From Actinopolyspora halophila DSM 43834 (lineage in GTDB: Bacteria; Actinomycetota; Actinomycetes; Mycobacteriales; Pseudonocardiaceae): a stretch of DNA of 64,000 bases. The stretch is from NCBI RefSeq assembly GCF_000371785.1, contig NZ_AQUI01000002.1, forward strand, positions 4,947,352 to 5,011,351, written 5' to 3'. A program made the position numbers and the translations under genes. This document shows positions 1 to 64,000 of this stretch, piece after piece (the stretch's first letter is position 1; every line of letters begins with the position of its first letter). The notes under the pieces were generated by a model. That model was not told the origin of the DNA and ran no database searches. It saw nothing but the letters and a program-made list of their open reading frames with translations.

Positions 1-105
1 ATTGATGGCCGGTGTGGTGCTTCGGCGCCCGCGGCGCCGAAACGACTACGCCGCCCACCGGTGCCGCCGAGCAACCACCCGATCAACCTGAACAGACAAT
101 CCCAG

Positions 106-939
106 TCAGTCGTTCCCCTCCTGGGAAGGGTCCGCCCGGTGCTTGGCGCCCAACTCCACGGAGCGGGAGTGGGCCGCCTCGATCGCGTCGATCAACGCGG
201 CGCGGACCCCGTGCTTCTCCAGTTCGCGGACACCCGAGATCGTCGTGCCTCCCGGAGAGGTTACCCCCTCGCGCATGATCACGGGGTGCCCTTCGCCCTC
301 CCGGAGCATGGCGGCCGATCCCACCGCGGACTGGACGACCAGCTCGGCGGCCACCGCCCGCGGCAGACCGAGCAGAATCCCCGCGTCGACCATCGCCTCG
401 ACCAGGTAGAAGAAATAGGCGGGCCCGGATCCGGACAGCGCGGTGACCGCGTCCTGTTGACTCTCCGGGAGGCGCACCACGCGCCCCACGCTGCCGAGCA
501 TCTCCTCCACGGTCTCGAGATGCGAGTCGGTGGCGTGCGTACCGGCCGAGACCGCGCTCATCGCCTCCCCGACCAGCATCGGCGTGTTCGGCATGACGCG
601 CACGACCGGAGTCCCCGCGGCGAAGCGCCGCTCGAAGAGCTCGGTCGGCAGTCCGGCGCACAGCGTCACGACCAGCTTCTCCGGGGTGATCAGCGGGGCG
701 ATCAGCTCGAGCAGCGGATCGATGTCCTGCGGCTTGACCGAAACGACCAGCACGTCGGCCTGCTCAACGGCCTCGGCGACGTCCACATTGCGGACACCGT
801 AGCGCTCGGTCAGCTCCTCCGCGCGCTGCTGGTATCGCTCGGTGAACAACAGCTTCTCCGTCGCGTGTCCGGCGTTGATCAGACCGGACAGCAACGATTC
901 CCCGATCTTTCCTGCCCCGAGTACGGCGATCGTCGACAT
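106..939 (-). CDS. proC: Pyrroline-5-carboxylate reductase
   Basis: Catalyses the last step of proline synthesis, NAD(P)H-dependent reduction of pyrroline-5-carboxylate in the cytoplasm. The 277-residue protein begins with a Rossmann strand and a GAGKIG dinucleotide motif at residues 8-13, has the family segment VRVMPNTP near residue 115, and carries the C-terminal signature around REGVTSPGGTTISG (about residues 223-236). The length fits the family (about 270). I start at the ATG at 939, because the upstream in-frame extension is arginine/proline-rich and unlike the family. It lies downstream of a TIM-barrel isomerase gene on the same strand, the same order as Rv0498-Rv0500 in M. tuberculosis (from memory). 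Confidence 0.95.
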   Translation of the reverse strand: MSTIAVLGAGKIGESLLSGLINAGHATEKLLFTERYQQRAEELTERYGVRNVDVAEAVEQADVLVVSVKPQDIDPLLELIAPLITPEKLVVTLCAGLPTELFERRFAAGTPVVRVMPNTPMLVGEAMSAVSAGTHATDSHLETVEEMLGSVGRVVRLPESQQDAVTALSGSGPAYFFYLVEAMVDAGILLGLPRAVAAELVVQSAVGSAAMLREGEGHPVIMREGVTSPGGTTISGVRELEKHGVRAALIDAIEAAHSRSVELGAKHRADPSQEGND

Positions 940-1124
940 GGGATCAGGGTGCCAGAGGGGAGCCACCCCCGAACTCGCGGTCCCGTCCACCCGGTGGGAC
1001 GAGCTCGCACGCACGGGCACGTCCGCGCGTGGAGGTTTTCCGGTCGGGCCGTTGGTGGGCTCGGGGCTTTTCTTCCGGCGCTCCCGGCGCCGAAGCGCAC
1101 CGCTCTCGAGCGGCAAAACTTCGA

Positions 1125-1988
1125 TCAGGCTCGCAGCGGCTCGAGGTGCAGCCTGGCGAACAGCAGGGCCTCGGCCAGTTGAGCCGCGCGCTGGTCGGCC
1201 GTCTTGGCCTTCCGCGTGTTGACCTCGATGACCACCGCCCCCGTGTATCCGCCCGACCCCAGGGTCGTGCACACCTCCGCGCAGGGCTGGGTGCCGTGCC
1301 CCGGAAGCAGGTGCTCGTCACGGGGCGCTCCCGTTCCGTCCGTCAGGTGGACGTGTGCCAGCCCGTCCCCCATGCGTCTCATCAGCTCCAGCGGGTCGGT
1401 CTGGGCCGCCGCCGCGTGCGAGACGTCCAGCGTGTAGTGCCGGAACCCCGTCTCGGTCGGATCGGGCGAGGGACGAAAAGCCGACAACCCGGTCGCCCTG
1501 TTGCCGCGCAGCCTGTCCCAGCTGTTCGGGGGACGCACGGGGAACATGTTCTCGACCGCGACCCGGATGCCGCTCGTCTCCTCCAGGCTCGCCACCAACT
1601 CGGCGAAGGCCTCCGCGTACCTGCGCTGCCAGCGGAACGGCGGGTGCACCACGACCGTCGAGGCCCCCAGTTCACTCGCGGCCACCACCGCCCTGCGCAA
1701 CCGTTCCTCCGGTTCGGAGGACCACACCCGCTGCGTGATCAGCAGGCACGGCGCGTGCACCGCCAGCACCGGAACCCCGTGCTGCTCGGACAGCCTGCTG
1801 AGCGCGGACACGTCCTGGCTGGTCGCGTCCGCCCACACCATCACCTCGACACCGTCGTACCCCAGATCGGCGGCCATCTCGAAGGCCGCCCGAACGGGTT
1901 GCGGCCATACCGACGCGCTGGAGAGCCCCACCGGCACGGCAGGCCGGTGGGGCTCGGGGGTCGCTAGGTCCGGTGTTTCGCGAGTCAT
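1125..1988 (-). CDS. Sugar phosphate isomerase/epimerase family TIM-barrel protein
   Basis: A 287-residue xylose-isomerase-like (AP endonuclease 2 superfamily) TIM barrel. Metal-ligand type positions are visible in order: VVVHPP, the Glu in AVENMFP, the Asp/His in LDVSHA, HVHLTDG, and a C-terminal VIEVNT Glu. The substrate is not known; homologues of Rv0498 sit at the same place upstream of proC. The ATG at 1988 gives a short N-terminus before the first barrel strand (PVGLSSASVW). The 185-bp gap to proC suggests either a shared operon or a separate promoter. The family is clear and the reaction unassigned. Confidence 0.85.
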   Translation of the reverse strand: MTRETPDLATPEPHRPAVPVGLSSASVWPQPVRAAFEMAADLGYDGVEVMVWADATSQDVSALSRLSEQHGVPVLAVHAPCLLITQRVWSSEPEERLRRAVVAASELGASTVVVHPPFRWQRRYAEAFAELVASLEETSGIRVAVENMFPVRPPNSWDRLRGNRATGLSAFRPSPDPTETGFRHYTLDVSHAAAAQTDPLELMRRMGDGLAHVHLTDGTGAPRDEHLLPGHGTQPCAEVCTTLGSGGYTGAVVIEVNTRKAKTADQRAAQLAEALLFARLHLEPLRA

Positions 1989-2153
1989 GTCCCGCCAAAC
2001 TCGACTACTGGAACGAACGGGGAACGGCCTGTGCTGCCGCGGAATCGACGGAGCGGTCGAATCGGTCCGCACCCGGAACCGGCCCGGAACCGGCTCCGGC
2101 ACCCCGGAACCGCTCCGAGCACCATCCGTTCGGACGATGCGTGTCGATCACTT

Positions 2154-3728
2154 TCAGTGTCCCACCAACAGCAAAGCGACCGGTGAGACGGTACACGCCA
2201 GACCGACCAGCACCGACAACAGAATGGTCTGCAGATCATCGGTACGCAAGACTTTGCGGGCCCCCAGCACGAGAGCACCGGTGAAAGCCAGCGCGGCGGC
2301 GAGCGCGGGCAACGGGAGCTCGCGCCACAACCAGCGGAAACCGATCCAGACCAACCCCCCCGCCAGCAAACCGCCCAGGGTCTGGGCCGCGAACACCACC
2401 CAGTCCATCGTCCGGGAACGCCCGGACTCCTCCGGGTCCGCGGAATCCGAGTCGACGTCCTCGTCCTCGTGCGCCAGGCCCGCAGGCAGCGAACGCTCCG
2501 CGCTCTCGTCGAGATCGTCCTCGTCGGTGTACTCCGAACCGCCCACCCCTCCGAACTCCTCGTGGGAGGCCACGCCGTCGACTTCACCGTAGAAGTCGGC
2601 GGAGTCGGCGAACGGGTCCTCGTCCGGTTCCTCGGAGGCGTAGTAGGCGTCCTCGTAGGGGTCCGGGACGGCCTCGACGCCGGAGGGCTCCCGGACCGGC
2701 TGCTCCTCGGGGAGTTCCGGGTACTCCAGCAGCGTGGTCCCGTCCCCGTCGGTCATCTCCGGATCGGCGGGCGGAGCGGAAGCAGCCGCAGGAGCCGCCG
2801 GAGGGGTGCTCACGGGCGGGAACCGTTCGGTGGACTGCTCGTGCACCACGGAGGCCGTCGCCTCCGGCTGACGAGGGGGGTCCCCACCGGCCACCGGCGC
2901 ACCGCCCGTGGTCTCCGCACCGGAGGCCGTCCCGCTCGGAGCGACGTCGCCCGCGGGCTGTGCCCCACGTCCCGGTTCGGCCGCGGGCAGCGGCGGCTGT
3001 TGAGCCGTGACCTCGGTGTCCACTGCCGATCCGTCAGGTCCGTGCCCGGCCGTCGGCCGTCCCTCCGGGACCCCCCCGGATCGGGCGTCACGCTCAGCCG
3101 GGGGAAGCTGCCCCTCCTGCTGCTGCGGGGCCGCCCACTGATTCGCCCCCGGCCGGGTGGTCCGGTTGGGCCCCTGACCGCTGATGCCCTGCTGCTCCTC
3201 GGCGGGAGGAGGCTGAACGTCGTCCTCCGGGTAGGCGCTCTCCGCGGGAGCCGAACCTCCCCGGGCGGAACCACGGGAACGCACCACCGGCGCTTCCCGT
3301 CCCCGCACCCAATGCGCGGGGCCGCTCTGCTCCGGGGAGAACCGAACTCCCCTCGCTCCGGAGGAGCCCGGTTGAGCCGCCGCCGAAGGCCCCTGCGGAG
3401 GAGCAGCGGAGGAGCCGGACACCGATCTCCGGGGAGCTTCCGGAGCGGACTCGGCCTGCGCCTCACCCGTGGCCGGCTCCGCCGGTGTCTGCCCGCTCTG
3501 CCCCTGGTCGGAGGGTTCCGGTTCCTCGTCACCGGTGTCCTCCACGGGAAGCATGCGCCCGCTGTCCGAGTTGACCCTCTCGATGATCGCCTGGGGAGCC
3601 GTTTCGGACGGGTCCTCGGCACGCCTGCGCCTACGACGTGAGCCGCGCTGCGCGTCACCGCCGTGTTCGGCCAGCAGTTCCGCGACGGTGCGCTGGCTCG
3701 GGTCCTTGGACCCACTGTCACGACTCAT
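2154..3728 (-). CDS. Conserved membrane protein with long disordered N-terminal region (Rv0497-like)
   Basis: About 524 residues. The first 40 residues include a helix-like segment (TVAELLAEHG) and a run of six arginines. Residues about 40-430 are low complexity, rich in Pro, Glu, Gly, Ser and Asp, so probably disordered and cytoplasmic. The C-terminal 90 residues hold three hydrophobic segments (starting MDWVVFAAQ, LPALAAALA and LQTILLSV). The gene lies between ppx and the isomerase, like Rv0497, a transmembrane protein at that site. Start is uncertain: ATG at 3728 has a GGTGGAG only 3 bases upstream, and GTG at 3737 is the alternative. Function unknown; a role beside phosphate or envelope sensing is only suggested by neighbours. 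Confidence 0.8.
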   Translation of the reverse strand: MSRDSGSKDPSQRTVAELLAEHGGDAQRGSRRRRRRAEDPSETAPQAIIERVNSDSGRMLPVEDTGDEEPEPSDQGQSGQTPAEPATGEAQAESAPEAPRRSVSGSSAAPPQGPSAAAQPGSSGARGVRFSPEQSGPAHWVRGREAPVVRSRGSARGGSAPAESAYPEDDVQPPPAEEQQGISGQGPNRTTRPGANQWAAPQQQEGQLPPAERDARSGGVPEGRPTAGHGPDGSAVDTEVTAQQPPLPAAEPGRGAQPAGDVAPSGTASGAETTGGAPVAGGDPPRQPEATASVVHEQSTERFPPVSTPPAAPAAASAPPADPEMTDGDGTTLLEYPELPEEQPVREPSGVEAVPDPYEDAYYASEEPDEDPFADSADFYGEVDGVASHEEFGGVGGSEYTDEDDLDESAERSLPAGLAHEDEDVDSDSADPEESGRSRTMDWVVFAAQTLGGLLAGGLVWIGFRWLWRELPLPALAAALAFTGALVLGARKVLRTDDLQTILLSVLVGLACTVSPVALLLVGH

Positions 3729-3788
3729 CGACTCCACCGTGCCCCGTGCTAGATCTCGCGTCCAGTTGACTCCGCGATCGCGCGGCTG

Positions 3789-4778
3789 TCACCCAGTATC
3801 GTCCCCTGCGATTATCGACGGTGCGCTCAGGCCGTCCTCGGGGCCGTCGGCAACGTCGGCCCTGTCCAGCCGCCGCAGGATCACGCCCTCGCGCAGTGCC
3901 CACGGACAGATCTCGACCTCGGACAGCCCCAGCGCCCGCAGCACCCCCTCGGCCACCAGCCCTCCACCGGCGAGCTGATGCGCCCGTGCCCTGCTCACGC
4001 CGTCCAGCGAGGCCAGGTCGGCAGTGGAGATCCTCGTCACGAAGGCGAGCAGCTGGTTCAACGCCTCGGAGGTGAGGGTCCGGCGCACTCGCGGACCCGC
4101 GGAGGCAGCGGCCGCACCGCTCAGCCTGGCCAGCGATCGGAAGGTCTTGGAGGTAGCCACGACCTTGTCCGGGGTGTCGAACTCCCTGAAGCGGCGAGCC
4201 GTCTCGGCCAGCTGGTCGTCGATCCACTCCCGCAGCCGCTCGACCTCCGCGCGGCGCGGCGGGTCCTCCGCGGACCAGACACGCGCGACGTGTCCGGCTC
4301 CGAGCGGCAACGAGACCGCCGTGTCCGGCTGTTCGTCGACACCGAGGGCCATCTCCAGCGAACCTCCCCCGATGTCGAGCACGAGGAGGTTGCCGGCCGA
4401 CCAGCCGTACCAGCGTCTGGCCGCGAGAAAAGTGAGACGGGCCTCGTCGACGCCCGAGAGGACCCGCAGCTCGACCCCGGTCCGCTCCCGGACCCGCTCC
4501 AGAACCGCCGTTGCGTTGTCCGCCCGGCGGATGGCCGAGGTCGCGAAGCCCACGAGCTCGGCGCACCCGAGTTCCAGCGCCGACTTCCGCGCGGCTTCGA
4601 CGCTGCTCGTCAGCTCCTCGACGGCGGATCCGGACAGTGTTCCGGAGGCGTCGATCCGCTCGGACAGCCGCAATACGGTCTTCTCGGACGTCATCGGTGT
4701 CGGATGCGCACCGCGGTACGCATCCACCACCAACAAGTGAACGGTATTCGACCCCACATCGAGCACCCCTAGGCGCAT
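3789..4778 (-). CDS. ppx: Exopolyphosphatase / guanosine pentaphosphatase (Ppx/GppA family)
   Basis: An actin-like (ASKHA) phosphatase of 329 residues, probably hydrolysing polyphosphate and/or pppGpp. Phosphate-1 loop DVGSNTVHLLVVD is at residues 7-19 and the phosphate-2 loop DIGGGSLEMA near residue 139; the SAIRRADN and SGVDEARLTF segments are also typical. The length matches the short actinobacterial form, which lacks the C-terminal HD domain of E. coli Ppx. It lies 51 bp from regX3 on the same strand, consistent with coordination between polyphosphate turnover and phosphate sensing. M. tuberculosis has ppx1 (Rv0496) in the same neighbourhood. Start at ATG 4778 places the motif at the N-terminus as expected. 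Confidence 0.92.
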   Translation of the reverse strand: MRLGVLDVGSNTVHLLVVDAYRGAHPTPMTSEKTVLRLSERIDASGTLSGSAVEELTSSVEAARKSALELGCAELVGFATSAIRRADNATAVLERVRERTGVELRVLSGVDEARLTFLAARRWYGWSAGNLLVLDIGGGSLEMALGVDEQPDTAVSLPLGAGHVARVWSAEDPPRRAEVERLREWIDDQLAETARRFREFDTPDKVVATSKTFRSLARLSGAAAASAGPRVRRTLTSEALNQLLAFVTRISTADLASLDGVSRARAHQLAGGGLVAEGVLRALGLSEVEICPWALREGVILRRLDRADVADGPEDGLSAPSIIAGDDTG

Positions 4779-4829
4779 GGGGCCAACCTACCGCTCCGGA
4801 AGGGCACGACAAGAGCGTGCCCGCAGGAT

Positions 4830-5519
4830 TCAAGTATCGAACTTGTACCCCAGCCCACGCACCGTGAGCAGATGACGCGGATCGGTGGGGTCCGGTTCCA
4901 ACTTGGAGCGCAGCCGTTTGATGTGGACGTCGAGCGTCTTGGTGTCCCCGACGTAATCGGCTCCCCACACCCGGTCGATCAGCTGCCCCCTCGTCAGCAC
5001 GCGTCCGACGTTGCGCAGCAGGTACTCCAGCAGGTCGAACTCCTTGAGCGGAAGCCCGACCTCCTCACCGGAGACCGTGACCACGTGCCGCTCCACGTCC
5101 ATGCGCACCGGCCCAGCCTCCAGACTCTGGCCGGTCGGGGACGGTTCCTCGACCTCTCCACCACGTCGCCGCAACACCGCCCGTACCCGAGCGGTCAGCT
5201 CCCGAGCCGAGTAGGGCTTGGTGACGTAGTCGTCGGCGCCCAGCTCCAGACCGACGACCTTGTCGATCTCGGCGTCCCTGGCCGTCACCATGATCACCGG
5301 GACGGAGGAGCGCTGCCGGATCTCCTTGCACACGTCCGTTCCGCTCATCCCCGGCAGCATCAGGTCGAGCAACACGATGTCGGCGCCGTTGCGTTCGAAA
5401 TCCTCCAGAGCCTCCTGGCCCGTAGTGGCCACGGATGCGGTGAATCCCTCCTTGCGGAGCATGAAAGCCAGTGGGTCGGCGAAGGACTCCTCGTCCTCCA
5501 CGATCAGCACCCTGGTCAC
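4830..5519 (-). CDS. regX3: Two-component response regulator RegX3 (OmpR family)
   Basis: A 229-residue OmpR/PhoB-type regulator. The receiver domain (residues 1-115) has the acidic pair EDEE, the phosphoacceptor Asp in VLLDLMLPG (near residue 52) and the conserved Lys in VTKPYSARE. The C-terminal winged helix includes LPLKEFDLLEYLL and VLTRGQLIDRVWG. The kinase senX3 overlaps it by 4 bp upstream (GTGA), so the two are translationally coupled; the regulator starts at GTG 5519. In actinobacteria this pair controls the phosphate-starvation response. Adjacent gpmA and ppx match the conserved layout. Confidence 0.95.
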   Translation of the reverse strand: MTRVLIVEDEESFADPLAFMLRKEGFTASVATTGQEALEDFERNGADIVLLDLMLPGMSGTDVCKEIRQRSSVPVIMVTARDAEIDKVVGLELGADDYVTKPYSARELTARVRAVLRRRGGEVEEPSPTGQSLEAGPVRMDVERHVVTVSGEEVGLPLKEFDLLEYLLRNVGRVLTRGQLIDRVWGADYVGDTKTLDVHIKRLRSKLEPDPTDPRHLLTVRGLGYKFDT

Positions 5520-6811
5520 CGGACTCCTCCCGTTTCGACGGTTCGCGTCCCTTCCGCGGTGGGGGCCGCGCGGCCTGCTGGCTCGTCCCCCGGAACCTCA
5601 CTCCGGGCGGACGCGTTCTCGGTGGTTCGGGCCGGTTCACTCCTCGGATGCCGCGGCAGCCGCAAGGTGAAGGTGGAACCGGTTCCGGACTTGCTCCACA
5701 CCTTGACCTCCCCGCCGTGGTTGGCGGCGACGTGTTTGACGATGGCCAACCCGAGACCGGTCCCGCCGGTGGCCCTGGAGCGAGCTCGATCCACCCGGTA
5801 GAAGCGTTCGAACACGCGCTCCTGATCCGCGGGGTCGATTCCGATGCCCCGGTCGGTAACCGCGATCTCCACGTAGTCCTCGCGGAGTCGTCTGCTGATC
5901 GACACCGGACTCGCGTCCGGTGAGTAGGACACCGCGTTGTTGATCAGGTTGCTCAGCGCGGTGACCAGCAAGGTGCGATCGCCTTCGAGTCGCAGCCCAC
6001 TGGCGTCGTCGGTGGTGATGTCGATTCCGGCCGATTCCGCGGCCACTCGGCAACGCCCCAGCGCCTCCTCGACGACGTCGTCGACATCGACGGTGGAAAG
6101 TTCGGGGAGCGGTTCGGCGCCCTGCAACCTGGACAGGGCGATCAGCTCGGAAACGAGCGTGCCGAGTCGGGTCGACTCGTGCAGGATCTTGTTCGAGAAA
6201 CGACGTACCTCGTCGGGGTCGTCCGCCGCGTCCAGCACCGTCTCGGCCAACAGCGCCAGAGCCCCGACCGGGGTCTTGAGCTCGTGGCTGACGTTGGCCA
6301 CGAAGTCCCGTCTGGTCTCCTCCAGGCGTACGGACTCCGACTCGTCGGCGGCGTCCACCACGGTGAATCCGTCACCCAACGGGCGGACGTTGCCGAGCAC
6401 GGCCGTCGGAGCACGCCCGTGCTGGGCGTCCCGGTTCGGCGGGGACAGGTCCACCGACACCGGCTCGCCCGTGTTCAAAGCCCGGTCGGAAGCTTCGCGT
6501 GCACGGGAGTCGGGACGGTTGTCGCGCACGAAGCCGAGCTCATCGGCTCGGGGGTTGTGCACCACCACATCGCCGAAGCTGTTCAGCACGACGATTCCGT
6601 TGTCACTGGTGTGCACCAGACGCTGCAGCAGCTCCGCGACTGTCGGCCCCTTCGCACGTGTGCGCTCGGAACGTCCGTGGCTCACGGCGAGTCGGTAACC
6701 CGCCACCAAGCCCAACGCCAGCACGCCGATCAACAGGGCGCTATAGCCCAATGCGGTCACACCAGCATCGTAAGCAAGTCGGGGCAGGGCTCGGCCAGAG
6801 TATGAGGCCAT
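5516..6811 (-). CDS. senX3: Phosphate-sensing sensor histidine kinase SenX3
   Basis: A 431-residue membrane kinase partner of RegX3. One clear N-terminal membrane segment (about residues 20-42), then a PAS-like region (about 60-150) around NGIVVLNSFGDVVVHN. The HisKA box FVANVSHELKTP (residue about 170) carries the phosphorylated His, followed by N box NLINNAVSYSP, G1 box VTDRGIGIDP and G2 box GTGLGLAIVKH. The last 45 residues are Arg/Thr/Ala-rich and probably disordered. Start is not certain: ATG 6811 gives a hydrophilic 17-residue leader, while GTG 6760 would begin directly at the membrane segment, closer to the mycobacterial protein. Confidence 0.93.
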   Translation of the reverse strand: MASYSGRALPRLAYDAGVTALGYSALLIGVLALGLVAGYRLAVSHGRSERTRAKGPTVAELLQRLVHTSDNGIVVLNSFGDVVVHNPRADELGFVRDNRPDSRAREASDRALNTGEPVSVDLSPPNRDAQHGRAPTAVLGNVRPLGDGFTVVDAADESESVRLEETRRDFVANVSHELKTPVGALALLAETVLDAADDPDEVRRFSNKILHESTRLGTLVSELIALSRLQGAEPLPELSTVDVDDVVEEALGRCRVAAESAGIDITTDDASGLRLEGDRTLLVTALSNLINNAVSYSPDASPVSISRRLREDYVEIAVTDRGIGIDPADQERVFERFYRVDRARSRATGGTGLGLAIVKHVAANHGGEVKVWSKSGTGSTFTLRLPRHPRSEPARTTENASARSEVPGDEPAGRAAPTAEGTRTVETGGVR

Positions 6812-6982
6812 TCAGTGACGCCTCTGACACCCCGCAGCGGGTTTTTCACCCTGGATTCACCCGAAGGGGAGTGTTCGTTCAACGCGTGGACATCATCGAT
6901 TCGGACGGGCCGCGGAGCGACCGTCGCCGCCCCCTCGGCCCTCGGGACCGGGAGGACGGCGACGACTCGCGTCCGGTTCTGG

Positions 6983-7729
6983 TCAGCGTCCCTGACCGGC
7001 CACCGAGGCGGCGGCCTTCTCGGCCGCGGCCGGATCGAGGTAGGTGCCTCCCGGGGTCTCGGGGTGCAGCTGCTCGTCCAGGTCGTAGCGCAGCGGAATG
7101 CCGGTCGGGATGTTGAGCGCGGCTATGTCCTGGTCGGAGACCCCGTCCAGGTGTTTGACCATCGCACGCAGCGAGTTGCCGTGCGCGGCCACGAGCACCG
7201 TCCTGCCCGCGCGCAGGTCCGGGACGATCGAGGACTCCCAGTAGGGGAGCAACCGGGTGACGACGTCCTTGAGGCATTCGGTGCGTGGCATCTCGGAGCC
7301 CAGGTCCGCGTAGCGCGGGTCCCCCTCCTGGGTGTACGGGTCGCTCGGGTCGATCTCCGGGGGAGGAGTGTCGAACGAACGGCGCCAGAGCATGAACTGC
7401 TCCTCGCCGTACGTATCCAGGGTCTGCTTCTTGTCCTTGCCCTGTAGAGCACCGTAGTGGCGTTCGTTGAGCCTCCAGTCCCTGCGGACAGGGATCCAGT
7501 GTCGCTCGGCGACGTCCAAGGCCGTGTTCGCGGTGCTGATCGCCCGGCGCAGCAGGGAGGTGTGCAGCACGTCGGGCAACAGTCCCGACTCGGCGAGCAG
7601 CTCACCACCACGACGCGCCTCGACCTCCCCATCCTCCGACAGGGGGACGTCCACCCATCCGGTGAACAGATTCCGCGCGTTCCACGTGCTCTCGCCGTGG
7701 CGCAGCAGTACAAGGGTCCCGACAGTCAT
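6983..7729 (-). CDS. gpmA: 2,3-bisphosphoglycerate-dependent phosphoglycerate mutase
   Basis: Glycolytic enzyme interconverting 3- and 2-phosphoglycerate. The 248-residue protein has the histidine-phosphatase motif [10 protein letters not shown] at residues 8-17 (phospho-His), a GWVDVPLS segment typical of dPGM, the ERHYGALQG stretch near residue 90 and the second catalytic His in [12 protein letters not shown] near 188. Length equals the family's usual 248-250. It sits upstream of senX3 on the same strand, as gpm1-senX3-regX3 does in mycobacteria. Start at ATG 7729. Confidence 0.96.
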
Positions 7730-8596
7730 GCCGCCAGGTTAGCGCCCACGGCGGGGTGGACACGCGACGCACGGGTGCGACAAATCACGGTCCGCGCGAG
7801 CGGATCCAGGGGCCGGCGGGGCCTGCGGGCGACCGGACGGCGGACCAGGGGGCTCGCCCCGGAAAGAGCACGAAGCCGCGATCGAGTCGCCTCTCGGACT
7901 CGGGCTCGGCTTCCGCGTCGGCAGCCGGGAACTCCCGTCGCACCACGGACGGCATTCCGCGATCCCCTTTCCCGGATGACAAAGCGCCGCATCACCACAG
8001 GTGAAATCGGACCGTTATTTATTTGCCACTTTCTTGATCCCTCGATTGTGGCACTAATCACATATTCGGGTGAAATAGGGACACAGGCACTTCACAACGT
8101 TACTTTCTAATTCAAACTTCACTCGATTGGAGCAGGGCAGTGGCCTTGTGGTCATTGCTCAACTCTGCGAAGTTTGGCAGCGCTCTGACGAGATCGGCTC
8201 CCACGCACTCCCCGATCCCGTCGGAGTCATGGACGGTCCGCACCCCCCGTCGGACCGTGCCTGCCGGGCCAGGGTCTCCCCGCCTACTGCGCCCGGCACA
8301 GCGGAACCCCCGCGCGGGGCGGCTCGAGCTCGTGACTCCCCCTCTCTCCCGAGCCGTCCCGCGCCGGGTCCGACAAGGCATCCGAAAGTCTTCGGAGCCC
8401 CCTCCCACTCGTCGCGGAGCGGTGGCCGATCCACTGCTAACCGCATCGGAGCACCGACTCGATCCCGGATACCACCAACCGGTTCACGCTTAAACGTACC
8501 GGCGGAACGCTCGGCCCGCCGCCCGAAATCGACGTCCCGGGCGTCAGTCGCTCAGCAGCACCCGAGCCAACCGAGCAGCCGAACTCTCGCCAAGAG
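7730..8596. other. 867-bp intergenic region with an AT-rich centre
   Basis: No convincing coding region on either strand. Roughly 8010-8130 is strikingly AT-rich for this genome. It contains an imperfect direct repeat, GGTGAAATCGG at 8000-8010 and GGTGAAATAGG at 8069-8079. It lies upstream of gpmA (minus) and downstream of the YbjN gene (minus), so it probably holds the gpmA promoter. Open frames here have arginine/serine-rich translations with no family resemblance. Confidence 0.5.
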
Positions 8597-9130
8597 TTAC
8601 AGTTCGGAATCGGACACGGGGAGGACTGCGCCCTCCCGCTCGACGAGCGAGCTGAACGCGCGCAGATTCGCCAGCGATTCACCGCGCGATTCCCGCCAAC
8701 CCCACTCACGACGGATAGCGGTTGCGAAACCGATTCGCAACAAGGGGTTGAAATCGCCGTCCGCGGCTTCCAGGACCTGCCCCAGAACACGGTCGAGTTC
8801 CGCGGCATCAACCGCGTGCAAACCGATTCTTCCGATCAGGTAAAGATCGCCGGTGCTGTCGACGGTGTAGTGCACCCCGTACAGCCGCGCGTTGCGGCGC
8901 AGCACGTAGCGGTAGAACTCCTCGTGCCCCTCGTCGGGTTGCCTGCACACGAACGCTTCCACGATCAACGAGTGCTCGGAGACGATCAGCCAGCAATTCG
9001 TCTGCAGTTTGTTGCTGCCCGGCAAGGTGACGAAGAACCTTCCGAGTTCGGGGTGCTCGTAATCGAGTTCCCCGTCATCCAGAGTGGCCTTGATTACTCG
9101 GTCGAGTGATTCCCGCGCGTTTGAGCTCAT
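8597..9130 (-). CDS. YbjN domain-containing protein (Rv0487-like)
   Basis: A 177-residue soluble protein of the YbjN family (alpha/beta fold resembling type III secretion chaperones). Recognisable segments are SLIVEAFVCRQPDEGHEEFYRYVLRRN (centre) and LYLIGRIGLHAV, which match the actinobacterial YbjN pattern. Role is unclear; in M. tuberculosis the orthologue lies between mshA and gpm1, exactly as here. A GAGGAG ribosome site precedes ATG 9130. The gene follows mshA's neighbourhood in the same orientation but with a 135-bp gap to the mshA stop. Confidence 0.85.
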   Translation of the reverse strand: MSSNARESLDRVIKATLDDGELDYEHPELGRFFVTLPGSNKLQTNCWLIVSEHSLIVEAFVCRQPDEGHEEFYRYVLRRNARLYGVHYTVDSTGDLYLIGRIGLHAVDAAELDRVLGQVLEAADGDFNPLLRIGFATAIRREWGWRESRGESLANLRAFSSLVEREGAVLPVSDSEL

Positions 9131-9265
9131 TGCTCTCCTCTTGGCTCTCGCTCCGGTGCGTGCGCACCGGAGCGACCCCGCTTCCTCGGACGGACGAACA
9201 CAGGACTACCGGTCCTTCGGGAATCGAATCACCAAAGCCTTCCGAGGTTACCGTCCGCACCGCGC

Positions 9266-10561
9266 TCAAGCAGTCGCTTCGCCCGACCAGGGGCTCTCCC
9301 TGAAGGACTTCCGCGCCCGGAGATAGGTCTCCAGCAGCGATTCGGTGGTGCGCTGCCAGGAGAAACGCGCGGCTTCGTCCGGAGCCGCCGCACCGAGCCG
9401 ATCACGCAGCCCGGGATTCCACACCAGCGAAGAGAGCACATCGGCCCAGTCCGCCGGGGCGTGCCCCTCGACCAACCGGCCCGACACCCCGTCGGACACG
9501 GCCACCGACAGCCCGCCCACGGCTGCGGCGACCACGGGGGTTCCACAGGCCTGAGCCTCCAGCGCGACGAGCCCGAAGGACTCGTTGTAACTGGGCACAG
9601 CCACCAGATCGCTGGCGCGGTACACGGCCACCAGGTCCTGCCCCCACTGCGGGGGCGAAAAGCGAACCACGTCCGCGATACCGAGCGTCTCGGCCAGCTG
9701 CTCCATGGCCTCCGGACGTTCGGTGCCGTTGCCGGAGGGGCCGCCCACCATCAGCACGCGGAGCACGGGACGCAGCTCGGGGCAGCGGCCGAGGAGCTCG
9801 GCTACCGAGCGCAACAGCACATCCGGCCCCTTAAGCGGCTGCACCCGTCCCACGAAGGTGAGCACCACCGAGTCGGCTTCCAGCCCCAACCTATCCCGTG
9901 CGGCGCCGCGGTCCCCCGGAGTGAAACGCTCCAGGTCCACCCCGGGCGGGACCACCGCGACATCGGCGGGGTCGGCCTCGTAACGCGTGACGAGCTCCCG
10001 CGCCTCGGTCTCGGTGTTGGCCACGAGGCGGTCGGCATCGGCCACGACCTGTTCCTCGCCCACCACACGCACACTCGGCTCGGGCTTGTCGCCCTCGGCC
10101 AGGGCCGCGTTCTTCACCTTGGCCAGGGTGTGCGCGGTGTGCACGAGCGGAACACCCCAACGTTCCCGCGCCAGCCAGCCGACCTGCCCGGACAACCAGT
10201 AGTGCGAGTGCACGACGTCGTAGTAACCGGGCTCCTGGCGTGCCTCCACGCGCAGCGCCCCCGCGCCGAAAGTGCACAGCTGCGCGGGGAGATCGTTCTT
10301 GTCCAGTCCTTCGAACGGCCCGGCCACGATGTTGCGCACGGTCACTCCCGGCGCCAACTCGGCGACCGGGGGAATCTCCGAGGAAGTGGCCCGGGTGAAG
10401 ATCTCGACCTCGGTACCCAGCTGCGCCATTCGCCGTGCCGTCTGTGCGATATAGACGTTCATCCCGCCCGCATCACCGGTTCCCGGCTGTTCCAGCGGTG
10501 AGGTGTGCAACGAGAACACGGCGACACGGCGCGGGCGCATCGGAAGTCTGCTGGAATTCAT
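9266..10561 (-). CDS. mshA: D-inositol-3-phosphate glycosyltransferase MshA
   Basis: First committed enzyme of mycothiol synthesis, joining UDP-GlcNAc to 1L-myo-inositol 3-phosphate. The 431-residue GT4 protein has the N-terminal MshA pattern [19 protein letters not shown] (residues about 19-37), the acceptor-site region [10 protein letters not shown], the donor-domain entry [12 protein letters not shown], and the EX7E element [18 protein letters not shown] (near residue 332). Length is normal for actinobacterial MshA (about 430-480). Start is ATG 10561 with a weak ribosome site; ATG 10540 is an alternative. Presence of mshA supports an actinobacterial host that uses mycothiol as its main thiol. 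Confidence 0.95.
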
Positions 10562-10753
10562 CTACTGCTCATCGCAAGTTCGTCGTGTGCGCCCGAGACC
10601 TTCGGGCCCACGCAACCACGACGCCTCACCGCTCGGAAACATTCCGAGATGCACGCAACAACGGGGCCGAGAAGATGCACGCGAACTCGCACGTGTCCCC
10701 GCGCAACGACATGACCAGCTAAGACCGCTGGAGCTCACTTCAACACACCGAAA

Positions 10754-10769
10754 AGTGATCTAAATCACT
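10754..10769. promoter_or_regulatory. Crp/GlxR-type palindrome upstream of mshA
   Basis: A perfect palindrome AGTGATCTAAATCACT. Its core GTGA-N6-TCAC with central TA fits the actinobacterial Crp/GlxR consensus TGTGA-N2-TA-N2-TCACA except for the outermost bases. It lies about 190 bp upstream of the mshA start and 100 bp beyond the end of the L,D-transpeptidase gene. Binding by a cAMP-receptor protein is an inference; no regulator gene of that type is in the window. Confidence 0.4.
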
Positions 10770-10797
10770 CGGAGTTGTCCGGTCCCGGTGACCACGC

Positions 10798-10829
10798 CGG
10801 GTGGAACGCTGCGCGCGGCGTTCCACCCG
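10798..10829 (-). terminator. Terminator-like hairpin after the L,D-transpeptidase gene
   Basis: A perfect 12-bp stem (CGGGTGGAACGC with GCGTTCCACCCG) and an 8-base loop, 40 bp past the transpeptidase stop on its strand. There is no T-run afterwards, so it would be an I-shaped actinobacterial terminator. Confidence 0.55.
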
Positions 10830-10868
10830 CCTCAGCTCTCAGCTGGAAACCGCTCAGGGAGGGCACCT

Positions 10869-12050
10869 TCACAGCGCCGACTTCTGCTTCCACTGCTGCC
10901 AGTTCAGCATCCAGTCGTAGACCGCGTACTTCGGAGGCATCCGGGTACCGGAGCCGGTCACCTCGACCGGGTCCCCGATCAGCGCGCTCTGGAAGTACTC
11001 CTTGGCATCGGCGTTGGTGAGGTTCACACAACCGTGCGAGGTGTTCCGGCTGCCGATGTTCGCCCGGTTGTTCTCGTTCTCGTGAATGAACTCACCGTGA
11101 TTGGAGATCCGCACGGCCCACTTCTTCTTCACATCGGTGTAGCCGTACTGCGGGTTGTCCATGATCTCGACGGGGTGCTTGGCCATCACGGTGTACGTGC
11201 CCTCGTGCGTGTGCAGATCCGGGTTGGACGGCTTGCCGTAGCTGGCCGGGTAGTTGGCGATCTCCTCACCGTCGCGGACCACACGCATCCGGTGCTCGCC
11301 CACCTCGGCCTTGACCACCTGGGAACGGCCGATCTCGAACTCGCTCGTGAGGTCGACCTTGCCGTAGTTGCCCCCGCCGTAGTCGATCCCGTACAACGGC
11401 GCGTCGACACTCACCTGGGTGTGCGCGGGCCAGTACTCCTTCGGGCGCCAGTCGACCTGCTTGTCGTTGAGCCACGCCCAGGCCCCCTCGACGGACTTCG
11501 ACGTCTGCACATCGAGGGCACGCTGCACGGCCGCCTTGTTCTGCACGGGGGCGTCGAACTTGATGCTGATCGGCATCGCGACGCCGACCGTCTTGTCGTC
11601 GATCGGATTCACGGTGGCCCGCACCACGCTCTGCGGGGAGACCGTCTGGAAGTCGCCCCGCACCGGAGCCGTGTCGCCCCCGGAACCGACCGCCTTCCCC
11701 GACCACTCGTACTCAGTGTCGTAGCCGAGCGGCTCGGTGGCCTTCCAGGTGCTCCCGTCCTCGGCGAGCTCGCCCTCGACCTGCTCCCCGTCACCGTTGA
11801 CCAGCGAAACGTCGCGCAGCTTCCCGTTCTCGACCGCGACCTTGATCGGGTCCTTCGGGTTGACCCCGTCCGCACCGCTCTTCGGCTCAACGGAAACCGC
11901 CGGTTCCGCGGCACCGTCATCGTCCCCATCGGTGCTGCTGGCCCCTCCGCTCGCTCCCGCGCACCCGGAGACCAGCAACAACGCCGCCAGCACCACCACC
12001 AGTGCTCCCCCTGGCGAGCGCATCAGCGAACCGTTCACCCTAGTGGCCAC
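10869..12050 (-). CDS. L,D-transpeptidase lipoprotein (LprQ/LdtMt5-like)
   Basis: Cell-wall enzyme forming 3-3 peptidoglycan cross-links on the outer face of the membrane. The N-terminal signal peptide ends in a lipobox LVSGC near residue 32, so the mature protein is probably lipid-anchored. A Ser/Asp/Gly-rich linker follows, then Ig-like immunoglobulin domains (two repeats around VSVEPKSGADGV and VNPIDDKTVGV), then a C-terminal YkuD domain with catalytic motif NTSHGCVNL near residue 335 and the upstream His in HGEFIHEN. Start chosen at GTG 12050, which has GAGG five bases upstream; ATG 12023 is possible. Same place as Rv0483 (lprQ) near murB. 393 residues. Confidence 0.9.
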   Translation of the reverse strand: MATRVNGSLMRSPGGALVVVLAALLLVSGCAGASGGASSTDGDDDGAAEPAVSVEPKSGADGVNPKDPIKVAVENGKLRDVSLVNGDGEQVEGELAEDGSTWKATEPLGYDTEYEWSGKAVGSGGDTAPVRGDFQTVSPQSVVRATVNPIDDKTVGVAMPISIKFDAPVQNKAAVQRALDVQTSKSVEGAWAWLNDKQVDWRPKEYWPAHTQVSVDAPLYGIDYGGGNYGKVDLTSEFEIGRSQVVKAEVGEHRMRVVRDGEEIANYPASYGKPSNPDLHTHEGTYTVMAKHPVEIMDNPQYGYTDVKKKWAVRISNHGEFIHENENNRANIGSRNTSHGCVNLTNADAKEYFQSALIGDPVEVTGSGTRMPPKYAVYDWMLNWQQWKQKSAL

Positions 12051-12140
12051 TCCTACCTCAATCCATCGCCCGCGTAAACGCGTTTCACCTCTCTGTCCAG
12101 AATGACGCTCGGCGAGCACACAGGATGCCCGACAACCAGG

Positions 12141-12154
12141 TGTGACGCATCACA
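12141..12154. promoter_or_regulatory. Inverted repeat in the divergent transpeptidase/SDR promoter region
   Basis: TGTGA-CGCA-TCACA, perfect 5-bp arms with a 4-base spacer, about midway between the divergent starts at 12050 and 12205. The spacer is two bases shorter than a Crp site, so the binding protein is unknown. Position suggests it could control either gene. Confidence 0.3.
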
Positions 12155-12204
12155 TCTGCCCGTTCCTTCGGCTGCGTCTCTTGCTTCCGCGCGACAATCG
12201 TGAC

Positions 12205-12993
12205 GTGAGTACCGAGCCGACAGCGACGACAACGGGAAACACCTCCGGCAGGCAGCACCGCGGAGTGGCGGTGGTCACCGGAGCCAGTTCCGGAATCGGC
12301 GCGGCGACCGCCCGCGCCCTCGCCTCCGAAGGCTTCCACGTGATCCTCGGTGCCCGACGGGTCGAGCGGCTCCGGGAGCTGGCCGCCGAGACCGGCGGCA
12401 CCGCGGTGCCCCTGGACGTCACCGACGAGGACTCGGTGAACTCCTTCGTCGAACAGGTGCCCACCTGCCGGGTCCTGGTCAACAACGCGGGCGGCGCCAA
12501 GGGGAGCGCTCCGGTGGCGGAGTCCAGCGAAGAGGACTGGCGCTGGATGTGGGAGACCAACGTCCTCGGTACGCTCCGGCTCACGAAGGCGCTGCTGCCC
12601 AAGCTGGTCGACTCGGGCAACGGCCACGTCATCACCATCACTTCCGTGGCCGCCCTGGAGACCTACGACAACGGCTCCGGCTACACCTCGGCCAAACACG
12701 CCGAGGCCGCCCTGCATCGCACGCTGCGCGGGGAGCACCTGGGAGAACCGGTTCGGTTCACCGAGGTCGCCCCCGGACTGGTCGAAACCGAGTTCTCCGA
12801 GGTCCGCTACGGCGGCGACACCGAACGCGCCGCCGCCGTCTACCGGGGACTCACCCCGCTGTCCTCGGAGGACGTCGCCGATGTGATCTCCTTCGCGGCC
12901 ACGCGCCCCGAACATGTCAACCTGGACCAGATCGTGCTCAAGCCACGCGATCAGGCCTCCGCCACGCGCGCCCACCGTGTTCATGACTCATGA
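12205..12993 (+). CDS. SDR family NAD(P)-dependent oxidoreductase (Rv0484c-like)
   Basis: A classical short-chain dehydrogenase of 262 residues. Cofactor motif TGASSGIG is at about residues 26-33, the NNAG motif near 98, a catalytic Ser region TITSVAALE and the catalytic YTSAK (Tyr and Lys) near 164. ARRVERL after strand 2 suggests NADP(H) use. The sequence resembles the YdfG/3-hydroxy acid dehydrogenase group; the substrate is not known. Start is GTG 12205, which gives a short low-complexity leader. It is divergent from the L,D-transpeptidase gene, matching Rv0484c next to Rv0483. A dispersed repeat begins just after its stop. Confidence 0.88.
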   Translation: MSTEPTATTTGNTSGRQHRGVAVVTGASSGIGAATARALASEGFHVILGARRVERLRELAAETGGTAVPLDVTDEDSVNSFVEQVPTCRVLVNNAGGAKGSAPVAESSEEDWRWMWETNVLGTLRLTKALLPKLVDSGNGHVITITSVAALETYDNGSGYTSAKHAEAALHRTLRGEHLGEPVRFTEVAPGLVETEFSEVRYGGDTERAAAVYRGLTPLSSEDVADVISFAATRPEHVNLDQIVLKPRDQASATRAHRVHDS

Positions 12994-12997
12994 CGGT

Positions 12998-13085
12998 CTT
13001 TGCGTGGGTGGTCGGGTAGCCGTCACGTGAGTCGGCGCCTTGCGACGTTGGGCCGCTGGTGAGTAACCACCTACGCGGCGAGCGG
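12998..13085 (+). repeat. Dispersed intergenic repeat, copy near 13.0 kb
   Basis: Begins four bases after the SDR stop codon. 12998-13014 is identical to 55482-55498 (17 bases). 13020-13043 is identical to the reverse complement of 22222-22245 (24 bases). 13031-13085 aligns with 55731-55786, including the shared TTGGGCCGCTGG. It fills the gap between two convergent genes and could also act as their terminator region. Confidence 0.75.
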
Positions 13086-13088
13086 AGT

Positions 13089-14111
13089 TCAGCGCGCGTA
13101 CTCGTCGTACGCGCGCAGCCTGCGGAACGTGACGGCCAGCTCCAGATCGAGCTCGGCCAGCACATCGGATATGGGGCAGGCGTAGCCGACGGTCCCGTCA
13201 CGGCTCCCGGCGACGTGCAAGCCGACCACCCGACCGTCACCGTTCACCAGCACGGCACCGGCGTCCCCCGCGCCTGCGAACGGCTGGTCCTCGGCGGCAC
13301 TCACCTTGAGCTGCTCCCGCAGCACCCGCACGCCGAGCGCGGCCCCGTGATCCACCCGGACCGTGACGTCGTTGGACGTGATCGTGGCGCAGGTGAGCCC
13401 GGTGCCGAATCCGCTCTTGCGCACGAACTCGCCCGGTTCCGCACTGCCCTGCCCGGTTACCGACCCGACACCGGGGATCAGGCAACAACGGTCCAAAGCC
13501 CCCGCGATCGTCACCGCGGCGGCGTCCACGCGACCGGACAGGGCGGCCCGTGACAGATCGGCGTACTCCCGTCCGGAGTGGGGATCCAGCATCGCGTCAC
13601 CCACCGACCAGGCATCGTCCATGCAGGCCACGTCGAAAGTGGTCAGTCCCATGGTGAGCACGCTCGCCCCGTGCCCGAACACGAGGGTCCCCAGGGTGCC
13701 GATCCGCCGACAGTCCCCCTCCACGGCGGCCTCCTCCGGCCCCACTGTGACCGGACGATGCGGAGTTATCCCCACCCCGCCGAACACGGTGGCGCTCTCC
13801 GCTGGGGCCAGCGGGGGCACGGGGTCGTCCAGCCTGTAGTGCGCGTGGTGCAGAGTCACCTCTTCTTCCACCACGTCGGTGGGTATGCCCAGTATGTTGG
13901 ACGGAACGCGCTCCGAACCGTCGATCCGCTCCCGCCGTTCCTTGCGGGGGACGGACACGACGATCGCCTGCTGTCCGGTTCCGCACCCTGCGGTTGTCTT
14001 CTCGCCGATGTCCACGGCGACCACCCCTGGGATGTCCAGCAGCTGGTCCTCGACCGCGCGCTTGACCGGGCGAATAACCGCTCGATCGCGTACTTCCCTG
14101 ACGCTAATCAT
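13089..14111 (-). CDS. Nal1-like trypsin-fold protein without protease residues
   Basis: A 340-residue protein resembling the Nal1/chymotrypsin-fold family. The N-terminal part has IPGVVAVDIGEK, AIVVSVPRKE and SNILGIPTDVVEEEV, the usual lead-in domain. The protease-like part begins at GTLGTLVFGHG (near residue 138) and includes KSGFGTGLT (about 237) and a GDAGAVLVN loop (about 288). Active members have GDSG at this loop and an NNHV-type His segment after the GTLG strand. Here the Ser is Ala and the His segment reads MGLTTFDVA, so catalysis is probably lost. Function is unknown; it may bind peptides or be structural. ATG 14111 start. Convergent with the SDR gene, and separated from murB by only 78 bp. 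Confidence 0.7.
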   Translation of the reverse strand: MISVREVRDRAVIRPVKRAVEDQLLDIPGVVAVDIGEKTTAGCGTGQQAIVVSVPRKERRERIDGSERVPSNILGIPTDVVEEEVTLHHAHYRLDDPVPPLAPAESATVFGGVGITPHRPVTVGPEEAAVEGDCRRIGTLGTLVFGHGASVLTMGLTTFDVACMDDAWSVGDAMLDPHSGREYADLSRAALSGRVDAAAVTIAGALDRCCLIPGVGSVTGQGSAEPGEFVRKSGFGTGLTCATITSNDVTVRVDHGAALGVRVLREQLKVSAAEDQPFAGAGDAGAVLVNGDGRVVGLHVAGSRDGTVGYACPISDVLAELDLELAVTFRRLRAYDEYAR

Positions 14112-14189
14112 GGCAGCCTCCGCCCACCATTTAACACGCAGGGTTAGGGTCTAGTCACGAAGAGTCACTCTTATGGTCGTAATGCGTAT

Positions 14190-15317
14190 TCATCGCAGCA
14201 GACAGTCCACCAAAACCGGCTCGGGGGCCAGTGACACGCCGAAGGACTCCCGCACTCCCGCACGAACTTCACCCGCGAGAGCGAGCAGGTCGGAGGTGCT
14301 CGCCGAACCGCGGTTGGTCAGCGCCAGAGTGTGCTTCGTGGACAGACCGACCCTGTTTCCCGGCCCGGCATACCCCTTCGCGAAACCCGCCCGCTCGATC
14401 AACCAGGCCGCGGACAGCTTCGTCTCCCCCGTTGAGGTGGAATAGCGGGGGATGCGCTGTTCACCGACCCGTTCTCCGATGACGCGCAGCACCTCGGGCA
14501 ACCGCTCGGCACCGACGATCGGGTTGATGAAGAACGAACCGGCGCTCCACGTGTCGTGGTCGAACTCGTCGAGGACCATGCCCTTGGAGCGCCGCAGCGC
14601 GAGCACTGCATCGCGCACCCGTTCCGCCGCGACCCGCTCACCGGCATCCGCTCCGAGGTTCTCGGCCAGCTCCCCGTAGCGGACCGGCTCGGACAGGCCG
14701 TCCGCGCGCAGTCGCAGGCGGACACGCAGCACCACGGCCGAGTCGGTGTGCTTGAGCACACTGGTGCGGTAGGCCAGCCCGAGCTCCGCGGCCGGAGCCG
14801 TGCGGACCTCACCGGTGACCCGGTCGAGCAGGTCAACCGAGATCAGCCTCTCGGAGATCTCGACCCCGTAAGCCCCCACGTTCTGGACCGGGGTGGCCCC
14901 GGTCAGCCCCGGGATGCCCGAAAGGCACTCCAGCCCGCCCAGACCACGGCGCACGCTGTCGGCCACGACCTCGTCCCAGTTCTCCCCCGCCTCGGCCGTC
15001 AGGCAGACGGTGTCCTCGGAGAGCCGCTCGTAGTTCAGCCCCGTGGTGGCCACGCGCACCACTCGGCCCTCGAACCCCTCGTCGGAGACGACCAGGTTCG
15101 AACCGCCGCCGAGCACCAGCAGGCGGATTCCCGAGCCGTCAGCGGCACGCACCCGCTCGACGAGCTCCTCCGCGCTCCAGGCAGTGCTCAGTTCCGCCGC
15201 GGGCCCACCGAGACGAAGCGTGGTGTGGTGGGCCAGCGAGCGGGCGTCCCCGACGGGGGCTCCGCCCGCGGGACCGGAACGGTCCACACCGTCGACGACG
15301 GACTCGCCCTCGGGCAT
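14190..15317 (-). CDS. murB: UDP-N-acetylmuramate dehydrogenase
   Basis: FAD enzyme reducing UDP-GlcNAc-enolpyruvate to UDP-MurNAc in peptidoglycan synthesis. In 375 residues: the FAD-binding motif LVLGGGSNLVVSDEGF (near 67-82), GLECLSGIPGLTGATPVQNVGAYG (near 125-148), the Ser-containing WSAGSFFINPIV (about 258), and KLSAAWLIERAGFKG-like KLSAAWLIERAGF (about 307). This is a type I MurB of the length seen in actinobacteria. ATG 15317 is chosen; GTG 15332 lies upstream. It is divergent from the DUF2505 gene with only 40 bp between starts, so the two promoters must overlap the coding ends. Confidence 0.95.
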   Translation of the reverse strand: MPEGESVVDGVDRSGPAGGAPVGDARSLAHHTTLRLGGPAAELSTAWSAEELVERVRAADGSGIRLLVLGGGSNLVVSDEGFEGRVVRVATTGLNYERLSEDTVCLTAEAGENWDEVVADSVRRGLGGLECLSGIPGLTGATPVQNVGAYGVEISERLISVDLLDRVTGEVRTAPAAELGLAYRTSVLKHTDSAVVLRVRLRLRADGLSEPVRYGELAENLGADAGERVAAERVRDAVLALRRSKGMVLDEFDHDTWSAGSFFINPIVGAERLPEVLRVIGERVGEQRIPRYSTSTGETKLSAAWLIERAGFAKGYAGPGNRVGLSTKHTLALTNRGSASTSDLLALAGEVRAGVRESFGVSLAPEPVLVDCLLR

Positions 15318-15357
15318 CGAACTGGAGGTCACGGTCGTCAACGGTAACCTGCCACGC

Positions 15358-15921
15358 ATGACACGCCGCATCGAGCACCGCAGCACGTCGCACCGTCCTG
15401 CGCGGCACATACACGCGGCGCTCGTCGACCCCGACTACCTCAGGGCCAGACTCACCGAGCTCGGCGGCGACGTGGCCGAACTGGTGTCCCACTCCGCCAC
15501 CGAGGAGGGAGTGCACTTCCGGACCCGCCAGCGGATCCCCGACCGGGACCTGCCCGCGGTGCTGCGGCCCGTCCTGCCCGGCAGCACGCTCCTGGAACGC
15601 AGCGAGACGTGGCGCGAGCGGGAGTCCGAGCACTTCGCCGGCGAGGTCGCCGCCATGCTGCGCGGGATCCCCGGTTCCACGACCGCTTCCCTGTGGCTGC
15701 GTGACCTGGAGGAGCACCACACCGAACACGCGGAACCCACCGCAGGTGTTCCGGAGTCGGGAAAACGCCCGGCCGTCAGCGAGTTCCTGCTTCAGGGCGA
15801 GATCGCGGTGAAACTACCGCTGCTCGCCGACAAACCGGAGGAACTGCTCGAGAGGTGGATGCGGACCCTGATCGAGCAGGAATGCGAGTTCACCCACCGC
15901 TGGCTGTCCGGAATCCGTTGA
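15358..15921 (+). CDS. DUF2505 domain-containing protein (Rv0481c-like)
   Basis: A 187-residue protein of the actinobacterial DUF2505 family (START/SRPBCC-like lipid-binding fold). Typical segments are an N-terminal strand with HSTSHRPA..., then a central RQRIPDRDLPAVLRPVLPG, a SETWRERESEHFAGE stretch and the C-terminal helix region LLERWMRTLIEQECEFTHRWL. Ligand and role are unknown. Head-to-head with murB exactly as Rv0481c-Rv0482. ATG 15358. Confidence 0.85.
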   Translation: MTRRIEHRSTSHRPARHIHAALVDPDYLRARLTELGGDVAELVSHSATEEGVHFRTRQRIPDRDLPAVLRPVLPGSTLLERSETWRERESEHFAGEVAAMLRGIPGSTTASLWLRDLEEHHTEHAEPTAGVPESGKRPAVSEFLLQGEIAVKLPLLADKPEELLERWMRTLIEQECEFTHRWLSGIR

Positions 15922-16044
15922 CCGGGTTGTCGCGGGTGGTCGCTTCGGTGCCCGCGCGCCGAAGCGGATCGAGCCGGGGACGGCAGAACGAGCAACATCC
16001 GGCAGGGCACCGCTCCGCGGGCACGGATGTTCCGACCCGGAAAG

Positions 16045-16602
16045 TCATCCCTCCGTGGTGGAGTCGAGCCCGGCCAGGACCTCGGCGCCTGCCAGCTCGA
16101 CGAGCACTTCGCCCGCGACGACGATCTTGCCCGAACGCAGGCCGCTGCCGACCACGACCGCCGGGGAGCTCGCCACTGCCCCGTCCAGCAGCACCGGCCA
16201 CTCGGACGGCAGACCGAACGGAGTGATCCCGCCGTAGGCCATGCCGGTCTCGCGCACCGTCTCCTCCTGCGGCGCGAAGGACGCCTTGCGCACGTCCAGC
16301 CTGCGCCGCACCGCACCGTTGACGTCGACCTTCCCGGTCGCAGGCACCAGGCAGGCCGCCCTGCGCCGCTCGCCCGCGCGCTTTCCCGTGGTGATCACGC
16401 AGTTGGCCGAGGCCTCCGAGGCCACGCCGTACTGCGCGCAGAAGGCGGCCGTGTCCGCGAAGTCCGGATCGATCTCGGCCACTCCCACCCGTTCCGGTGA
16501 TTCCAGCTTCAGCACCGATTCGGCCACGGGTGCGGCCAGCAGATCGAGCCGTTCCGGAGCGGGGCGCACGTCGAGGCTCGAGGAGATCTCCCACTCGGAC
16601 AT
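16045..16602 (-). CDS. YbaK/EbsC-type aminoacyl-tRNA deacylase-like protein
   Basis: A 185-residue YbaK/ProX-fold protein that probably hydrolyses mischarged tRNAs (family role: Cys-tRNAPro or Ala-tRNAPro editing). Visible family elements are the ANCVITTGK segment (N/C/V strand), the central RRRLDVRKASFAPQEE with the conserved Lys, TGMAYGGITPFGLP containing the GG-x-PFG loop, and the C-terminal VVVGSGLRSGKI. Start at ATG 16602 removes an arginine-rich upstream frame. Nearest same-strand neighbour is the alpha/beta hydrolase gene 148 bp upstream, so it may be its own unit. Exact tRNA specificity cannot be told from sequence. Confidence 0.85.
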   Translation of the reverse strand: MSEWEISSSLDVRPAPERLDLLAAPVAESVLKLESPERVGVAEIDPDFADTAAFCAQYGVASEASANCVITTGKRAGERRRAACLVPATGKVDVNGAVRRRLDVRKASFAPQEETVRETGMAYGGITPFGLPSEWPVLLDGAVASSPAVVVGSGLRSGKIVVAGEVLVELAGAEVLAGLDSTTEG

Positions 16603-16750
16603 GCCGAGAGCATAACGCGTCCCCGCGGACCGCCGGATCAGGTCGCGGGCCCGGCGATCCGTCCCGTTGCCCGGCGCGGTCTCACCGCACCGTTCCGGCA
16701 CGGCCGCACGACGAGAACAACGCGCTGCCTGGGCGCGGCCCGGCAGCACG

Positions 16751-17548
16751 TCAGGAGTTCAGGAAGTCACTCAGCGCACCGCGCAACTCCGCCCGGTGCG
16801 TCAGCATCGGCGCCGCCGAGTCGAACAGTTCGAGCCTGCCCTCCGGAAGGGTGGCGGCGAGCTGCTCGGCCACCTCGGAGTCGTGCAGCGGGTCCGCGGT
16901 CGCGCCCACCACGAGGACGGGGGAAGGAACGGCGGTCAGCGCGGAACGATCGGCGAGCGGCGCCCGGTGCGGCAGCGTCTCGAGGGCCGGACCGAGTCGC
17001 AGCAGGGTGGAGCTGCGCTGCTCGACGTGCTCATCGAACCCGGCTCCCTCCGGAAGTCCCCGACCGACGAGTTCGCGCAACCGGGCCCCTCCGTCCGCGG
17101 AGGCGGCCCGCACCCCGGAGGAGAGCTGTTCGAACACCTCGGTGACCGCCCCTCCCCTGGGCCGGTCGACGGCGGCTGGGAGCAGCAGGGCCAGCCGCTC
17201 GAAACGCCGGGGCTGTTCGGCGGCGATCCGGGTCAGCGCACCCGCTCCCAGCGAGACGCCGACCGCCCGCTCCGCGCCGACCCGATCGGCCACTTCCAGC
17301 ACGTCGGCGGCCACGTTCCCGTAGTCCCAGTAGTCCTCGTCCGGATCGGCGGCCGCACCGTGCCCCGGCAGGGTGAGCACCACTCTCGTGCCACGGACCC
17401 CGGACGCGGGGATACGGGCCTCGCCCTCCGTGGCTCCGAGGCCGTGCGCGACGAGCGTGACGGGGGATCCGCTGCCGTGGGCACGCCACCTGGTGCCCGA
17501 GGGCAGCACCCGGAGGTCCTCCTCGGATGTGCCGCTGCGCCCGCGCAC
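16751..17548 (-). CDS. Alpha/beta hydrolase
   Basis: A 265-residue alpha/beta hydrolase. The nucleophile elbow is VGVSLGAGAL (G-x-S-x-G, near residue 110), an acid residue is likely in VGATADPLHDS (near 225) and the catalytic His in PMLTHRAEL near the C-terminus. An oxyanion region is VAHGLGATEG. Substrate unknown. The GTG start at 17548 overlaps the TAG stop of the upstream DUF2516 gene, so the two are translationally coupled. Confidence 0.85.
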   Translation of the reverse strand: MRGRSGTSEEDLRVLPSGTRWRAHGSGSPVTLVAHGLGATEGEARIPASGVRGTRVVLTLPGHGAAADPDEDYWDYGNVAADVLEVADRVGAERAVGVSLGAGALTRIAAEQPRRFERLALLLPAAVDRPRGGAVTEVFEQLSSGVRAASADGGARLRELVGRGLPEGAGFDEHVEQRSSTLLRLGPALETLPHRAPLADRSALTAVPSPVLVVGATADPLHDSEVAEQLAATLPEGRLELFDSAAPMLTHRAELRGALSDFLNS

Positions 17549-17835
17549 TACCAGGAGCTGCCCTTCTGCACCTCGAGAACTCGGGGCCGCACGTCGACGA
17601 TGTAGACCAGAGCGGCGACGACACCGGCGATCCAGAAGATGGTCATGGGACCACCGCGCATGAGGATCAGGATCAGAGCTCCCGCACCGGTTATCCCGAG
17701 CCAGACGGGTTTGGACATCTTGTCCGCCGCCGTGAACGCGTCGGCCCGCTGCATCGCGGCGTGCCCGAAGGCGTACACCCCGAGCGGTATGCCCGCTATC
17801 CACAGAGCAGTGACGATCACCTGAGCGAGTAGCAC
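17548..17835 (-). CDS. DUF2516 family membrane protein (Rv0476-like)
   Basis: A 95-residue integral membrane protein. Three hydrophobic segments: the N-terminus (LLAQVIVTALWIAGIPLGVYAF), a middle one beginning VWLGITGAGA, and a C-terminal one beginning MTIFWIAGVV. A conserved loop reads AFTAADKMSKPVW, and the protein ends YIVDVRPRVLEVQ, the DUF2516 pattern. GTG 17835 is the likely start. Lies between hydrolase and hbhA-like genes as Rv0476 follows hbhA in mycobacteria. Function unknown. Confidence 0.85.
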   Translation of the reverse strand: MLLAQVIVTALWIAGIPLGVYAFGHAAMQRADAFTAADKMSKPVWLGITGAGALILILMRGGPMTIFWIAGVVAALVYIVDVRPRVLEVQKGSSW

Positions 17836-18085
17836 AGCACCCAGGATACGTGTTCGTGGTTCACGGTGGTTCTCCGTTTCGGTCACCGGGTTGCTCGGAC
17901 GGCGGAGCCTCCCATCGGTTCGCGCCGCGGGGGTCGTCCCGGCACCGCCGCACCGAGACGCCAGAGAGCCTCGGTGCCCGCGCGAACCGAGGGGGAACTC
18001 GCTCGGTCGGGCGACGCCGAGCAAGCACCCACGCAAACCGAACCCCGCGACCTCTCCGGCGGAGGCCCGTGTGCGGGAGTTCCGT

Positions 18086-18808
18086 TCAGCCCTCCGGTCG
18101 CTCGCGCTCACCGGAGCCGGACTCGTCGGTGGACCCGCCCTTCTTCGCGGCGGAGCTCCGGGCCGCCGTCCTGCGCGCGGCGCTCCGCGTCTCGGAAGCC
18201 GCCTGCTTGCCTGCCTCGCGGACACCGTCCGAGGCCTCGGCCGCGGCGGAAGCCGCACGATCCCCGGCCTCGCTCATCCGCTCGGCCGTCCCCTCGGCCA
18301 CGTCCTCGGTGGTGCGGGCGGCCTTCTCCCCGAAAGAACGAGTGGTGGTGCTCACCTTGCCGAGCACGTCGTCGGCCACTTCCCACGCCCCGTCGACGAC
18401 CTCCTCGACACGGTGCTGGGCCTGCCCGACCTGTTCCCTGGTGCGTTGGACTTCCGGCCGCGTACGGAGCCGCTCCAGGGTCCGCTCGCCGCGTTCCCCG
18501 CAGTATCCGTACACCTGCACCGCGGAATCGCGATAGTGGTCGAACAGTTTCCTCAGCTCTCCGGAACGGAGCCTGTCGCGCAGCGCGCCCGGGTCGGAGG
18601 GGGTTCCGGCGGTGTTCTCGCGGGCCGCGTTCGCGTAGTCCGAGATCTGGTCGCGAACCCGCTGCGCCGTCTCGACCACGGTGTGCGCCGCGACGTCACC
18701 CGCACCCAGCGCCGCGACCAACGGTCCCCGTGCCTGCTGGTAAGCGGTCTCGGCGGCCCTGCCCGCTTGCAGACGTACCCGTTGCAGATCCTCGTGCCGC
18801 GTGTTCAT
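18086..18808 (-). CDS. Heparin-binding haemagglutinin-like (HbhA-like) protein
   Basis: About 240 residues, almost wholly helical and polar. The N-terminal 100 residues contain heptad-like helices (QRVRLQAGRAAETAYQQA and similar). The middle has apolipoprotein-like amphipathic repeats (TRSFGEKAARTTEDVAEGTAERM). The C-terminal 50 residues are rich in Ala, Lys, Arg and Ser (SAARRTAARSSAAKKGG), like the lysine-rich tail that binds heparan sulfate in mycobacterial HbhA. No signal peptide is visible. It starts 5 bp after the XRE regulator gene, the Rv0474-Rv0475 arrangement. In a non-pathogen it more likely acts in surface or lipid-body organisation; this is inferred. Confidence 0.75.
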   Translation of the reverse strand: MNTRHEDLQRVRLQAGRAAETAYQQARGPLVAALGAGDVAAHTVVETAQRVRDQISDYANAARENTAGTPSDPGALRDRLRSGELRKLFDHYRDSAVQVYGYCGERGERTLERLRTRPEVQRTREQVGQAQHRVEEVVDGAWEVADDVLGKVSTTTRSFGEKAARTTEDVAEGTAERMSEAGDRAASAAAEASDGVREAGKQAASETRSAARRTAARSSAAKKGGSTDESGSGERERPEG

Positions 18809-18813
18809 CTCGC

Positions 18814-19269
18814 TCACTCCTCGAATTCGGATCCAATCCCTTCGGTGGACACCGTGGTCCCGCCGTCCACCCCCTTCTCGGGGGAAACCGCTTCGGCGTC
18901 GGGTCGGTTCTCGCGACGAAACGAAGTGTAGATGTCGATCAGCGCCTGCTTCTGCCGTTCGCTGAGCTCGGTGTCGGCGAGTATCGCCTCGGCGACCGGT
19001 CCCCCCGAGCGGGGTTCCATGATCCCGGCCTGTACGTACAGGGCCTCGGCCGAGATCCGCAGCGCCTTGGCGATCTGCTGCAGGATCTCGGCACTCGGTC
19101 TGCGCAACCCGCGTTCCACCTGGCTCAGGTACGGATTGGACACTCCCGCGCGCTTCGCCAACTGGCGCAACGAGATCTGGGCCGTGTCGCGCTGTGCCCT
19201 GATGTAGCCGCCCAGGTCGGTCACGGCCCGGTTGACGACCCCGTTGACCGAACGATCCGTACGCCCCAC
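18814..19269 (-). CDS. XRE-family transcriptional regulator (Rv0474-like)
   Basis: A 151-residue DNA-binding protein. The helix-turn-helix occupies residues about 18-75 (LRQLAKRAGVSNPYLSQVERG then PSAEILQQIAKALRI). A second conserved helix, ILADTELSERQKQALIDIYTSF, is typical of this group, followed by a disordered acidic tail. Starts at GTG 19269. The gene precedes the hbhA-like gene by 5 bp and probably co-transcribes with it. The promoter region 19297-19320 contains TTGC-N8-GCAA, a candidate self-regulatory site. Confidence 0.88.
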   Translation of the reverse strand: MGRTDRSVNGVVNRAVTDLGGYIRAQRDTAQISLRQLAKRAGVSNPYLSQVERGLRRPSAEILQQIAKALRISAEALYVQAGIMEPRSGGPVAEAILADTELSERQKQALIDIYTSFRRENRPDAEAVSPEKGVDGGTTVSTEGIGSEFEE

Positions 19270-19361
19270 GTTTCAGCCACCTCTCACCGACCACGCTAAC
19301 AGCGTTGCTAACTATTGCAAGCAGTCAGTTTGCACTCTTTCGTGGGGCGGAGGCACCGGCA

Positions 19362-19397
19362 GCTCCGCGCCGGGCACCGCAGCTCCCGGCGCGGAGC
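19362..19397 (-). terminator. Hairpin after the VOC protein gene
   Basis: A perfect 13-bp GC stem (GCTCCGCGCCGGG with CCCGGCGCGGAGC) and a 10-base loop, beginning 18 bp past the stop codon of the VOC gene on its strand. No T-run follows, so an I-shaped terminator is likely. Confidence 0.55.
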
Positions 19398-19414
19398 GCC
19401 ACCGCACGAGGAAG

Positions 19415-19810
19415 TCACCAGCACAGGCAGAACGGATGGCCGGCCGGGTCCGCGTAGACCCGGAAGTTCGCGTCCGACTCGTCCGCGGGCTGCGGCAACC
19501 GGGCCGCCCCGACGGCCCCGGCGAGCGACTCCGCCTCCGCCGCTCCACCGACCCGGAGGTCCAGGTGCGCCTGCTGCGGGCTCCCGTCCGGCCACCGCGG
19601 CGGCGCGTGCCCGTCGACGCGTTGGAAGGCCAGGCGCGCCCCACCGAGCGGATCGGCCAGTTCCACCCAGTTCTCGTCGGAGTCCGCCTCGGAAACGCCC
19701 CAGTCCAGCAACCGTCCGTAGAAGCGGGCCAGCTCACGCGGATCGGGGCAGTCCAGCACGAAGGCGAGCGGGCGCGACGCGGGCGAGCCCGCGGTAACAC
19801 CATCCGTCAT
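19415..19810 (-). CDS. VOC family (glyoxalase-like) protein
   Basis: A 131-residue vicinal-oxygen-chelate fold protein. Two beta-alpha-beta-beta-beta modules are seen: FVLDCPDPRELARFYGRLLDW (first) and AHLDLRVGG...AESLAGAVGA (second), ending in YADPAGHPFCLCW, the usual VOC C-terminus. Potential metal positions (His in AHLDL and a late His) are partly kept. Single gene on its strand with the ATG at 19810; alternative upstream starts would add a non-conserved leader. Substrate unknown; it may be a resistance or detoxification protein. Confidence 0.85.
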   Translation of the reverse strand: MTDGVTAGSPASRPLAFVLDCPDPRELARFYGRLLDWGVSEADSDENWVELADPLGGARLAFQRVDGHAPPRWPDGSPQQAHLDLRVGGAAEAESLAGAVGAARLPQPADESDANFRVYADPAGHPFCLCW

Positions 19811-19914
19811 CACGGCTCTCCATAACCTCTGAAAAATATTTTGATGGTTATCGATGTGTGAGTCTCTCCCGATAACCACGTAGAGGCAAGCCGTTTCTGC
19901 CCTACGATGGGCAT

Positions 19915-20472
19915 GTGAACAGCAAAGCCGTCGCAGCCGTCGCGCCGAACGGGCTATCAGCGGCAGCGTCCGAGCCCGTCGGGCCCGACACGGAACAGGA
20001 CATCGACCTTCTGCTGGCGTTCCTCAACACCACTGACACCGAGACGGGCACGGACGTGCTCCGGGACGCGGAACAGTGGCAGCAATGGTGCTTGGAGCAC
20101 ACCGGGCAGGCTTCCGTCGACACGACAGCCGCACGCGAGATCCGCGATCTCATGCGCACGTCGGTCGGCTGTGGCCCGATGACCACTCCCCGGAGCACAC
20201 CCCCCAGCACCGCACAGTGGCCGGTGCACGTACGCCTGGAGGACGGTGTTCCGATAACCTCCGGCATCGACGCACTCGGCGTCGTACTGGCAGCGGCCTC
20301 CCGGATCGCCATCACCGGCCGCTGGCACCGCGTCAAAATCTGTCCCGCGACGAACTGTCTGTGGGCCTTCTACGACCGTTCCAGAAACCGCTCACGCACC
20401 TGGTGCTCGATGCGTGTGTGCGGCAACAGGGAGAAAGCACGCTCCTGGAGGGAGCGGCACGCCCCGAACTGA
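19915..20472 (+). CDS. CGNR zinc-finger / ABATE domain protein
   Basis: A 185-residue putative stress-related regulator. The C-terminal CGNR zinc-finger is clear: CPATNCLWAFYDRSRN followed by WCSMRVCGNREKARSW, giving four Cys. The N-terminal part is a shortened ABATE-like domain (DLLLAFLNTTDTETG ... REIRDLMR). Start is GTG 19915; the upstream sequence is AT-rich and could be its promoter. It ends 39 bp from the convergent DUF445 gene. Targets are unknown. Confidence 0.88.
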   Translation: MNSKAVAAVAPNGLSAAASEPVGPDTEQDIDLLLAFLNTTDTETGTDVLRDAEQWQQWCLEHTGQASVDTTAAREIRDLMRTSVGCGPMTTPRSTPPSTAQWPVHVRLEDGVPITSGIDALGVVLAAASRIAITGRWHRVKICPATNCLWAFYDRSRNRSRTWCSMRVCGNREKARSWRERHAPN

Positions 20473-20511
20473 CGTGACGGAAAGCGTCGGCGCGGACGGC
20501 CGCTCGACCGT

Positions 20512-21774
20512 TCACGACAGCAGATGCGTCGCAGTGTGAATGGCCAAACCGGCCAACGCGCCGACAACCGTCCCGTTGATCCTGATGAACTGCAGGTCAC
20601 GTCCCACGTGGAGCTCTATCTTGTCGGACGCCTCGGAGGCGTCCCACCGCTCGACGGTGTCGGTGATCAGCGTGGTTATCTCCGAACGATAGTGCGTGAC
20701 CACGTAGCGGGCCGCCTCGCGCAGCCAGCCGTCCACCTTCTCCCGCAACTCCGGCTCGGACGCGAGGCGTCCCCCGAAGGAACGCAGCCTCTCCCGGACC
20801 CGCGTGCGCAGCTCGCTGTCCGGGTCCTCCGCCGCCTCGAGGAACATCCGCTTGGCCGTGGTCCACGCCGAACCCAGCAGGTTCCGCACCTCGGGGTGCT
20901 CCAGAATCTGGTGCTTGATCCGGTCCGCCCTGGCCATGGTCACCGGGTCCTCGCGCAGATCGGTCGCGAACTCGATCAGGAAACGGTCGACCGCGGCACG
21001 CATCCGGTGCTCGGGATCGGTCTTGACCGCCCAGGCGAAGGCCAGCACCTCGCTGTAGACCCTGTCCGCGACCATCGAATCGAAGAAACGCGGTGACCAG
21101 GAGGGGGAGCGCTGGTTGACCACGCGCGAGACCGTCTCGTAGTTGTCCCGGACCCACTCGTAGGCGCGATCGCACACCAGATCGACCAGTCCCCGGTGCG
21201 AGCCGTCCTCGAAGACCCGCCCGAGGATCCGGCCCAGCGGAGGCCCCCAGGGCTGGTCCACGACCTTCCGCAGCACCACCTGGTCCAGCACCTGACGCAC
21301 GTCCTCGTCCCGAAGCACCTGAACGGCACCGCGCGCCGCGGCCGCGAGCTCGGTGGTGGCCCGCTCCGCGTTGTCCCGGTCCGCCAACCACTCGCCCGCC
21401 CTGCGGGCGATCCCGGCGCGGTCCAGCTTGTCGACCACCACCCGCTCGGACAGGAAGTTGCCGCCCACGAAGTCGCCGAGGTTCCGCCCGAGGGCGTTCT
21501 TGCGCGTGGGGATGATCGCCGTGTGCGGGATCGGGAGCCCCAGCGGCCTGCGGAACAGCGCGGTCACCGCGAACCAGTCGGCGAGCGCGCCGACCATGCC
21601 CGCCTCGGCGGCGGCGTTCACGTAACCGACCCACACCGGGGCCGCACCGGCCTGCCACCAGCGGGTGAGCACGTAGACCAGTGCTGCCAGCAGGAACAAC
21701 CCCGTGGCCAGTGCTTTCATTCGGCGCAGGGAACGTTCGCGCACGAGTTCGGCTGCCGACGACGCTTGCGACAC
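20512..21774 (-). CDS. DUF445 family membrane protein (YjiN/YheB-like)
   Basis: A 420-residue membrane protein. Two N-terminal hydrophobic segments (residues about 20-62, including GYVNAAAEAGMVGALADWFAVTALFRRPLGLPIPHTAIIP, a strong DUF445 block) are followed by a long helical region and a final hydrophobic segment GTVVGALAGLAIHTATHLL. The family has an unknown role in the envelope. GTG 21774 chosen as start. The 500 bp upstream of it contain a dispersed repeat and no gene. Confidence 0.9.
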   Translation of the reverse strand: MSQASSAAELVRERSLRRMKALATGLFLLAALVYVLTRWWQAGAAPVWVGYVNAAAEAGMVGALADWFAVTALFRRPLGLPIPHTAIIPTRKNALGRNLGDFVGGNFLSERVVVDKLDRAGIARRAGEWLADRDNAERATTELAAAARGAVQVLRDEDVRQVLDQVVLRKVVDQPWGPPLGRILGRVFEDGSHRGLVDLVCDRAYEWVRDNYETVSRVVNQRSPSWSPRFFDSMVADRVYSEVLAFAWAVKTDPEHRMRAAVDRFLIEFATDLREDPVTMARADRIKHQILEHPEVRNLLGSAWTTAKRMFLEAAEDPDSELRTRVRERLRSFGGRLASEPELREKVDGWLREAARYVVTHYRSEITTLITDTVERWDASEASDKIELHVGRDLQFIRINGTVVGALAGLAIHTATHLLS

Positions 21775-21914
21775 CCCACGATTCTGACAGCGTGCGCCGA
21801 GCACGGGGTCCGGCCGCACCACTCCCGCAACGTGCGGAGGTTCCGCCGACCGCGACCGCCGCGGTAACCGAGTCAACCGAACGGCCCGAACGGATCGGAC
21901 GAGCACTCCGCTCC

Positions 21915-22050
21915 AACGCAAGCGCTTACGAGCCCGAGCAGTCGGCACCGCCGGGGTTCTCGGTCTCGGGTCTCGCGAGGACAACCCCGACGTTGTGCAG
22001 GTGCCTACCCGATGTCGGGGATCGGAGCAGCGAGCCCCCGACTGAGGTTC
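21915..22050 (-). repeat. Structured dispersed repeat, copy near 22.0 kb
   Basis: 21920-21934 is identical to 55847-55861, and the next 110 bases align with 55862-55970 at the same spacing. It contains a nested hairpin: outer CTCGC (21972-21976) with GCGAG (22030-22034), middle CCCCGAC (21985-21991) with GTCGGGG (22014-22020), inner GCAGG (21997-22001) with CCTAC (22004-22008). Relative to the other copy the middle stem has changed on both sides yet still pairs. Confidence 0.75.
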
Positions 22051-22221
22051 GGTCAACCAAGCCGACGAACTCCTGCCGGGAACTTCCAGCAGAAGGACTT
22101 CGTCCGACGCGAGCGCTTGGAGCCTGGGCAGGACGAGAAGCTCCGGTGCGTGAGTCGGATGCATCGCAAGGCGGGGAGGGCACGTTGTGTAGGCCGCTAC
22201 TCGAGGTGCCCTCCAACGCCG

Positions 22222-22245
22222 GCAAGGCGCCGACTCACGTGACGG
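22222..22245 (-). repeat. Dispersed repeat fragment upstream of the DapC-type gene
   Basis: These 24 bases are the exact reverse complement of 13020-13043. They lie 52-75 bp upstream of the aminotransferase start, so this copy may include promoter or leader sequence. Confidence 0.7.
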
Positions 22246-22296
22246 TCACCCGAGGCGGCTACGCAAAGTCCCGTTATGAGTTATAAGGTTCGCCTC

Positions 22297-23463
22297 GTGC
22301 GTACTCCAGCCCTGACCCGTCGACTGCGCCCGTTCACTTCGACGATCTTCGCCGAGATCACCGAGCTCGCCCGGAGCACCGGCTCCGTCAATCTGGGGCA
22401 GGGCTTCCCCGACACGGACGGACCCCCCGGGATGCTGCGGCGGGCGGAACGCGCCATCGGCGAAGGGGTGAACCAGTACCCGCCCGGGGCGGGCGAACCC
22501 GAGCTGCGCGCCGCCATCGGCGCCCAACGCCGCGCGGACTACGGGATCGAGCACGACCCCGACGGCGAGATCCTGGTCACCGTCGGAGCGACCGAGGCGA
22601 TCAGCGCCTCGATGCTGGCCCTGGTCGAGCCGGACGAAGAAGTAATACTGATAGAGCCCCACTACGACGCCTACCCGGTCGCGGTGGCGATGGCGGGTGG
22701 AGTGCACCGGTCGGTCCCCCTGCGCGCCGAGCGGGGACGGTTCCGACTCGACACGGCGGCCCTGCGCGCCGCCGTGGGGCCGCGCACCAGAGCGGTGGTG
22801 CTGAACTCGCCGCACAATCCCACGGGGACCGTGTTCACCGCGGACGAGCTGGCGGCGATCGCCGAGATATGCCGCGAGAACGACCTGCTCGCCATCACCG
22901 ACGAGGTCTACGAGCACCTGCTGTTCGACGGCAGGGCGCACACCCCGCTCGCGACGCTGCCCGGCATGGCCGAACGCACCCTGTCGATCTCCAGCGCGGG
23001 CAAGAGCTTCAGCGTCACCGGCTGGAAGATCGGCTGGGTGTGCGGTCCGGCCGAACTCGTCTCCGCCGTGCGGGCGGCGAAGCAGTTCACGACCTTCGTC
23101 GGGGGAGCTCCCTTCCAGCCCGCCGTGGCGCACGCCCTGAACGAGGAGCGTCCCTGGCTGGAAGGACTGCGTTCCGAGCTGCAGCAGAAGCGGGACCGGC
23201 TGACGAGCGGATTGCGCCGGGCCGGGTTCGACGTGCTGCCTTCGGAGGGGACCTACTTCGTGTGTGCCGACGTGCGCCCGCTCGGTTACTCCGACGGGGC
23301 CGAGTTCTGCCGCGCGCTGCCCGAGCGGATCGGGGTCGCGGCGATCCCGCCCCAGGTGCTCTGCGACGACCCCGAACCGATGCGTCACCTGGCGCGTTTC
23401 GCGTTCTGCAAGCGGGACGAAGTGATCGACGAGGCCGTCGAGCGGCTGCTCGAACTCGGCTAG
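22297..23463 (+). CDS. dapC: Probable N-succinyldiaminopimelate aminotransferase
   Basis: A class I/II PLP aminotransferase of 388 residues, resembling M. tuberculosis DapC (Rv0858c), an enzyme of lysine/diaminopimelate synthesis. Visible elements: VNLGQGFPDTDGPP near the N-terminus, the VNQYPPGAG loop, VTVGATEAI, NSPHNPTG, the Asp/Tyr in ITDEVYEHL, and the PLP Lys in SISSAGKSFSVTGWKIGW. C-terminal RFAFCKRDE holds the substrate carboxylate Arg. GTG 22297 follows AAGG at 8 bases; ATG 22276 is an alternative. A distant relation to kynurenine or methionine aminotransferases cannot be excluded without phylogeny. Confidence 0.82.
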   Translation: MRTPALTRRLRPFTSTIFAEITELARSTGSVNLGQGFPDTDGPPGMLRRAERAIGEGVNQYPPGAGEPELRAAIGAQRRADYGIEHDPDGEILVTVGATEAISASMLALVEPDEEVILIEPHYDAYPVAVAMAGGVHRSVPLRAERGRFRLDTAALRAAVGPRTRAVVLNSPHNPTGTVFTADELAAIAEICRENDLLAITDEVYEHLLFDGRAHTPLATLPGMAERTLSISSAGKSFSVTGWKIGWVCGPAELVSAVRAAKQFTTFVGGAPFQPAVAHALNEERPWLEGLRSELQQKRDRLTSGLRRAGFDVLPSEGTYFVCADVRPLGYSDGAEFCRALPERIGVAAIPPQVLCDDPEPMRHLARFAFCKRDEVIDEAVERLLELG

Positions 23464-23476
23464 GAGGGTCGGCGAC

Positions 23477-23518
23477 TCGGTTCGCGTGGGTGGTCGCGTG
23501 GCGGAACCTCTCGCGGGC
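23477..23518 (+). repeat. Dispersed intergenic repeat, copy near 23.5 kb
   Basis: Starts 14 bases after the aminotransferase stop. 23477-23490 is identical to 37321-37334. 23498-23518 is identical to the reverse complement of 55963-55983 (21 bases). Confidence 0.7.
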
Positions 23519-23564
23519 ACCCGACACCGGGGAGCGACGTGCGGACTCCTGGTGATCTCCGGGA

Positions 23565-23616
23565 CGGGCGGCCACAGTGGAACCCCTCCTCGTGAGGCCT
23601 TCCACGTGACCGCCCG
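23565..23616. terminator. Bidirectional terminator between convergent genes
   Basis: A long interrupted hairpin: CGGGCGG (23565-23571) pairs with CCGCCCG (23610-23616), continued inwards by CAC/GTG and TGGAA/TTCCA. It lies between the convergent aminotransferase and sigma-partner genes. Confidence 0.6.
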
Positions 23617-23627
23617 CTCCGCCGGTC

Positions 23628-24104
23628 TCAGCAGGCGAACCAGTCGGTGGCGGCACCGAAGCCCCACCTCGACCGGAAGAGCACGCTCACCGGACCGGCT
23701 GCTATCCCGCGCACCAGGAATCCGCCGCAGTCGTCCAGCACGTCGTGGCTCTCCCCCGCTCCGTGCCGGACACTCAGGACACCGCCAGCCTGCGACTGAC
23801 CGGTCCTGCTGAGCACCATCCCTCCGGCGCGGAGCAGGCCGGGACCGGTCGCCACCAGTTCCAGTTCGACCACCCGTCCCGGCACTCCGAAGGTAAGCAC
23901 GCGCGGACCGTCCGCTCCCTCGTCGAGGCCGGAGGCGAGCTCCGCGGTGTCACTGAGCGGGACGAGACGCGCGTTCGGGGCCTGCCCTCCGAGGAGCTTC
24001 TCGACGGCCCGGTAGGCGCTCGCGAGCGCGCGCCGCGGAGTGGGATCACCGGCGAGGAAGAGTTTCCCCAGCAGGTTCAGTTCAGGAGGTGGCGCCGCGC
24101 TCAT
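23628..24104 (-). CDS. Sigma-factor-linked protein of unknown function
   Basis: A 158-residue protein. It begins with a helix containing LNLLGKLFLAGDPTPRRALASAYRAVE, then mostly beta strands (VVELELVATGPG, LSVRHGAG, GFLVRGIAAGPVSVLFRSR). There is no membrane segment, zinc motif or signal peptide. Its ATG overlaps the stop of the ECF sigma gene by 4 bp (ATGA), so the pair is translationally coupled. Similar small partner genes follow sigma-70-like ECF genes in streptomycetes (from memory). It may modulate sigma activity or be an effector; this is inference. Confidence 0.6.
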   Translation of the reverse strand: MSAAPPPELNLLGKLFLAGDPTPRRALASAYRAVEKLLGGQAPNARLVPLSDTAELASGLDEGADGPRVLTFGVPGRVVELELVATGPGLLRAGGMVLSRTGQSQAGGVLSVRHGAGESHDVLDDCGGFLVRGIAAGPVSVLFRSRWGFGAATDWFAC

Positions 24105-24694
24105 CCGGCCGTCACCTCCAGCGCCTCGGTGCTGCCCAGGTCGCTCATCCGCTCGCGCAGTGCGCGCAGGCAACGCTGCTTCTTCGGACCGATCGAACCG
24201 CGCGCCATTCCCAGCGCGGTGCTGATCTGCTCGTAGCTGGCTTCCGGGGCCACGGCCATCACCCGCAGCAGCTGCTGGCAGCGGCCGGAGAGCTGGGAGA
24301 AAGCCTGTGCGAGCCGCGTCGTGAGCACCGAACGCAGCGCGTCGCCCTCTGGATCGCCGGTGTCGTCCACGATCCCCGCCAGCACACCGTCCACTCCCGC
24401 CGGAGACTCCCTCCGCCTCGTTCGCGCCAGGCGCAGGGACTCACGACGCGCTGTGGTGACCAGCCACCCGGAAAGCGCCTCGGCATCCCTGACGCGGTGC
24501 AGATTCTCGGCCAAGGTCAGCCAGGTGGCCTGCCAGGCGTCCTCCGCGTCCGCCCGGGTGGCGGAGTAAGCCCGCACCGCTCCCCAGACGACACCGCCGT
24601 TTCGGTCCACCAGATCACGCCAGGCCCGCTCGTCCCCGAACGCCACACGCCGCAACAACACGGCCGTCCCGCAGAACTGTCCCCGCTCCGTCAC
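24101..24694 (-). CDS. ECF-type RNA polymerase sigma factor
   Basis: A 197-residue sigma-70-family protein. Region 2 spans about residues 25-95, with DAEDAWQATWLTLAENLHRVRD and WLVTTARRESLRL (DNA melting and -10 recognition). Region 4 is near the C-terminus, with LSGRCQQLLRVMA and YEQISTALGMARGSIGPKKQRCLRALRERM (-35 recognition). No C-terminal extension or anti-sigma with membrane segments is adjacent. GTG 24694 start. The only partner is the coupled downstream gene. The regulon cannot be inferred from the window. Confidence 0.88.
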   Translation of the reverse strand: MTERGQFCGTAVLLRRVAFGDERAWRDLVDRNGGVVWGAVRAYSATRADAEDAWQATWLTLAENLHRVRDAEALSGWLVTTARRESLRLARTRRRESPAGVDGVLAGIVDDTGDPEGDALRSVLTTRLAQAFSQLSGRCQQLLRVMAVAPEASYEQISTALGMARGSIGPKKQRCLRALRERMSDLGSTEALEVTAG

Positions 24695-25132
24695 TGCTCA
24701 CACCTTTCCCACGCTGTGACTGCTTGTCCGCCCCGAAAACCTCGCGCCCGGTCCGTTGTGGACCCGGCGTGCTCTTCCGGGCTCGTGCTGTGAGAGACCT
24801 GCGGACGCCGCGCGGATTCACCGTTCGCGGACAAACCCCTGAACGGGTCACCGGTTCGAGTAGTTCTACGCAGCGGGCGCACGAGAGACGTCGTTCGGGT
24901 TGAGCGCCCGCGCGGGGCGGGCGGGCACTCGCTCGCTCGGGCCGCTCGTCAGGCGAGCTCGTCTCCACCCGCACCGCCGCGCCAACCGGTTCGCACCCCC
25001 TCCGAGCACTCCGGCCGGAGTGGCTCAACACCGCCTAACCGAGTGACAGGGGGCCGTTACGGATGCCAACACCGCCACCACACGGCAGGATGATGGTCGG
25101 ACGACTGGCAACGGGCGCGGGCGGTGATCTGC
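24695..25132. other. 438-bp region without a recognised gene
   Basis: Divergent promoter region between the sigma gene (minus) and a membrane-anchored protein gene (plus). Open frames here have no family resemblance. No strong hairpin or repeat was seen. Confidence 0.45.
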
Positions 25133-26062
25133 ATGACGCGATTCCCGGACGGTCGCGGCCACGCGTCCGCGACCGCTCTGGTGTTTCGCGTGGCGCTGCT
25201 GCTCGGGATGTTGATCGCGTTCTGGCTGGCCGCGCAGTGGTGGAACGCGGACAGGGCGAACGCAGCGTCCGCGTTCCTCGGAACGGAACGGACCGGACCG
25301 GCAGCGGAGGTGACGGGGTCAGTTCCCCCGGTGGAGCCGATCAAGGTCCGCTCAGCCGACGCTGCCGGGGAAGGCACTGCCGGGGAAGTCGCCGACCGGA
25401 TCACCGAAACATCCGCGGAGGAAGCGTCGGGGACCACCGCGGTCGATGTCGATCCGGTCGTGGAACCCCTCGGTTCCTCACTCGATTCCCCGGACACGGC
25501 CGCGCTGGTGTCCGAAAGGATCGAGAAGGCCGGAGAGGGAACACGACCGGAGGACGGTGACGCTCCGCGGGAACTCCGCCCGGACGAGCGACCCGCTCAG
25601 GAGGAGGCCGAGGCGACCGCACCGAACGCTTCGCGGCGAGCGGCTCGAGGGGCGGAGAGCACGACTCCCCTGGAGCGCGACGACGAACCACGTGCTGCCG
25701 CGGGCTCCACCGCCCACCACGAGATCCCGCAAAACAGCGGTGTCACCTTCCCCACGTGGGAGACCGAACGGGCCGACGAGACCGATCCGGACACCACCGG
25801 TTCCACCGAAGCGCTCGCCCCGGAAGGAAAGACGGAGCAGGCCCCCGAGCACCCCCGGCGGACACCGCTGCCCGCCCCGGTCAAGGCACCCTCCACCGCG
25901 CAGGTCGTCCAGCCGAACACGGGCAGCGGCCCGCGGGACGTCCACGCGCTCCACCTCGAACCGCTGAGGCTGCCGACCTTCACCGAGGTACGGAGCCAGC
26001 AGGAGCACGAAGGGCTCAGCTCCGGCATCAAGGCTGCCGTTCCGGTAACCGCACCGGACTGA
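25133..26062 (+). CDS. Membrane-anchored acidic disordered protein
   Basis: About 309 residues with one N-terminal hydrophobic segment (VFRVALLLGMLIAFWLAAQWW) after a short basic stretch, then a long Glu/Asp/Thr/Pro/Ala-rich region without predicted domains. The C-terminal end (LPTFTEVRSQQEHEGLSSG) is less skewed and may be conserved. Probably anchored with its tail outside. ATG 25133 chosen over GTG 25124; neither has a strong ribosome site. No recognised family. Confidence 0.55.
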   Translation: MTRFPDGRGHASATALVFRVALLLGMLIAFWLAAQWWNADRANAASAFLGTERTGPAAEVTGSVPPVEPIKVRSADAAGEGTAGEVADRITETSAEEASGTTAVDVDPVVEPLGSSLDSPDTAALVSERIEKAGEGTRPEDGDAPRELRPDERPAQEEAEATAPNASRRAARGAESTTPLERDDEPRAAAGSTAHHEIPQNSGVTFPTWETERADETDPDTTGSTEALAPEGKTEQAPEHPRRTPLPAPVKAPSTAQVVQPNTGSGPRDVHALHLEPLRLPTFTEVRSQQEHEGLSSGIKAAVPVTAPD

Positions 26063-26454
26063 TCGGCGGACACGAGTCCGCGATTCAGAGCGTCGCGTCC
26101 AGACGCCGCTCGAACGGTCGTTCCGGACGAGGGTTCGAGAACGACCACGAGTCACCCGAGAGTCGAGCTTTTCCCACTTCCGGTCCGAAGGTCCGCGCCC
26201 ACTCGGACCGGCCGGGGCCCGTCCCGGCGGCGACCGACTCGTCACGAGAACGGACGGTGCCCCGCCCCGGTGTCGTAATTGCCCCTGCGGCACCGGGGTC
26301 GCGGCCACCCACCGGCACGTCGAGGGGCCGTGCCGGCGGGTGGCCCACCGAATTCCCGGCCCACGTGTTCCGCGCCCGTCCTCGTGGCCCTTCCCGAGAA
26401 CCGGTGGAAAGTCCCGCCCCGGTGAACCCCGCCTCCCCGAACGGAGCCTCTCGG
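26063..26454. other. 392-bp region without a recognised gene
   Basis: Between the convergent membrane-protein and MocR genes. Composition is GC-rich with no long hairpin or known RNA; I see nothing definite in it. Confidence 0.45.
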
Positions 26455-27900
26455 TCAGGTGACCAGTTGGGCGCAGGCACCCTCCGTTTCGGGGGACAGC
26501 TCCGCAGCGGCCCGCGCTATCCTGCCGACCGCGTCCTCCAGGACCTCGGCGGGCAACGTGTAGGGCAGTCGGAGCCGACTGTCCAGCTCGCCCTCCACGG
26601 CGAATCTCGAGGGTGAGGCCAACCGCACCCCGTGCCGCTCGGCCGCCGTCACCAACCGGCTGCCGTAGTGGCCCCCCGTGTCACACCACAGCGACATACC
26701 ACCCTCCGGAACCCTGTAGGTCCACTCCGGACACCACTCGCCCAGCGCGGAGACCAGCCGATCCCGACCACTACGGAGCTGCTCCCGCCTGCGCGGCAAC
26801 GACTCGGCGGAGTGCTCCAGCAGCTCGCTCAACACCAGCTGCTCCAGCACCGGGCTGCCCATGTCGACAGCGGCACGTCCCGCGACCAGCCTCCGGACGA
26901 ATTCCCCGGGGGCGCGGATCCACCCCAGCCGCAGACCTCCCCAGAACACCTTGCTCGCCGAGCCCACGGTCACCACTTCGGACTCGGCGAACGCGGCCTG
27001 GGGAGGCGGCGCTGGCCCGGTGGACAGGTCGAGCTCCACCATCGTCTCGTCCACCACGGCCGTGGTGCGGTGCCGCTTCAGCGCGGCTCCGAGCCGCTCG
27101 CGGTCCCGCTCCGACATCCTGGCTCCGGTGGGGTTCTGGAAGTCGGGAATCAGGTAGGCGAGACGGGGCGCCCCCTGGTCCAGGGTGGCCTCCAGCAGGT
27201 CGAGGTCCCAGTATCCGTCCACCATGGGTACGGCCACGGGACGCGCGTGCATTCCCCGTATCGCCTCCAGGGAGTTCGGATAGGTGGGTTGTTCGACCAG
27301 TACCCGTTCTCCCGGCGTGACCAGGGATCGCAGTATCAGCGCGAAGGCGTGCTGGGCCCCGTTGGTGATCATCACCTGGTCCGGCGTGGTGGCGAGGCCG
27401 CGAGCCTCGAAGCGTTCCGCGATGCGCTCGCGCAGTTCCCGCAGTCCCTGCGGGTTGTACCCGTGCCCGGCCACAGCGGCGGTGAAACGCCGTTGGGCCC
27501 GGGAGACCGCCTCAAACACCTCGGGCAGCGCCTCCGGCGTGCCCTGCGCGAAGTTGACGACGTCCTCCCGCCCCGGTGGGTACCACCCACCGGCTCCGGC
27601 ACTGCCGCCGTCGCCGGACGGCAGACTCGTCCAGGACCCCGCGCCGCGTCTGCTCTCGACGAATCCGAGTTCGCGGAGCTCGTCGAGAGCACTCGTCACG
27701 AGGTTGCGGCTCACCCCGAGACCGGCGGCGAACGCTCGTTCGGCGGGCAGTCGCGTTCCGGGAGGCAACTGCCCCTCGAGCACCAGTCCGCGCAACGCGT
27801 CGCGCAGCGCGTCGGCTCGGGGACGCCGCCCACCGGTCCAGTCACCCAGCAACCGGACGACGACATTGGCTCCCACTCTGCCGTCCACGGAGAACACCAT
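26455..27900 (-). CDS. MocR/GntR-type regulator with aminotransferase-like domain (YczR-like)
   Basis: A 481-residue two-domain regulator. The N-terminal winged helix (residues about 12-80) has LPPGTRLPAERAFAAGLGVSRNLVTSALDELRELGFVESRRGAG, the GntR pattern. The C-terminal fold-type-I domain keeps PLP features: NGAQHAFALI, DFQNPTG, VVDETMVELDL and the Lys in GSASKVFWGGLRLGW. Such proteins bind PLP and regulate, usually without catalysis. It is divergent from a YczE-like transporter gene by 62 bp, the classic yczR-yczE pair. ATG 27900. Confidence 0.9.
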   Translation of the reverse strand: MVFSVDGRVGANVVVRLLGDWTGGRRPRADALRDALRGLVLEGQLPPGTRLPAERAFAAGLGVSRNLVTSALDELRELGFVESRRGAGSWTSLPSGDGGSAGAGGWYPPGREDVVNFAQGTPEALPEVFEAVSRAQRRFTAAVAGHGYNPQGLRELRERIAERFEARGLATTPDQVMITNGAQHAFALILRSLVTPGERVLVEQPTYPNSLEAIRGMHARPVAVPMVDGYWDLDLLEATLDQGAPRLAYLIPDFQNPTGARMSERDRERLGAALKRHRTTAVVDETMVELDLSTGPAPPPQAAFAESEVVTVGSASKVFWGGLRLGWIRAPGEFVRRLVAGRAAVDMGSPVLEQLVLSELLEHSAESLPRRREQLRSGRDRLVSALGEWCPEWTYRVPEGGMSLWCDTGGHYGSRLVTAAERHGVRLASPSRFAVEGELDSRLRLPYTLPAEVLEDAVGRIARAAAELSPETEGACAQLVT

Positions 27901-27912
27901 GGGGCCACTTTT

Positions 27913-27922
27913 CCAACATTGG
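27913..27922. promoter_or_regulatory. Candidate MocR operator
   Basis: CCAA-CA-TTGG, a short inverted repeat in the 62-bp divergent region between the MocR and YczE genes, with TTGGCCC overlapping it and a CCAAGG near 27952. Too short to be decisive. Confidence 0.3.
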
Positions 27923-27962
27923 CCCTGTCGTGAAAAGCCCCCGGGGACATACCAAGGACCAC

Positions 27963-28616
27963 ATGACGAAAAGCGCACCGCGTGTGGACCTCAGCTCGCT
28001 GCCCGTGCGGGACCGGCCCGCTTCCAGGCTCGTGCAGCTCTTCGCAGGGCTGGTCCTGTACGGGACGAGCATGGCGATGATGGTCCGCTCCGGTTTGGGA
28101 CTCGCGCCGTGGGACGTGCTGCACGAGGGACTGGCCGAAAGCGCGGGTACGGGATTCGGCGTGGTCACGGCCCTGACCGGTGCGATCGTGCTGCTGCTGT
28201 GGGTTCCACTGCGGCAGCGTCCCGGCCTCGGGACTGTGGCCAACGTCGTGGTCGTCGCCCTGTCGGTGGACGCGGCGCTGTGGCTGCTTCCAACGGTGGA
28301 ATCCCCGCTCGTCGGGGCGCTGCTGCTGATCGGCGGTGTGCTGTGCAACGGAGTCGCCACCGCGACCTACGTGGGCAGCAGGTTCGGGCCCGGCCCCAGG
28401 GACGGGCTGATGACCGGCCTGCACGAGCGGACGGGCCTGTCGCTGCGCACGGTCCGCACGGGCCTCGAGGTCGCGGTGCTGGTGACGGGCTGGGTGCTCG
28501 GCGGGACCGTCGGGGTGGGAACGGCCTGCTACGCGCTGGCCATCGGGCCGTTGACGCAGCTCGCGATGCCCGTTGTGGCGGTGAGCACCGCACGAGCCGG
28601 ACAATCCGGCACATGA
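27963..28616 (+). CDS. YczE/YitT-like membrane protein
   Basis: A 217-residue integral membrane protein with about five or six hydrophobic segments (starting LVQLFAGLVLYGTSMAMMVRS, GVVTALTGAIVLLLW, VANVVVVALSVDAALW, LVGALLLIGGVLCNG, TGLEVAVLVTGWVLG). The GLGLAPWDVLHEGL motif and GPGPRDGLMTGLHERTG loop are the YczE family hallmark. Divergently paired with its MocR regulator. It ends by a 4-bp ATGA overlap with the PP2C-like gene. Substrate unknown. Confidence 0.88.
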   Translation: MTKSAPRVDLSSLPVRDRPASRLVQLFAGLVLYGTSMAMMVRSGLGLAPWDVLHEGLAESAGTGFGVVTALTGAIVLLLWVPLRQRPGLGTVANVVVVALSVDAALWLLPTVESPLVGALLLIGGVLCNGVATATYVGSRFGPGPRDGLMTGLHERTGLSLRTVRTGLEVAVLVTGWVLGGTVGVGTACYALAIGPLTQLAMPVVAVSTARAGQSGT

Positions 28617-29437
28617 CCACTGTGCGGACGGCCGAACAGCCAGGAGCAGGACCCGGCGGGACGAGCGAGGACGTGGTGCTGGTGCTGCGGAACGCGGTAG
28701 CCGTGCTGGACGGCGCGACCTCGTTGCGCCCCACCGAGCACACCGGAGGTTGGTACGCGGCCGAACTCGCCGAGAAGCTGCGCCCCAGGCTGGAAGCGGA
28801 GGGAGCCGAGCTCGCCGAATCGCTCGCGACGGCGATCTCGGAAACCGCGACCGCCCACGGGTTGCGCCCCGGAAGCGCCCCCTCCAGCACGGTCTCGATC
28901 CTGCGCTGGAACGAGAGCTCGGTGGAGGCGCTGGTGCTCGCCGACAGCCCGGCCGTGGTGTTCACCGATTCGGGGGCCGAGGTGGTCAGCGACGACAGGC
29001 TGGCCGAGTTGAGCGTCCCGCACGGCGGAGGCTACCGACGGCGGCTGCGGGCGGGCGGCGGTTTCGACGAGCTCCACGGGCAGAACCTGCGCGAGGCGGT
29101 GGACGAGACGAGCAGGTGGCGCAACGTCGAGGGCGGCTTCTGGGTGGCCGAGGCCGACCCCGTCGCCGCGTACCGGGCCGTCGTGCGGAGCTGGCCACGA
29201 CCCCGGGTCGAGTCCGCGCTGCTCGCCAGTGACGGAGTCTCCGGCGGGGTCGAGCAGTACGACAGCTACCCGGACTGGCCCGCGCTGTTGAGCCACGCGC
29301 ACGAGCAGGGTCCGCAGGCCGTGCTGGACCGGGTGCGCGCGGCCGAGGACTCCGACCCGGACGGCTCGCACTGGCCGCGCCCCAAAAAGCACGACGACCA
29401 GGCGCTGGTCGTGGTCGATTTCGAACACGACGAGTAA
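28613..29437 (+). CDS. PP2C-like protein phosphatase family protein
   Basis: A 274-residue PPM-fold protein. Metal-site positions appear as AVLDGATSL (near residue 32), ALLASDGVSGGVE (about 205) and HDDQALVVVDF at the C-terminus. The central TVSILRWNESSVEALVLADSPAVVF is typical for PP2C strands. Start ATG 28613 overlaps the transporter gene stop (ATGA). This family in actinobacteria often lacks a defined substrate; the position suggests co-transcription with the MocR-controlled transporter. Confidence 0.78.
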   Translation: MTTVRTAEQPGAGPGGTSEDVVLVLRNAVAVLDGATSLRPTEHTGGWYAAELAEKLRPRLEAEGAELAESLATAISETATAHGLRPGSAPSSTVSILRWNESSVEALVLADSPAVVFTDSGAEVVSDDRLAELSVPHGGGYRRRLRAGGGFDELHGQNLREAVDETSRWRNVEGGFWVAEADPVAAYRAVVRSWPRPRVESALLASDGVSGGVEQYDSYPDWPALLSHAHEQGPQAVLDRVRAAEDSDPDGSHWPRPKKHDDQALVVVDFEHDE

Positions 29438-29490
29438 TCTCCTCCGCTCCGAACCGACCACGAGGGGACACGCACCGGAGGTTGCCCCGC

Positions 29491-30519
29491 ATGGCGCTGA
29501 TCCACGGCACCGTCTACACGGACGGTAGACGGCAGGAGGACTACCGCACCCTGGAGGAGACGCTGAGCCGGCTGCGTCACTCCGAGTCCGCCGCCGACAG
29601 CTTCGGTTGGATCGATCTGTACGAACCGGAGCACTCCGAGCTGGAGGAGCTGGGCAGGGAGTTCGACCTGCACCACCTCGCGCTGGAGGACGCGGCGGTG
29701 GCTCACCAACGTCCGAAGCTGGATCACTACGGGGAGACGTCGTTCCTGGTGCTGCGCCCAGCCGAGTACCGGGAGAACACCGAGAACGTGGTGCTCGGGG
29801 AACTGCACGCCTTCATCGGCTCGGACTTCGTCATCACCTCCCGCAGGAGCGGGAGCCCGGACCTCGGGACCGTGGCCCACCGGCTCGAGCAGCAGCCGCA
29901 CCTGCTGTCCAGTGGCCCGGCCGCGGTGTTGTACGCGCTCGTCGACCGCGTGGTGGACGACTACCTGCCCGTGGAACGGGGGGTGCAGAACGACCTGGAC
30001 GAGATCGAGGACGAGGTGTTCGGCGGCGAACCGGCCGTGTCCAAGCGGATATATCGCCTCTCCAGGGAAGTGATCGAGTTCCAGCGGGCGACCGGACCGC
30101 TCATGAACGTGCTGGACGGGCTGAGCAACACCTTCGCCGAGCTGCGGGACGGGGTCGAGCTCAGTCGACACCTGCGCGACGTTCGCGACCACGCCGCCGA
30201 CGTCGTCGAGCGGGTGGAGTCGCACCGACAGCTGCTCTCCAACGTCCTCACGGTCAACTCGACGTTGCACTCCCAGCGGCAGAACGAACAGGCCACCAGG
30301 CTCACCGAGACCAGCCTGCGGCAGAACGAGGACATGAAGCGGATCTCCTCCTGGGCCGCCATCCTGTTCACCCCCACGCTGGTGGGCACCGTCTACGGGA
30401 TGAACTTCACCCACATGCCCGAGCTGAGCTGGCCGTTCGGCTATCCGATGGCGTTGGTGCTGATGCTGTTCGTGGCGGTGACCCTGTACTTCGTGTTCCG
30501 CGCTCGCGACTGGCTGTGA
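29491..30519 (+). CDS. corA: CorA-type magnesium/cobalt transporter
   Basis: A 342-residue 2-TM-GxN metal channel. The long acidic/helical cytoplasmic domain includes LGREFDLHHLALEDA and the stalk helix with ERVESHRQLLSNVLT. The last 60 residues hold two membrane helices separated by the channel signature YGMNFTHMPE (GMN). It ends with a basic RARDWL tail. ATG 29491 has GGAGG nine bases upstream; a TTG at 29482 overlaps that site and is rejected. Functions as homopentamer for Mg2+ or Co2+ uptake (family knowledge). A small-RNA-like hairpin region follows. Confidence 0.94.
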   Translation: MALIHGTVYTDGRRQEDYRTLEETLSRLRHSESAADSFGWIDLYEPEHSELEELGREFDLHHLALEDAAVAHQRPKLDHYGETSFLVLRPAEYRENTENVVLGELHAFIGSDFVITSRRSGSPDLGTVAHRLEQQPHLLSSGPAAVLYALVDRVVDDYLPVERGVQNDLDEIEDEVFGGEPAVSKRIYRLSREVIEFQRATGPLMNVLDGLSNTFAELRDGVELSRHLRDVRDHAADVVERVESHRQLLSNVLTVNSTLHSQRQNEQATRLTETSLRQNEDMKRISSWAAILFTPTLVGTVYGMNFTHMPELSWPFGYPMALVLMLFVAVTLYFVFRARDWL

Positions 30520-30577
30520 TCGTCGAGATTGATCAAAAAAAATCTCTTCCCCTAGAGACATTTGCGGTCCTACCTAG

Positions 30578-30675
30578 TAGACTTGGGCACGTCCACCTGA
30601 CCCCCAGGGGTGGACTTGGCGCCCCCGCACTCCCGGTGACCCCCAGGCCGGTTGAGAGCGGGGGCGCACCTTTTT
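30578..30675 (+). ncRNA. Probable 6C small RNA
   Basis: Two consecutive hairpins, each with the identical 11-base loop TGACCCCCAGG. The first pairs GTCCACC (30591-30597) with GGTGGAC (30609-30615). The second pairs CCGG (30633-30636) with CCGG (30648-30651), enclosed by a perfect 10-bp outer stem GCGCCCCCGC (30619-30628) with GCGGGGGCGC (30658-30667) and followed by a T-run. This is the layout of the actinobacterial 6C RNA (B11 in M. tuberculosis): two C-rich loops ending in a terminator. A TAGACT at 30578-30583 could be the -10 element. Identity rests on structure recalled from the literature. Confidence 0.72.
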
Positions 30676-30947
30676 CCCTGGTCGTCACCTGTCCGACTGA
30701 GTAAGGCGGCCGTCACCCGGATTCGCCGAGTGCGTCTCCGGGACACGTGCCATGCTCCGAACCACCCCCGGAACAGGGGAGCTGAAAGCCTCACCCGCTC
30801 GGTGGGCGAACGAACCCGCGAACGCGGTCCCGACCCGACACGACCCCCGAAACTCACTCGATCGAGTGAAGTACCGGAACTACACAGGCCCCTGACTCGT
30901 CAGTTCTGTAAGGAAAGCCGGAGGTTTTTCACAAGCGGAGGCCCACC

Positions 30948-31181
30948 ATGAACATGCACGCGCGGATCGAGCTGTTCGGCGGTCCGGAGGACGGCCGCGA
31001 GATCACACTTCCCGTGAGCGCCGAGGGAGAACCACTGTCCCCCCTGCCTGTCCCCGCCCCGCGCGGCTCGGGAGAGGACGAGGGAGTGGCCTGGTACGAA
31101 CGACACCACCACCGGGGGCGCGGCATGTGGATCTACAAGTACGCGAACTCCCGCTCGGCCCAGCAGAGCGAACTCCCCTGA
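30948..31181 (+). CDS. Small hypothetical protein
   Basis: A 77-residue protein with a GGAGG ribosome site six bases before ATG 30948. It begins MNMHARIELFGGPEDGREITLPV, a pattern seen in short actinobacterial proteins, and ends with WYERHHHRGRGMWIYKYANS. It has no membrane segment. No function is assigned. Confidence 0.65.
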   Translation: MNMHARIELFGGPEDGREITLPVSAEGEPLSPLPVPAPRGSGEDEGVAWYERHHHRGRGMWIYKYANSRSAQQSELP

Positions 31182-31203
31182 TCCGGCTCTCCTGAACGGC
31201 ACA

Positions 31204-31854
31204 CTAGCCTTCAGCGTGCGAGGAAGTTCCCCGCGATTCCTCCGCCCCCTTCGACTCGCTTCCCGCCGTCGGCGCGTCGTCCGCCTCCTCGGGAGGCAAC
31301 CGGGTCAACTTCTCCCCCTCGGCGGTGGGAACCCGACGCACGCTGGCGAGCAGTTCTGGCTCCGGGAGGCTCCCGTCCGACTCACGCAGCAGCACCGACA
31401 CATCACCACTGGCCTCGAGTACCACGGCGCCCACCTGGTCGAAGTTGGTGACTCCGGCGAGCCGCAACTTCGACAACAGATCGTTCCGGGTCAACTGCGC
31501 CCTGGACAGGCTCTCCTCCAGAACCGTCGCCCCTTCCATCAACAACAGCGGCCAGTTGTCGACCACCCCCTCCCACCGCCTGCGCCCACGCAGCCACGCG
31601 ATCAAGCCCTGCACGGAGAACAACACCGCGAGTGCGAGCACCCCCTGGGCCAGCGGGGTCGTCCCGCTCACCGCCGTGGTGGCGACCATGGAGCCGAAGG
31701 CCACGGTGGCGGCCATGTCGAAGTTGGTCATCTGGGCGAAGGAGCGCAGCCCCGCTAGGCGGGAGAACAGGATCAGCGCCAGGTACATGACGACGGTCCC
31801 GAGAAGCACCAGCGCGAGCGACTTCCAGGACGTGTCGAGGGCTTCGGGAAGCAT
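31204..31854 (-). CDS. DUF421 (YetF-like) membrane protein
   Basis: A 216-residue protein with three N-terminal hydrophobic segments (LALVLLGTVVMYLALILFS, then one near TVAFGSMVATTAVS, then VLALAVLFSVQGLIAW) and a cytoplasmic domain. The motif FAQMTNFDMAATVAFGS is the DUF421 signature, and LLSKLRLAGVTNFDQVGAVVLEASGDVSVL is the typical soluble domain. The acidic C-terminal 40 residues look disordered. ATG 31854 has GGAGGAG immediately upstream. Role in envelope homeostasis is unknown. Confidence 0.9.
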   Translation of the reverse strand: MLPEALDTSWKSLALVLLGTVVMYLALILFSRLAGLRSFAQMTNFDMAATVAFGSMVATTAVSGTTPLAQGVLALAVLFSVQGLIAWLRGRRRWEGVVDNWPLLLMEGATVLEESLSRAQLTRNDLLSKLRLAGVTNFDQVGAVVLEASGDVSVLLRESDGSLPEPELLASVRRVPTAEGEKLTRLPPEEADDAPTAGSESKGAEESRGTSSHAEG

Positions 31855-32273
31855 TTCTCCTCCTCGTGCCGGGGCGAACCGGCCGCACACGCGTCCGTCC
31901 CCCGGGCGAACCGCCTCCGGCGGCCGGAACGCAACGACTCCGGGCCCGCAACTCGATGATGTCGTCCTCGGGGGCCGAGCACGGACGCCGTGAAGCTCTC
32001 CCACCCGGCCACGGAAGTCCGAGCGACAGTTCCGAGTCTCCGCTGGGCGTGGGCGACCGGATCGGTGAGCACAGCACGTGCGGCGGTACCCACCGGAAAC
32101 GAGCCTAACCCAAGCCCCGGCGATCTCATGAACCGCTTCCGAGAACGGGTCCCCCGCACCCGCTCACCGGACCGCGACCGTCCGTTGTCCGCAGTGCGAC
32201 GGGAGGACGTGCTGCGGACCGTTCCGGCGCCGTGCCCGTCCTGACCCGGGCACTTCCGCTACCGAGCGACCGG
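31855..32273. other. 419-bp region without a recognised gene
   Basis: Between the DUF421 gene start and the Nudix gene stop. Open frames on both strands lack ribosome sites and family features. Probably holds the DUF421 promoter and the Nudix terminator. Confidence 0.4.
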
Positions 32274-32747
32274 CTACGCGGCTCGAACCGGTTCCCCGCC
32301 GTGCTCGAGGTAGGCAGTACGGCCCTCCGCGCGGGCGGCGTGGGCCTGCTTCAACCGGCGGGACAGGCGCGCGGCGAGGTAATCGTCCAGCTCGCGGGCA
32401 GGCACCCACTCCCAGCGGTCCAGCTCGTCGCCGTCGAGCCGAACGCGGTGCTCGTCCTCGGCCAGGCCGCCGCAGTCGAAGACCCACAGCAGCTTGTCAC
32501 CGTCGTGGGCGCTCGGTGCCCAGTCGAGCGCCAGCACTCGACGCGGCCAACGCTCGATTCCCAGTTCCTCGACCAGCTCGCGGCGACAGGCCCGCGCAGG
32601 GGACTCACCGGTGGCCACATAGCCGCCGGGGATGTCCCAGCGGTTGCCACCTGTCTTGCGCACGAGCAGCACCCGGTCCGCTGGGTCGACGAACAGCGCT
32701 CCGGCGGCCATCCGCACGGTGGCGAACCCGTCGGTCTCCGGTTCCAT
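32274..32747 (-). CDS. Nudix hydrolase
   Basis: A 157-residue Nudix enzyme hydrolysing a nucleoside diphosphate derivative. The Nudix box is clear: GGYVATGESPARACRRELVEELG (residues about 40-62), fitting G-x5-E-x7-R-E-U-x-E-E-x-G-U. N-terminal RMAAGALFVDPADRVLLVRKT is usual. ATG 32747 is chosen (GTG 32753 is possible). Substrate not predictable. Convergence with no neighbour suggests a monocistronic gene. Confidence 0.9.
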   Translation of the reverse strand: MEPETDGFATVRMAAGALFVDPADRVLLVRKTGGNRWDIPGGYVATGESPARACRRELVEELGIERWPRRVLALDWAPSAHDGDKLLWVFDCGGLAEDEHRVRLDGDELDRWEWVPARELDDYLAARLSRRLKQAHAARAEGRTAYLEHGGEPVRAA

Positions 32748-32825
32748 GCCCACGACCCTAGCCGGGGATAGCGGATCCGGAACCTCGGAAGGTGGGCGCC
32801 GCGGAGTCTCAGCCCGGGCGTCCGG

Positions 32826-33365
32826 TCACGGGAAGGTGCCCCACGCCTCGGCCCGGGCTAGGATCTCGCCGATCAGCGGCCCCTTCGCGGCGGCGTAGGC
32901 GTTCATATCGGCCCACTCCCGCCCGGCGAGCTCGCACTTGAGTCGCGCGTAGCGTGACCGGTCGGACTCGTCGCGGCGCAACCAGTCGCGGAACAGCAGG
33001 TGCTGCCGCTCCCGGTCACTGCCCACGTCGTAGACGTGCACGTGCACGTCGCGGGCGGAGGTACGCAGCATCCGGTGGCCGGGTTCCCGCACCCGCAACT
33101 GATATCCCACCTGCTGCAGCGGGCCGAGGTAAGTCGACTCCGCGGCCACGTCCGGCACGCTCACGCCGATGTCCACGACGGGTTTCGCGGCTAGTCCCGG
33201 AACGGCCGTGGAACCGACGTGCTCGATCCGACGAGCGGTCGTACCCAGGGCGGTTGCGATCCGCTCGTGCTCGGCGCGGAAGTGCTCCGGCCAGGCGGGG
33301 TCGTACTCCACGATGCGAATCTCGCGCTTCTCGACCCCGCCGATCAGTTCGACGTCCTCCTCCAC
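32826..33365 (-). CDS. GrpB family (UPF0157) protein
   Basis: A 179-residue nucleotidyltransferase-superfamily protein. Diagnostic segments: VEYDPAWPEHFRAEHERI, RIEHVGSTAVPGLAAKPVVDIGVSVPD (nucleotidyltransferase-like GS and D-x-D-like core), and DWLRRDESDRSRYARLKCELAG. GTG 33365 is the first in-frame start, with no clear ribosome site. Function unknown; family is sometimes fused to dephospho-CoA kinase. Confidence 0.88.
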   Translation of the reverse strand: MEEDVELIGGVEKREIRIVEYDPAWPEHFRAEHERIATALGTTARRIEHVGSTAVPGLAAKPVVDIGVSVPDVAAESTYLGPLQQVGYQLRVREPGHRMLRTSARDVHVHVYDVGSDRERQHLLFRDWLRRDESDRSRYARLKCELAGREWADMNAYAAAKGPLIGEILARAEAWGTFP

Positions 33366-33461
33366 GGGCCGACCGTAGCCGGGTGCCCGCACGAACGGAA
33401 CGGACACGTCCAGCTCGCGATCCTCACACCCGATGTCAGAGGGCGGCGCTAGTTTCCCGGC

Positions 33462-33857
33462 ATGACCGCACGACGGACGAACCACGAGCTCGAAGCTCCC
33501 TTCGAGATCACCGCTTGGGACGAGACCGTCTACGAGGAACCGGCCGAGGGACCCAAGCTGACCCGGATCACGATCCGGAAGCGCTACCACGGCGCGATCG
33601 AGGGGTCGGGAGTCGTCGAGGTGCTCACCGCCCAGGGATCCGCGGGCGCGGGGTACGTCGCTTCCGAGCGGATCGAAGGCACGCTCGACGGCCACCGGGG
33701 GACCTTCGTCATTCAGCACAGCGGCCTGGCCGAGGGAACCGACCAGAGCAGCCACGGCAACATCGTCCCGGCTTCCGGCACCGGAGAGCTCGGCGACATC
33801 TCGGGCCACGCGAAGGAGGTCCAGCAGGAAGTTCTCACGCTCGTCTACACGCTGTGA
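33462..33857 (+). CDS. DUF3224 family protein
   Basis: A 131-residue small beta-barrel-like protein (allene-oxide-cyclase-like). The patterns FEITAWDETVYEE, SGVVEVLTAQGSAGAGYVASERI and the GTFVIQHSG...IVPASGTGEL stretch are characteristic. ATG 33462. No catalytic role is assigned to the family. Divergent from GrpB by 96 bp. Confidence 0.85.
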   Translation: MTARRTNHELEAPFEITAWDETVYEEPAEGPKLTRITIRKRYHGAIEGSGVVEVLTAQGSAGAGYVASERIEGTLDGHRGTFVIQHSGLAEGTDQSSHGNIVPASGTGELGDISGHAKEVQQEVLTLVYTL

Positions 33858-33972
33858 GAGCTGTCCCGGAGCCGTGCGCGACCTCCGTGGCGACAACCTC
33901 CGATGGTTCGCGGGGGCCGTCGGTGGGGCGGCCCGGCAACCACCGAGCAGGCAAGCGAAAACCGCCGGACAA

Positions 33973-34010
33973 GAGAACGGCCCCCACCGTTTCCGGTGAG
34001 GGCCGTTCTC
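33973..34010 (-). terminator. Terminator after the tRNA cluster
   Basis: Stem GAGAACGGCCC (33973-33983) with GGGCCGTTCTC (34000-34010), extended inwards by ACCG/CGGT. It lies 14 bases past the tRNA-Phe 3' end on its strand and may also serve the DUF3224 gene. Confidence 0.7.
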
Positions 34011-34024
34011 GCAGCTTAGGAGCG

Positions 34025-34097
34025 TGGCCAGGGACGGGGTCGAACCGCCGACCTTCCGCTTTTCAGGCGGACGCTCTACCAACTGAGCTACCTGGCC
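34025..34097 (-). tRNA. tRNA-Phe (GAA)
   Basis: A 73-base cloverleaf: acceptor GGCCAGG with CCTGGCC, discriminator A, D-arm AGCTCAGTTGGTAGAGC, anticodon loop CTGAAAA giving GAA, T-arm GGTTCGA. CCA is not encoded. Last of a three-tRNA minus-strand cluster. Confidence 0.95.
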
Positions 34098-34129
34098 GTC
34101 CGCGCCCGGCTCATGGCCGATCGCAATGG

Positions 34130-34203
34130 CGACCCAGACGGGACTCGAACCCGCGACCTCCGCCGTGACAGGGCGGCGCGCTAACCAACTGCGCTACTGG
34201 GCC
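34130..34203 (-). tRNA. tRNA-Asp (GTC)
   Basis: A 74-base cloverleaf: acceptor GGCCCAG pairing with CTGGGTC (one G-U), discriminator G, anticodon loop CTGTCAC giving GTC, T-arm GGTTCGA. CCA not encoded. Middle of the cluster. Confidence 0.95.
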
Positions 34204-34239
34204 ATGTGTTTGTTGTTGTCACCGGACGGACCGGCTCCG

Positions 34240-34312
34240 TACCCCCAACGGGATTCGAACCCGCGTTGCCGCCTTGAAAGGGCGGAGTCCTCGGCCTCTA
34301 GACGATGGGGGC
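34240..34312 (-). tRNA. tRNA-Glu (TTC)
   Basis: A 73-base cloverleaf: acceptor GCCCCCA pairing with TGGGGGT, discriminator A, anticodon loop CTTTCAA giving TTC, T-arm GGTTCGA. First of the three-tRNA minus-strand cluster, so the promoter should lie just above 34312. Confidence 0.95.
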
Positions 34313-34648
34313 TTGGTCGGCCAGCGGACCGACCGAACCTTGCCTCCAACCGGCTTTCCCGTTTTTTGTGGGGTGCCCCGTTGGGAACGATTAAAAGCTT
34401 ACTGCATGCTCGCGCGGCTTCGAAAAGGGGGGTCCCCCGATTCCGAACGAGCCACGTGAGCCCTCGCGCCCACTTCGAGATCAAGTCCGTGCACTGCGAA
34501 AAACGAGCACACCCCCTCGCCCTTCCCCAGACGGGACCCCACGCCGAGCCATCACGCCCCTCTCGAATCTTCTCGCGAAGACGCGAAACCGGTTTTTTGT
34601 GACCCCGGTCTCACACGGAAGTCGGTCAACGGTCTCACTCGGAAGGGC
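34313..34648. other. 336-bp region upstream of the tRNA cluster
   Basis: Contains the presumed tRNA promoter and the end region of the TetR gene. Two runs of six Ts occur (near 34362-34367 and 34592-34597); no stable stem precedes them clearly. No gene seen. Confidence 0.4.
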
Positions 34649-35254
34649 TCATCGGGAACGCCGATTGCTCAACCACTCCGGACTGGCCACTCCGCGCAGA
34701 GTGACGCGCCAGACCTCCTCCATGCGCGCCACCGCCCCCGGCCCCACCTCGGAGGAACCGGCCACGCTCGCCCCCACCATCGCCGTGTAGGCGACCCGCG
34801 CCACCGCCATCGGATCCACCCCGGGACGCAGCAGACCACTCACGGCGGAGCGCCGCAGCAGATCCTGCAGCAACGGCTCCCACTCCAGCTCGTGACTCTC
34901 CTCGTCCTCCGCTATGCGGTGACGCGCGAGCTGGGTTCCGGCACGGATCACGACGTCCTGCTCGGTCAGGCGGGCCGCGTCGTTGAGCAACCCCACCGCG
35001 ATCGAGAGCGGATCGAGCTCACGGCGCAGCCAGGCCCGCTGCAACCGGGGCCAGCGTTGGGCCTGTAGCCGCACCAGAGCCAGTGCCAGCTCCTCCTTCG
35101 AGGAGAAGTGGAAGTAGAACGCACCCTTGGTCACCCCGCTGCGCCGCAGGATCGCGCTGAGCGGCACGGCGTCGTAGCCCGCTCGGTCGAACTCCTCCGC
35201 GGCGGCCACGACGATCGCACGACGGGTCAGTTGGGCACGACGCTGCTGAGGCAT
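34649..35254 (-). CDS. TetR-family regulator, gamma-butyrolactone-receptor-like
   Basis: A 201-residue TetR protein. The HTH (residues about 8-55) reads RAQLTRRAIVVAAAEEFDRAGYDAVPLSAILRRSGVTKGAFYFHFSSKEELA, close to the ArpA/ScbR autoregulator-receptor type, as is the ligand domain with LARHRIAEDEESHELEWEPLLQDLLRR. These proteins usually repress secondary metabolism or their own gene. No butyrolactone synthase (AfsA-like) or biosynthetic cluster is nearby, so ligand and targets are unknown. ATG 35254 start. Confidence 0.78.
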   Translation of the reverse strand: MPQQRRAQLTRRAIVVAAAEEFDRAGYDAVPLSAILRRSGVTKGAFYFHFSSKEELALALVRLQAQRWPRLQRAWLRRELDPLSIAVGLLNDAARLTEQDVVIRAGTQLARHRIAEDEESHELEWEPLLQDLLRRSAVSGLLRPGVDPMAVARVAYTAMVGASVAGSSEVGPGAVARMEEVWRVTLRGVASPEWLSNRRSR

Positions 35255-35710
35255 GTGCGCGGCTCCGGCGTACGACTGTGGGCAGCGCACCAAAACACAC
35301 CGTGACGGGCAGGCGGCTACCACCCACGAATGGATGATCAACTTTGCCGAATGAAGTTACCGCGCGTGGGCAGCCCTTGCCCATCCGCCTTCCCTTTCAA
35401 CCCGGCCACGTGAAGCTGAAACGCGCTCATAACCGGGGAAAGGACCACCTGGCGGACGATCAAAAAAGACCCGAGGGTAGGTTTTCCCCGTGGCCACACG
35501 GCGGCCCGCCCGAGTCCCGCGAGACGTTCCACCGGGGGGTGTGCGTCTCGCGGGACGTCGAGCACGCGCCTGCACCGCCCGCACTGTCCGGCCACGGCCG
35601 GCCCGCGGGCGGGTGATCACCACAGCGGGCGCACGGAAGGGACTCGTGCCCCCGGTCGATCACGAACAGGAGAACGGGACGGATCCCACAGCACCGTCCA
35701 GCGGGACCGT
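35255..35710. other. 456-bp region without a secure gene
   Basis: Upstream of the TetR gene and downstream of an 83-residue small-protein gene. A minus-strand frame at 35460-35663 has CARCGDHPP with two later Cys, but also a low-complexity tail; not accepted as a gene. Confidence 0.4.
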
Positions 35711-35962
35711 TCAGCTGGACACGGGCGGGTCCTCTTCGCCCTCCTCGTCCTCATCCGCCGTGAGACCGAGCATCTCCAGCAACTTCCTGCAGTCTTCGGT
35801 GTCTCTGGCCCCGCGCGCCACCGCCATCCGAGCGCGGTGCAGCTGCTCAGGAGAGAACCGCACCGAGTCACTGCTGCGCTGTGCGGGCACCGAGGTCGAG
35901 GACCTGGGGTGACTTCTGTCCTGGAGCGCCAGGAACTTGCGTACGTCGAGCGAGCCGTCCAT
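35711..35962 (-). CDS. Small conserved actinobacterial protein
   Basis: An 83-residue hydrophilic protein with a strong GGAGGGG ribosome site before ATG 35962. It has a helical core, SPEQLHRARMAVARGARDTEDCRKLLEMLGL, and an acidic tail with ADEDEEGEEDPP. No domain is recognised. The helix resembles short regulatory or chaperone-like proteins, but this is only an impression. Confidence 0.65.
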   Translation of the reverse strand: MDGSLDVRKFLALQDRSHPRSSTSVPAQRSSDSVRFSPEQLHRARMAVARGARDTEDCRKLLEMLGLTADEDEEGEEDPPVSS

Positions 35963-36166
35963 AACCCCTCCCCGACTAGGGTTCTGCCGCAGGTTATCCA
36001 CCGGGAGACCTCCAAAACAGCCCCCTGGAGAGTGAAGCGTGTACACGTGAAGTAACCGAATGCCCGCGCAGGCAACACGAGGCACTCCGCGCGAAGGGGT
36101 TGTTCCCGAAATATTCGCCGAATAATCACCACGAACGAGTGAGAAGGCGCGGCGTTGCACAGCACT

Positions 36167-36181
36167 TACCCCCTAGGGGTA
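36167..36181. promoter_or_regulatory. CsoR-type copper operator
   Basis: TACCCC-CTA-GGGGTA, a perfect 6-bp inverted repeat with a 3-base centre, matching the CsoR-box pattern. It overlaps the likely -35/-10 region (TATATT just right) of the copper chaperone gene 60 bp downstream. Confidence 0.7.
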
Positions 36182-36241
36182 TATTGCGAGGCGGCCGAAG
36201 CCATCCGAACCAACTTCCCGCAGGTGTGAAAAGGAGCGGCA

Positions 36242-36460
36242 ATGTCGACTCAGACCTTCACCGTCAACGGAATGACCTGCCAGCACTGCGTCGCCTCGGT
36301 GACCGAGGAGCTCGGCGAACTCCCGGGAGTCTCCGACGTCGACGTCGCCCTCGAAACCGGCAGGGTGACCGTCACCTCGGAATCGGAGATCAGTGAGGAA
36401 GCCGCCTCGGCCGCCGTGCGGGAGGCCGGTTACACCGTCTCCGACTGGCCCGGTGAATGA
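36242..36460 (+). CDS. copZ: Copper chaperone CopZ-like heavy-metal-associated protein
   Basis: A 72-residue single HMA-domain protein. The metal site is MTCQHC at residues 11-16, in the beta-alpha-beta-beta-alpha-beta fold (VNGMTCQHCVASVTEEL and AASAAVREAGYTV). Strong ribosome site AAGGAG before ATG 36242. It lies under a CsoR-type box, so copper induction is probable. No copA or csoR is present in the window, so this is an orphan chaperone. Confidence 0.92.
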   Translation: MSTQTFTVNGMTCQHCVASVTEELGELPGVSDVDVALETGRVTVTSESEISEEAASAAVREAGYTVSDWPGE

Positions 36461-36636
36461 GCGGCCCACGAGCCGCGTCACGAGGACACCGCGGGAAGGT
36501 GTTTCCGCGGTGAGCACAGCGACCTCCGCGAAGCGGGGCCACGACTCCGAGCGGCGGTCCGCCCACGCGGCCCCTGATACGAGGCCGCTTCACGAGCCCT
36601 CCACAAAAGGCGGGCGGCCATGCCACAATCGGCCCC

Positions 36637-36709
36637 GCTGACCCACCCCCGGTCAGCAGCTGTGGAGATCGGCATTGCCTTGCCCCCGCGTTTCCCCTGG
36701 CGCGGGGGC
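36637..36709 (+). other. Two hairpins with C-rich loops upstream of the RHH gene
   Basis: First hairpin GCTGACC (36637-36643) with GGTCAGC (36651-36657), loop CACCCCC. Second GCCCCCGCG (36682-36690) with CGCGGGGGC (36701-36709), loop TTTCCCCTGG. A CACAAT at 36624-36629 could be a -10 element. No T-run follows. Could be a leader RNA, a small RNA or a terminator. Confidence 0.35.
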
Positions 36710-36741
36710 TTGCCGGACCACGGAGCCCTCGGCACGGACGA

Positions 36742-37308
36742 GTGAGCACCCCCACATCCGCTGTTCCGGCCGGTCGGAACCGTTATCGTGTCGGCGTGGT
36801 TCTAGGACGGGCGAAGATCGGACGTCGGCAGCGCACGGACGATGTCGACACACAGCAGCAGGACCAGCCGGACAGCGAACTCGAGTCCTACCTCGCGGCG
36901 CTCTCCCCCGAAGAGGACCCGGAGACCACCGGCACCGGCCGCAGCTTCGGCACCTCCGAAGTACATCAACTGCGTCTCCCGTTGATGGCCAACGAACGTC
37001 TCAAGGAACTGGCCGCCGAACAGGGGACCTCTCCGAGCGCGCTGGCCAGGGACTGGGTGCTGCAGCACCTGAACGACCATCCCGCGCCGGAAGAGGCCGA
37101 GTGGCCCGGCAGCGCGGAACCCCGGCCCGCTCACGCGCACCCGGAGGCAGGCGGGAACGAGCAGTGGCCCGCTGACGAGGGCTTTCCCACCGAGTTCCCC
37201 GAAGCGACCGCCCCGGGCAGCGGGTATTCGCCCGCGGACTTCCCCGACCACGGCGTCGAGGAGACCGACACCGAGATCACCATCCCGCACGGCCAGTACC
37301 GCTACTAG
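36742..37308 (+). CDS. Ribbon-helix-helix-like protein
   Basis: A 188-residue acidic protein. Residues about 72-112, VHQLRLPLMANERLKELAAEQGTSPSALARDWVLQHL, fit a CopG/Arc type ribbon-helix-helix DNA-binding motif. Flanks are low complexity and rich in Glu, Pro, Asp and Gly. GTG 36742 is the longest start; GTG 36796 would also preserve the motif. The gene follows two C-rich hairpins and is followed by a dispersed repeat. No antitoxin-toxin partner is adjacent, so regulatory target is unknown. Confidence 0.6.
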   Translation: MSTPTSAVPAGRNRYRVGVVLGRAKIGRRQRTDDVDTQQQDQPDSELESYLAALSPEEDPETTGTGRSFGTSEVHQLRLPLMANERLKELAAEQGTSPSALARDWVLQHLNDHPAPEEAEWPGSAEPRPAHAHPEAGGNEQWPADEGFPTEFPEATAPGSGYSPADFPDHGVEETDTEITIPHGQYRY

Positions 37309-37320
37309 AGGGTCGCCGGG

Positions 37321-37374
37321 TCGGTTCGCGTGGGGCGGTGCGGGGCGAAACCTCGCGCGGGCTCTCGCTGCGGG
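37321..37374 (+). repeat. Dispersed intergenic repeat, copy near 37.3 kb
   Basis: Begins 13 bases after the RHH-protein stop. 37321-37334 is identical to 23477-23490, and 37356-37374 is identical to the reverse complement of 55951-55969 (19 bases). Lies in the convergent gap with the acyl-CoA dehydrogenase gene. Confidence 0.7.
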
Positions 37375-37470
37375 TGCCCCGGCATCGATGAGCCACGGTC
37401 GGCACGCCCCCGGTCCGACGGGACGTGCCGGCCCACCGGGCGAACCGCCCCGCGGATCCGCCGAGCCCGC

Positions 37471-38628
37471 TCAGGCGGGCAGTCCGAGCTCCCTGGCGAT
37501 CAGCATCCGCTGCACCTCGCTGGTGCCCTCACCGATCTCCAGGATCTTGGCGTCCCGGTAGAACCTGCCGACCGGCGTCTCGTTCATGAAGCCGTAACCA
37601 CCGAATATCTGGGTGGCCTCCCGCGCGTTGTCCATGGCCGCGTTGGAGGAGGCCAGCTTGGCGATGGCCGCCTGCTTCTGGTACGGCTCACCGCGCAGCA
37701 TCCGACTGGCCGCGTCGTAGTAGGCCAGTCTGGCCGTGTGCGCGCGCAACTCCATGTCCGAGAGCTTGAACTGGATCGACTGGTTCTGCCCGATCCTGCG
37801 TCCGAAGGCGCTGCGCTCGTCGACGTAGCGCAGGCACTCGTCCACACATCCCTGGGCGAGACCGACGCCGAGAGCGGCGATGGCCACCCTCCCCTCGGTC
37901 AGGGTGGCCAGGAACTGCGCGTACCCGCGTCCACGCTGCCCGAGCAGGTTCTCGGCGGGGACCCGGCAGTCCTCGAAGACCAGCTCGTGGGTGTCGGAGG
38001 CGTTCCACCCCACCTTGGAGTACTTGGGGGACACGGTGAACCCCGGTGTTCCCGCGGGGACGATGATGGTGGAGATCTCCTTGCTCCCGTCCGGCTTCCT
38101 TCCGGTGACGGCGGCGACCGTGACGAAGCCGGTGATGTCGGTCCCCGAGTTGGTTATGAACGACTTGGAACCGTTGAGCACCCACTCGGATCCGTGCTGT
38201 TCGGCCGTGGTGCGGCAGGCGCCCGCGTCTGAACCACCGTCCGGTTCGGTCAGCCCGAAGGCCCCCAGCAGCTCGCCCGCGGCGAGTCGCGGCAGCCACT
38301 GCTCGCGCTGCTCCCGCGTGCCGAAGCGGTAGATCGGCATGACCCCCAGCGACACCCCGGCCTCCAGCGTCACGGCGACCGAGGAGTCCACCCGCGCGAG
38401 CTCCTCGATGGCGACGCAGAGCGCGAGGTAGTCACCTCCCATGCCGCCGTGCTCCTCCGCGACCGGAAGCCCGAACAGCCCCATCTCGCCCATGCTCGCC
38501 ACCAGCGGATAGGGGAACTCCTCCCGCTCGTAGTAGTCCCCGATCACGGGGGCCATTTCCTTGAGCGAAAAGGACCTGACCGCCTGGCGCAACTGCTCGT
38601 GCTCGTCGCTGAGCTGGTAATCGACCAT
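37471..38628 (-). CDS. Acyl-CoA dehydrogenase (FadE19-like, branched-chain)
   Basis: A 385-residue FAD enzyme, probably oxidising isovaleryl-CoA or another branched acyl-CoA in leucine breakdown. It shows AFGLTEPDGGSDAG (FAD contact), NGSKSFITNSG, the FGGYGFMNETPVGRFYRD region and the end LEIGEGTSEVQRMLIAREL. The position with accA1 and accD1 matches M. tuberculosis fadE19-accA1-accD1. Ends close to a dispersed repeat. ATG 38628 start lies 62 bp after the accA1 stop. Exact chain specificity is inferred from context. Confidence 0.88.
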   Translation of the reverse strand: MVDYQLSDEHEQLRQAVRSFSLKEMAPVIGDYYEREEFPYPLVASMGEMGLFGLPVAEEHGGMGGDYLALCVAIEELARVDSSVAVTLEAGVSLGVMPIYRFGTREQREQWLPRLAAGELLGAFGLTEPDGGSDAGACRTTAEQHGSEWVLNGSKSFITNSGTDITGFVTVAAVTGRKPDGSKEISTIIVPAGTPGFTVSPKYSKVGWNASDTHELVFEDCRVPAENLLGQRGRGYAQFLATLTEGRVAIAALGVGLAQGCVDECLRYVDERSAFGRRIGQNQSIQFKLSDMELRAHTARLAYYDAASRMLRGEPYQKQAAIAKLASSNAAMDNAREATQIFGGYGFMNETPVGRFYRDAKILEIGEGTSEVQRMLIARELGLPA

Positions 38629-38690
38629 CCCGACCTCCTACAGCGGTTCGCGGCGTGGGTGTGCCGCGCCGGCTTGCTTCCCGGGGAGGT

Positions 38691-40811
38691 TCACTCCTCG
38701 GGGGACACGTCTCCGTCCGCGGTGACCACCGCGAGCGGCTGTTCCAGCTCGACCGCCTGACCCGTCGTCGCGAACACCTCCGTGACGGTGCCGTCCACGG
38801 GAGCGGTCACGGTGTGCTCCATCTTCATCGCCTCGACGACGAACAACGCCTGACCGCCGCGCACCCGCTGCTCGGGTTCGACGTTGCTGACCAGCACCGT
38901 CCCCGGCATGGGGCTGGTGACCGCGCCGTCGGTCACGTTCGACTTCCCCGCCGCGTCGGCGAGCAGGGTGCGCTCGGTCAACGACCAGGTCCCCTCCTCG
39001 GCGGCGAGCCGGACCGTCCGCCCGGACAGCGCGTAGCGATAGCGCCTGGTTCGTCCGTCCAGGGTGACCGTGAGCACGGAGTCTTCGCGACCCGCGCGCA
39101 CCGGACTCGGCCCGGTGGCTTCCGCGTCGGGGTCCCGCTCGACCAGTGCCTCGGCCGCCGTGGAGCCCCCGCGCAGTCGCACGGTCCTGCGTTCACCGGA
39201 GACCTCGAAAGTCCAGCTCATCCAGGCCCGACCACCTATCCGCCAGCCGGTGAGCGACTCCCAGGGATCCCGGGCGGGACCGGCGGGCTCCAGTTCCGTC
39301 AGTCGGAGCGTGGCGGCGGCGATCAGCACGTGCTCGGGCGGTGCCTCCCGCTGTCCGCTGTCGTCCAGCAGTTCTTCGAGCTCCCGTTCCACGAGTCCGG
39401 TGTCGAGCTCGCCCGCCCGTACGTCCGGGTGGTTCAGCAGCGCTCGGAGGAAAGCGGAGTTGGTGTCCAGCCCGAGCAGCGTCGTCCCGGCCAGTGCGCC
39501 GTCCAGTCTGCGCAGCGCCTCGGAACGGGTCGCCCCCCAACCGATGATCTTGGCCAGCATCGGGTCGTACTCGGAACCGACCCGGTCACCGCCGCGCACT
39601 CCCGAGTCGATCCGGACACCGGCTCCTCCCGGCTCGTGGAAACGCAGGATCTCGCCCCCCGTGGGCAGGAACCCCCTGGCCGGGTCCTCCGCGTAGAGCC
39701 GGGCCTCCACGGCGTGTCCCACCGTGTCCAGCTCGTCCTGCCGGAACGGGAGGGCCTCGCCCTCCGCCACGCGGACCTGCCACTCGACCAGGTCAAGCCC
39801 TTCCGGCTGTCCGTCCCGGCTCCGTGCGGACCGGGGGGCGCGCTCCGGCTCCTCACCCACGGTGGTGACCATCTCGGTCACCGGGTGCTCGACCTGCAGC
39901 CTGGTGTTCATCTCCATGAAGAAGAACTCCTCCGGCTTGTCAGCCGAGACGATGAACTCCACCGTTCCCGCTCCCACGTACCCCACGGAACGGGCCGCCT
40001 CCACCGCGGACGCGCCGATCTCCGAACGCGTCGCCGGGTCCAGCAGCGGGGAGGGGGCCTCTTCGACGATCTTCTGGTGCCTGCGCTGCAGGCTGCACTC
40101 CCGCTCCCCGAGGTGCACCACGTTGCCGTGGGAGTCGCCGAGCACCTGCACCTCGATGTGCCGGGGACGCGTGACGAAGCGTTCCACGAGCAGGGTGTCG
40201 TCGCCGAACGCCGCGCGGGACTCGCGGCGGGCGGCGTCGATCGCCGTGGTGAGCTCCTCCGCGGTGTGCACGAGCCGCATTCCCTTTCCGCCACCGCCCG
40301 CCGCGGGCTTGAACAGCACGGGAAGCCCGGTTTCCAGCGCGGCTCGCCGGAGCTGGTCGTCGGTGGCCCCTTCCGCACCGCTTCCCGGAACCAGCGGCAC
40401 CCCGGCCCCGGCCACGGTTTGCTTCGCGCGGATCTTGTCACCCATCGACTCGATCGCGGTCGCGGGCGGGCCGATGAAGGTCAGGCCCGTCTCCGCGCAG
40501 GCCGCGGCGAACTCGGCGTTCTCGGACAGGAAACCGTATCCGGGGTGCACGGCCTGCGCCCCGCAGGCCACGGCCGCGGCCAGGATCCGCTCGCCGCGCA
40601 GGTAGCTCTCGGTGGCCGCGGCCGGCCCGATGCGCACGGCCGTGTCCGCCTCGGCCACGTGCGCGGCCTCCGCGTCGGCATCGCTGTGCACTGCCACGGA
40701 ACGAATTCCCAGGCGGCGCAGTGTCCTGATGACGCGCACCGCGATCTCTCCGCGGTTGGCCACCAGCACCGTGCCGAAACGCCGCGCTTCCGACGGTTGT
40801 GTGTGGACCAT
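38691..40811 (-). CDS. accA1: Biotin carboxylase/biotin carrier protein (AccA1-like)
   Basis: A 706-residue alpha subunit of an acyl-CoA carboxylase, probably 3-methylcrotonyl-CoA carboxylase. Biotin carboxylase part: VLVANRGEIAVRV (about 13), ATP-grasp GGGGKGMR (about 168), HIEVQVLGD, MNTRLQVEHPVTEMVT (about 296) and a substrate-like tail. The C-terminal carrier domain has the biotinyl-Lys in EAMKMEH near 672. An unusual 21-residue insertion (TVGEEPERAPRSARSRDGQPE split over the TEMVT/GLDLV junction, bases 39801-39863) interrupts a very conserved loop. GGAGGG ribosome site before ATG 40811. Operon with accD1. Confidence 0.93.
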   Translation of the reverse strand: MVHTQPSEARRFGTVLVANRGEIAVRVIRTLRRLGIRSVAVHSDADAEAAHVAEADTAVRIGPAAATESYLRGERILAAAVACGAQAVHPGYGFLSENAEFAAACAETGLTFIGPPATAIESMGDKIRAKQTVAGAGVPLVPGSGAEGATDDQLRRAALETGLPVLFKPAAGGGGKGMRLVHTAEELTTAIDAARRESRAAFGDDTLLVERFVTRPRHIEVQVLGDSHGNVVHLGERECSLQRRHQKIVEEAPSPLLDPATRSEIGASAVEAARSVGYVGAGTVEFIVSADKPEEFFFMEMNTRLQVEHPVTEMVTTVGEEPERAPRSARSRDGQPEGLDLVEWQVRVAEGEALPFRQDELDTVGHAVEARLYAEDPARGFLPTGGEILRFHEPGGAGVRIDSGVRGGDRVGSEYDPMLAKIIGWGATRSEALRRLDGALAGTTLLGLDTNSAFLRALLNHPDVRAGELDTGLVERELEELLDDSGQREAPPEHVLIAAATLRLTELEPAGPARDPWESLTGWRIGGRAWMSWTFEVSGERRTVRLRGGSTAAEALVERDPDAEATGPSPVRAGREDSVLTVTLDGRTRRYRYALSGRTVRLAAEEGTWSLTERTLLADAAGKSNVTDGAVTSPMPGTVLVSNVEPEQRVRGGQALFVVEAMKMEHTVTAPVDGTVTEVFATTGQAVELEQPLAVVTADGDVSPEE

Positions 40812-40869
40812 CTCTTCCCTCCGACCGGCCCTGCTCGTGCTGGACATCCGCTCTCGCTCCACGTTCCGC

Positions 40870-42483
40870 TCACATGCGGAACACACCGTTGTTCACCGGC
40901 TCCAGCGGAGCGTTCTCCGCCGTGGCCAGCGCCAGTCCGAGCACGTTCCTGGTCTGCTTCGGGTCGATCACTCCGTCGTCCCAGATCCGGGCGGTCGAGT
41001 AGTAGGGGTGTCCCTGCCGTTCGTACTGGTCCCGCACGGGTTGCTTGAACTCCTCTTCCTCCTCGGCGGACCAGTGCTGACCGCTCCCCTCGAGCTGGTC
41101 GCGCCGGACGGTGGCCAGCACCGAGGCGGCCTGCTCCCCGCCCATCACCGAGATGCGGGCGTTCGGCCACATCCACAGGAACCGCGGGGAATAGGCGCGC
41201 CCGCACATCGAGTAGTTGCCCGCGCCGAACGAGCCCCCGATCACCACGGTCAGCTTCGGGACGCGGGCGCAGGCCACGGCGGTGACCATCTTGGCCCCGT
41301 GCTTGGCGATCCCACCTGCCTCGTACTCCTTGCCCACCATGAATCCCGAGATGTTCTGCAGGAAGACCAGCGGGATCTCCCTGCGATCGCACAGCTGCAC
41401 GAAGTGGGAGCCCTTGAGCGCTGACTCCGCGAACAGGATCCCGTTGTTGGCGACGATGCCCACGGGCCTGCCGTGGATCCGGGCGAAGCCCGTGACCAGG
41501 GTCTGCCCGTACTCGGGCTTGAACTCCGAGAAGCGGCTGCCGTCGACGACCCGGGCGATCACCTCGCGCACGTCGTAGGGGGTCCTGCTGTCCGTGGGGA
41601 CCACCCCGTAGAGCTGCTCCGGGTCCACAGCGGGTTCCTCGACCGGAGCCGACCGCTGGGACGGCTGCCTGCCGCTGTCCGTGGTGCCGACGATGGAGCG
41701 CACCATGCGCAGCGCGTCGGCGTCGTCGGCGGCCAGGTGGTCGGTCACTCCCGAGGTGCGGGCGTGCAGCCCGCCACCGCCGAGTTCCTCCGCGCTCACC
41801 TCGGCTCCCGTGGCCGCCTTCACCAGCGGCGGACCACCGAGGAAGATGGTGCCCTGCTCACGCACGATCACCGCTTCGTCGCTCATGGCCGGGACGTAGG
41901 CCCCGCCCGCGGTGCAGGAGCCGAGCACCGCCGCGATCTGCGGAATCCCGCGTGCGGACATCGTGGCCTGGTTGTAGAAGATGCGGCCGAAGTGCTCCCG
42001 GTCCGGGAAGACCTCGTCCTGACGCGGCAGGAAGGCACCGCCCGAGTCCACCAGGTAGATGCAGGGCAGGTTGTTGTGCAGGGCCACTTCCTGCGCACGC
42101 AGGTGCTTTTTCACCGTGACGGGGTAGTAGGTCCCCCCCTTGACCGTGGCGTCGTTGGCCACGACGACGCACTCGCGCCCGGCCACCCGGCCGATCCCTG
42201 TGATGATCCCCGCCGAGGGGGCCTCGTCCTCGTAGAGCCCGTGCGCGGCCATCGGGGAGAGCTCGAGCAGCGGCGAGCCGCGGTCGAGGAGTGTGTCGAC
42301 CCTTTCGCGCGGCAGCAGTTTGCCGCGCTCGACGTGCCGCCGCCTGGTTTTCTCCGGGCCGCCTGCGCGGACGCGGGCGAGTTGCTCCTCGAGGTCGGCG
42401 ACCAGTTCCGCGTGTTCCGCGGTGTGGCGCGCGTAGGAGTCGGCCGTCGGGTCGACGGCGGTGGGCAGTACCGGCGCATCCAT
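40870..42483 (-). CDS. accD1: Acyl-CoA carboxylase beta subunit (carboxyltransferase, AccD1-like)
   Basis: A 537-residue crotonase-fold carboxyltransferase. N-terminal half has [21 protein letters not shown] and [27 protein letters not shown]; the C-terminal half has [51 protein letters not shown] and [38 protein letters not shown], typical of methylcrotonyl-CoA carboxylase. Works with the AccA1-like subunit downstream; together they add CO2 to 3-methylcrotonyl-CoA. ATG 42483. The strand pair with a TetR divergent at 42629 gives control of the operon. Confidence 0.93.
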
Positions 42484-42573
42484 CTCGTTGACCGCACCTT
42501 CCGTTCTCGTTCCCGCCCCGCACGGTGGGACTTCCGGCCGGACAGACACACTCTCGGCAGTGTTGTTAGCGAT

Positions 42574-42595
42574 CGTTAACGTACGTATGTTAACG
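42574..42595. promoter_or_regulatory. TetR operator in the divergent acc/tetR region
   Basis: CGTTAAC-N8-GTTAACG, a perfect 7-bp inverted repeat between the accD1 start (42483) and the TetR start (42629). It is the only strong palindrome here and lies near both promoters. Confidence 0.7.
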
Positions 42596-42628
42596 TCTCC
42601 TAACTGGATTCGTCTAGTATCGGAGTCG

Positions 42629-43234
42629 ATGACGCGCAACGCCGCCGAACAGCCTCCCGCCTCGCCCCGGGCCCCCTCACGACGCGAGCAGATCCTCGGA
42701 GCCGCGGCGGATCTGTTCGCACGGTACGGATTCCACGGGGTCGGGATCGACGACATCGGAGCGGCTGTCGGCGTGTCGGGCCCGGCGCTGTACCGGCACT
42801 TCCGCAGCAAGGACGCGATGCTGGGCGAGATGCTCACCGGCATCAGCGAGAAACTGCTCCGCGGCGGCCGGGCCAGAACCGCGAGCACCGCGACCCCGGC
42901 CGAAGCGCTCGAAAGCCTGGTGCACTGGCACATCGAGTTCGCGCTGACGAACTCGGCACTGATCACCGTGCACCTGCGCGATCTCGACAGCCTGACCGAA
43001 CCCGACCGGCACCGGGTCAGGGAGTTGCAGCGCGGCTACGTCGAGGTCTGGGTGCAGACCCTGCTGACCGTCCGGCCCGAACTGGACGAGGACACCGCGC
43101 GGGCCTCCACCCACGCCGTGCTCGGGCTGATCAACTCCACCCCCTACAGCGCGCGGCTGGACACCGACGCCATGTCCGCGCTGCTGTACCGGATGGCCAT
43201 GGGCGCGCTGGGCACGGAACCCGAGCCGCGCTGA
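42629..43234 (+). CDS. TetR-family regulator of the carboxylase operon
   Basis: A 201-residue TetR protein. [54 protein letters not shown] (residues about 24-72). The ligand domain is helical. It is divergent from the accD1-accA1-acyl-CoA dehydrogenase operon, as Rv2506 is from its neighbours in M. tuberculosis (from memory), so control of branched-chain acyl-CoA breakdown is likely. ATG 42629 with GGAG nearby. Confidence 0.87.
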
Positions 43235-43401
43235 CCCGGCCGAGCGGGGGCACCGTCGACCACCGCCCGCCCACCGCCGAGCCACTCCGCGAACACCCGT
43301 GCCGGCCCAGACATCAACCCATCGGGTTAAGAACACGTTTTGCGAGCCAACAGCACCAGAGCAAGACTGGACCGGCGTGCCACCGAGCCGAAGGAGGCAG
43401 G

Positions 43402-45117
43402 ATGGCTACTTCCGGTACGCGTCCGACACCGGTCCCCACGCGCGCGTCCGAAGGAGCACGCGCCCCGAAGGGTTCGGTACTCGTGGCGCTGAGCCGCACC
43501 ACCGATCCGAAGCAGATCGGGATGCTCTACCTCTCCACGGCTTTCACGTTCTTCCTCATCGGCGGCCTGCTGGCGATGTTCCTGCGCGCGGAGCTCGCCG
43601 CCCCCGGTCTGCAGGTGGTCTCGCAGGAGCAGTACAACCAGCTGTTCACCATGCACGGCACGATCATGCTGCTGCTGTTCGCCACCCCGATCCTGTTCGG
43701 ATTCGCCAACGTGGTGCTGCCGCTGCAGATCGGCGCTCCCGACGTGGCCTTCCCCCGGCTGAACGCGTTCTCCTACTGGCTGTTCCTGTTCGGCGGGCTG
43801 ATCGTGATCAGCGGCTTCATCACCCCCAACGGAGCGGCCGACTTCGGCTGGACCGCCTACACCCCGCTGGCCAGGGGCGAATACAACGCGGGGATCGGCG
43901 GGAACCTCTGGATCACGGGGCTGATCGTCTCCGGTCTCGGCACGATCCTCGGAGCGGTCAACATGATCACCTCGATCGTGTGCATGCGTGCCCCGGGCAT
44001 GACCATGTGGCGGATGCCGATCTTCACCTGGAACATCCTGGTCACCAGCCTGCTGATCCTGATCGCCTTCCCGATCCTGACCGCCGCGCTGTTCGGGTTG
44101 CTGGCCGACCGGCACCTCGGGGCGCACGTCTTCGACCCCGCCAACGGCGGCAGCGTGCTGTGGCAGCACCTGTTCTGGTTCTTCGGCCACCCCGAGGTCT
44201 ACATCGTCGCGCTGCCGTTCTTCGGCATCGTCACCGAGATCCTGCCCGTGTTCTCCCGCAAGCCGCTGTTCGGTTACACGGGACTGGTGTATGCCACTCT
44301 GACCATCGGTTTTCTGTCGGCGTTGGTCTGGGCCCACCACATGTTCGTCACCGGCGCCGTGCTGCTGCCGTTCTTCGCCTTCACGACGTTCCTGATCGCG
44401 GTGCCCACCGGAATCAAGTTCTTCAACTGGATCGGCACCATGTGGCGCGGCCAGATCACCTTCGAGTCCCCGATGCTGTTCAGCATCGGGTTCCTGGTGA
44501 CCTTCCTGTTCGGCGGGCTGACCGGGGTGCTGCTCGCCTCACCACCGCTGGACTTCCACGTCTCGGACACCTACTTCGTGGTCGCGCACTTCCACTACGT
44601 GCTGTTCGGCACGATCGTGTTCGCCGTGTTCGCGGGGCTCTACTTCTGGTTCCCCAAGATGACCGGCCGGATGATGGACGAGCGGCTGGCCAAGGCACAC
44701 TTCTGGCTGACCTTCATCGGCTTCCACACCACGTTCCTGGTGCAGCACTGGCTGGGCAACGAGGGGATGCCCCGGCGGTACGCCGACTACCTGCCCACGG
44801 ACGGGTTCACCACGCTCAACGTCATCTCCAGCGCGGGGGCGTTCCTGCTCGGCGCCTCGATGCTTCCGTTCCTGTGGAACGTGTTCAAGAGCTACCGCTA
44901 CGGCGCCGTGGTCAACGTCGACGACCCGTGGGGCCACGGCAACTCGCTGGAGTGGGCCACCTCCTGCCCACCGCCGCGGCACAACTTCCACGAGCTGCCG
45001 CGCATCAGGTCCATCCGCCCCGCCTTCGAGCTGCACTACCCGCACATGTCCGAACGGATGGAGCTGGAGGCCCACGTCACGCGGCAGCGGAACTCCGGCG
45101 GTGAGCACCGCGCCTGA
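43402..45117 (+). CDS. ctaD: Cytochrome c oxidase subunit I
   Basis: The catalytic membrane subunit of aa3 oxidase (571 residues, about 12 hydrophobic segments). Ligand motifs: [13 protein letters not shown] (heme a His), FGHPEVYI (CuB His and cross-linked Tyr), WAHHMF (CuB His pair) and [11 protein letters not shown] (heme a and a3 His). GGAGG ribosome site precedes ATG 43402. No other oxidase subunit genes are in the window; ctaD is commonly separate in actinobacteria. Its last 41 bp overlap the convergent membrane-protein gene. Confidence 0.96.
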
Positions 45118-45595
45118 CCCTTCCCCTGGGTTTGTAGACGTTCAACGCGGTCAACGCGCTCAACGCCACCGTGGCCACGCAGGGCGCGACCACCGCCGGC
45201 ACGGCTCGCCCGCCGACCACCTCCCGGACCGGAACCGATTCCGCGGCCAGCACATCGGCGGCGATTCCCCCGGTCAGCGGCATCAGCGCGAAAACGACCA
45301 ACGCGGCCATCGCGGCGGTGCCGATCAGACTGATCAGCACCCACCAGTGCCGCAGCAGTCCCCACTTCGTGCCCAGCCCGATCACGATGCCGGAAGCCAG
45401 GGACAGCAGGCTCAACGGCAGGGTGACGAAGCGGACCAAGCCGCCCGCGGCTACGTAGACGGCGGTGCGCACCACCTCATCGCCTGCGAACAAGCCGGTG
45501 AGGTTCAGCGCGGCCAGACACAAGCTGGCTCCTGCCCAGCCGACCGTGACGACTAGGTGGCCGGAGAGCACGGCTTTTCGCGTACGGGGTTCCAT
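45077..45595 (-). CDS. Four-helix membrane protein, MarR-linked
   Basis: A 172-residue integral membrane protein. Hydrophobic segments start near [64 protein letters not shown] and [17 protein letters not shown]. The [15 protein letters not shown] loop is typical of a DUF2269-like or related small membrane family; I cannot name it surely. Strong GAGGGGG ribosome site before ATG 45595. It is divergent from a MarR gene with a shared operator and overlaps the convergent ctaD end by 41 bp. Confidence 0.75.
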
Positions 45596-45651
45596 GCGGG
45601 AATCCCCCTCCCGGCTCGCTCCGCGAGTTCGTGCTGCTGACGAATCATTCA

Positions 45652-45676
45652 TACCATGAACGGTTCCTTCATGGTA
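45652..45676. promoter_or_regulatory. MarR operator in the divergent region
   Basis: TACCATGAA-N7-TTCATGGTA, a perfect 9-bp inverted repeat midway between the membrane-protein start (45595) and the MarR start (45687). Confidence 0.75.
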
Positions 45677-45686
45677 CCTTCTACCC

Positions 45687-46214
45687 GTGGGTAAGCGAAC
45701 GGCCGACGAACCGAACGAGCCGTGCGGAGCCTCCGCGGATTTCCCGGAGGGGAGCGTGGAGCCGCGTTCCGGCATACCGCTGCTGCTGACCCAGCTCGGG
45801 ACGCACTCGGCGGCGACCTTCGGCGAACGTGTCGCCGAACTGGGCCTCACCCCGCCCAAGGTGGGGGTCCTCCGGATGATCAGCACTCGCCCCGGCCTCA
45901 GTCAGCAGGCGCTCGCCGAAGCCCTCGACCTCCTGCCCAGCAAACTGGTCACCTTCGTGGACGAGCTCGAACAGGACGGCCACGTCACCCGGGCCAGGAA
46001 AAGCCGGGACCGTCGCGTCTACGAACTGAACACGACCGCGCGGGGCGACGAGGCCGTCGAACGGATCGGTGGGATCGCCGCGGAGCTGGACTCCGAGCTG
46101 ACGGGGAGTCTCACGAGCGCGGAACGCGATCGGCTGGAGGAGCTGCTCCGCAAGGTCGCCACGCACCGGGGCCTCTCACCGAACGTGCATCCGGGTTACC
46201 GCAGGATGAGCTGA
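45687..46214 (+). CDS. MarR-family transcriptional regulator
   Basis: A 175-residue winged-helix regulator. The recognition part is VLRMISTRPGLSQQALAEALDLLPSKLVTFVDELEQDGHVTRARKSRDRRVYELNTTARG (residues about 60-118), including the wing RKSRDRRVYEL. Helices at both ends form the dimer. GTG 45687 start. Divergent from a membrane-protein gene over a perfect palindrome, so it likely represses both genes and releases on binding an unknown compound. Confidence 0.88.
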   Translation: MGKRTADEPNEPCGASADFPEGSVEPRSGIPLLLTQLGTHSAATFGERVAELGLTPPKVGVLRMISTRPGLSQQALAEALDLLPSKLVTFVDELEQDGHVTRARKSRDRRVYELNTTARGDEAVERIGGIAAELDSELTGSLTSAERDRLEELLRKVATHRGLSPNVHPGYRRMS

Positions 46215-46310
46215 CCACACCCCGCGTCCCCTCCGGACGCGCAGCGCGGGCGGGGCTCCCACGTGCAGGCACCCCGGCTCGGCCGAGGTGAGCCGTGCCG
46301 CAAGAACGCC

Positions 46311-46931
46311 CTACTCCTCGGGCATCGGTGCGGCGCCGGGGATCTCCTCCCGGTACTCCCTGGTGCGCGGCGGCATGGTCGGACGCTGCTGCTCGATCCC
46401 CGCCGCGTCGAAGCGGGACGGGTGGGAGTTGTTGTTCGACAGGGGCTGGATCCGCTTGCCCGTGTTGACCACGCACCCCTTCCCGGGAAGGGCCTTGCAG
46501 ACGGGGCACTTGACCTGCAGCACGGTCCGACGAGCCCGGATGTCCTCGATCGCGTTATCGGCATCCTGCCCCCTGGCCTCCAACAACGCCGCCGTGGCTC
46601 GCTCCCAGCCGCGCAGCGACTCCTCCGCCGAGGGGCGTCGCTTCGCCTTGATCTCCGCGCTCTCCGCCTTCTGGATCTGCTGGTTCCGGTACTCCACCCA
46701 CTCCCGGTGGATCACGCTCGTCGACACGGAGGTGGAGTTCCTCCGGTAGTGCTCGACGACCACGGACTTGGCGAAGTCGGCCGGGATGTCGCCGAGCGCC
46801 GCGGCCCACGACTCCGCCGTCAGGTCGGCCTTGCCCTGCTGCTGCTCCGTCTTCGGATAGGCCAGGGACTCGAACGACTTGTCGTAACTGGCGACGAGCT
46901 GGAAAAGTTCGGGCAGCTCGTAGGTCTCCAT
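46311..46931 (-). CDS. Phage/plasmid-like zinc-finger protein
   Basis: A 206-residue protein. The N-terminal 60 residues resemble phage replisome organiser or loader-like helices (PELFQLVASYDKSFESLAYPKTEQQQ). The C-terminal part has CPVCKALPGKGCVVNTGKRI...NNNSHPSRFDAAG, the pattern of actinophage zinc-finger proteins (Cys-Cys with Cys-His). GAAGG ribosome site before ATG 46931. Partner of the 47.4-48.4 kb gene on the same strand, from which it is separated by an IS remnant. Confidence 0.6.
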   Translation of the reverse strand: METYELPELFQLVASYDKSFESLAYPKTEQQQGKADLTAESWAAALGDIPADFAKSVVVEHYRRNSTSVSTSVIHREWVEYRNQQIQKAESAEIKAKRRPSAEESLRGWERATAALLEARGQDADNAIEDIRARRTVLQVKCPVCKALPGKGCVVNTGKRIQPLSNNNSHPSRFDAAGIEQQRPTMPPRTREYREEIPGAAPMPEE

Positions 46932-47055
46932 TATCCTTCGGCGAGGGGACCCGTTGCTTCGGCTACGGGGTGGTTCGTCGCTACGACAGGCGACGCGCCT
47001 TCGCAGCCCGCACCGTGTGTCCTCTCGCCTCCTCCAATCCGATTAGACACGGTGC

Positions 47056-47420
47056 GTGCGCAGCAGTGGTGTGATTGTGACCGGGAAGGTTCGCCGGTTC
47101 CCCGGCGGTGTGTACGACCTCGGGTCGCACGTGGTGTGGTGCTCGAAGTATCGCCGCCGCGTTCTTCCGCCGCGTCGAAGCCGGGCAGAAACCCGGCTGT
47201 CCCCGATTCGAGGGGGCCGGTCGGTTCGACGCTGTGGAGTTCCCGAAGGACGGCGCCAACCGCGTCAACCAAGCCGAGTTCACCTGCCGACGATGCGGAC
47301 GCACCGCCAACGCGGAAATCGTCGGCTCGGTGAGCATCGCTTTCCGGGCCGGGCTGGTCCGCTGCGACGCCGCTCAGACGTCGTGGGAACCCCGCCGCCT
47401 CAGCGGTGGGTGGAGTCACT
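47056..47420 (+). mobile_element. Deleted IS200/IS605-family element (tnpA-tnpB remnant)
   Basis: Reading frame from 47056 gives KVRRFPGGVYDLGSHVVWCSKYRRRVL, a TnpA (IS200-type) N-terminus. Near 47153-47254, in another frame, AAFFRRVEAGQKPGCPRFEGAGRFDAVEFPKDG matches TnpB. It then runs in frame into CRRCGRTANAEIVGSVSIAFRAGL (47255-47330), the TnpB C-terminal zinc ribbon. Most of TnpA and the TnpB RuvC core are missing, so the element cannot move alone. It lies on the plus strand between two minus-strand genes. Confidence 0.78.
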
Positions 47421-48396
47421 GGGCTCCCTCCTCGTTCGAGGACCCGTCGACATCGACGACCCTGGAATCGTCCTCCCGGTCACGAATGCTCGCACGCAGC
47501 CGCTGCTTGTTCTGCGCGGCGACGTAGTGCGCCTGCCTGGGCAGGTCGAACGCCCTGCGGCCGAACGTGGGTTCGGGCAGGCACTTCGGGCACTTCCGCA
47601 CCCGCCCGTCGTCCTGCTCGATGTAACCGTTGTCGCACTCCGCGTTGCCGCAGTGCCCCGGCAACGGCCGCGTGCGCGCGACGGTGCTGCCGGACGAGGA
47701 GTCCGGGATCGTGACCTTCCGCTGTTCGGAGCTGCCGGGGCGCGCGGGCTTCGCGGAGCTCTTGGCGACCTCCCCGCCCGAGGAGCCGTCGTACACGTCG
47801 CGCGCGGAACGCTGGAGCGCCTCCCCGTAGCACTCGGGGAACTTGCTGGGGGCGGCCTTCTTGTCCCTCCAGATGTTGAGGGCCGCTATGAGGTCGCCGG
47901 TGTTCGCCAGCGGGGACAGCTCCCGCTTGGACCGGATCTCCTTGGCCAGCTTCTCCAGTATGGAGTCGGGAAACGGCGTCTTCTGCTGCTCGGCCCACTG
48001 GCGCACGATGCTCTCCGAGGTCATCGTGTTCGCCGAGGGGGCATCGCCCGCGGACTCCTGCTCGGGTTCGCGTTGCGGGGCCTGCTTGGCCACCGGGGCG
48101 GTGACCTCGGTGGCCAGGGTGGTGCGCTCGCCGCGGGACACGGCGCCGGAGTGAACCGTCCAGCGCACGCTGCCCGACTCGGAGGCCCCGGTGAGCCATC
48201 CGCTCCGCTCCAGCTCGGCCACCAGCGCTATCGGGTCCGCGGCCCCGGCCGAAGCCAGGTCGTCCAGTCGAACGCGGCCGTTGGCCTGGATGAGTGCGTA
48301 CGCTGCTCGGGCCTGCAGGCTCACGGAATTGTCCAGAGCCAGTTCGATCGGGACGGCCGTCCAGCCGTCCCACCCAACAGAAAGCGCACCATCCAT
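47416..48396 (-). CDS. Phage/plasmid-like replication protein with HTH region
   Basis: A 326-residue protein. N-terminal 85 residues form winged-helix-like HTH (DNSVSLQARAAYALIQANGRVRLDDLASAG). A middle helix-rich part (IVRQWAEQQKTPFPDSILEKLAKEIRSKRELSPLANTGDLIAALNIWRDKK) resembles replisome organiser proteins. A late CGNAECDNGYIEQDDGRVRKCPKC gives a four-Cys finger. GGAGGAG ribosome site before ATG 48396. Likely part of an old integrated element with the gene at 46.3 kb; no integrase is present. Confidence 0.6.
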   Translation of the reverse strand: MDGALSVGWDGWTAVPIELALDNSVSLQARAAYALIQANGRVRLDDLASAGAADPIALVAELERSGWLTGASESGSVRWTVHSGAVSRGERTTLATEVTAPVAKQAPQREPEQESAGDAPSANTMTSESIVRQWAEQQKTPFPDSILEKLAKEIRSKRELSPLANTGDLIAALNIWRDKKAAPSKFPECYGEALQRSARDVYDGSSGGEVAKSSAKPARPGSSEQRKVTIPDSSSGSTVARTRPLPGHCGNAECDNGYIEQDDGRVRKCPKCLPEPTFGRRAFDLPRQAHYVAAQNKQRLRASIRDREDDSRVVDVDGSSNEEGAQ

Positions 48397-48843
48397 AGGA
48401 CGACTCCTCCATCGGTGTCACACGCCGTGCCGGGACAGGCTATACCTGCGGACACGGGACACCGACAACGTGAGCCGAACTCGGGCCACGTCGCATCGAG
48501 GTTCTCCGTTCGGGCCGTCGTAGGTGCTCGGGTCGCGTCCCGGAGAACACCCTGCCTCACCACCCCCGCGGGGGACCGTGCGACAACACCCCAGCCCTGT
48601 CATCCGGTCGAGTGAAACAGGGCCGATCACGTACGTGGCACCGTTCATAATCGATGCAGGAACAAACCTCGAACGGGTAACGTTGTGGTGTGCCGGGATG
48701 CGCGACGACGCGCGCCCCGCCTCGGGCCGAGAGCCCACGCTCAGTCGACTGTCATCCAATCTCTCAACCGCCGGTGAGGACCCGACAAGTCCCGCGGCGT
48801 ACGAAGCTGTCGGCATGTTCGCGCAACACCGGAGGAGTAAGCG
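48397..48843. other. 447-bp region without a recognised gene
   Basis: Divergent promoter region between the replication-like gene (minus) and the MFS gene (plus). I saw no repeat, RNA or strong operator in it. Confidence 0.45.
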
Positions 48844-50100
48844 TTGCCTGTTGCCCTGCTGGCATTAGCCATCGCGGCGTTCGGGATCGGCACCACCGAG
48901 TTCGTCATGATGGGGCTGCTTCCCGAAGTGGCCACCGACATGGACGTGACGATCTCCGCCGCGGGTGGATACATCTCGCTGTACGCGCTCGGGGTCGTCG
49001 TCGGCGCACCGTTGCTCACCGTCGCGGGGATGCGCGTGCGCAGGAAGACCATGCTGCTGAGCATGCTGGGATTGTTCATCGTGGGCAACCTGCTGTCCGC
49101 CTTCGCCCCCACCCACCTCTCGCTGCTGGGCGCGCGGTTCATCGCCGGGCTGCCGCACGGAACGTTCTTCGGCATCGGCGCCGTGGTCGCCGCTAGCCTC
49201 GTCAGCAGGGACAAGCGCGGGCGGGCCATCTCGATGATGTTCGTCGGTCTCACCGTGGCCAACATCATCGGCGTGCCGCTGGGCACCCTGCTGGGACAGG
49301 CCATCAACTGGCGCTGGACCTTCGGCTTCGTCGCGCTGATCGGGGCCGCGGCGCTGATCGCGGTCGGCGCGCTGGTGCCGCGCCAGGCCAAGCCGACCGA
49401 GGCCAGCCTGCGCGGCGAGATGACCGCGTTCAAGCGCCCGCAGGTGTGGCTGGCCTTCGCGGTCGTGGTGTTCGGCTTCGGCGCGATGTTCTCCTTCTAC
49501 AGCTACATCAAGCCGCTGCTGATCCAGGTGAGCGGCTACACCCCTGTGGGGGCGACCGTGCTGCTCGCCCTGTTCGGAACCGGTATGACGCTGGGGACCG
49601 TGATCGGCGGCAGGTTGGCCGACCACTCCCCGATGCGGACGCTGTACGGCTTCCTGACCGCGCTGGCGATCGTGCTGATGATGTTCACCTTCACCGCGGA
49701 GAGCACGGTCCTCGTCGCGGCCAACGTCTTCCTCGTCGGCCTGACCGGTTTCGCCGCGATACCGAGCATCCAGGCACGGATCCTGGACCAGGCCAAGGAG
49801 GCTCCGTCCCTGGGTTCGGCGAGCATCCAGTCCACCTTCAACATCGCCAACTCGCTCGGCGCCTACCTCGGCGGGCTGGTCATCGCCGCCGGCTTCGGGC
49901 TCATCGCCCCGAGCTGGGTCGGCGCGATACTCGCGCTCGTGGGGCTGGCCTTCGCGGTGCTGTCCGGCAGGCTGGACCGGGTGGGCCGTGCCGGGGGCAC
50001 CACCGCCACGACGGAGGTGCACGGCAGGCACACCGCTCCCGCCCGGGGCGGTGCGGAACCGGTGGACGCGGGGCGCGGTCCCGGTGACCGGACCGGCTGA
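48844..50100 (+). CDS. MFS transporter of the DHA1 (AraJ/Cml-like) family
   Basis: A 418-residue exporter with 12 hydrophobic segments. Motif A-like RVRRKTMLLSMLGL and DRRGR-type DKRGRAISMMFVGL are visible, as is ATEFVMMGLLPEVATDM-like TTEFVMMGLLPEV near the N-terminus, typical of DHA1 members such as chloramphenicol/arabinose efflux proteins. TTG 48844 start has GGAGGAG six bases upstream. C-terminal 35 residues are polar. Substrate unknown. Confidence 0.9.
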   Translation: MPVALLALAIAAFGIGTTEFVMMGLLPEVATDMDVTISAAGGYISLYALGVVVGAPLLTVAGMRVRRKTMLLSMLGLFIVGNLLSAFAPTHLSLLGARFIAGLPHGTFFGIGAVVAASLVSRDKRGRAISMMFVGLTVANIIGVPLGTLLGQAINWRWTFGFVALIGAAALIAVGALVPRQAKPTEASLRGEMTAFKRPQVWLAFAVVVFGFGAMFSFYSYIKPLLIQVSGYTPVGATVLLALFGTGMTLGTVIGGRLADHSPMRTLYGFLTALAIVLMMFTFTAESTVLVAANVFLVGLTGFAAIPSIQARILDQAKEAPSLGSASIQSTFNIANSLGAYLGGLVIAAGFGLIAPSWVGAILALVGLAFAVLSGRLDRVGRAGGTTATTEVHGRHTAPARGGAEPVDAGRGPGDRTG

Positions 50101-50362
50101 CTGATCTCTTCCGGCCGAACCGTCGGAGTGGGGGTCGGGTTTTTCCCCCGACGGGGCGGAGCGGGAACACCGGTGAGCCGCGACGCGCGAGCGGGCGCGC
50201 CGGGCGCGTACGAGCGGAGCGTGCTGAAATCGCCACACCGGGAATGCTTGATCGATTCCACTGGTTGACCGGAACGGTGCCGTCTCATCCGAACGGACGC
50301 GTCCACCACGCCCGTTCGGATGAGCCGTGCTACGAGTCGACATTCGTGAAGGGAAAAACCGC

Positions 50363-51193
50363 ATGAACCAGGTTCCGAACATCACGCTCAACACAGGCGC
50401 CAAGATGCCGCAGCTGGGTTTCGGCGTTTTCCAGATCCCGTCCGACGAGGTCGTCGCGCCGGTTCAGACCGCTGTCGAGGCGGGCTACCGCAGCATCGAC
50501 ACCGCAGCGGCGTACGGCAACGAGGCGGGGGTCGGCAAGGCCATCTCCCAGGCCGGGGTGTCCCGTGATGAGCTGTTCGTGACCACCAAGCTGTGGAATG
50601 ACAGTCAGGGTTACGACAACGCGCTGCGCGCGTTCGACGACAGCCTGAACAAACTCGGGTTGGACTACGTCGACCTGTACCTGATCCACTGGCCGATGCC
50701 CGGCCAGGACGCCTACGTGGACACCTGGAAGGCGTTCGAGAAGCTGCACTCCGAGGGCAGGGCCAAGGCCATCGGGGTTTCCAACTTCCACAAGGCCCAC
50801 CTGCGCAGGCTGTTCGACGAGACCGGCATCGTGCCTGCCGTGAACCAGATCGAGCTGCACCCCAACCTGCAGCAGTCCGAGCTGCGCGAGTTCCACACCG
50901 AGAACGGCATCGTCACCGAGGCGTGGAGCCCCATCGGCCAGGGCAAGGGCCTGCTGGAGAACTCCGGGCTGCAGACGATGGCCGAGAAGTACGGCAAGAC
51001 CGCCGCGCAGGTCGTGCTGCGCTGGCACGTCCAGCTGGGCCACGTGGCCATCCCCAAGTCCGCGACTCCCTCGCGGGTGCGGGAGAACCTCGACGTGTTC
51101 GACTTCGAGCTCAGCGCGGACGACATGGCCGCGATCGGCGAGCTGGAGACCGGCAACCGCGTCGGCCCGGACCCGGACGTCTTCGGAGCGTGA
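50363..51193 (+). CDS. Aldo/keto reductase
   Basis: A 276-residue NADPH-dependent AKR (AKR5-like, 2,5-diketo-D-gluconate reductase group). TIM-barrel catalytic tetrad: Asp in YRSIDTAAAYGNE (with Tyr), Lys in VTTKLWND, His in YLIHWPMPG. AKR signatures include LGFGVFQIP and IPKSATPSRVRENL at the C-terminus. GGGAAAA before ATG 50363. Ends at a strong terminator. Physiological substrate unknown. Confidence 0.93.
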   Translation: MNQVPNITLNTGAKMPQLGFGVFQIPSDEVVAPVQTAVEAGYRSIDTAAAYGNEAGVGKAISQAGVSRDELFVTTKLWNDSQGYDNALRAFDDSLNKLGLDYVDLYLIHWPMPGQDAYVDTWKAFEKLHSEGRAKAIGVSNFHKAHLRRLFDETGIVPAVNQIELHPNLQQSELREFHTENGIVTEAWSPIGQGKGLLENSGLQTMAEKYGKTAAQVVLRWHVQLGHVAIPKSATPSRVRENLDVFDFELSADDMAAIGELETGNRVGPDPDVFGA

Positions 51194-51238
51194 CCTCCGA
51201 TCCGTCCCCGCGCGGGCGGGGCGGTTTCTCTCCCTGGA

Positions 51239-51268
51239 GCGGGGCGTGCCGCGGCACGTCCCGCTTTT
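51239..51268 (+). terminator. Rho-independent terminator after the aldo/keto reductase
   Basis: Stem GCGGGGCGTGC with GCACGTCCCGC (one G-U) and a CGCG loop, followed by TTTT. 46 bases past the stop codon. Confidence 0.8.
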
Positions 51269-51435
51269 CGTGTTTCCACCCGCGAGGCGGACCGAGTTCC
51301 CCGCCGTGCCGCGGGTGTCGGAGGGCGCCCGGAAAACTCCTCGTGGAGCTTTTCCGGTCGAGTTGTTGGTCGGGTCGGATCATTTCGACGCGGCAGCACC
51401 GGAACGCCCCACGACAAGGGGACGGAGGACCTCGA

Positions 51436-52590
51436 TCAGGCCATCCCCACGCGCACGGAGGGATAAGCCAGACCACGCAGGATGTTGCTGCCGGAGCGCA
51501 GCGAGATCACCTGGCTGCGGGTGGCGATCCATCCGGGGAACTTGCCGATGCGCTGCAACGGCGTGCGCCGCTGCGCCGAGGTCAGCGCTGCCGTGCGGGA
51601 AACCTTGGCCACCCTGGGGCGACGTTGCTGCTCGTAGTCCCGCAACATCGGTTCCGGAACCCCCTCCACGCGCGACAGCGCGGAGGAGAGCAGCCAGGCG
51701 TCCTCCATGGTCTGGTTGGCGGCCTGGGCCACGGCGGGCGGCATGGCGTGCGCGGCGTCGCCGATCAGCGTGGTGCGGGGCCCGCCCCACACCTTGGGGA
51801 TCTGGTGCCGGATGTGCGGGAAGAAACCGAGGTCCTCGTCGGTGACGGAGGCCAACAGCTCCTCCACCGGATCCGGCCAACCGGTGAAGGCCGCCCGCAG
51901 GTCCGAAACCGTCAGCTCGGGGTGGTCCTCGCTCCACGGCATGTCGAACCACCAGTGGAGCAGGCCGTCCCCGGCGGGGATGAGCCCGCAGTGCCCGTCC
52001 CGCCCGGCGATGTTCAGCGTCTGGTAACCGTGCGCTATCGGGAGGTCGCTGTAGGTGAGGCCCTGCCAGCTGGCCCAGCCGGTCAGCCGCGCGGGTTCCC
52101 CTCCGAGAACCGTGCGCCGCACCATCGAACGCTGCCCGTCCGCACCGACCACCACGTCTCCGGTCTCCGAGCTGCCGTCCTCGAAATCGGCGACGACGTG
52201 GTCGGCGAACTCACGGACACCGACGCAGCGCCTGCCGAAGCGGAAGATCCCGCTCGGCAGTGCCTCCGCCATCCTGTTCAGCAGCTCACGCCGGGGAATC
52301 TCCACCGTGGGGGCACCGAGACGCTCCGTGACCTCGTCGAGATCGGCTTCCCAGAGCATCCTGCCCGCCGCGGTCATGGCACGCAGGCTGTGCAGCTGAC
52401 GACCGACGCCCTCGAGGGAGATCCCCAGCCCACTCAACGCGGCCGTACCGTTGCTCCAGATGGTCACCCCGGCCCCGCCGTCCCGGAGCCGGTCCGCGTG
52501 CTCGTAGATCCGAACCCGGTGACCCTTGTCGAGCAGGCCCTTGGCCACGGCGAGTCCGCCTACGCCTCCCCCGATGACCAGAACCCGCAT
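51436..52590 (-). CDS. FAD-dependent monooxygenase
   Basis: A 384-residue flavoprotein of the PHBH (class A) type. FAD motif VIGGGVGGLAVA at residues 4-15, a DG motif at VVVGADGQRSMVR (near 150), and the second FAD motif TLIGDAAHAMPPAVAQAANQ (near 280). The FRFGRRC and TLNIAGRDGHCG parts suit an aromatic or polyketide hydroxylase. ATG 52590 with ACGGAG nearby. Substrate unknown; no biosynthetic genes are adjacent. Confidence 0.9.
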   Translation of the reverse strand: MRVLVIGGGVGGLAVAKGLLDKGHRVRIYEHADRLRDGGAGVTIWSNGTAALSGLGISLEGVGRQLHSLRAMTAAGRMLWEADLDEVTERLGAPTVEIPRRELLNRMAEALPSGIFRFGRRCVGVREFADHVVADFEDGSSETGDVVVGADGQRSMVRRTVLGGEPARLTGWASWQGLTYSDLPIAHGYQTLNIAGRDGHCGLIPAGDGLLHWWFDMPWSEDHPELTVSDLRAAFTGWPDPVEELLASVTDEDLGFFPHIRHQIPKVWGGPRTTLIGDAAHAMPPAVAQAANQTMEDAWLLSSALSRVEGVPEPMLRDYEQQRRPRVAKVSRTAALTSAQRRTPLQRIGKFPGWIATRSQVISLRSGSNILRGLAYPSVRVGMA

Positions 52591-52843
52591 CGTCTCCGTC
52601 CGTTCGAAAACCGGCATCCCTGCAGAGTGGGCGAGTCGCCCGCCGGTGGGCCCACCCCTGGCCCGTCTGCGACGCCGATTTTATCCGGAACGTTTCGGAC
52701 GGAGCCATTATCCTTGCTCACATCCGGATCACCCGGTTCGCCTGCCCGGCCGAGCCGTGGATCGACGAGCAGCGGACCACTGCGTACCGCTCGTCGCCGT
52801 CTTCAGCTCCGGGGCCCGGGTTGCGGCCGACCGGCATTACCGT

Positions 52844-53044
52844 TCAGCCTGTAAGCTCAAGGAAACGACCGGCGACCAACCCGGGTTCTTCGTCCCCGTC
52901 GAAGCGCACCCACAGCACGGGACCGTCGAACACGTCCGGCAGACCGGTCGCGGTCTCGACCACGGTCCCGATCTGATCCTGAAAGCGACCGAACGAAGCG
53001 CGCACACGCGTGCCGGGCTCCAACGGACTCGATGACTGCTCCAT
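52844..53044 (-). CDS. Small hypothetical protein
   Basis: A 66-residue protein, EPGTRVRASFGRFQDQIGTVVE then VLWVRFDGDEEPGLVAGRFLEL, resembling a short KOW/SH3-like beta barrel. ATG 53044 chosen; no good ribosome site, and GTG 53092 is an alternative. Unknown function. Confidence 0.45.
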   Translation of the reverse strand: MEQSSSPLEPGTRVRASFGRFQDQIGTVVETATGLPDVFDGPVLWVRFDGDEEPGLVAGRFLELTG

Positions 53045-53267
53045 GAGAATGGACGGTACGTGCCCGCTCCAGGCGATGAAAATCGCACCCACCGCTCCCG
53101 CGATTCAGGCATGTGCGCAGGGAATAAACACCCCCCACACGAGGTGCCGGAGATCACATCCGATCAGGGGTGACTGCTGTCACGGTACCCGATCGTGCAC
53201 CTGCCCTCGGTTCCGTTCGCAACGGAGCGGCGACGATGGAACGGGGCGCCGAAAACGGGAAGGAAAC

Positions 53268-53885
53268 ATGCGCACCATTCGAGACGCGGGATCCGCCGAG
53301 CTCGTGGAGAAGAAGTCGCGCTTTCTGTGCCTGCTCGAACGCGTCGAATCCGAGAAGGAGGCCCGGGAGTTCATCGGGCGATGCCGCAAACAGCACCCGG
53401 ACGCCCGGCACCACTGCTACGCGTACGTGCTCGGCGACTCGGGCGAGAGCCAGAAGTCCAATGACGACGGCGAGCCCTCGGGAACCGCGGGCGTCCCCAT
53501 CCTGGAGGTGCTCCGCCGCAACGAGCTGACCAACACGGTCGCGGTGGTGGTGCGGCACTTCGGCGGAGTGCTGCTCGGGTCCGGCGGTCTGATCAGGGCG
53601 TACGGCACCGCCGTCACCACGGCGCTGGAAGCGGTGGGAACGGTGCGCCGCCTGCGTGCCCGGACCGTGCTCGTCGCGGTGGAGCACTCGCTGGCGGGAA
53701 AACTGGATCACGAGCTGCGCGCCGCCGGGCACGTGCCCACCGAGATCCGCTACGGACAGCGCGCCGAGTTCGACGTGCCGATCGCCGAGGGCTCGCTCGA
53801 CGAGTTCCGGCAGTGGGCCACCGAGAGCACCGGGGGCGCCGCGGAGATCGCCGTGGGGGACGTCGTCTTCGTCGAGGTCGAGTGA
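53268..53885 (+). CDS. YigZ/IMPACT family protein
   Basis: A 205-residue UPF0029/IMPACT protein. Hallmark segments: KKSRFLCLLERV, HHCYAYVLG, DDGEPSGTAGVPILEVLRRNELTNTVAVVVRHFGGVLLGSGGLIRAYG, then the C-terminal domain of unknown function. GGGAAGG ribosome site before ATG 53268. In bacteria the family is linked to translation or elongation-factor recycling, role uncertain. Confidence 0.92.
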   Translation: MRTIRDAGSAELVEKKSRFLCLLERVESEKEAREFIGRCRKQHPDARHHCYAYVLGDSGESQKSNDDGEPSGTAGVPILEVLRRNELTNTVAVVVRHFGGVLLGSGGLIRAYGTAVTTALEAVGTVRRLRARTVLVAVEHSLAGKLDHELRAAGHVPTEIRYGQRAEFDVPIAEGSLDEFRQWATESTGGAAEIAVGDVVFVEVE

Positions 53886-54061
53886 CGGACTCCGTTCCGA
53901 CCACCACACCGGGGCCATCCACAGTGGACCTTCCATCGTCCCGCATTCGGACGAATCGGACGTGAGAAGATCAACATCTCCGTGTTCGAGCGACTCCGCT
54001 GCGTGCTAGGAACGCTCGGGGCGGTCACCCCGCCCCGGAAACGCGCGTCCGAAGGAGTCGT

Positions 54062-54268
54062 ATGACCGACATCGCCGAGAAACTGAACAAGGCCTACGAG
54101 GAGAAGACGATCTCCGAGCTCGCCGACGCCCCGGTATCGGCCCTGCAGGGTGTCAGTGAGAACGACGCCAAGCTGCTCGAAGAGGCGTTCGGGATCCGCA
54201 CGGTGCGGGATCTGGGGACCAACAAGTACTTCCGCTGGGCTCAGGCGGTCGCCAACCTCGCCGAATGA
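54062..54268 (+). CDS. Small helix-hairpin-helix-like protein
   Basis: A 68-residue protein with strong AAGGAG ribosome site. The core SELADAPVSALQGVSENDAKLLEEAFGIRTVRDLGTNKYFRWAQAVANLA looks like a Pol beta/HhH-type domain often found in short actinobacterial proteins. It may bind DNA or RNA, but no function is established. Confidence 0.7.
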   Translation: MTDIAEKLNKAYEEKTISELADAPVSALQGVSENDAKLLEEAFGIRTVRDLGTNKYFRWAQAVANLAE

Positions 54269-54521
54269 AAGCGGGTTTCCGTTTCGGTTCTCGGGGCACT
54301 CGCCCGGCCACGGCCTCCCGCCCGCCGCCGGAAGCGGGTGCCCGACGAGCGAAAGGGCTCACGAAGCCGCGTGCCGACCCGCGGGCCCGGCACGGCCTCA
54401 CGATGGAGTAACGATCACCGGACGTGGCCACGCCGGGGGAACCTTTCACGGAACCCTTCCGTTCGCGCGACGAATTCGCCGTCGAACCCGGCGAAACGGG
54501 CCCGCTACGGAAGGACCGGTC

Positions 54522-55466
54522 ATGTTCAAACGAATGCTGCAAGCGGTCGGCATCGGTGGCCCCTCGGTGGACACCGTCCTACAGGAGGGAGGCTGCCTCC
54601 CCGGAGGTGGCGTTTCCGGTGAGGTGCGCATCGGAGGGGCCAGCGGCAGCACCCGGATACAGCGGATCGACCTGGTCCTGATCGCCCAGGTCGAAACCGC
54701 CGACGATCAGCAAGGAGTGCTGGAGTTCCGGCGGTTGACGGTGGCGGAGGACTTCCAGCTGGAAGCCGAGCAGCACACGAACATCCCGTTCGAGCTCCCC
54801 CTGCCCTGGGAGACGCCGATAACAGCGCTGCGGGGACAACCGCTGCCCGGGATGCGCGTGGGAGTGCGCACCGAGGTCGCGGTCGCACGCGCGGTCGACA
54901 CCGGCGATATGGACCCGCTGCACGTGGAACCGCTGCCCTGCCAGCTCCCCGCGATCGAAGCGCTGTTCGGCATGGGGGCCCAGCTGAAAAGCGCCGACGT
55001 GGAGCACGGCACGCTCAACGGGATCGCCCAGGAGTTCCCCTTCTACCAGGAACTCGAGTTCTTCACCCCGCCGGAGTTCTCCGGTCGGATCAACGAGATC
55101 GAGCTGACCTTCGTCACCCGCGCCGACAGCGTCGACGTCGTGCTGGAGGCCGATCGGCGCGGTGGGTTGTTCACCTCGGGCGGTGACGCACTCGGCAGGA
55201 TCCACCGTTCCCACGAGGAAGCGGTGCGCACCGACTGGACCTCCGAGATCCGTGGATGGCTGGAGGCCGTCGCCCAGTCCGCGGGCGGTTTCTTCGGCGG
55301 GGGACACGACTCCCACGGCAAGCACGAGCACTCGGGGCACTCCGGAGGGTCCGGGATCGGAGGCATGGTCGCCGCCGGAGCCGCCGGAGTCGCGGCGGGA
55401 GCCGTCGGCGGAATGATGCTCGACGAGGTGTTCGAGGGCGACGAGGAAGAGGGCGACGAGGAGTAG
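54522..55466 (+). CDS. Sporulation-control protein Spo0M family
   Basis: A 314-residue arrestin-fold protein. N-terminal MFKRMLQAVGIGGPSVDTVLQEGGCLPGGGVSGEVRIGG and the following beta-sandwich (residues about 1-240, with FELPLPWETPIT and NEIELTFVTRADSVDVVLEADRRGG) match Spo0M. The C-terminal 70 residues are Gly/His-rich then hydrophobic (GIGGMVAAGAAGVAAGAVGGMML) and finish in an acidic tail. Likely regulates development in this actinomycete. ATG 54522. A dispersed repeat starts right after it. Confidence 0.87.
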   Translation: MFKRMLQAVGIGGPSVDTVLQEGGCLPGGGVSGEVRIGGASGSTRIQRIDLVLIAQVETADDQQGVLEFRRLTVAEDFQLEAEQHTNIPFELPLPWETPITALRGQPLPGMRVGVRTEVAVARAVDTGDMDPLHVEPLPCQLPAIEALFGMGAQLKSADVEHGTLNGIAQEFPFYQELEFFTPPEFSGRINEIELTFVTRADSVDVVLEADRRGGLFTSGGDALGRIHRSHEEAVRTDWTSEIRGWLEAVAQSAGGFFGGGHDSHGKHEHSGHSGGSGIGGMVAAGAAGVAAGAVGGMMLDEVFEGDEEEGDEE

Positions 55467-55481
55467 GACCGCGTGGTGGTG

Positions 55482-55498
55482 CTTTGCGTGGGTGGTCG
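55482..55498 (+). repeat. Dispersed repeat start, copy near 55.5 kb
   Basis: 17 bases identical to 12998-13014, 16 bases after the Spo0M stop codon. Confidence 0.65.
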
Positions 55499-55598
55499 CA
55501 AGCGGCTTCGCCGCTCGACCGACGACCGGTACGACCGAGCAGTGCGCACCACCGAGCAAACCGGGATACCGAAGACCCACCGAACGAAAGGGGAAGCC

Positions 55599-55727
55599 GT
55601 GAGCTGGTTCGGCCAAGCACTCGAGGGAATCGGGGACATGGTGGAGGACTCCGCCGAGGAGGGCAGTATCACCTCCGAGCTGGGAGACCTCGTCGAGGAC
55701 CTGGGCGAGTCGATGCAGGAGGAGTGA
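55599..55727 (+). CDS. Tiny acidic protein next to Spo0M
   Basis: A 42-residue protein (starts MSWFGQALEGIGDMVEDS, ends DLGESMQEE) with AAGGGG before GTG 55599. Strongly acidic and helical with a VEDLGE motif. It lies between repeat segments. No family is recognised; its position suggests it acts with Spo0M. Confidence 0.5.
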   Translation: MSWFGQALEGIGDMVEDSAEEGSITSELGDLVEDLGESMQEE

Positions 55728-55730
55728 GCA

Positions 55731-55983
55731 GTCGGCGCCTCGGGAGTGTTGGGCCGCTGGCGCGCAGCCACCCGCGTCGCGAGCGGCCCAATCGAGTCGC
55801 TGCGAACCCGGACAGGAGCTCCCGGAAGAAGGACACCGTCCAACCCAAGCGCTTACGAGCCTGAGCCGCCCGACCGACCGCGGGTTCTCTCGTGGTGCTC
55901 TCGCGAGGACAGCCTCGACGTTGTGTAGGTGCCTACCCGATGTCGAGGATCCCGCAGCGAGAGCCCGCGAGAGGTTCCGCCAC
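55731..55983 (-). repeat. Structured dispersed repeat, copy near 55.9 kb
   Basis: 55731-55786 aligns with 13031-13085. 55847-55861 equals 21920-21934, and 55963-55983 is the reverse complement of 23498-23518. Nested hairpin: GCTCTCGC (55897-55904) with GCGAGAGC (55957-55964), CCTCGAC (55913-55919) with GTCGAGG (55942-55948), GTAGG (55925-55929) with CCTAC (55932-55936). It fills the space between the tiny acidic gene and paaE. Confidence 0.75.
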
Positions 55984-56023
55984 GCAACCCACCGAGCGAC
56001 CGGCACCGCCGAAAAGCTCCCAG

Positions 56024-57118
56024 TCAGACGTCGTAGTCCACCGCGACTTCCTCCGAAACGGGAAGTGCCTGGCAGGTCAGCACGAAGCCGTCGTCCAGTT
56101 CGGTCTGCTCCAGGGCGAAGTTGCGCCGCATGCGCACCTGTCCCTCGGTCACTCTGGCCCGGCAGGTTCCGCAGACCCCGCCCTTGCAGGCGAACGGGAG
56201 ATCGGAGCGCACCCGCTGCGCCGCGTCGAGCACCGGGGTGCCCTCGTCGAGCGCGATCTCGGTGGTGCGTCCGTCCAGGGTGACCCTGCCCGTGCCCGCG
56301 GAACCGTCACCGGTCTCCTCCTCGTGCCGCACGGGCTCGGGAGGAAGTTCGTCCACGTAGAACAGTTCACGACGCACTCTGTCCGGGGGGACCCCCAGGC
56401 CGTCGAGCACGCGTCCGGCAGCGTCGACCATCCCGTACGGCCCGCACAGCCACCAGCGCTCCGAACCGTCCAGCGGGATCAGCGTGCCGAGCAGTCCCCG
56501 CAGCTTGTCCTCGTCCAGCCGTCCGGTGACCAGCTCAGACTCGCGCGGCTCCCGGGAGAGCACGTGCACCAGCTCGAACCGGGCCGGATACCGGTCCTTG
56601 AGATCGGCCAGCTCGTCGATGAACATCACCGTGTCGCTGCGCCTGTTGCCGTAGACCACCGTGACCGTGGAGCCGGTTTCGGCCAGCAACGAGGAGGCGA
56701 TGGACAGCACCGGGGTGATCCCGGACCCGGCCGCGATCAGCACGTGCCTTCCCGAGGTGTCCGGTTCCGGGGTGAACCGCCCGGACGGGGGCTGCACCTC
56801 GACCTCGTCGCCCGCACCGACCTCGCCGGTCAGCCAGCCGGAGAACATTCCCCCCGGCACCAGGCGGACACCGATGCGGAGGCGTTCGCCGCGCCGAGCG
56901 CAGATCGAGTAACTGCGGCGGTGCTCGCCCTCGGCCGTCCACCGCCGCAGGGTCAGCGACTGCCCCGGCCGGAAGTCGAACAGCTCGGCCAGCTCCGCGG
57001 GCACGTCGAAGGTGACGGCGACGGCGTCGTCACACAGCTTCTCGACGTCGGCCACGCGCAGCGTGTGGAAGGCGTTGTCGCCCCGCGTCCTCGGACTCGA
57101 AACCGTCGGCGTCGACAC
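56024..57118 (-). CDS. paaE: Phenylacetyl-CoA epoxidase reductase subunit PaaE
   Basis: Electron-transfer subunit of the ring 1,2-epoxidase. 364 residues: FNR-like FAD/NAD part (RRSYSICARRGERLRIGVRLVPGG and GSGITPVLSIASSLL) and a C-terminal plant-type [2Fe-2S] domain (CKGGVCGTCRARVTEG ... TCQALP). GTG 57118 is the start. Last gene of the paaABCDE operon. Confidence 0.94.
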   Translation of the reverse strand: MSTPTVSSPRTRGDNAFHTLRVADVEKLCDDAVAVTFDVPAELAELFDFRPGQSLTLRRWTAEGEHRRSYSICARRGERLRIGVRLVPGGMFSGWLTGEVGAGDEVEVQPPSGRFTPEPDTSGRHVLIAAGSGITPVLSIASSLLAETGSTVTVVYGNRRSDTVMFIDELADLKDRYPARFELVHVLSREPRESELVTGRLDEDKLRGLLGTLIPLDGSERWWLCGPYGMVDAAGRVLDGLGVPPDRVRRELFYVDELPPEPVRHEEETGDGSAGTGRVTLDGRTTEIALDEGTPVLDAAQRVRSDLPFACKGGVCGTCRARVTEGQVRMRRNFALEQTELDDGFVLTCQALPVSEEVAVDYDV

Positions 57119-57658
57119 TCAGATCTCCTTGAAGTATTCGAAGGGCTCCAGGCAGCGCAGGCAGCGGTACAGCGCCTTGCACGCGGTAGCGCTGAACTCC
57201 GAGGTCCGTTCCGTGCGCGTCGATTCGCATCTCGGACAGCTGACGCTCCGTCGCGGTGGTTCCAGGGTCAGCGGGACCGGTCCTCCTGCGGTGCCGGGGA
57301 TCCCCGCGGCACCGGCCGCGGAGTCGTCCGGGGGGTGTATGCCGTGTTCGGCCAGTTTGCGTCTGCCCCGTTCGCTGATCCAGGAACTGCTCCACGGCGG
57401 GGAGAGCTCGGTGCGGATCCGCACGTCGTCGAAGCCGGCCTCGTTCAGCTTGCGCTGCAGGTCGGAGCGCATCTCGGTCAGCGCGGGGCAGCCGGAGTAG
57501 GTCGGCGTGATCGTCACCAGCACCCCGCAGTCCCCGCTCGGACGGACGTCGCGCAGCACGCCCAGGTCGGCGAGGGTCAGCATCGGCAGTTCCGGGTCGG
57601 TGACCGTCTCGGCCACGGCCCGCGCCGTGAACGTGTCGACTTCGCCGTCGGTCACCAT
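57119..57658 (-). CDS. paaD: Phenylacetyl-CoA epoxidase maturation protein PaaD
   Basis: A 179-residue MIP18/DUF59 protein with a C-terminal zinc ribbon. Core: TVTDPELPMLTLADLGVLRDV and TPTYSGCPALTEM, and the ribbon SCPRCESTRT...CLRCLEPFEYFKEI. Thought to aid Fe-S insertion. ATG 57658 or GTG 57655 overlaps the paaC stop (57652-57654), and GGAGG lies 4-7 bases upstream. Confidence 0.92.
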   Translation of the reverse strand: MVTDGEVDTFTARAVAETVTDPELPMLTLADLGVLRDVRPSGDCGVLVTITPTYSGCPALTEMRSDLQRKLNEAGFDDVRIRTELSPPWSSSWISERGRRKLAEHGIHPPDDSAAGAAGIPGTAGGPVPLTLEPPRRSVSCPRCESTRTERTSEFSATACKALYRCLRCLEPFEYFKEI

Positions 57659-58542
57659 GTCGCCTCCGGGTCGCTGCGGGCGAGGCTCTGCATCTCGGCC
57701 AGCAGGTAGCCGAAGTGCTCGGTGTGCACCCCGTCCCTGCCCGCCCGGCCCGCGAGCGTGCCCACGGAGGTGACTTCGGGCAGGGTCGCGGTGGCCCGCG
57801 CGCACACCTGGTCGAGCACCTCGTCGAACTCCGGGCGCAGCGCAGCGGGATCGACCGCGACACCGTCCCGTTCGAGGCGGTGCTCCACCGCGTGCGGGGT
57901 GAACAGCTCCTCGACGAACGGCAGCACGTCCGCGAACCCCGCGTGCAGTCGCTCGGCCGAGTACTCGGTGCCGTCCCCGAGGCGCACGGCCCAGCGGGCC
58001 GCGTAGTCGCGGTGGTAGGCGACCTCCTTGACCGCCTTGGCCGCCACCGCGGCCAGCACCGGGTCGGTCGAGCCGGTGAGCCGGTTCAACAGGGCCAACC
58101 GCCAGGTGGAGAACACCAGCAGCGCGGCGACGGTCCTGCCGAAGTCCCCCCGCGGCAGCTCGACCAGCCGCACGTTGCGGAACTCGTCCTCGGACCGGAA
58201 GTGGGCCAGCGCGTCCTCGCCCCGGCCGCTTCCGTCGACCGTGCCCGCGCGTGCCAGCAGCATGCGTGCCTGGCCGAGCAGGTCGAGCGCTATGTTCGCC
58301 AGCGCCACCTCGTCCTCCAGCTCGTGGGTGCGGGTCACCCACTCGGTGAGCCGTTGCGCGAGGACCAGCGCGTCGTCCCCGAGCATCAGGCAGTAGCTCG
58401 CCAGATCGGCCCGGTCGATCCCGTCCGGGACGGTGGTGTCCACCCCGGACAGCGGATCCTCGAAGCCGGTGCCGAAGGCCCAGCGCGTGTCCCCTTCCGG
58501 GTGCGCTTCGGCGATGGCCTCGTAAGCGTTGTCGAAGGACAT
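57652..58542 (-). CDS. paaC: Phenylacetyl-CoA epoxidase structural subunit PaaC
   Basis: A 296-residue non-catalytic ferritin-like partner of PaaA. Helical bundle with WVTRTHELEDEVALANIALDLLGQARMLL, FSTWRLALLNRLTGSTDPVLAAVAAKAVKEVAYHRDYAARWAVRLGDGT and the late LEPEFDEVLDQ-type end. 97 bp lie between paaB and paaC. ATG 58542. Confidence 0.93.
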   Translation of the reverse strand: MSFDNAYEAIAEAHPEGDTRWAFGTGFEDPLSGVDTTVPDGIDRADLASYCLMLGDDALVLAQRLTEWVTRTHELEDEVALANIALDLLGQARMLLARAGTVDGSGRGEDALAHFRSEDEFRNVRLVELPRGDFGRTVAALLVFSTWRLALLNRLTGSTDPVLAAVAAKAVKEVAYHRDYAARWAVRLGDGTEYSAERLHAGFADVLPFVEELFTPHAVEHRLERDGVAVDPAALRPEFDEVLDQVCARATATLPEVTSVGTLAGRAGRDGVHTEHFGYLLAEMQSLARSDPEATW

Positions 58543-58639
58543 GACGTTAACCTCCCGGGGCGACGTCCGCTGTGCTCACTGATGCTTCCCCGTCCTGTCG
58601 TGTCGGTGGACCGAATCGAGGGCGAACAGAAAAGCTCGG

Positions 58640-58993
58640 TCAGATGTGCGGGACGTCGTCCGGTATCTCGTAGAAGGTGGGGTGCCGGTAGACCTTGTCC
58701 CCGTTCGGCGCGAAGAACGGGTCCTTCTCGTCCGGGCTGGACGCGGTGATTCGCTCGGCACGCACCACCCAGATGCTGACCCCCTCGTTGCGGCGGGTGT
58801 AGAGGTTGCGCGCGTTGTGCAGCGCCATCTCCTCGTCGGGCGCGTGCAGCGAACCGACGTGCACGTGGTTGAGTCCGCGCTTGCCGCGCACGAAGACCTC
58901 GAACAGCGGCCACGCGGCCCGCGGGGACTCACCCACCGTCGCGTCCGGTGCTCGCGTGCCCTCGGTGCTCTCCCGATCCGGTCCGGTGCTCAT
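58640..58993 (-). CDS. paaB: Phenylacetyl-CoA epoxidase subunit PaaB
   Basis: A 117-residue small subunit. [55 protein letters not shown] is the PaaB hallmark. The ATG overlaps the paaA stop by 4 bp (ATGA). A 25-residue disordered leader precedes the core. Confidence 0.93.
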
Positions 58994-59958
58994 ACCGCTG
59001 CTTCCCCTCGTGCCGCCTGCTTGGCCGCGTGGGCCGCGGCGGCCTCGCGCACCCACGCTCCCTCCTCGTGCGCGGAGCGCCTGCGCTCGACTCGCTGGGC
59101 GTTGCAGGGGCCGCCCCCCTTCAGAACGCGCCGGAACTCCGCCCAGTCGGGTTCGGAGAAGTCGTAGTGCTCCCGCTCGGAGTTCCACACCAGACCCGAG
59201 TCCGGCAGGCTCACCCCGAGCGCCTCCGCCTGCGGCACCGTCATGTCCACGAACTTCTGGCGCAGCTCGTCGTTGGTGTGCCGCTTGATCCCCCACTCCA
59301 TCGACTGACGGGTGTTCGGGGAGTCCCCGTCCGGCGGTCCGAACATCATCAGCGAGGGCCACCACCAGCGGTCGGTGGCGTCCTGGACCATCGCGCGCTG
59401 CTTCGCGGTGCCGCTCATCATGGTCATGAGCATTTCGTAGCCCTGCCGCTGGTGGAAGGACTCCTCCTTGCAGATGCGGATCATCGCCCTGGCGTAGGGG
59501 CCGTAGGAGGCGCGGCACAGCGGCACCTGGTTCACGATCGCCGCGCCGTCCACCAACCAGCCGATCACCCCGATGTCGGCGAAGGTCAGCGTGGGGTAGT
59601 TGAAGATCGAGGAGTACTTCTGACGTCCGGAGACCAGCTTGTCGGTCAGTTCCGAGCGGTCGACCCCGAGCGTCTCCGCCGCCGAGTACAGGTAGAGACC
59701 GTGCCCGGCCTCGTCCTGGACCTTGGCCAGCAGGATCGCCTTGCGGCGCAGGCTCGGGGCCCGCGTCAGCCAGTTCCCCTCCGGCTGCATCCCGATGATC
59801 TCGGAATGGGCGTGCTGGGCGATCTGGCGCACCAGGGTTTCGCGGTACCCGGAGGGCATCCAGTCCCGCGGTTCGACGCGCTGGTCCCTGGCGATCCTGC
59901 CCTCGAAGTGGTCCTGCAACTCCCGCTCGGCGGTGACCGTGGCTTCTTCGGTACTCAC
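58990..59958 (-). CDS. paaA: Phenylacetyl-CoA epoxidase catalytic subunit PaaA
   Basis: A 322-residue di-iron oxygenase subunit. Metal motifs [17 protein letters not shown] (E..H) and [16 protein letters not shown] (E..H) match the family, with [13 protein letters not shown] and [16 protein letters not shown] near the middle. GTG 59958. First gene of paaABCDE. Confidence 0.95.
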
Positions 59959-60051
59959 ACCGCTTCACCCCTCCCGATAAGAACCGACCACACCGGTCGG
60001 CTCCGGTTCCGATTCCCGTCGGCGACGGAGGAGGGCACAGCCCTCCCCTGC

Positions 60052-62097
60052 TCATCCGGAAGTGGTCTCCTCCTTGGCGACCAGGGTCAGGACGTCGTAC
60101 TTCGCCACCGACTCGCCGTGCTGGTTGGTCACGTCCGCGTCCCAGCGCACCTCGCCGTAGTCGGCGTTGTGCCGTGGCGTGATCCGCTTGGCCGTCAGAG
60201 TCACCGTGATCTCGTCGCCCGGATAGGTCGGAGTGAGGAACCGCAGGTTCTCCAACCCGTAGTTGGCCAGCACCGGCCCCGGCTCGGGTGCGACGAACAA
60301 CCCTGCCGCCAGCGAGACCACCAGATAGCCGTGCGCCACCAGCCCCCCGAAGAACGGGTTGGCCGCGGCCGCCGCCTCGTCGGTGTGCGCGTAGAACTCG
60401 TCGCCGGTGAAGTCGGCGAAGTGCGCCACATCCTCCGCGGTGATCCCGCGCGGTCCTCCCACGACGCTGTCACCGACCCGCAGCTGCTCCAGATACTTGC
60501 GGAAGGGGTGCGTCTCGGTGGTGGTCCGCGTGCTTCCGGGGACCCACTGCCCGGTCAGCGCCGTGAGCGTGTCCGGGTCCCCCTGGACGGCGGTGCGCTG
60601 CATGTGGTGCAGCACCCCCCGGATCCCGGCCATCTCCTCGCCACCGCCGGCCCGACCGGGGCCGCCGTGCACCAGCTGTGGCAGCGGGGAGCCGTGTCCG
60701 GTGGACTCCTCCGAGTCGGACCCGTTGAGCACCAGCATCCGACCGTGCCGGGACGCCGCGCCCAGCACCACCGTTCGGACGAACTCGGTGTCACCGGAGA
60801 CCACCGAGCCGACCAGGCTTCCGCCACCCCGGTTGGCCAGTTCGACGGCGTGCTCGGCGTCCCGGTAGGGCATCACCGTGGCCACCGGACCGAACACCTC
60901 GATCTCGTGCGGCTGGGGGAGCTCGGGGTCGTCGCAGCGCAGCAGCATCGGGGGGACGAAGGCTCCCTGCTCGTAGTCGGCGCCCACCGGGTCGAAGGGC
61001 TTCCACGGATCGCCGTGGACCAGCCGTCCGGCCTCCAACAACCCCTTGAGACCGCGCCGGACCTCCTCCCGCTGCTCCAGGTCGGCCAGCGCACCCATGC
61101 CCACCTCGGGGTTCCGCGGATCGCCCACCTCGATCCCGGACAGGCGGTCCACGACGGCTCCCACGACCTCGTCGACACGCCCTTCCGGAACGAAAGCCCT
61201 GCGCACAGCGGTACATTTCTGCCCGGCCTTGACCGTCATCTCGGTGACCAGCTGCCGCACGAACAGGTCGAACTCCGCGGTGTCCCGCGTGGCGTCGGGA
61301 CCGAGGATCGAGCAGTTCAACGAGTCGGCCTCGGCGTTGAAGCGCACCGACCGCCGCACCACGTTGTCCTGGGCGCGGAGCCGATGTGCCGTGGAGGCGG
61401 AACCGGTGAACGAGAGCAGGTCCTGTTCGGTCAGGTGATCCAGCAGGTCTCCCGCGTTGCCGCAGAGCAGTTGGACCGAGCCCTCCGGCAGGATTCCCGA
61501 CTCCACGATCAGCTCCACGAGCCGGTGGGTCAGGTGCGCGGTCTGCTCAGCGGGCTTGATCAGCGTGGGGACCCCTGCGATGAAGGCCGGAGCCAGCTTC
61601 TCCAGCGGCCCCCACACCGGGAAGTTGAAAGCGTTGATCTGCACCGCCACGCCCCGCAGCGGGGTGGCGATGTGCTGTCCGAGGAAGGTTCCCTGCTTGC
61701 CCAGCGGTTCCGCTCCCCCGTCGGTGTGAACGGTGGCGTTCGGGAGTTCACGTCTGCCCTTGCTGGAGTAGGAGAACAGCACCCCGATGCCGCCGTCGAC
61801 GTCGAACTTGGAGTCCCCCTTGGTCGCGCCGGTGTCGGCCGAGAGCTCGTAGAGCTCCTTCCGGTGCTCCCTCAGGTGCGAGGCCAGCGATTTGAGCAGG
61901 GCGGCGCGCTGGTGGAAGGTCAGCTCGCGAAGCGCGGGACCTCCGACCTCCCTGCCGTGGGCGAGCGCGGCGGCCCTGTCGATGCCCGCGGTGGACAGGC
62001 GGGCCAGCTCCCCACCGGTGACGGCGTCGTACAGCGCGGTCCCCTCGTCCGAGGGGCTTCGCCACCGACCCGCGGTGTAGCTGCGCAGCGGTTCCAT
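60052..62097 (-). CDS. paaZ: Oxepin-CoA hydrolase / semialdehyde dehydrogenase PaaZ
   Basis: A 681-residue fusion protein. N-terminal aldehyde dehydrogenase (residues about 1-520) with LSFTGSASTAH, the catalytic Cys in GQKCTAVRRAF and Glu in the ALDH core; C-terminal MaoC (R)-hydratase with FADFTGDEFYAHTDEAAAAANPFFGGLVAHGYLV (Asp/His). Opens the oxepin ring and oxidises the semialdehyde. ATG 62097; separate from paaA by 93 bp. Confidence 0.94.
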   Translation of the reverse strand: MEPLRSYTAGRWRSPSDEGTALYDAVTGGELARLSTAGIDRAAALAHGREVGGPALRELTFHQRAALLKSLASHLREHRKELYELSADTGATKGDSKFDVDGGIGVLFSYSSKGRRELPNATVHTDGGAEPLGKQGTFLGQHIATPLRGVAVQINAFNFPVWGPLEKLAPAFIAGVPTLIKPAEQTAHLTHRLVELIVESGILPEGSVQLLCGNAGDLLDHLTEQDLLSFTGSASTAHRLRAQDNVVRRSVRFNAEADSLNCSILGPDATRDTAEFDLFVRQLVTEMTVKAGQKCTAVRRAFVPEGRVDEVVGAVVDRLSGIEVGDPRNPEVGMGALADLEQREEVRRGLKGLLEAGRLVHGDPWKPFDPVGADYEQGAFVPPMLLRCDDPELPQPHEIEVFGPVATVMPYRDAEHAVELANRGGGSLVGSVVSGDTEFVRTVVLGAASRHGRMLVLNGSDSEESTGHGSPLPQLVHGGPGRAGGGEEMAGIRGVLHHMQRTAVQGDPDTLTALTGQWVPGSTRTTTETHPFRKYLEQLRVGDSVVGGPRGITAEDVAHFADFTGDEFYAHTDEAAAAANPFFGGLVAHGYLVVSLAAGLFVAPEPGPVLANYGLENLRFLTPTYPGDEITVTLTAKRITPRHNADYGEVRWDADVTNQHGESVAKYDVLTLVAKEETTSG

Positions 62098-62172
62098 CCT
62101 CGCGCTCTCCCTTGGAATCACGTTCGCGTGGCTGCCGATCCTGCGACTCGCGCACTCGACCCACTCTTGCCA

Positions 62173-62186
62173 ACCGACCAATCGGT
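62173..62186. promoter_or_regulatory. PaaR-type box 1
   Basis: ACCGA-CCAA-TCGGT, 76 bases upstream of the paaZ start. Matches box 2 in arms and spacer, and the TetR-type PaaR pattern (from memory). Confidence 0.55.
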
Positions 62187-62308
62187 CAGTAGGCATTGTG
62201 ACGTAGAACAAGCTCGTGCACAATCACCGCATCAAAAGCTGCCCACGACATAACCGGGATTCGAGCAGCGGATACCCCATTGACTGCCCGGTCAGGAACG
62301 AAAATCAG

Positions 62309-62326
62309 TGACCGACTGTTCGGTCA
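62309..62326. promoter_or_regulatory. PaaR-type box 2
   Basis: TGACCGA-CTGT-TCGGTCA, a perfect 7-bp inverted repeat 23 bases upstream of the paaI start. Together with box 1 it flanks the paaZ/paaI divergent promoters. Confidence 0.6.
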
Positions 62327-62348
62327 GTATTCGAGGTGGTGAAGCCAG

Positions 62349-62786
62349 TTGGACGCGGAGCGAACACCGATAGCCGCCGCGGCAGCGGCCATGTTCGACG
62401 ACGACCACGCTTCCAAGGCGCTCGGATTGGAGCTGCTGGAGGCCGCCGACGGCCGAGCGCTCACCCGGATGCGCGTGACCCACGAGATGGTCAACGGGCA
62501 CTCGATCGCCCACGGCGGCTACGTGTTCCTGCTCGCGGACACCGCCTTCGCCTGCGCCTGCAACAGCCACGGCCCCGTCACGGTCGCCGCGGGCGCGCAG
62601 ATCACCTTCCTCACCCCCGTGCACGAGGGCGACGTGCTCTACGCCCGAGCCGTCGAACGGCACACCAGGGGTCGCGGCGGCATCTACGACACGACGGTGT
62701 TCCGCGGCGGACCCGACTCCGAGACCGTGGCCGAGTTCCGCGGGCACAGCCGCAGCGTCGAATCCCGAAAGGACGGCGAAGCATGA
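62349..62786 (+). CDS. paaI: Hydroxyphenylacetyl-CoA thioesterase PaaI
   Basis: A 145-residue hotdog-fold thioesterase of the PaaI group. HEMVNGHSIAHGGYVFLLADTAFACACNSHG contains the catalytic Asp-type site, and AAGAQITFLTPVHEGDVLYARAVE follows. TTG 62349 is the likely start. Rescues CoA stalled in dead-end intermediates. 4-bp overlap with paaK. Confidence 0.9.
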   Translation: MDAERTPIAAAAAAMFDDDHASKALGLELLEAADGRALTRMRVTHEMVNGHSIAHGGYVFLLADTAFACACNSHGPVTVAAGAQITFLTPVHEGDVLYARAVERHTRGRGGIYDTTVFRGGPDSETVAEFRGHSRSVESRKDGEA

Positions 62787-64000
62787 CCGAGACGATCCGC
62801 GGAGAAGCAGACGTCCGGGGCGCGGGAGCGGTCGAAGCCGCGCACGGGCGCACGGAGGCGGACCCGGGTGAGCGCATGAGCCGCTCCGAGCTGGCCGAGC
62901 TCCAGCTCGAACGACTGCGCGAAACCCTGCGCCACGCCTACGAGAACGTGCCGTGCTACCGGCGCAAGTTCGACGCTGCCGGAATCCACCCGCGGGACTG
63001 CCGCCGACTGTCCGACCTGGCGAAGTTCCCCACCACCACCAAGGACGACCTGCGCGAGAACTACCCCGACGGGATGTTCGCCGTGCCGCAGGAACGGCTC
63101 AGCCGCGTTCACGCCTCCAGCGGCACCACCGGCAATCCCACGATCGTCGGCTACACCGAGCGGGACCTGGACCACTGGGCGGAAGTGGTGGCGCGCTCCA
63201 TCAGGGCAGCGGGCGGACGCCCCGGGCACAAGGTGCACATCGCCTACGGATACGGACTGTTCACCGGCGGGCTGGGCGCGCACTACGGAGCCGAACGGCT
63301 CGGCTGCACGGTGATTCCCGCCTCCGGAGGTATGACCGAGCGCCAGGTCCGGCTCATCCGCGACCTCCGGCCCGAGATCATCATGATCACGCCCTCGTAC
63401 ATGCTGACGCTGCTGGACGAGTTCCGCCGCCAGGGGATGGACCCCAGAAGCACCTCCCTGCGCATCGGCATCTTCGGAGCCGAACCGTGGACCACCGAGA
63501 TGCGCGCTGAGATCGAGGAGGCCGCCGGGATCGACGCCGTCGACATCTACGGCCTGTCCGAGGTGATGGGCCCCGGAGTCGCGAGCGAATGCGTGGCCAC
63601 CAAGGACGGACCGCACATCTGGGAGGACCACTTCTACCCGGAGATCATCGACCCCGCCACCGGAGAGAGCCTGCCCGACGGCACGCACGGCGAGCTGGTC
63701 TTCACCTCGCTGACCAAGGAGGCGATGCCGGTGATCCGCTACCGGACCAGGGACCTGACCAGGCTGCTCCCCGGAACGGACCGGCCGGGGATGCGGCGGA
63801 TGGAGAAGGTCACCGGACGCAGCGACGACATGATCCTGCTCAGGGGAGTCAACGTCTTTCCCGGCCAGATCGAGGAGCTCGTGCTCCGACAGCCCGGGCT
63901 GTCCCCGCACTTCCAGCTCGAACTGACCCGCGACGGGCGCCTCGACGAGCTGTGCGTGCGGGTCGAGACCGACGGGGTAACCGTCTCGGGGGATCCCGGC
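62783..64000 (+). CDS. paaK: Phenylacetate-CoA ligase PaaK (partial, cut by window end)
   Basis: At least 406 residues. AMP-forming ligase motifs: HASSGTTGNPTIVGYTERDL (P-loop), YGLSEVMGPGVASE, and TGRSDDMILLRGVNVFPGQIEELVL (hinge). ATG 62783 overlaps the paaI stop (ATGA). Open frame runs to the right edge. Activates phenylacetate as the first pathway step. Confidence 0.94.
   Translation, partial: MTETIRGEADVRGAGAVEAAHGRTEADPGERMSRSELAELQLERLRETLRHAYENVPCYRRKFDAAGIHPRDCRRLSDLAKFPTTTKDDLRENYPDGMFAVPQERLSRVHASSGTTGNPTIVGYTERDLDHWAEVVARSIRAAGGRPGHKVHIAYGYGLFTGGLGAHYGAERLGCTVIPASGGMTERQVRLIRDLRPEIIMITPSYMLTLLDEFRRQGMDPRSTSLRIGIFGAEPWTTEMRAEIEEAAGIDAVDIYGLSEVMGPGVASECVATKDGPHIWEDHFYPEIIDPATGESLPDGTHGELVFTSLTKEAMPVIRYRTRDLTRLLPGTDRPGMRRMEKVTGRSDDMILLRGVNVFPGQIEELVLRQPGLSPHFQLELTRDGRLDELCVRVETDGVTVSGDPG

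Follow-up and report, generated by a model that had tools for sequence, protein, structure and literature searches.

A dispersed REP-like family of nested hairpins with co-varying arms close to gene ends in Pseudonocardiaceae

REPINs with RAYT transposases are reportedly short non-autonomous repeats that form long-lived genomic populations, and integron attC sites, which carry the inverted core boxes GTTRRRY and RYYYAAC, are folded from the bottom strand. REPs are described in PMC3733652 as sequence-conserved repeats of 20-40 bp that bear a terminal tag and whose sub-types occur in mosaic combinations, and the GTAG/CGTC-tagged ones lie no more than 20 bp from the 3' end of an ORF, both in convergent and in unidirectional spacers; further, effects on translation have been ascribed to E. 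coli REPs situated within 15 nt of stop codons (work cited in PMC12306157). The repeat described here resembles REP/BIME sequences in being dispersed, high-copy (at least 147 copies), palindromic and intergenic, in its sub-type mosaics, and in its location near ORF 3' ends, with 50 sites in convergent and 69 in tandem spacers vs. 9 in divergent ones. Unlike REP/BIME sequences, its hairpin spans about 100 nt plus flanks, the sequences of its arms co-vary, a terminal GTAG/CGTC tag is missing (GTAG is confined to the apical part and is not retained in other genera), and the genomes that carry it have no consistent Y1/RAYT gene. It is, like REPINs, a short non-autonomous repeat, but a RAYT-type Y1 gene is absent from 37 of 56 carriers; and, like the E. 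coli REPs at stop codons, it is a palindrome near a stop codon, but the favored folding strand is antisense to the gene and the hairpin begins about 40 nt away. That is, size, co-varying arms, the absent tag and the inconsistent presence of a RAYT gene separate the family from RAYT-bound REPs, while it is REP-like in place; since published REPs also occupy gene 3' ends, the place of this element is a known kind of place.

The likeness to attC is that structure is kept while sequence varies, that the element lies just past stop codons, and that one strand, antisense to the gene, is favored for folding; together with the variable arms and the conserved unpaired bases, these features could suggest a single-strand recombination site comparable to attC. 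We consider this scarcely credible, however, because the pair of inverted core boxes (in the consensus given above) is absent, the GGTTC words at the base of the hairpin being direct rather than inverted repeats, and because the genes around the elements are syntenic core genes, not cassettes.

We analyzed a window of 64 kb, namely C2:4947352-5011351 of the 5.35 Mb source genome (G000; dnaA at C2:165220), for which the original prediction had described two intergenic copies sharing a nested hairpin. Both copies are real and were found where they had been placed, with the hairpin proper at 21952-22053 and 55880-55980 (both on the + strand), but they belong to a much larger family, and a further copy (copy 2) adjoining copy 1 had been overlooked. 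Specifically, a covariance model (R1) built from an alignment of 30 diverse copies (A1) finds at least 147 copies in the source genome (best 150 of 6768 candidates scored), which is a lower bound, further copies having been seen beside the listed ones. Similarly, blastn with copy 1 returns at least 42 places in the genome (best 40 of 231 candidates scored), and the apical motif GTTGTGTAGN{2,8}CTACYCGA has 95 exact places vs. 0 for the reversed control pattern, far more than chance would give. The copies and remnants within the window are as follows.

21893..21951, + strand: left flank of copy 1, type A, about 60 nt, common to other copies in the alignment
21952..22053, + strand: nested hairpin (P2) of copy 1, from the R1 model (89.3 bits), the sequence and the blastn family; outer arms 21955-21976 / 22030-22050, middle stem 21985-21991 / 22014-22020, apical core 21992-22012
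22054..22072, + strand: right flank of copy 1, passing into the left flank of copy 2, from the alignment of 129 downstream flanks
22073..22142, + strand: left flank of copy 2 (type 2), common to other type-2 copies
22143..22245, + strand: nested hairpin P2 of copy 2, type 2, from the R1 model (80.6 bits), pattern and fold
22246..22292, + strand: right flank of copy 2, with words that recur in other type-2 right flanks
55810..55879, + strand: left flank of copy 3, type A, from the alignment and flank coverage
55880..55980, + strand: nested hairpin P2 of copy 3, from the R1 model (114.6 bits); occurs in genomes G001 and G002
55981..56023, + strand: right flank of copy 3, up to the antisense stop codon at 56024, 43 nt from the hairpin model end to the stop (gene by Pfam)
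about 12994..13082, - strand: remnant that follows a stop codon and comprises the right half of a type-2 element; the orthologous end bears an element in G001, G002, G003 and G009
51350..51435 (limits approximate), + strand: remnant at a gene end, with P2 missing between the left and right flank; an element is present there in G001, G003 and G009

Copy 3 follows the stop-codon rule described below, the gene on its 3' side encoding a ferredoxin-NAD-FAD oxidoreductase (Pfam) with its stop codon antisense to the element, whereas copy 1, whose divergent spacer is flanked by a DUF445 gene and an aminotransferase gene, is an exception to it. The stems of copy 2, GGAGGGCAC/GTGCCCTCC and TGAGTCGG/CCGACTCA, are unlike those of copy 1, while its apical motif (22184-22204) is shared; the orthologous spacer of G002 is without copy 2. 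The right flank of copy 2 also holds the ATG at 22276 that was called as the start of the downstream aminotransferase ORF. Since G002 has no copy 2 repeat there but keeps the GTG that follows, the true start is probably this GTG, near 22297, rather than the ATG. More decayed remnants are seen at 8573-8601 and 58580-58639 of the window, and sister species bear full elements at those gene ends. Elsewhere in the window, ARAGORN reports a tRNA-Gly(ccc) of 102 bases at 1044-1145, which is not among the hits of the Rfam scan at gathering score.

Each unit is a nested hairpin (P2) of about 100 nt, with arms that are variable yet matching and with conserved internal-loop words. In 5' to 3' order, it consists of a variable left flank, an outer stem, an internal loop, an inner stem, an apical core and a right flank that is C-rich and about 40 nt long. 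The outer stem comprises some 15-17 pairs and, at its base, a conserved stretch of G.U, U.U, U.G, GGGTTCTC / GAGGTTCC, and the internal loop is asymmetric, with GAGGACAGC facing GATCCCNNA. The left flank varies in type and length between units; at position -60, at least three other copies still cover the position in 86% of 129 sites. Conservation among the copies of the source genome fades slowly upstream, over 60-280 nt; past the model end, it is still 0.76 at +31 but has dropped to 0.03 at +51. Outer-arm, inner-arm and flank sub-types are freely combined among copies. The right flank did not emerge as a gene-end motif independent of P2, given that most of its matches adjoin P2 (alpha 84/116, beta 14/19, gamma 10/31), and many of the gamma matches are further type-2 copies or remnants. 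In one locus of another genome (L078, G003:C1:88505-91524, element at 1457-1564), the apical core has the opposite orientation to that of the outer arms and flanks, as would result from a flip of the interior between its inverted arms.

The middle stem reads CCCCGAC/GTCGGGG in copy 1 and CCTCGAC/GTCGAGG in copy 3, exactly as the original prediction had it, and both sides have indeed changed together; the difference is, however, a family-wide variant found en bloc in many copies and not two isolated point changes. RNAalifold on alignment A1 gives 29 pairs, 17 of which are changed on both sides. In an alignment of 34 cross-genus elements (A3, i.e., 34 of 35 distinct elements of equal length, with L356, 88 nt long, omitted), 96.0% of the cells pair vs. 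80.9% after shuffling and 142 cells are changed on both sides vs. a shuffled mean of 51.2, with none of 500 shuffles reaching either value. The covariation score is 0.431 vs. 0.143 for shuffled alignments, and the signal is gone (at most 0.130) when the partner is slid by 1-3 columns. The scan pattern used to collect these loci fixes the arm ends and the 5' half of the loop but not the 6-9 middle pairs that underlie the covariation. For one set of loci (L255-L374), the closing arm was found in its simple form at 50 of 126 pattern places, and the remaining 76 were omitted from the arm and stop statistics, although several of them plainly have a slightly different closing arm.

Non-standard pairs are unevenly distributed between the two strands. 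Read along the element strand, the 35 distinct cross-genus arm pairs include 32 G.T and 4 A.C wobbles (28 and 3 in the smaller, first locus set), and the ratio of G.T to A.C is 74:30 in 71 arm pairs of the source genome (from 133 alignment rows). Over all paired columns of 130 copies of the source genome (the distinct ones among 139 alignment rows, after dropping two reverse-strand duplicates and repeats), it is 577:94, mostly due to four columns that are G.T nearly throughout. The element strand is more stable than its complement in 121 of these 130 copies, with a mean difference of 10.3 kcal/mol. Strand-biased mutation was rejected as the cause of the wobble asymmetry, since the ratio is alike for copies pointing toward (79:30) and away from (40:11) the origin, and transcription-linked mutation bias can be argued against only on general grounds. 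Hence, it seems that P2 pairing is important on one strand, either as RNA or as single-stranded DNA.

It could be argued that no selection on folding is needed and that mutation alone matches the arms, that is, quasi-palindrome correction by template switching plus gene conversion. The arms do change in blocks, indicating that replacement by recombination contributes to the covariation, and whole elements are exchanged at orthologous sites. Further, at least five copies of the source genome have unmatched outer arms (L041, L050, L051, L061 and L073), and such copies resemble half-conversions. On the other hand, correction would erase an asymmetric loop, whereas across the 34 cross-genus sequences the loop GAGGACAGC / GATCCCNNA is conserved and left unpaired (with its 5' half fixed by the scan pattern), and wobbles tolerated mainly on one strand are not expected from plain arm-to-arm copying: the excess of G.T over A.C is not what templating would yield and is unchanged by replication direction. 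Thus, mutation alone is a highly improbable explanation, and the paired cells, the double changes and the one-strand wobbles support, at the level of sequence comparison, the view in the original prediction that the hairpin is a structure under selection; many copies without compensatory change, the outcome named there as contrary, did not arise. The element fits no recognized family, also as predicted. An Rfam scan of the window at gathering score returned three tRNAs only and no match at the element, relaxed scans of the site and six relatives gave no meaningful match (i.e., above chance) at the element, and a known RNA family was ruled out by cmscan.

With respect to genes, the 129 sites of the source genome comprise 50 convergent, 48 tandem antisense, 21 tandem sense and 9 divergent ones plus one at a region edge, and none lies inside a called gene, in agreement with the prediction that the sequence is not coding (genes were called with a home-made codon-usage caller and no annotation). 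The 3' neighbor of the element is an antisense stop codon in 98 of 128 sites, and in 88 of the 98 this codon lies 27-65 nt beyond P2 (median 40). The abutment is one-sided: the gap on the 3' side is at most 10 nt in 89 of 128 sites vs. 11.9 expected from uniform placement in the same spacer, compared to 2 sites on the 5' side. The same arrangement is observed in other genera, with an antisense stop at 16 of the 19 non-genus loci having a 3' neighbor among L124-L144, all 16 at 27-49 nt, and at 38 of 49 loci among L255-L374, 32 of the 38 at 18-65 nt. Two units stand head to head in several convergent spacers; in four cases, the type-2 right flank, too, is no more than 9 nt away from an antisense stop of its own. 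A gene start is found on the 3' side in 30 of 128 sites, at a distance of at most 67 nt in 13 of the 30. These start-facing sites, together with copy 1 in its divergent spacer, mean that a boundary role would have to accommodate different situations, and, since ordinary REPs also lie close to stop codons, position alone is no proof of function.

Given that the element strand folds, that a gene adjoins its 3' side and that this gene is usually antisense, we infer that the element is a barrier against antisense or read-through transcription. Specifically, RNA polymerase would come along the element strand, by convergent read-through or antisense transcription, and the nascent element-strand RNA would fold into P2 ahead of the gene. 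The right flank of the source genome is rich in C (0.43) and poor in G (0.22) and T (0.08), with nearly equal values in other genomes; Rho loads on C-rich, G-poor unstructured RNA, and this stretch behind P2 might be one for Rho loading. No T-run was seen in the 129 right flanks as read, meaning that the U-tract of an intrinsic terminator is missing. P2, perhaps assisted by Rho, may then hinder transcription running into the gene, while copies would be replaced and lost as family members recombine and slippage occurs at short direct repeats. Accounting for the family as a dispersed, non-coding, REP-like gene-boundary element of Pseudonocardiaceae, whose nascent RNA hairpin hinders polymerase from entering the gene and whose copies are replaced by recombination, is a proposal that we hold tentatively and regard as somewhat short of probable. 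The more sweeping version, in which the family would represent a hitherto undescribed class of gene-edge RNA elements, with a strand-specific co-varying hairpin at well over 100 gene borders of one genome blocking antisense and read-through transcription, kept vertically at certain gene ends while its sequence is repeatedly swapped whole between family members, seems rather unlikely to us.

Alternatively, P2 read in sense could shape the mRNA end of its own gene, and the family might simply be an ordinary 3'-end element whose sense mRNA hairpin protects or terminates the transcript of the stop-codon gene. Terminator hairpins are usual about 40 nt past the stop codon, which is where P2 is found, and where a sister species lacks P2, a small hairpin can occupy the site (end of gene W4 in G000). 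The effects on translation of E. coli REPs near stop codons (cited in PMC12306157) would also be in line with a 3'-end role. Nonetheless, a G.T on the antisense strand is an A.C in the sense RNA, so that the wobbles favor the opposite strand, as does the greater stability of the element strand noted above, and the gene starts faced by 30 of 128 sites do not fit such a role either; we consider it distinctly unlikely.

A covariance-model search of relatives, the check suggested with the original prediction, matched 56 of 200 sampled Pseudonocardiaceae genomes from 15 of 46 genera, and, in an order-level sample, 20 of 298 genomes, all of them Pseudonocardiaceae except one weak case. In genome G046, from another family of the same order, the model gives two weak matches (best E 2.4e-5). 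By name, the loci among the matches listed come from Saccharopolyspora, Halosaccharopolyspora, Halopolyspora, Amycolatopsis, Prauserella and one Planctomycetales metagenome contig, the latter (L285, DAIDHB010000198.1) showing the family pattern. Within the genus, pattern counts per genome are 17, 84, 53, 60, 101, 0, 60, 32 and 80, and the model still gives 4 matches in the genome with 0. Searches of the open-access literature turned up no account of the repeat family.

Comparison of the syntenic regions of G001, G002, G003, G006 and G009 revealed that gene ends are re-used by elements. At the stop of gene W10, for instance, G001, G002, G003 and G009 have an element and the window a remnant, and at the end of W54 an element is present in the window, G001 and G002, with outer and inner arms replaced together in G002. 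Among G004, G005, G007 and G009, which are about 91-98% identical, units are swapped, doubled or lost. P2 is absent in both G001 and G004 at an identical junction, between GCCGCG and AGAGGTTCC, as slippage at CCGCG would predict.

The main competing explanation is a selfish miniature repeat (REP, REPIN or MITE) moved by a transposase that reads folded single-stranded DNA, in which case the location at gene edges would reflect insertion tolerance or targeting and the G.T pairs would be wobbles of single-stranded DNA. Dispersal, high copy number, strand-specific folding and counts ranging from 0 to 101 within a genus are what such a repeat would show, as is an intergenic location close to gene 3' ends like that of REPs (as described in PMC3733652). 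In addition, Y1 transposases (PF01797) are more common in carriers, with a match in 19 of 56 vs. 23 of 144 other genomes (p 0.007; for all carrier vs. gene counts, equal draws were taken as one set of 200 genomes). However, the association is gone without the own genus (11 of 46 carriers vs. 23 of 144), and no PF01797 match was found in 37 of 56 carriers, including the element-rich G002, G008 and G022. RAYT was accordingly rejected as a requirement, the weak Y1 excess coming from the own genus. The selfish explanation is further weakened by the syntenic regions compared, where neither a clean empty site nor a target duplication was seen, and by plasmids and phages, among which one 141-base query found no match. 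While a selfish REP-like origin is compatible with all observations, we regard transposase-driven mobility as a genuine but doubtful possibility.

The sharp 3' and ragged 5' boundary of the unit had also suggested spread driven by a reverse transcriptase. Matches to PF00078 are rarer in carriers than in other genomes (15 of 56 vs. 72 of 144), and none was found in G000 or in 41 of the 56 carriers. We therefore reject reverse-transcriptase-driven spread for the present, RVT_1 being missing in the own genome. With 37 of 56 carriers lacking Y1 and 41 of 56 lacking the reverse transcriptase, neither gene class is needed.

Should the boundary proposal hold, a bacterial family rich in antibiotic producers would fence its genes from antisense transcription with one recurrent RNA shape, and natural variants would reveal which parts of the fold matter. 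Even if selfish, the family would be REP-like and persist without RAYT, origin-proximal, its structure kept while its sequence turns over. It also makes the cause of arm matching in bacterial repeats testable, i.e., selection vs. copying.

Finally, the family is unevenly laid out on the chromosome. The origin half of the source genome holds 125 of the 147 copies, and 100 of the 147 point toward the origin; the corresponding values in G003 (dnaA at 862) are 42 and 38 of 53. The ratio of copies pointing toward vs. away from the origin is 36:12 for sites with a stop on the 3' and a start on the 5' side, 35:15 for convergent sites and 10:12 for sense-tandem sites, and the orientation bias is thus partly due to gene direction. 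The two Y1 matches of the source genome (G000:C2:2798646-2799008 and 3412107-3412469), equal in score and frame length, are located in the terminus half, which has few copies of the repeat.
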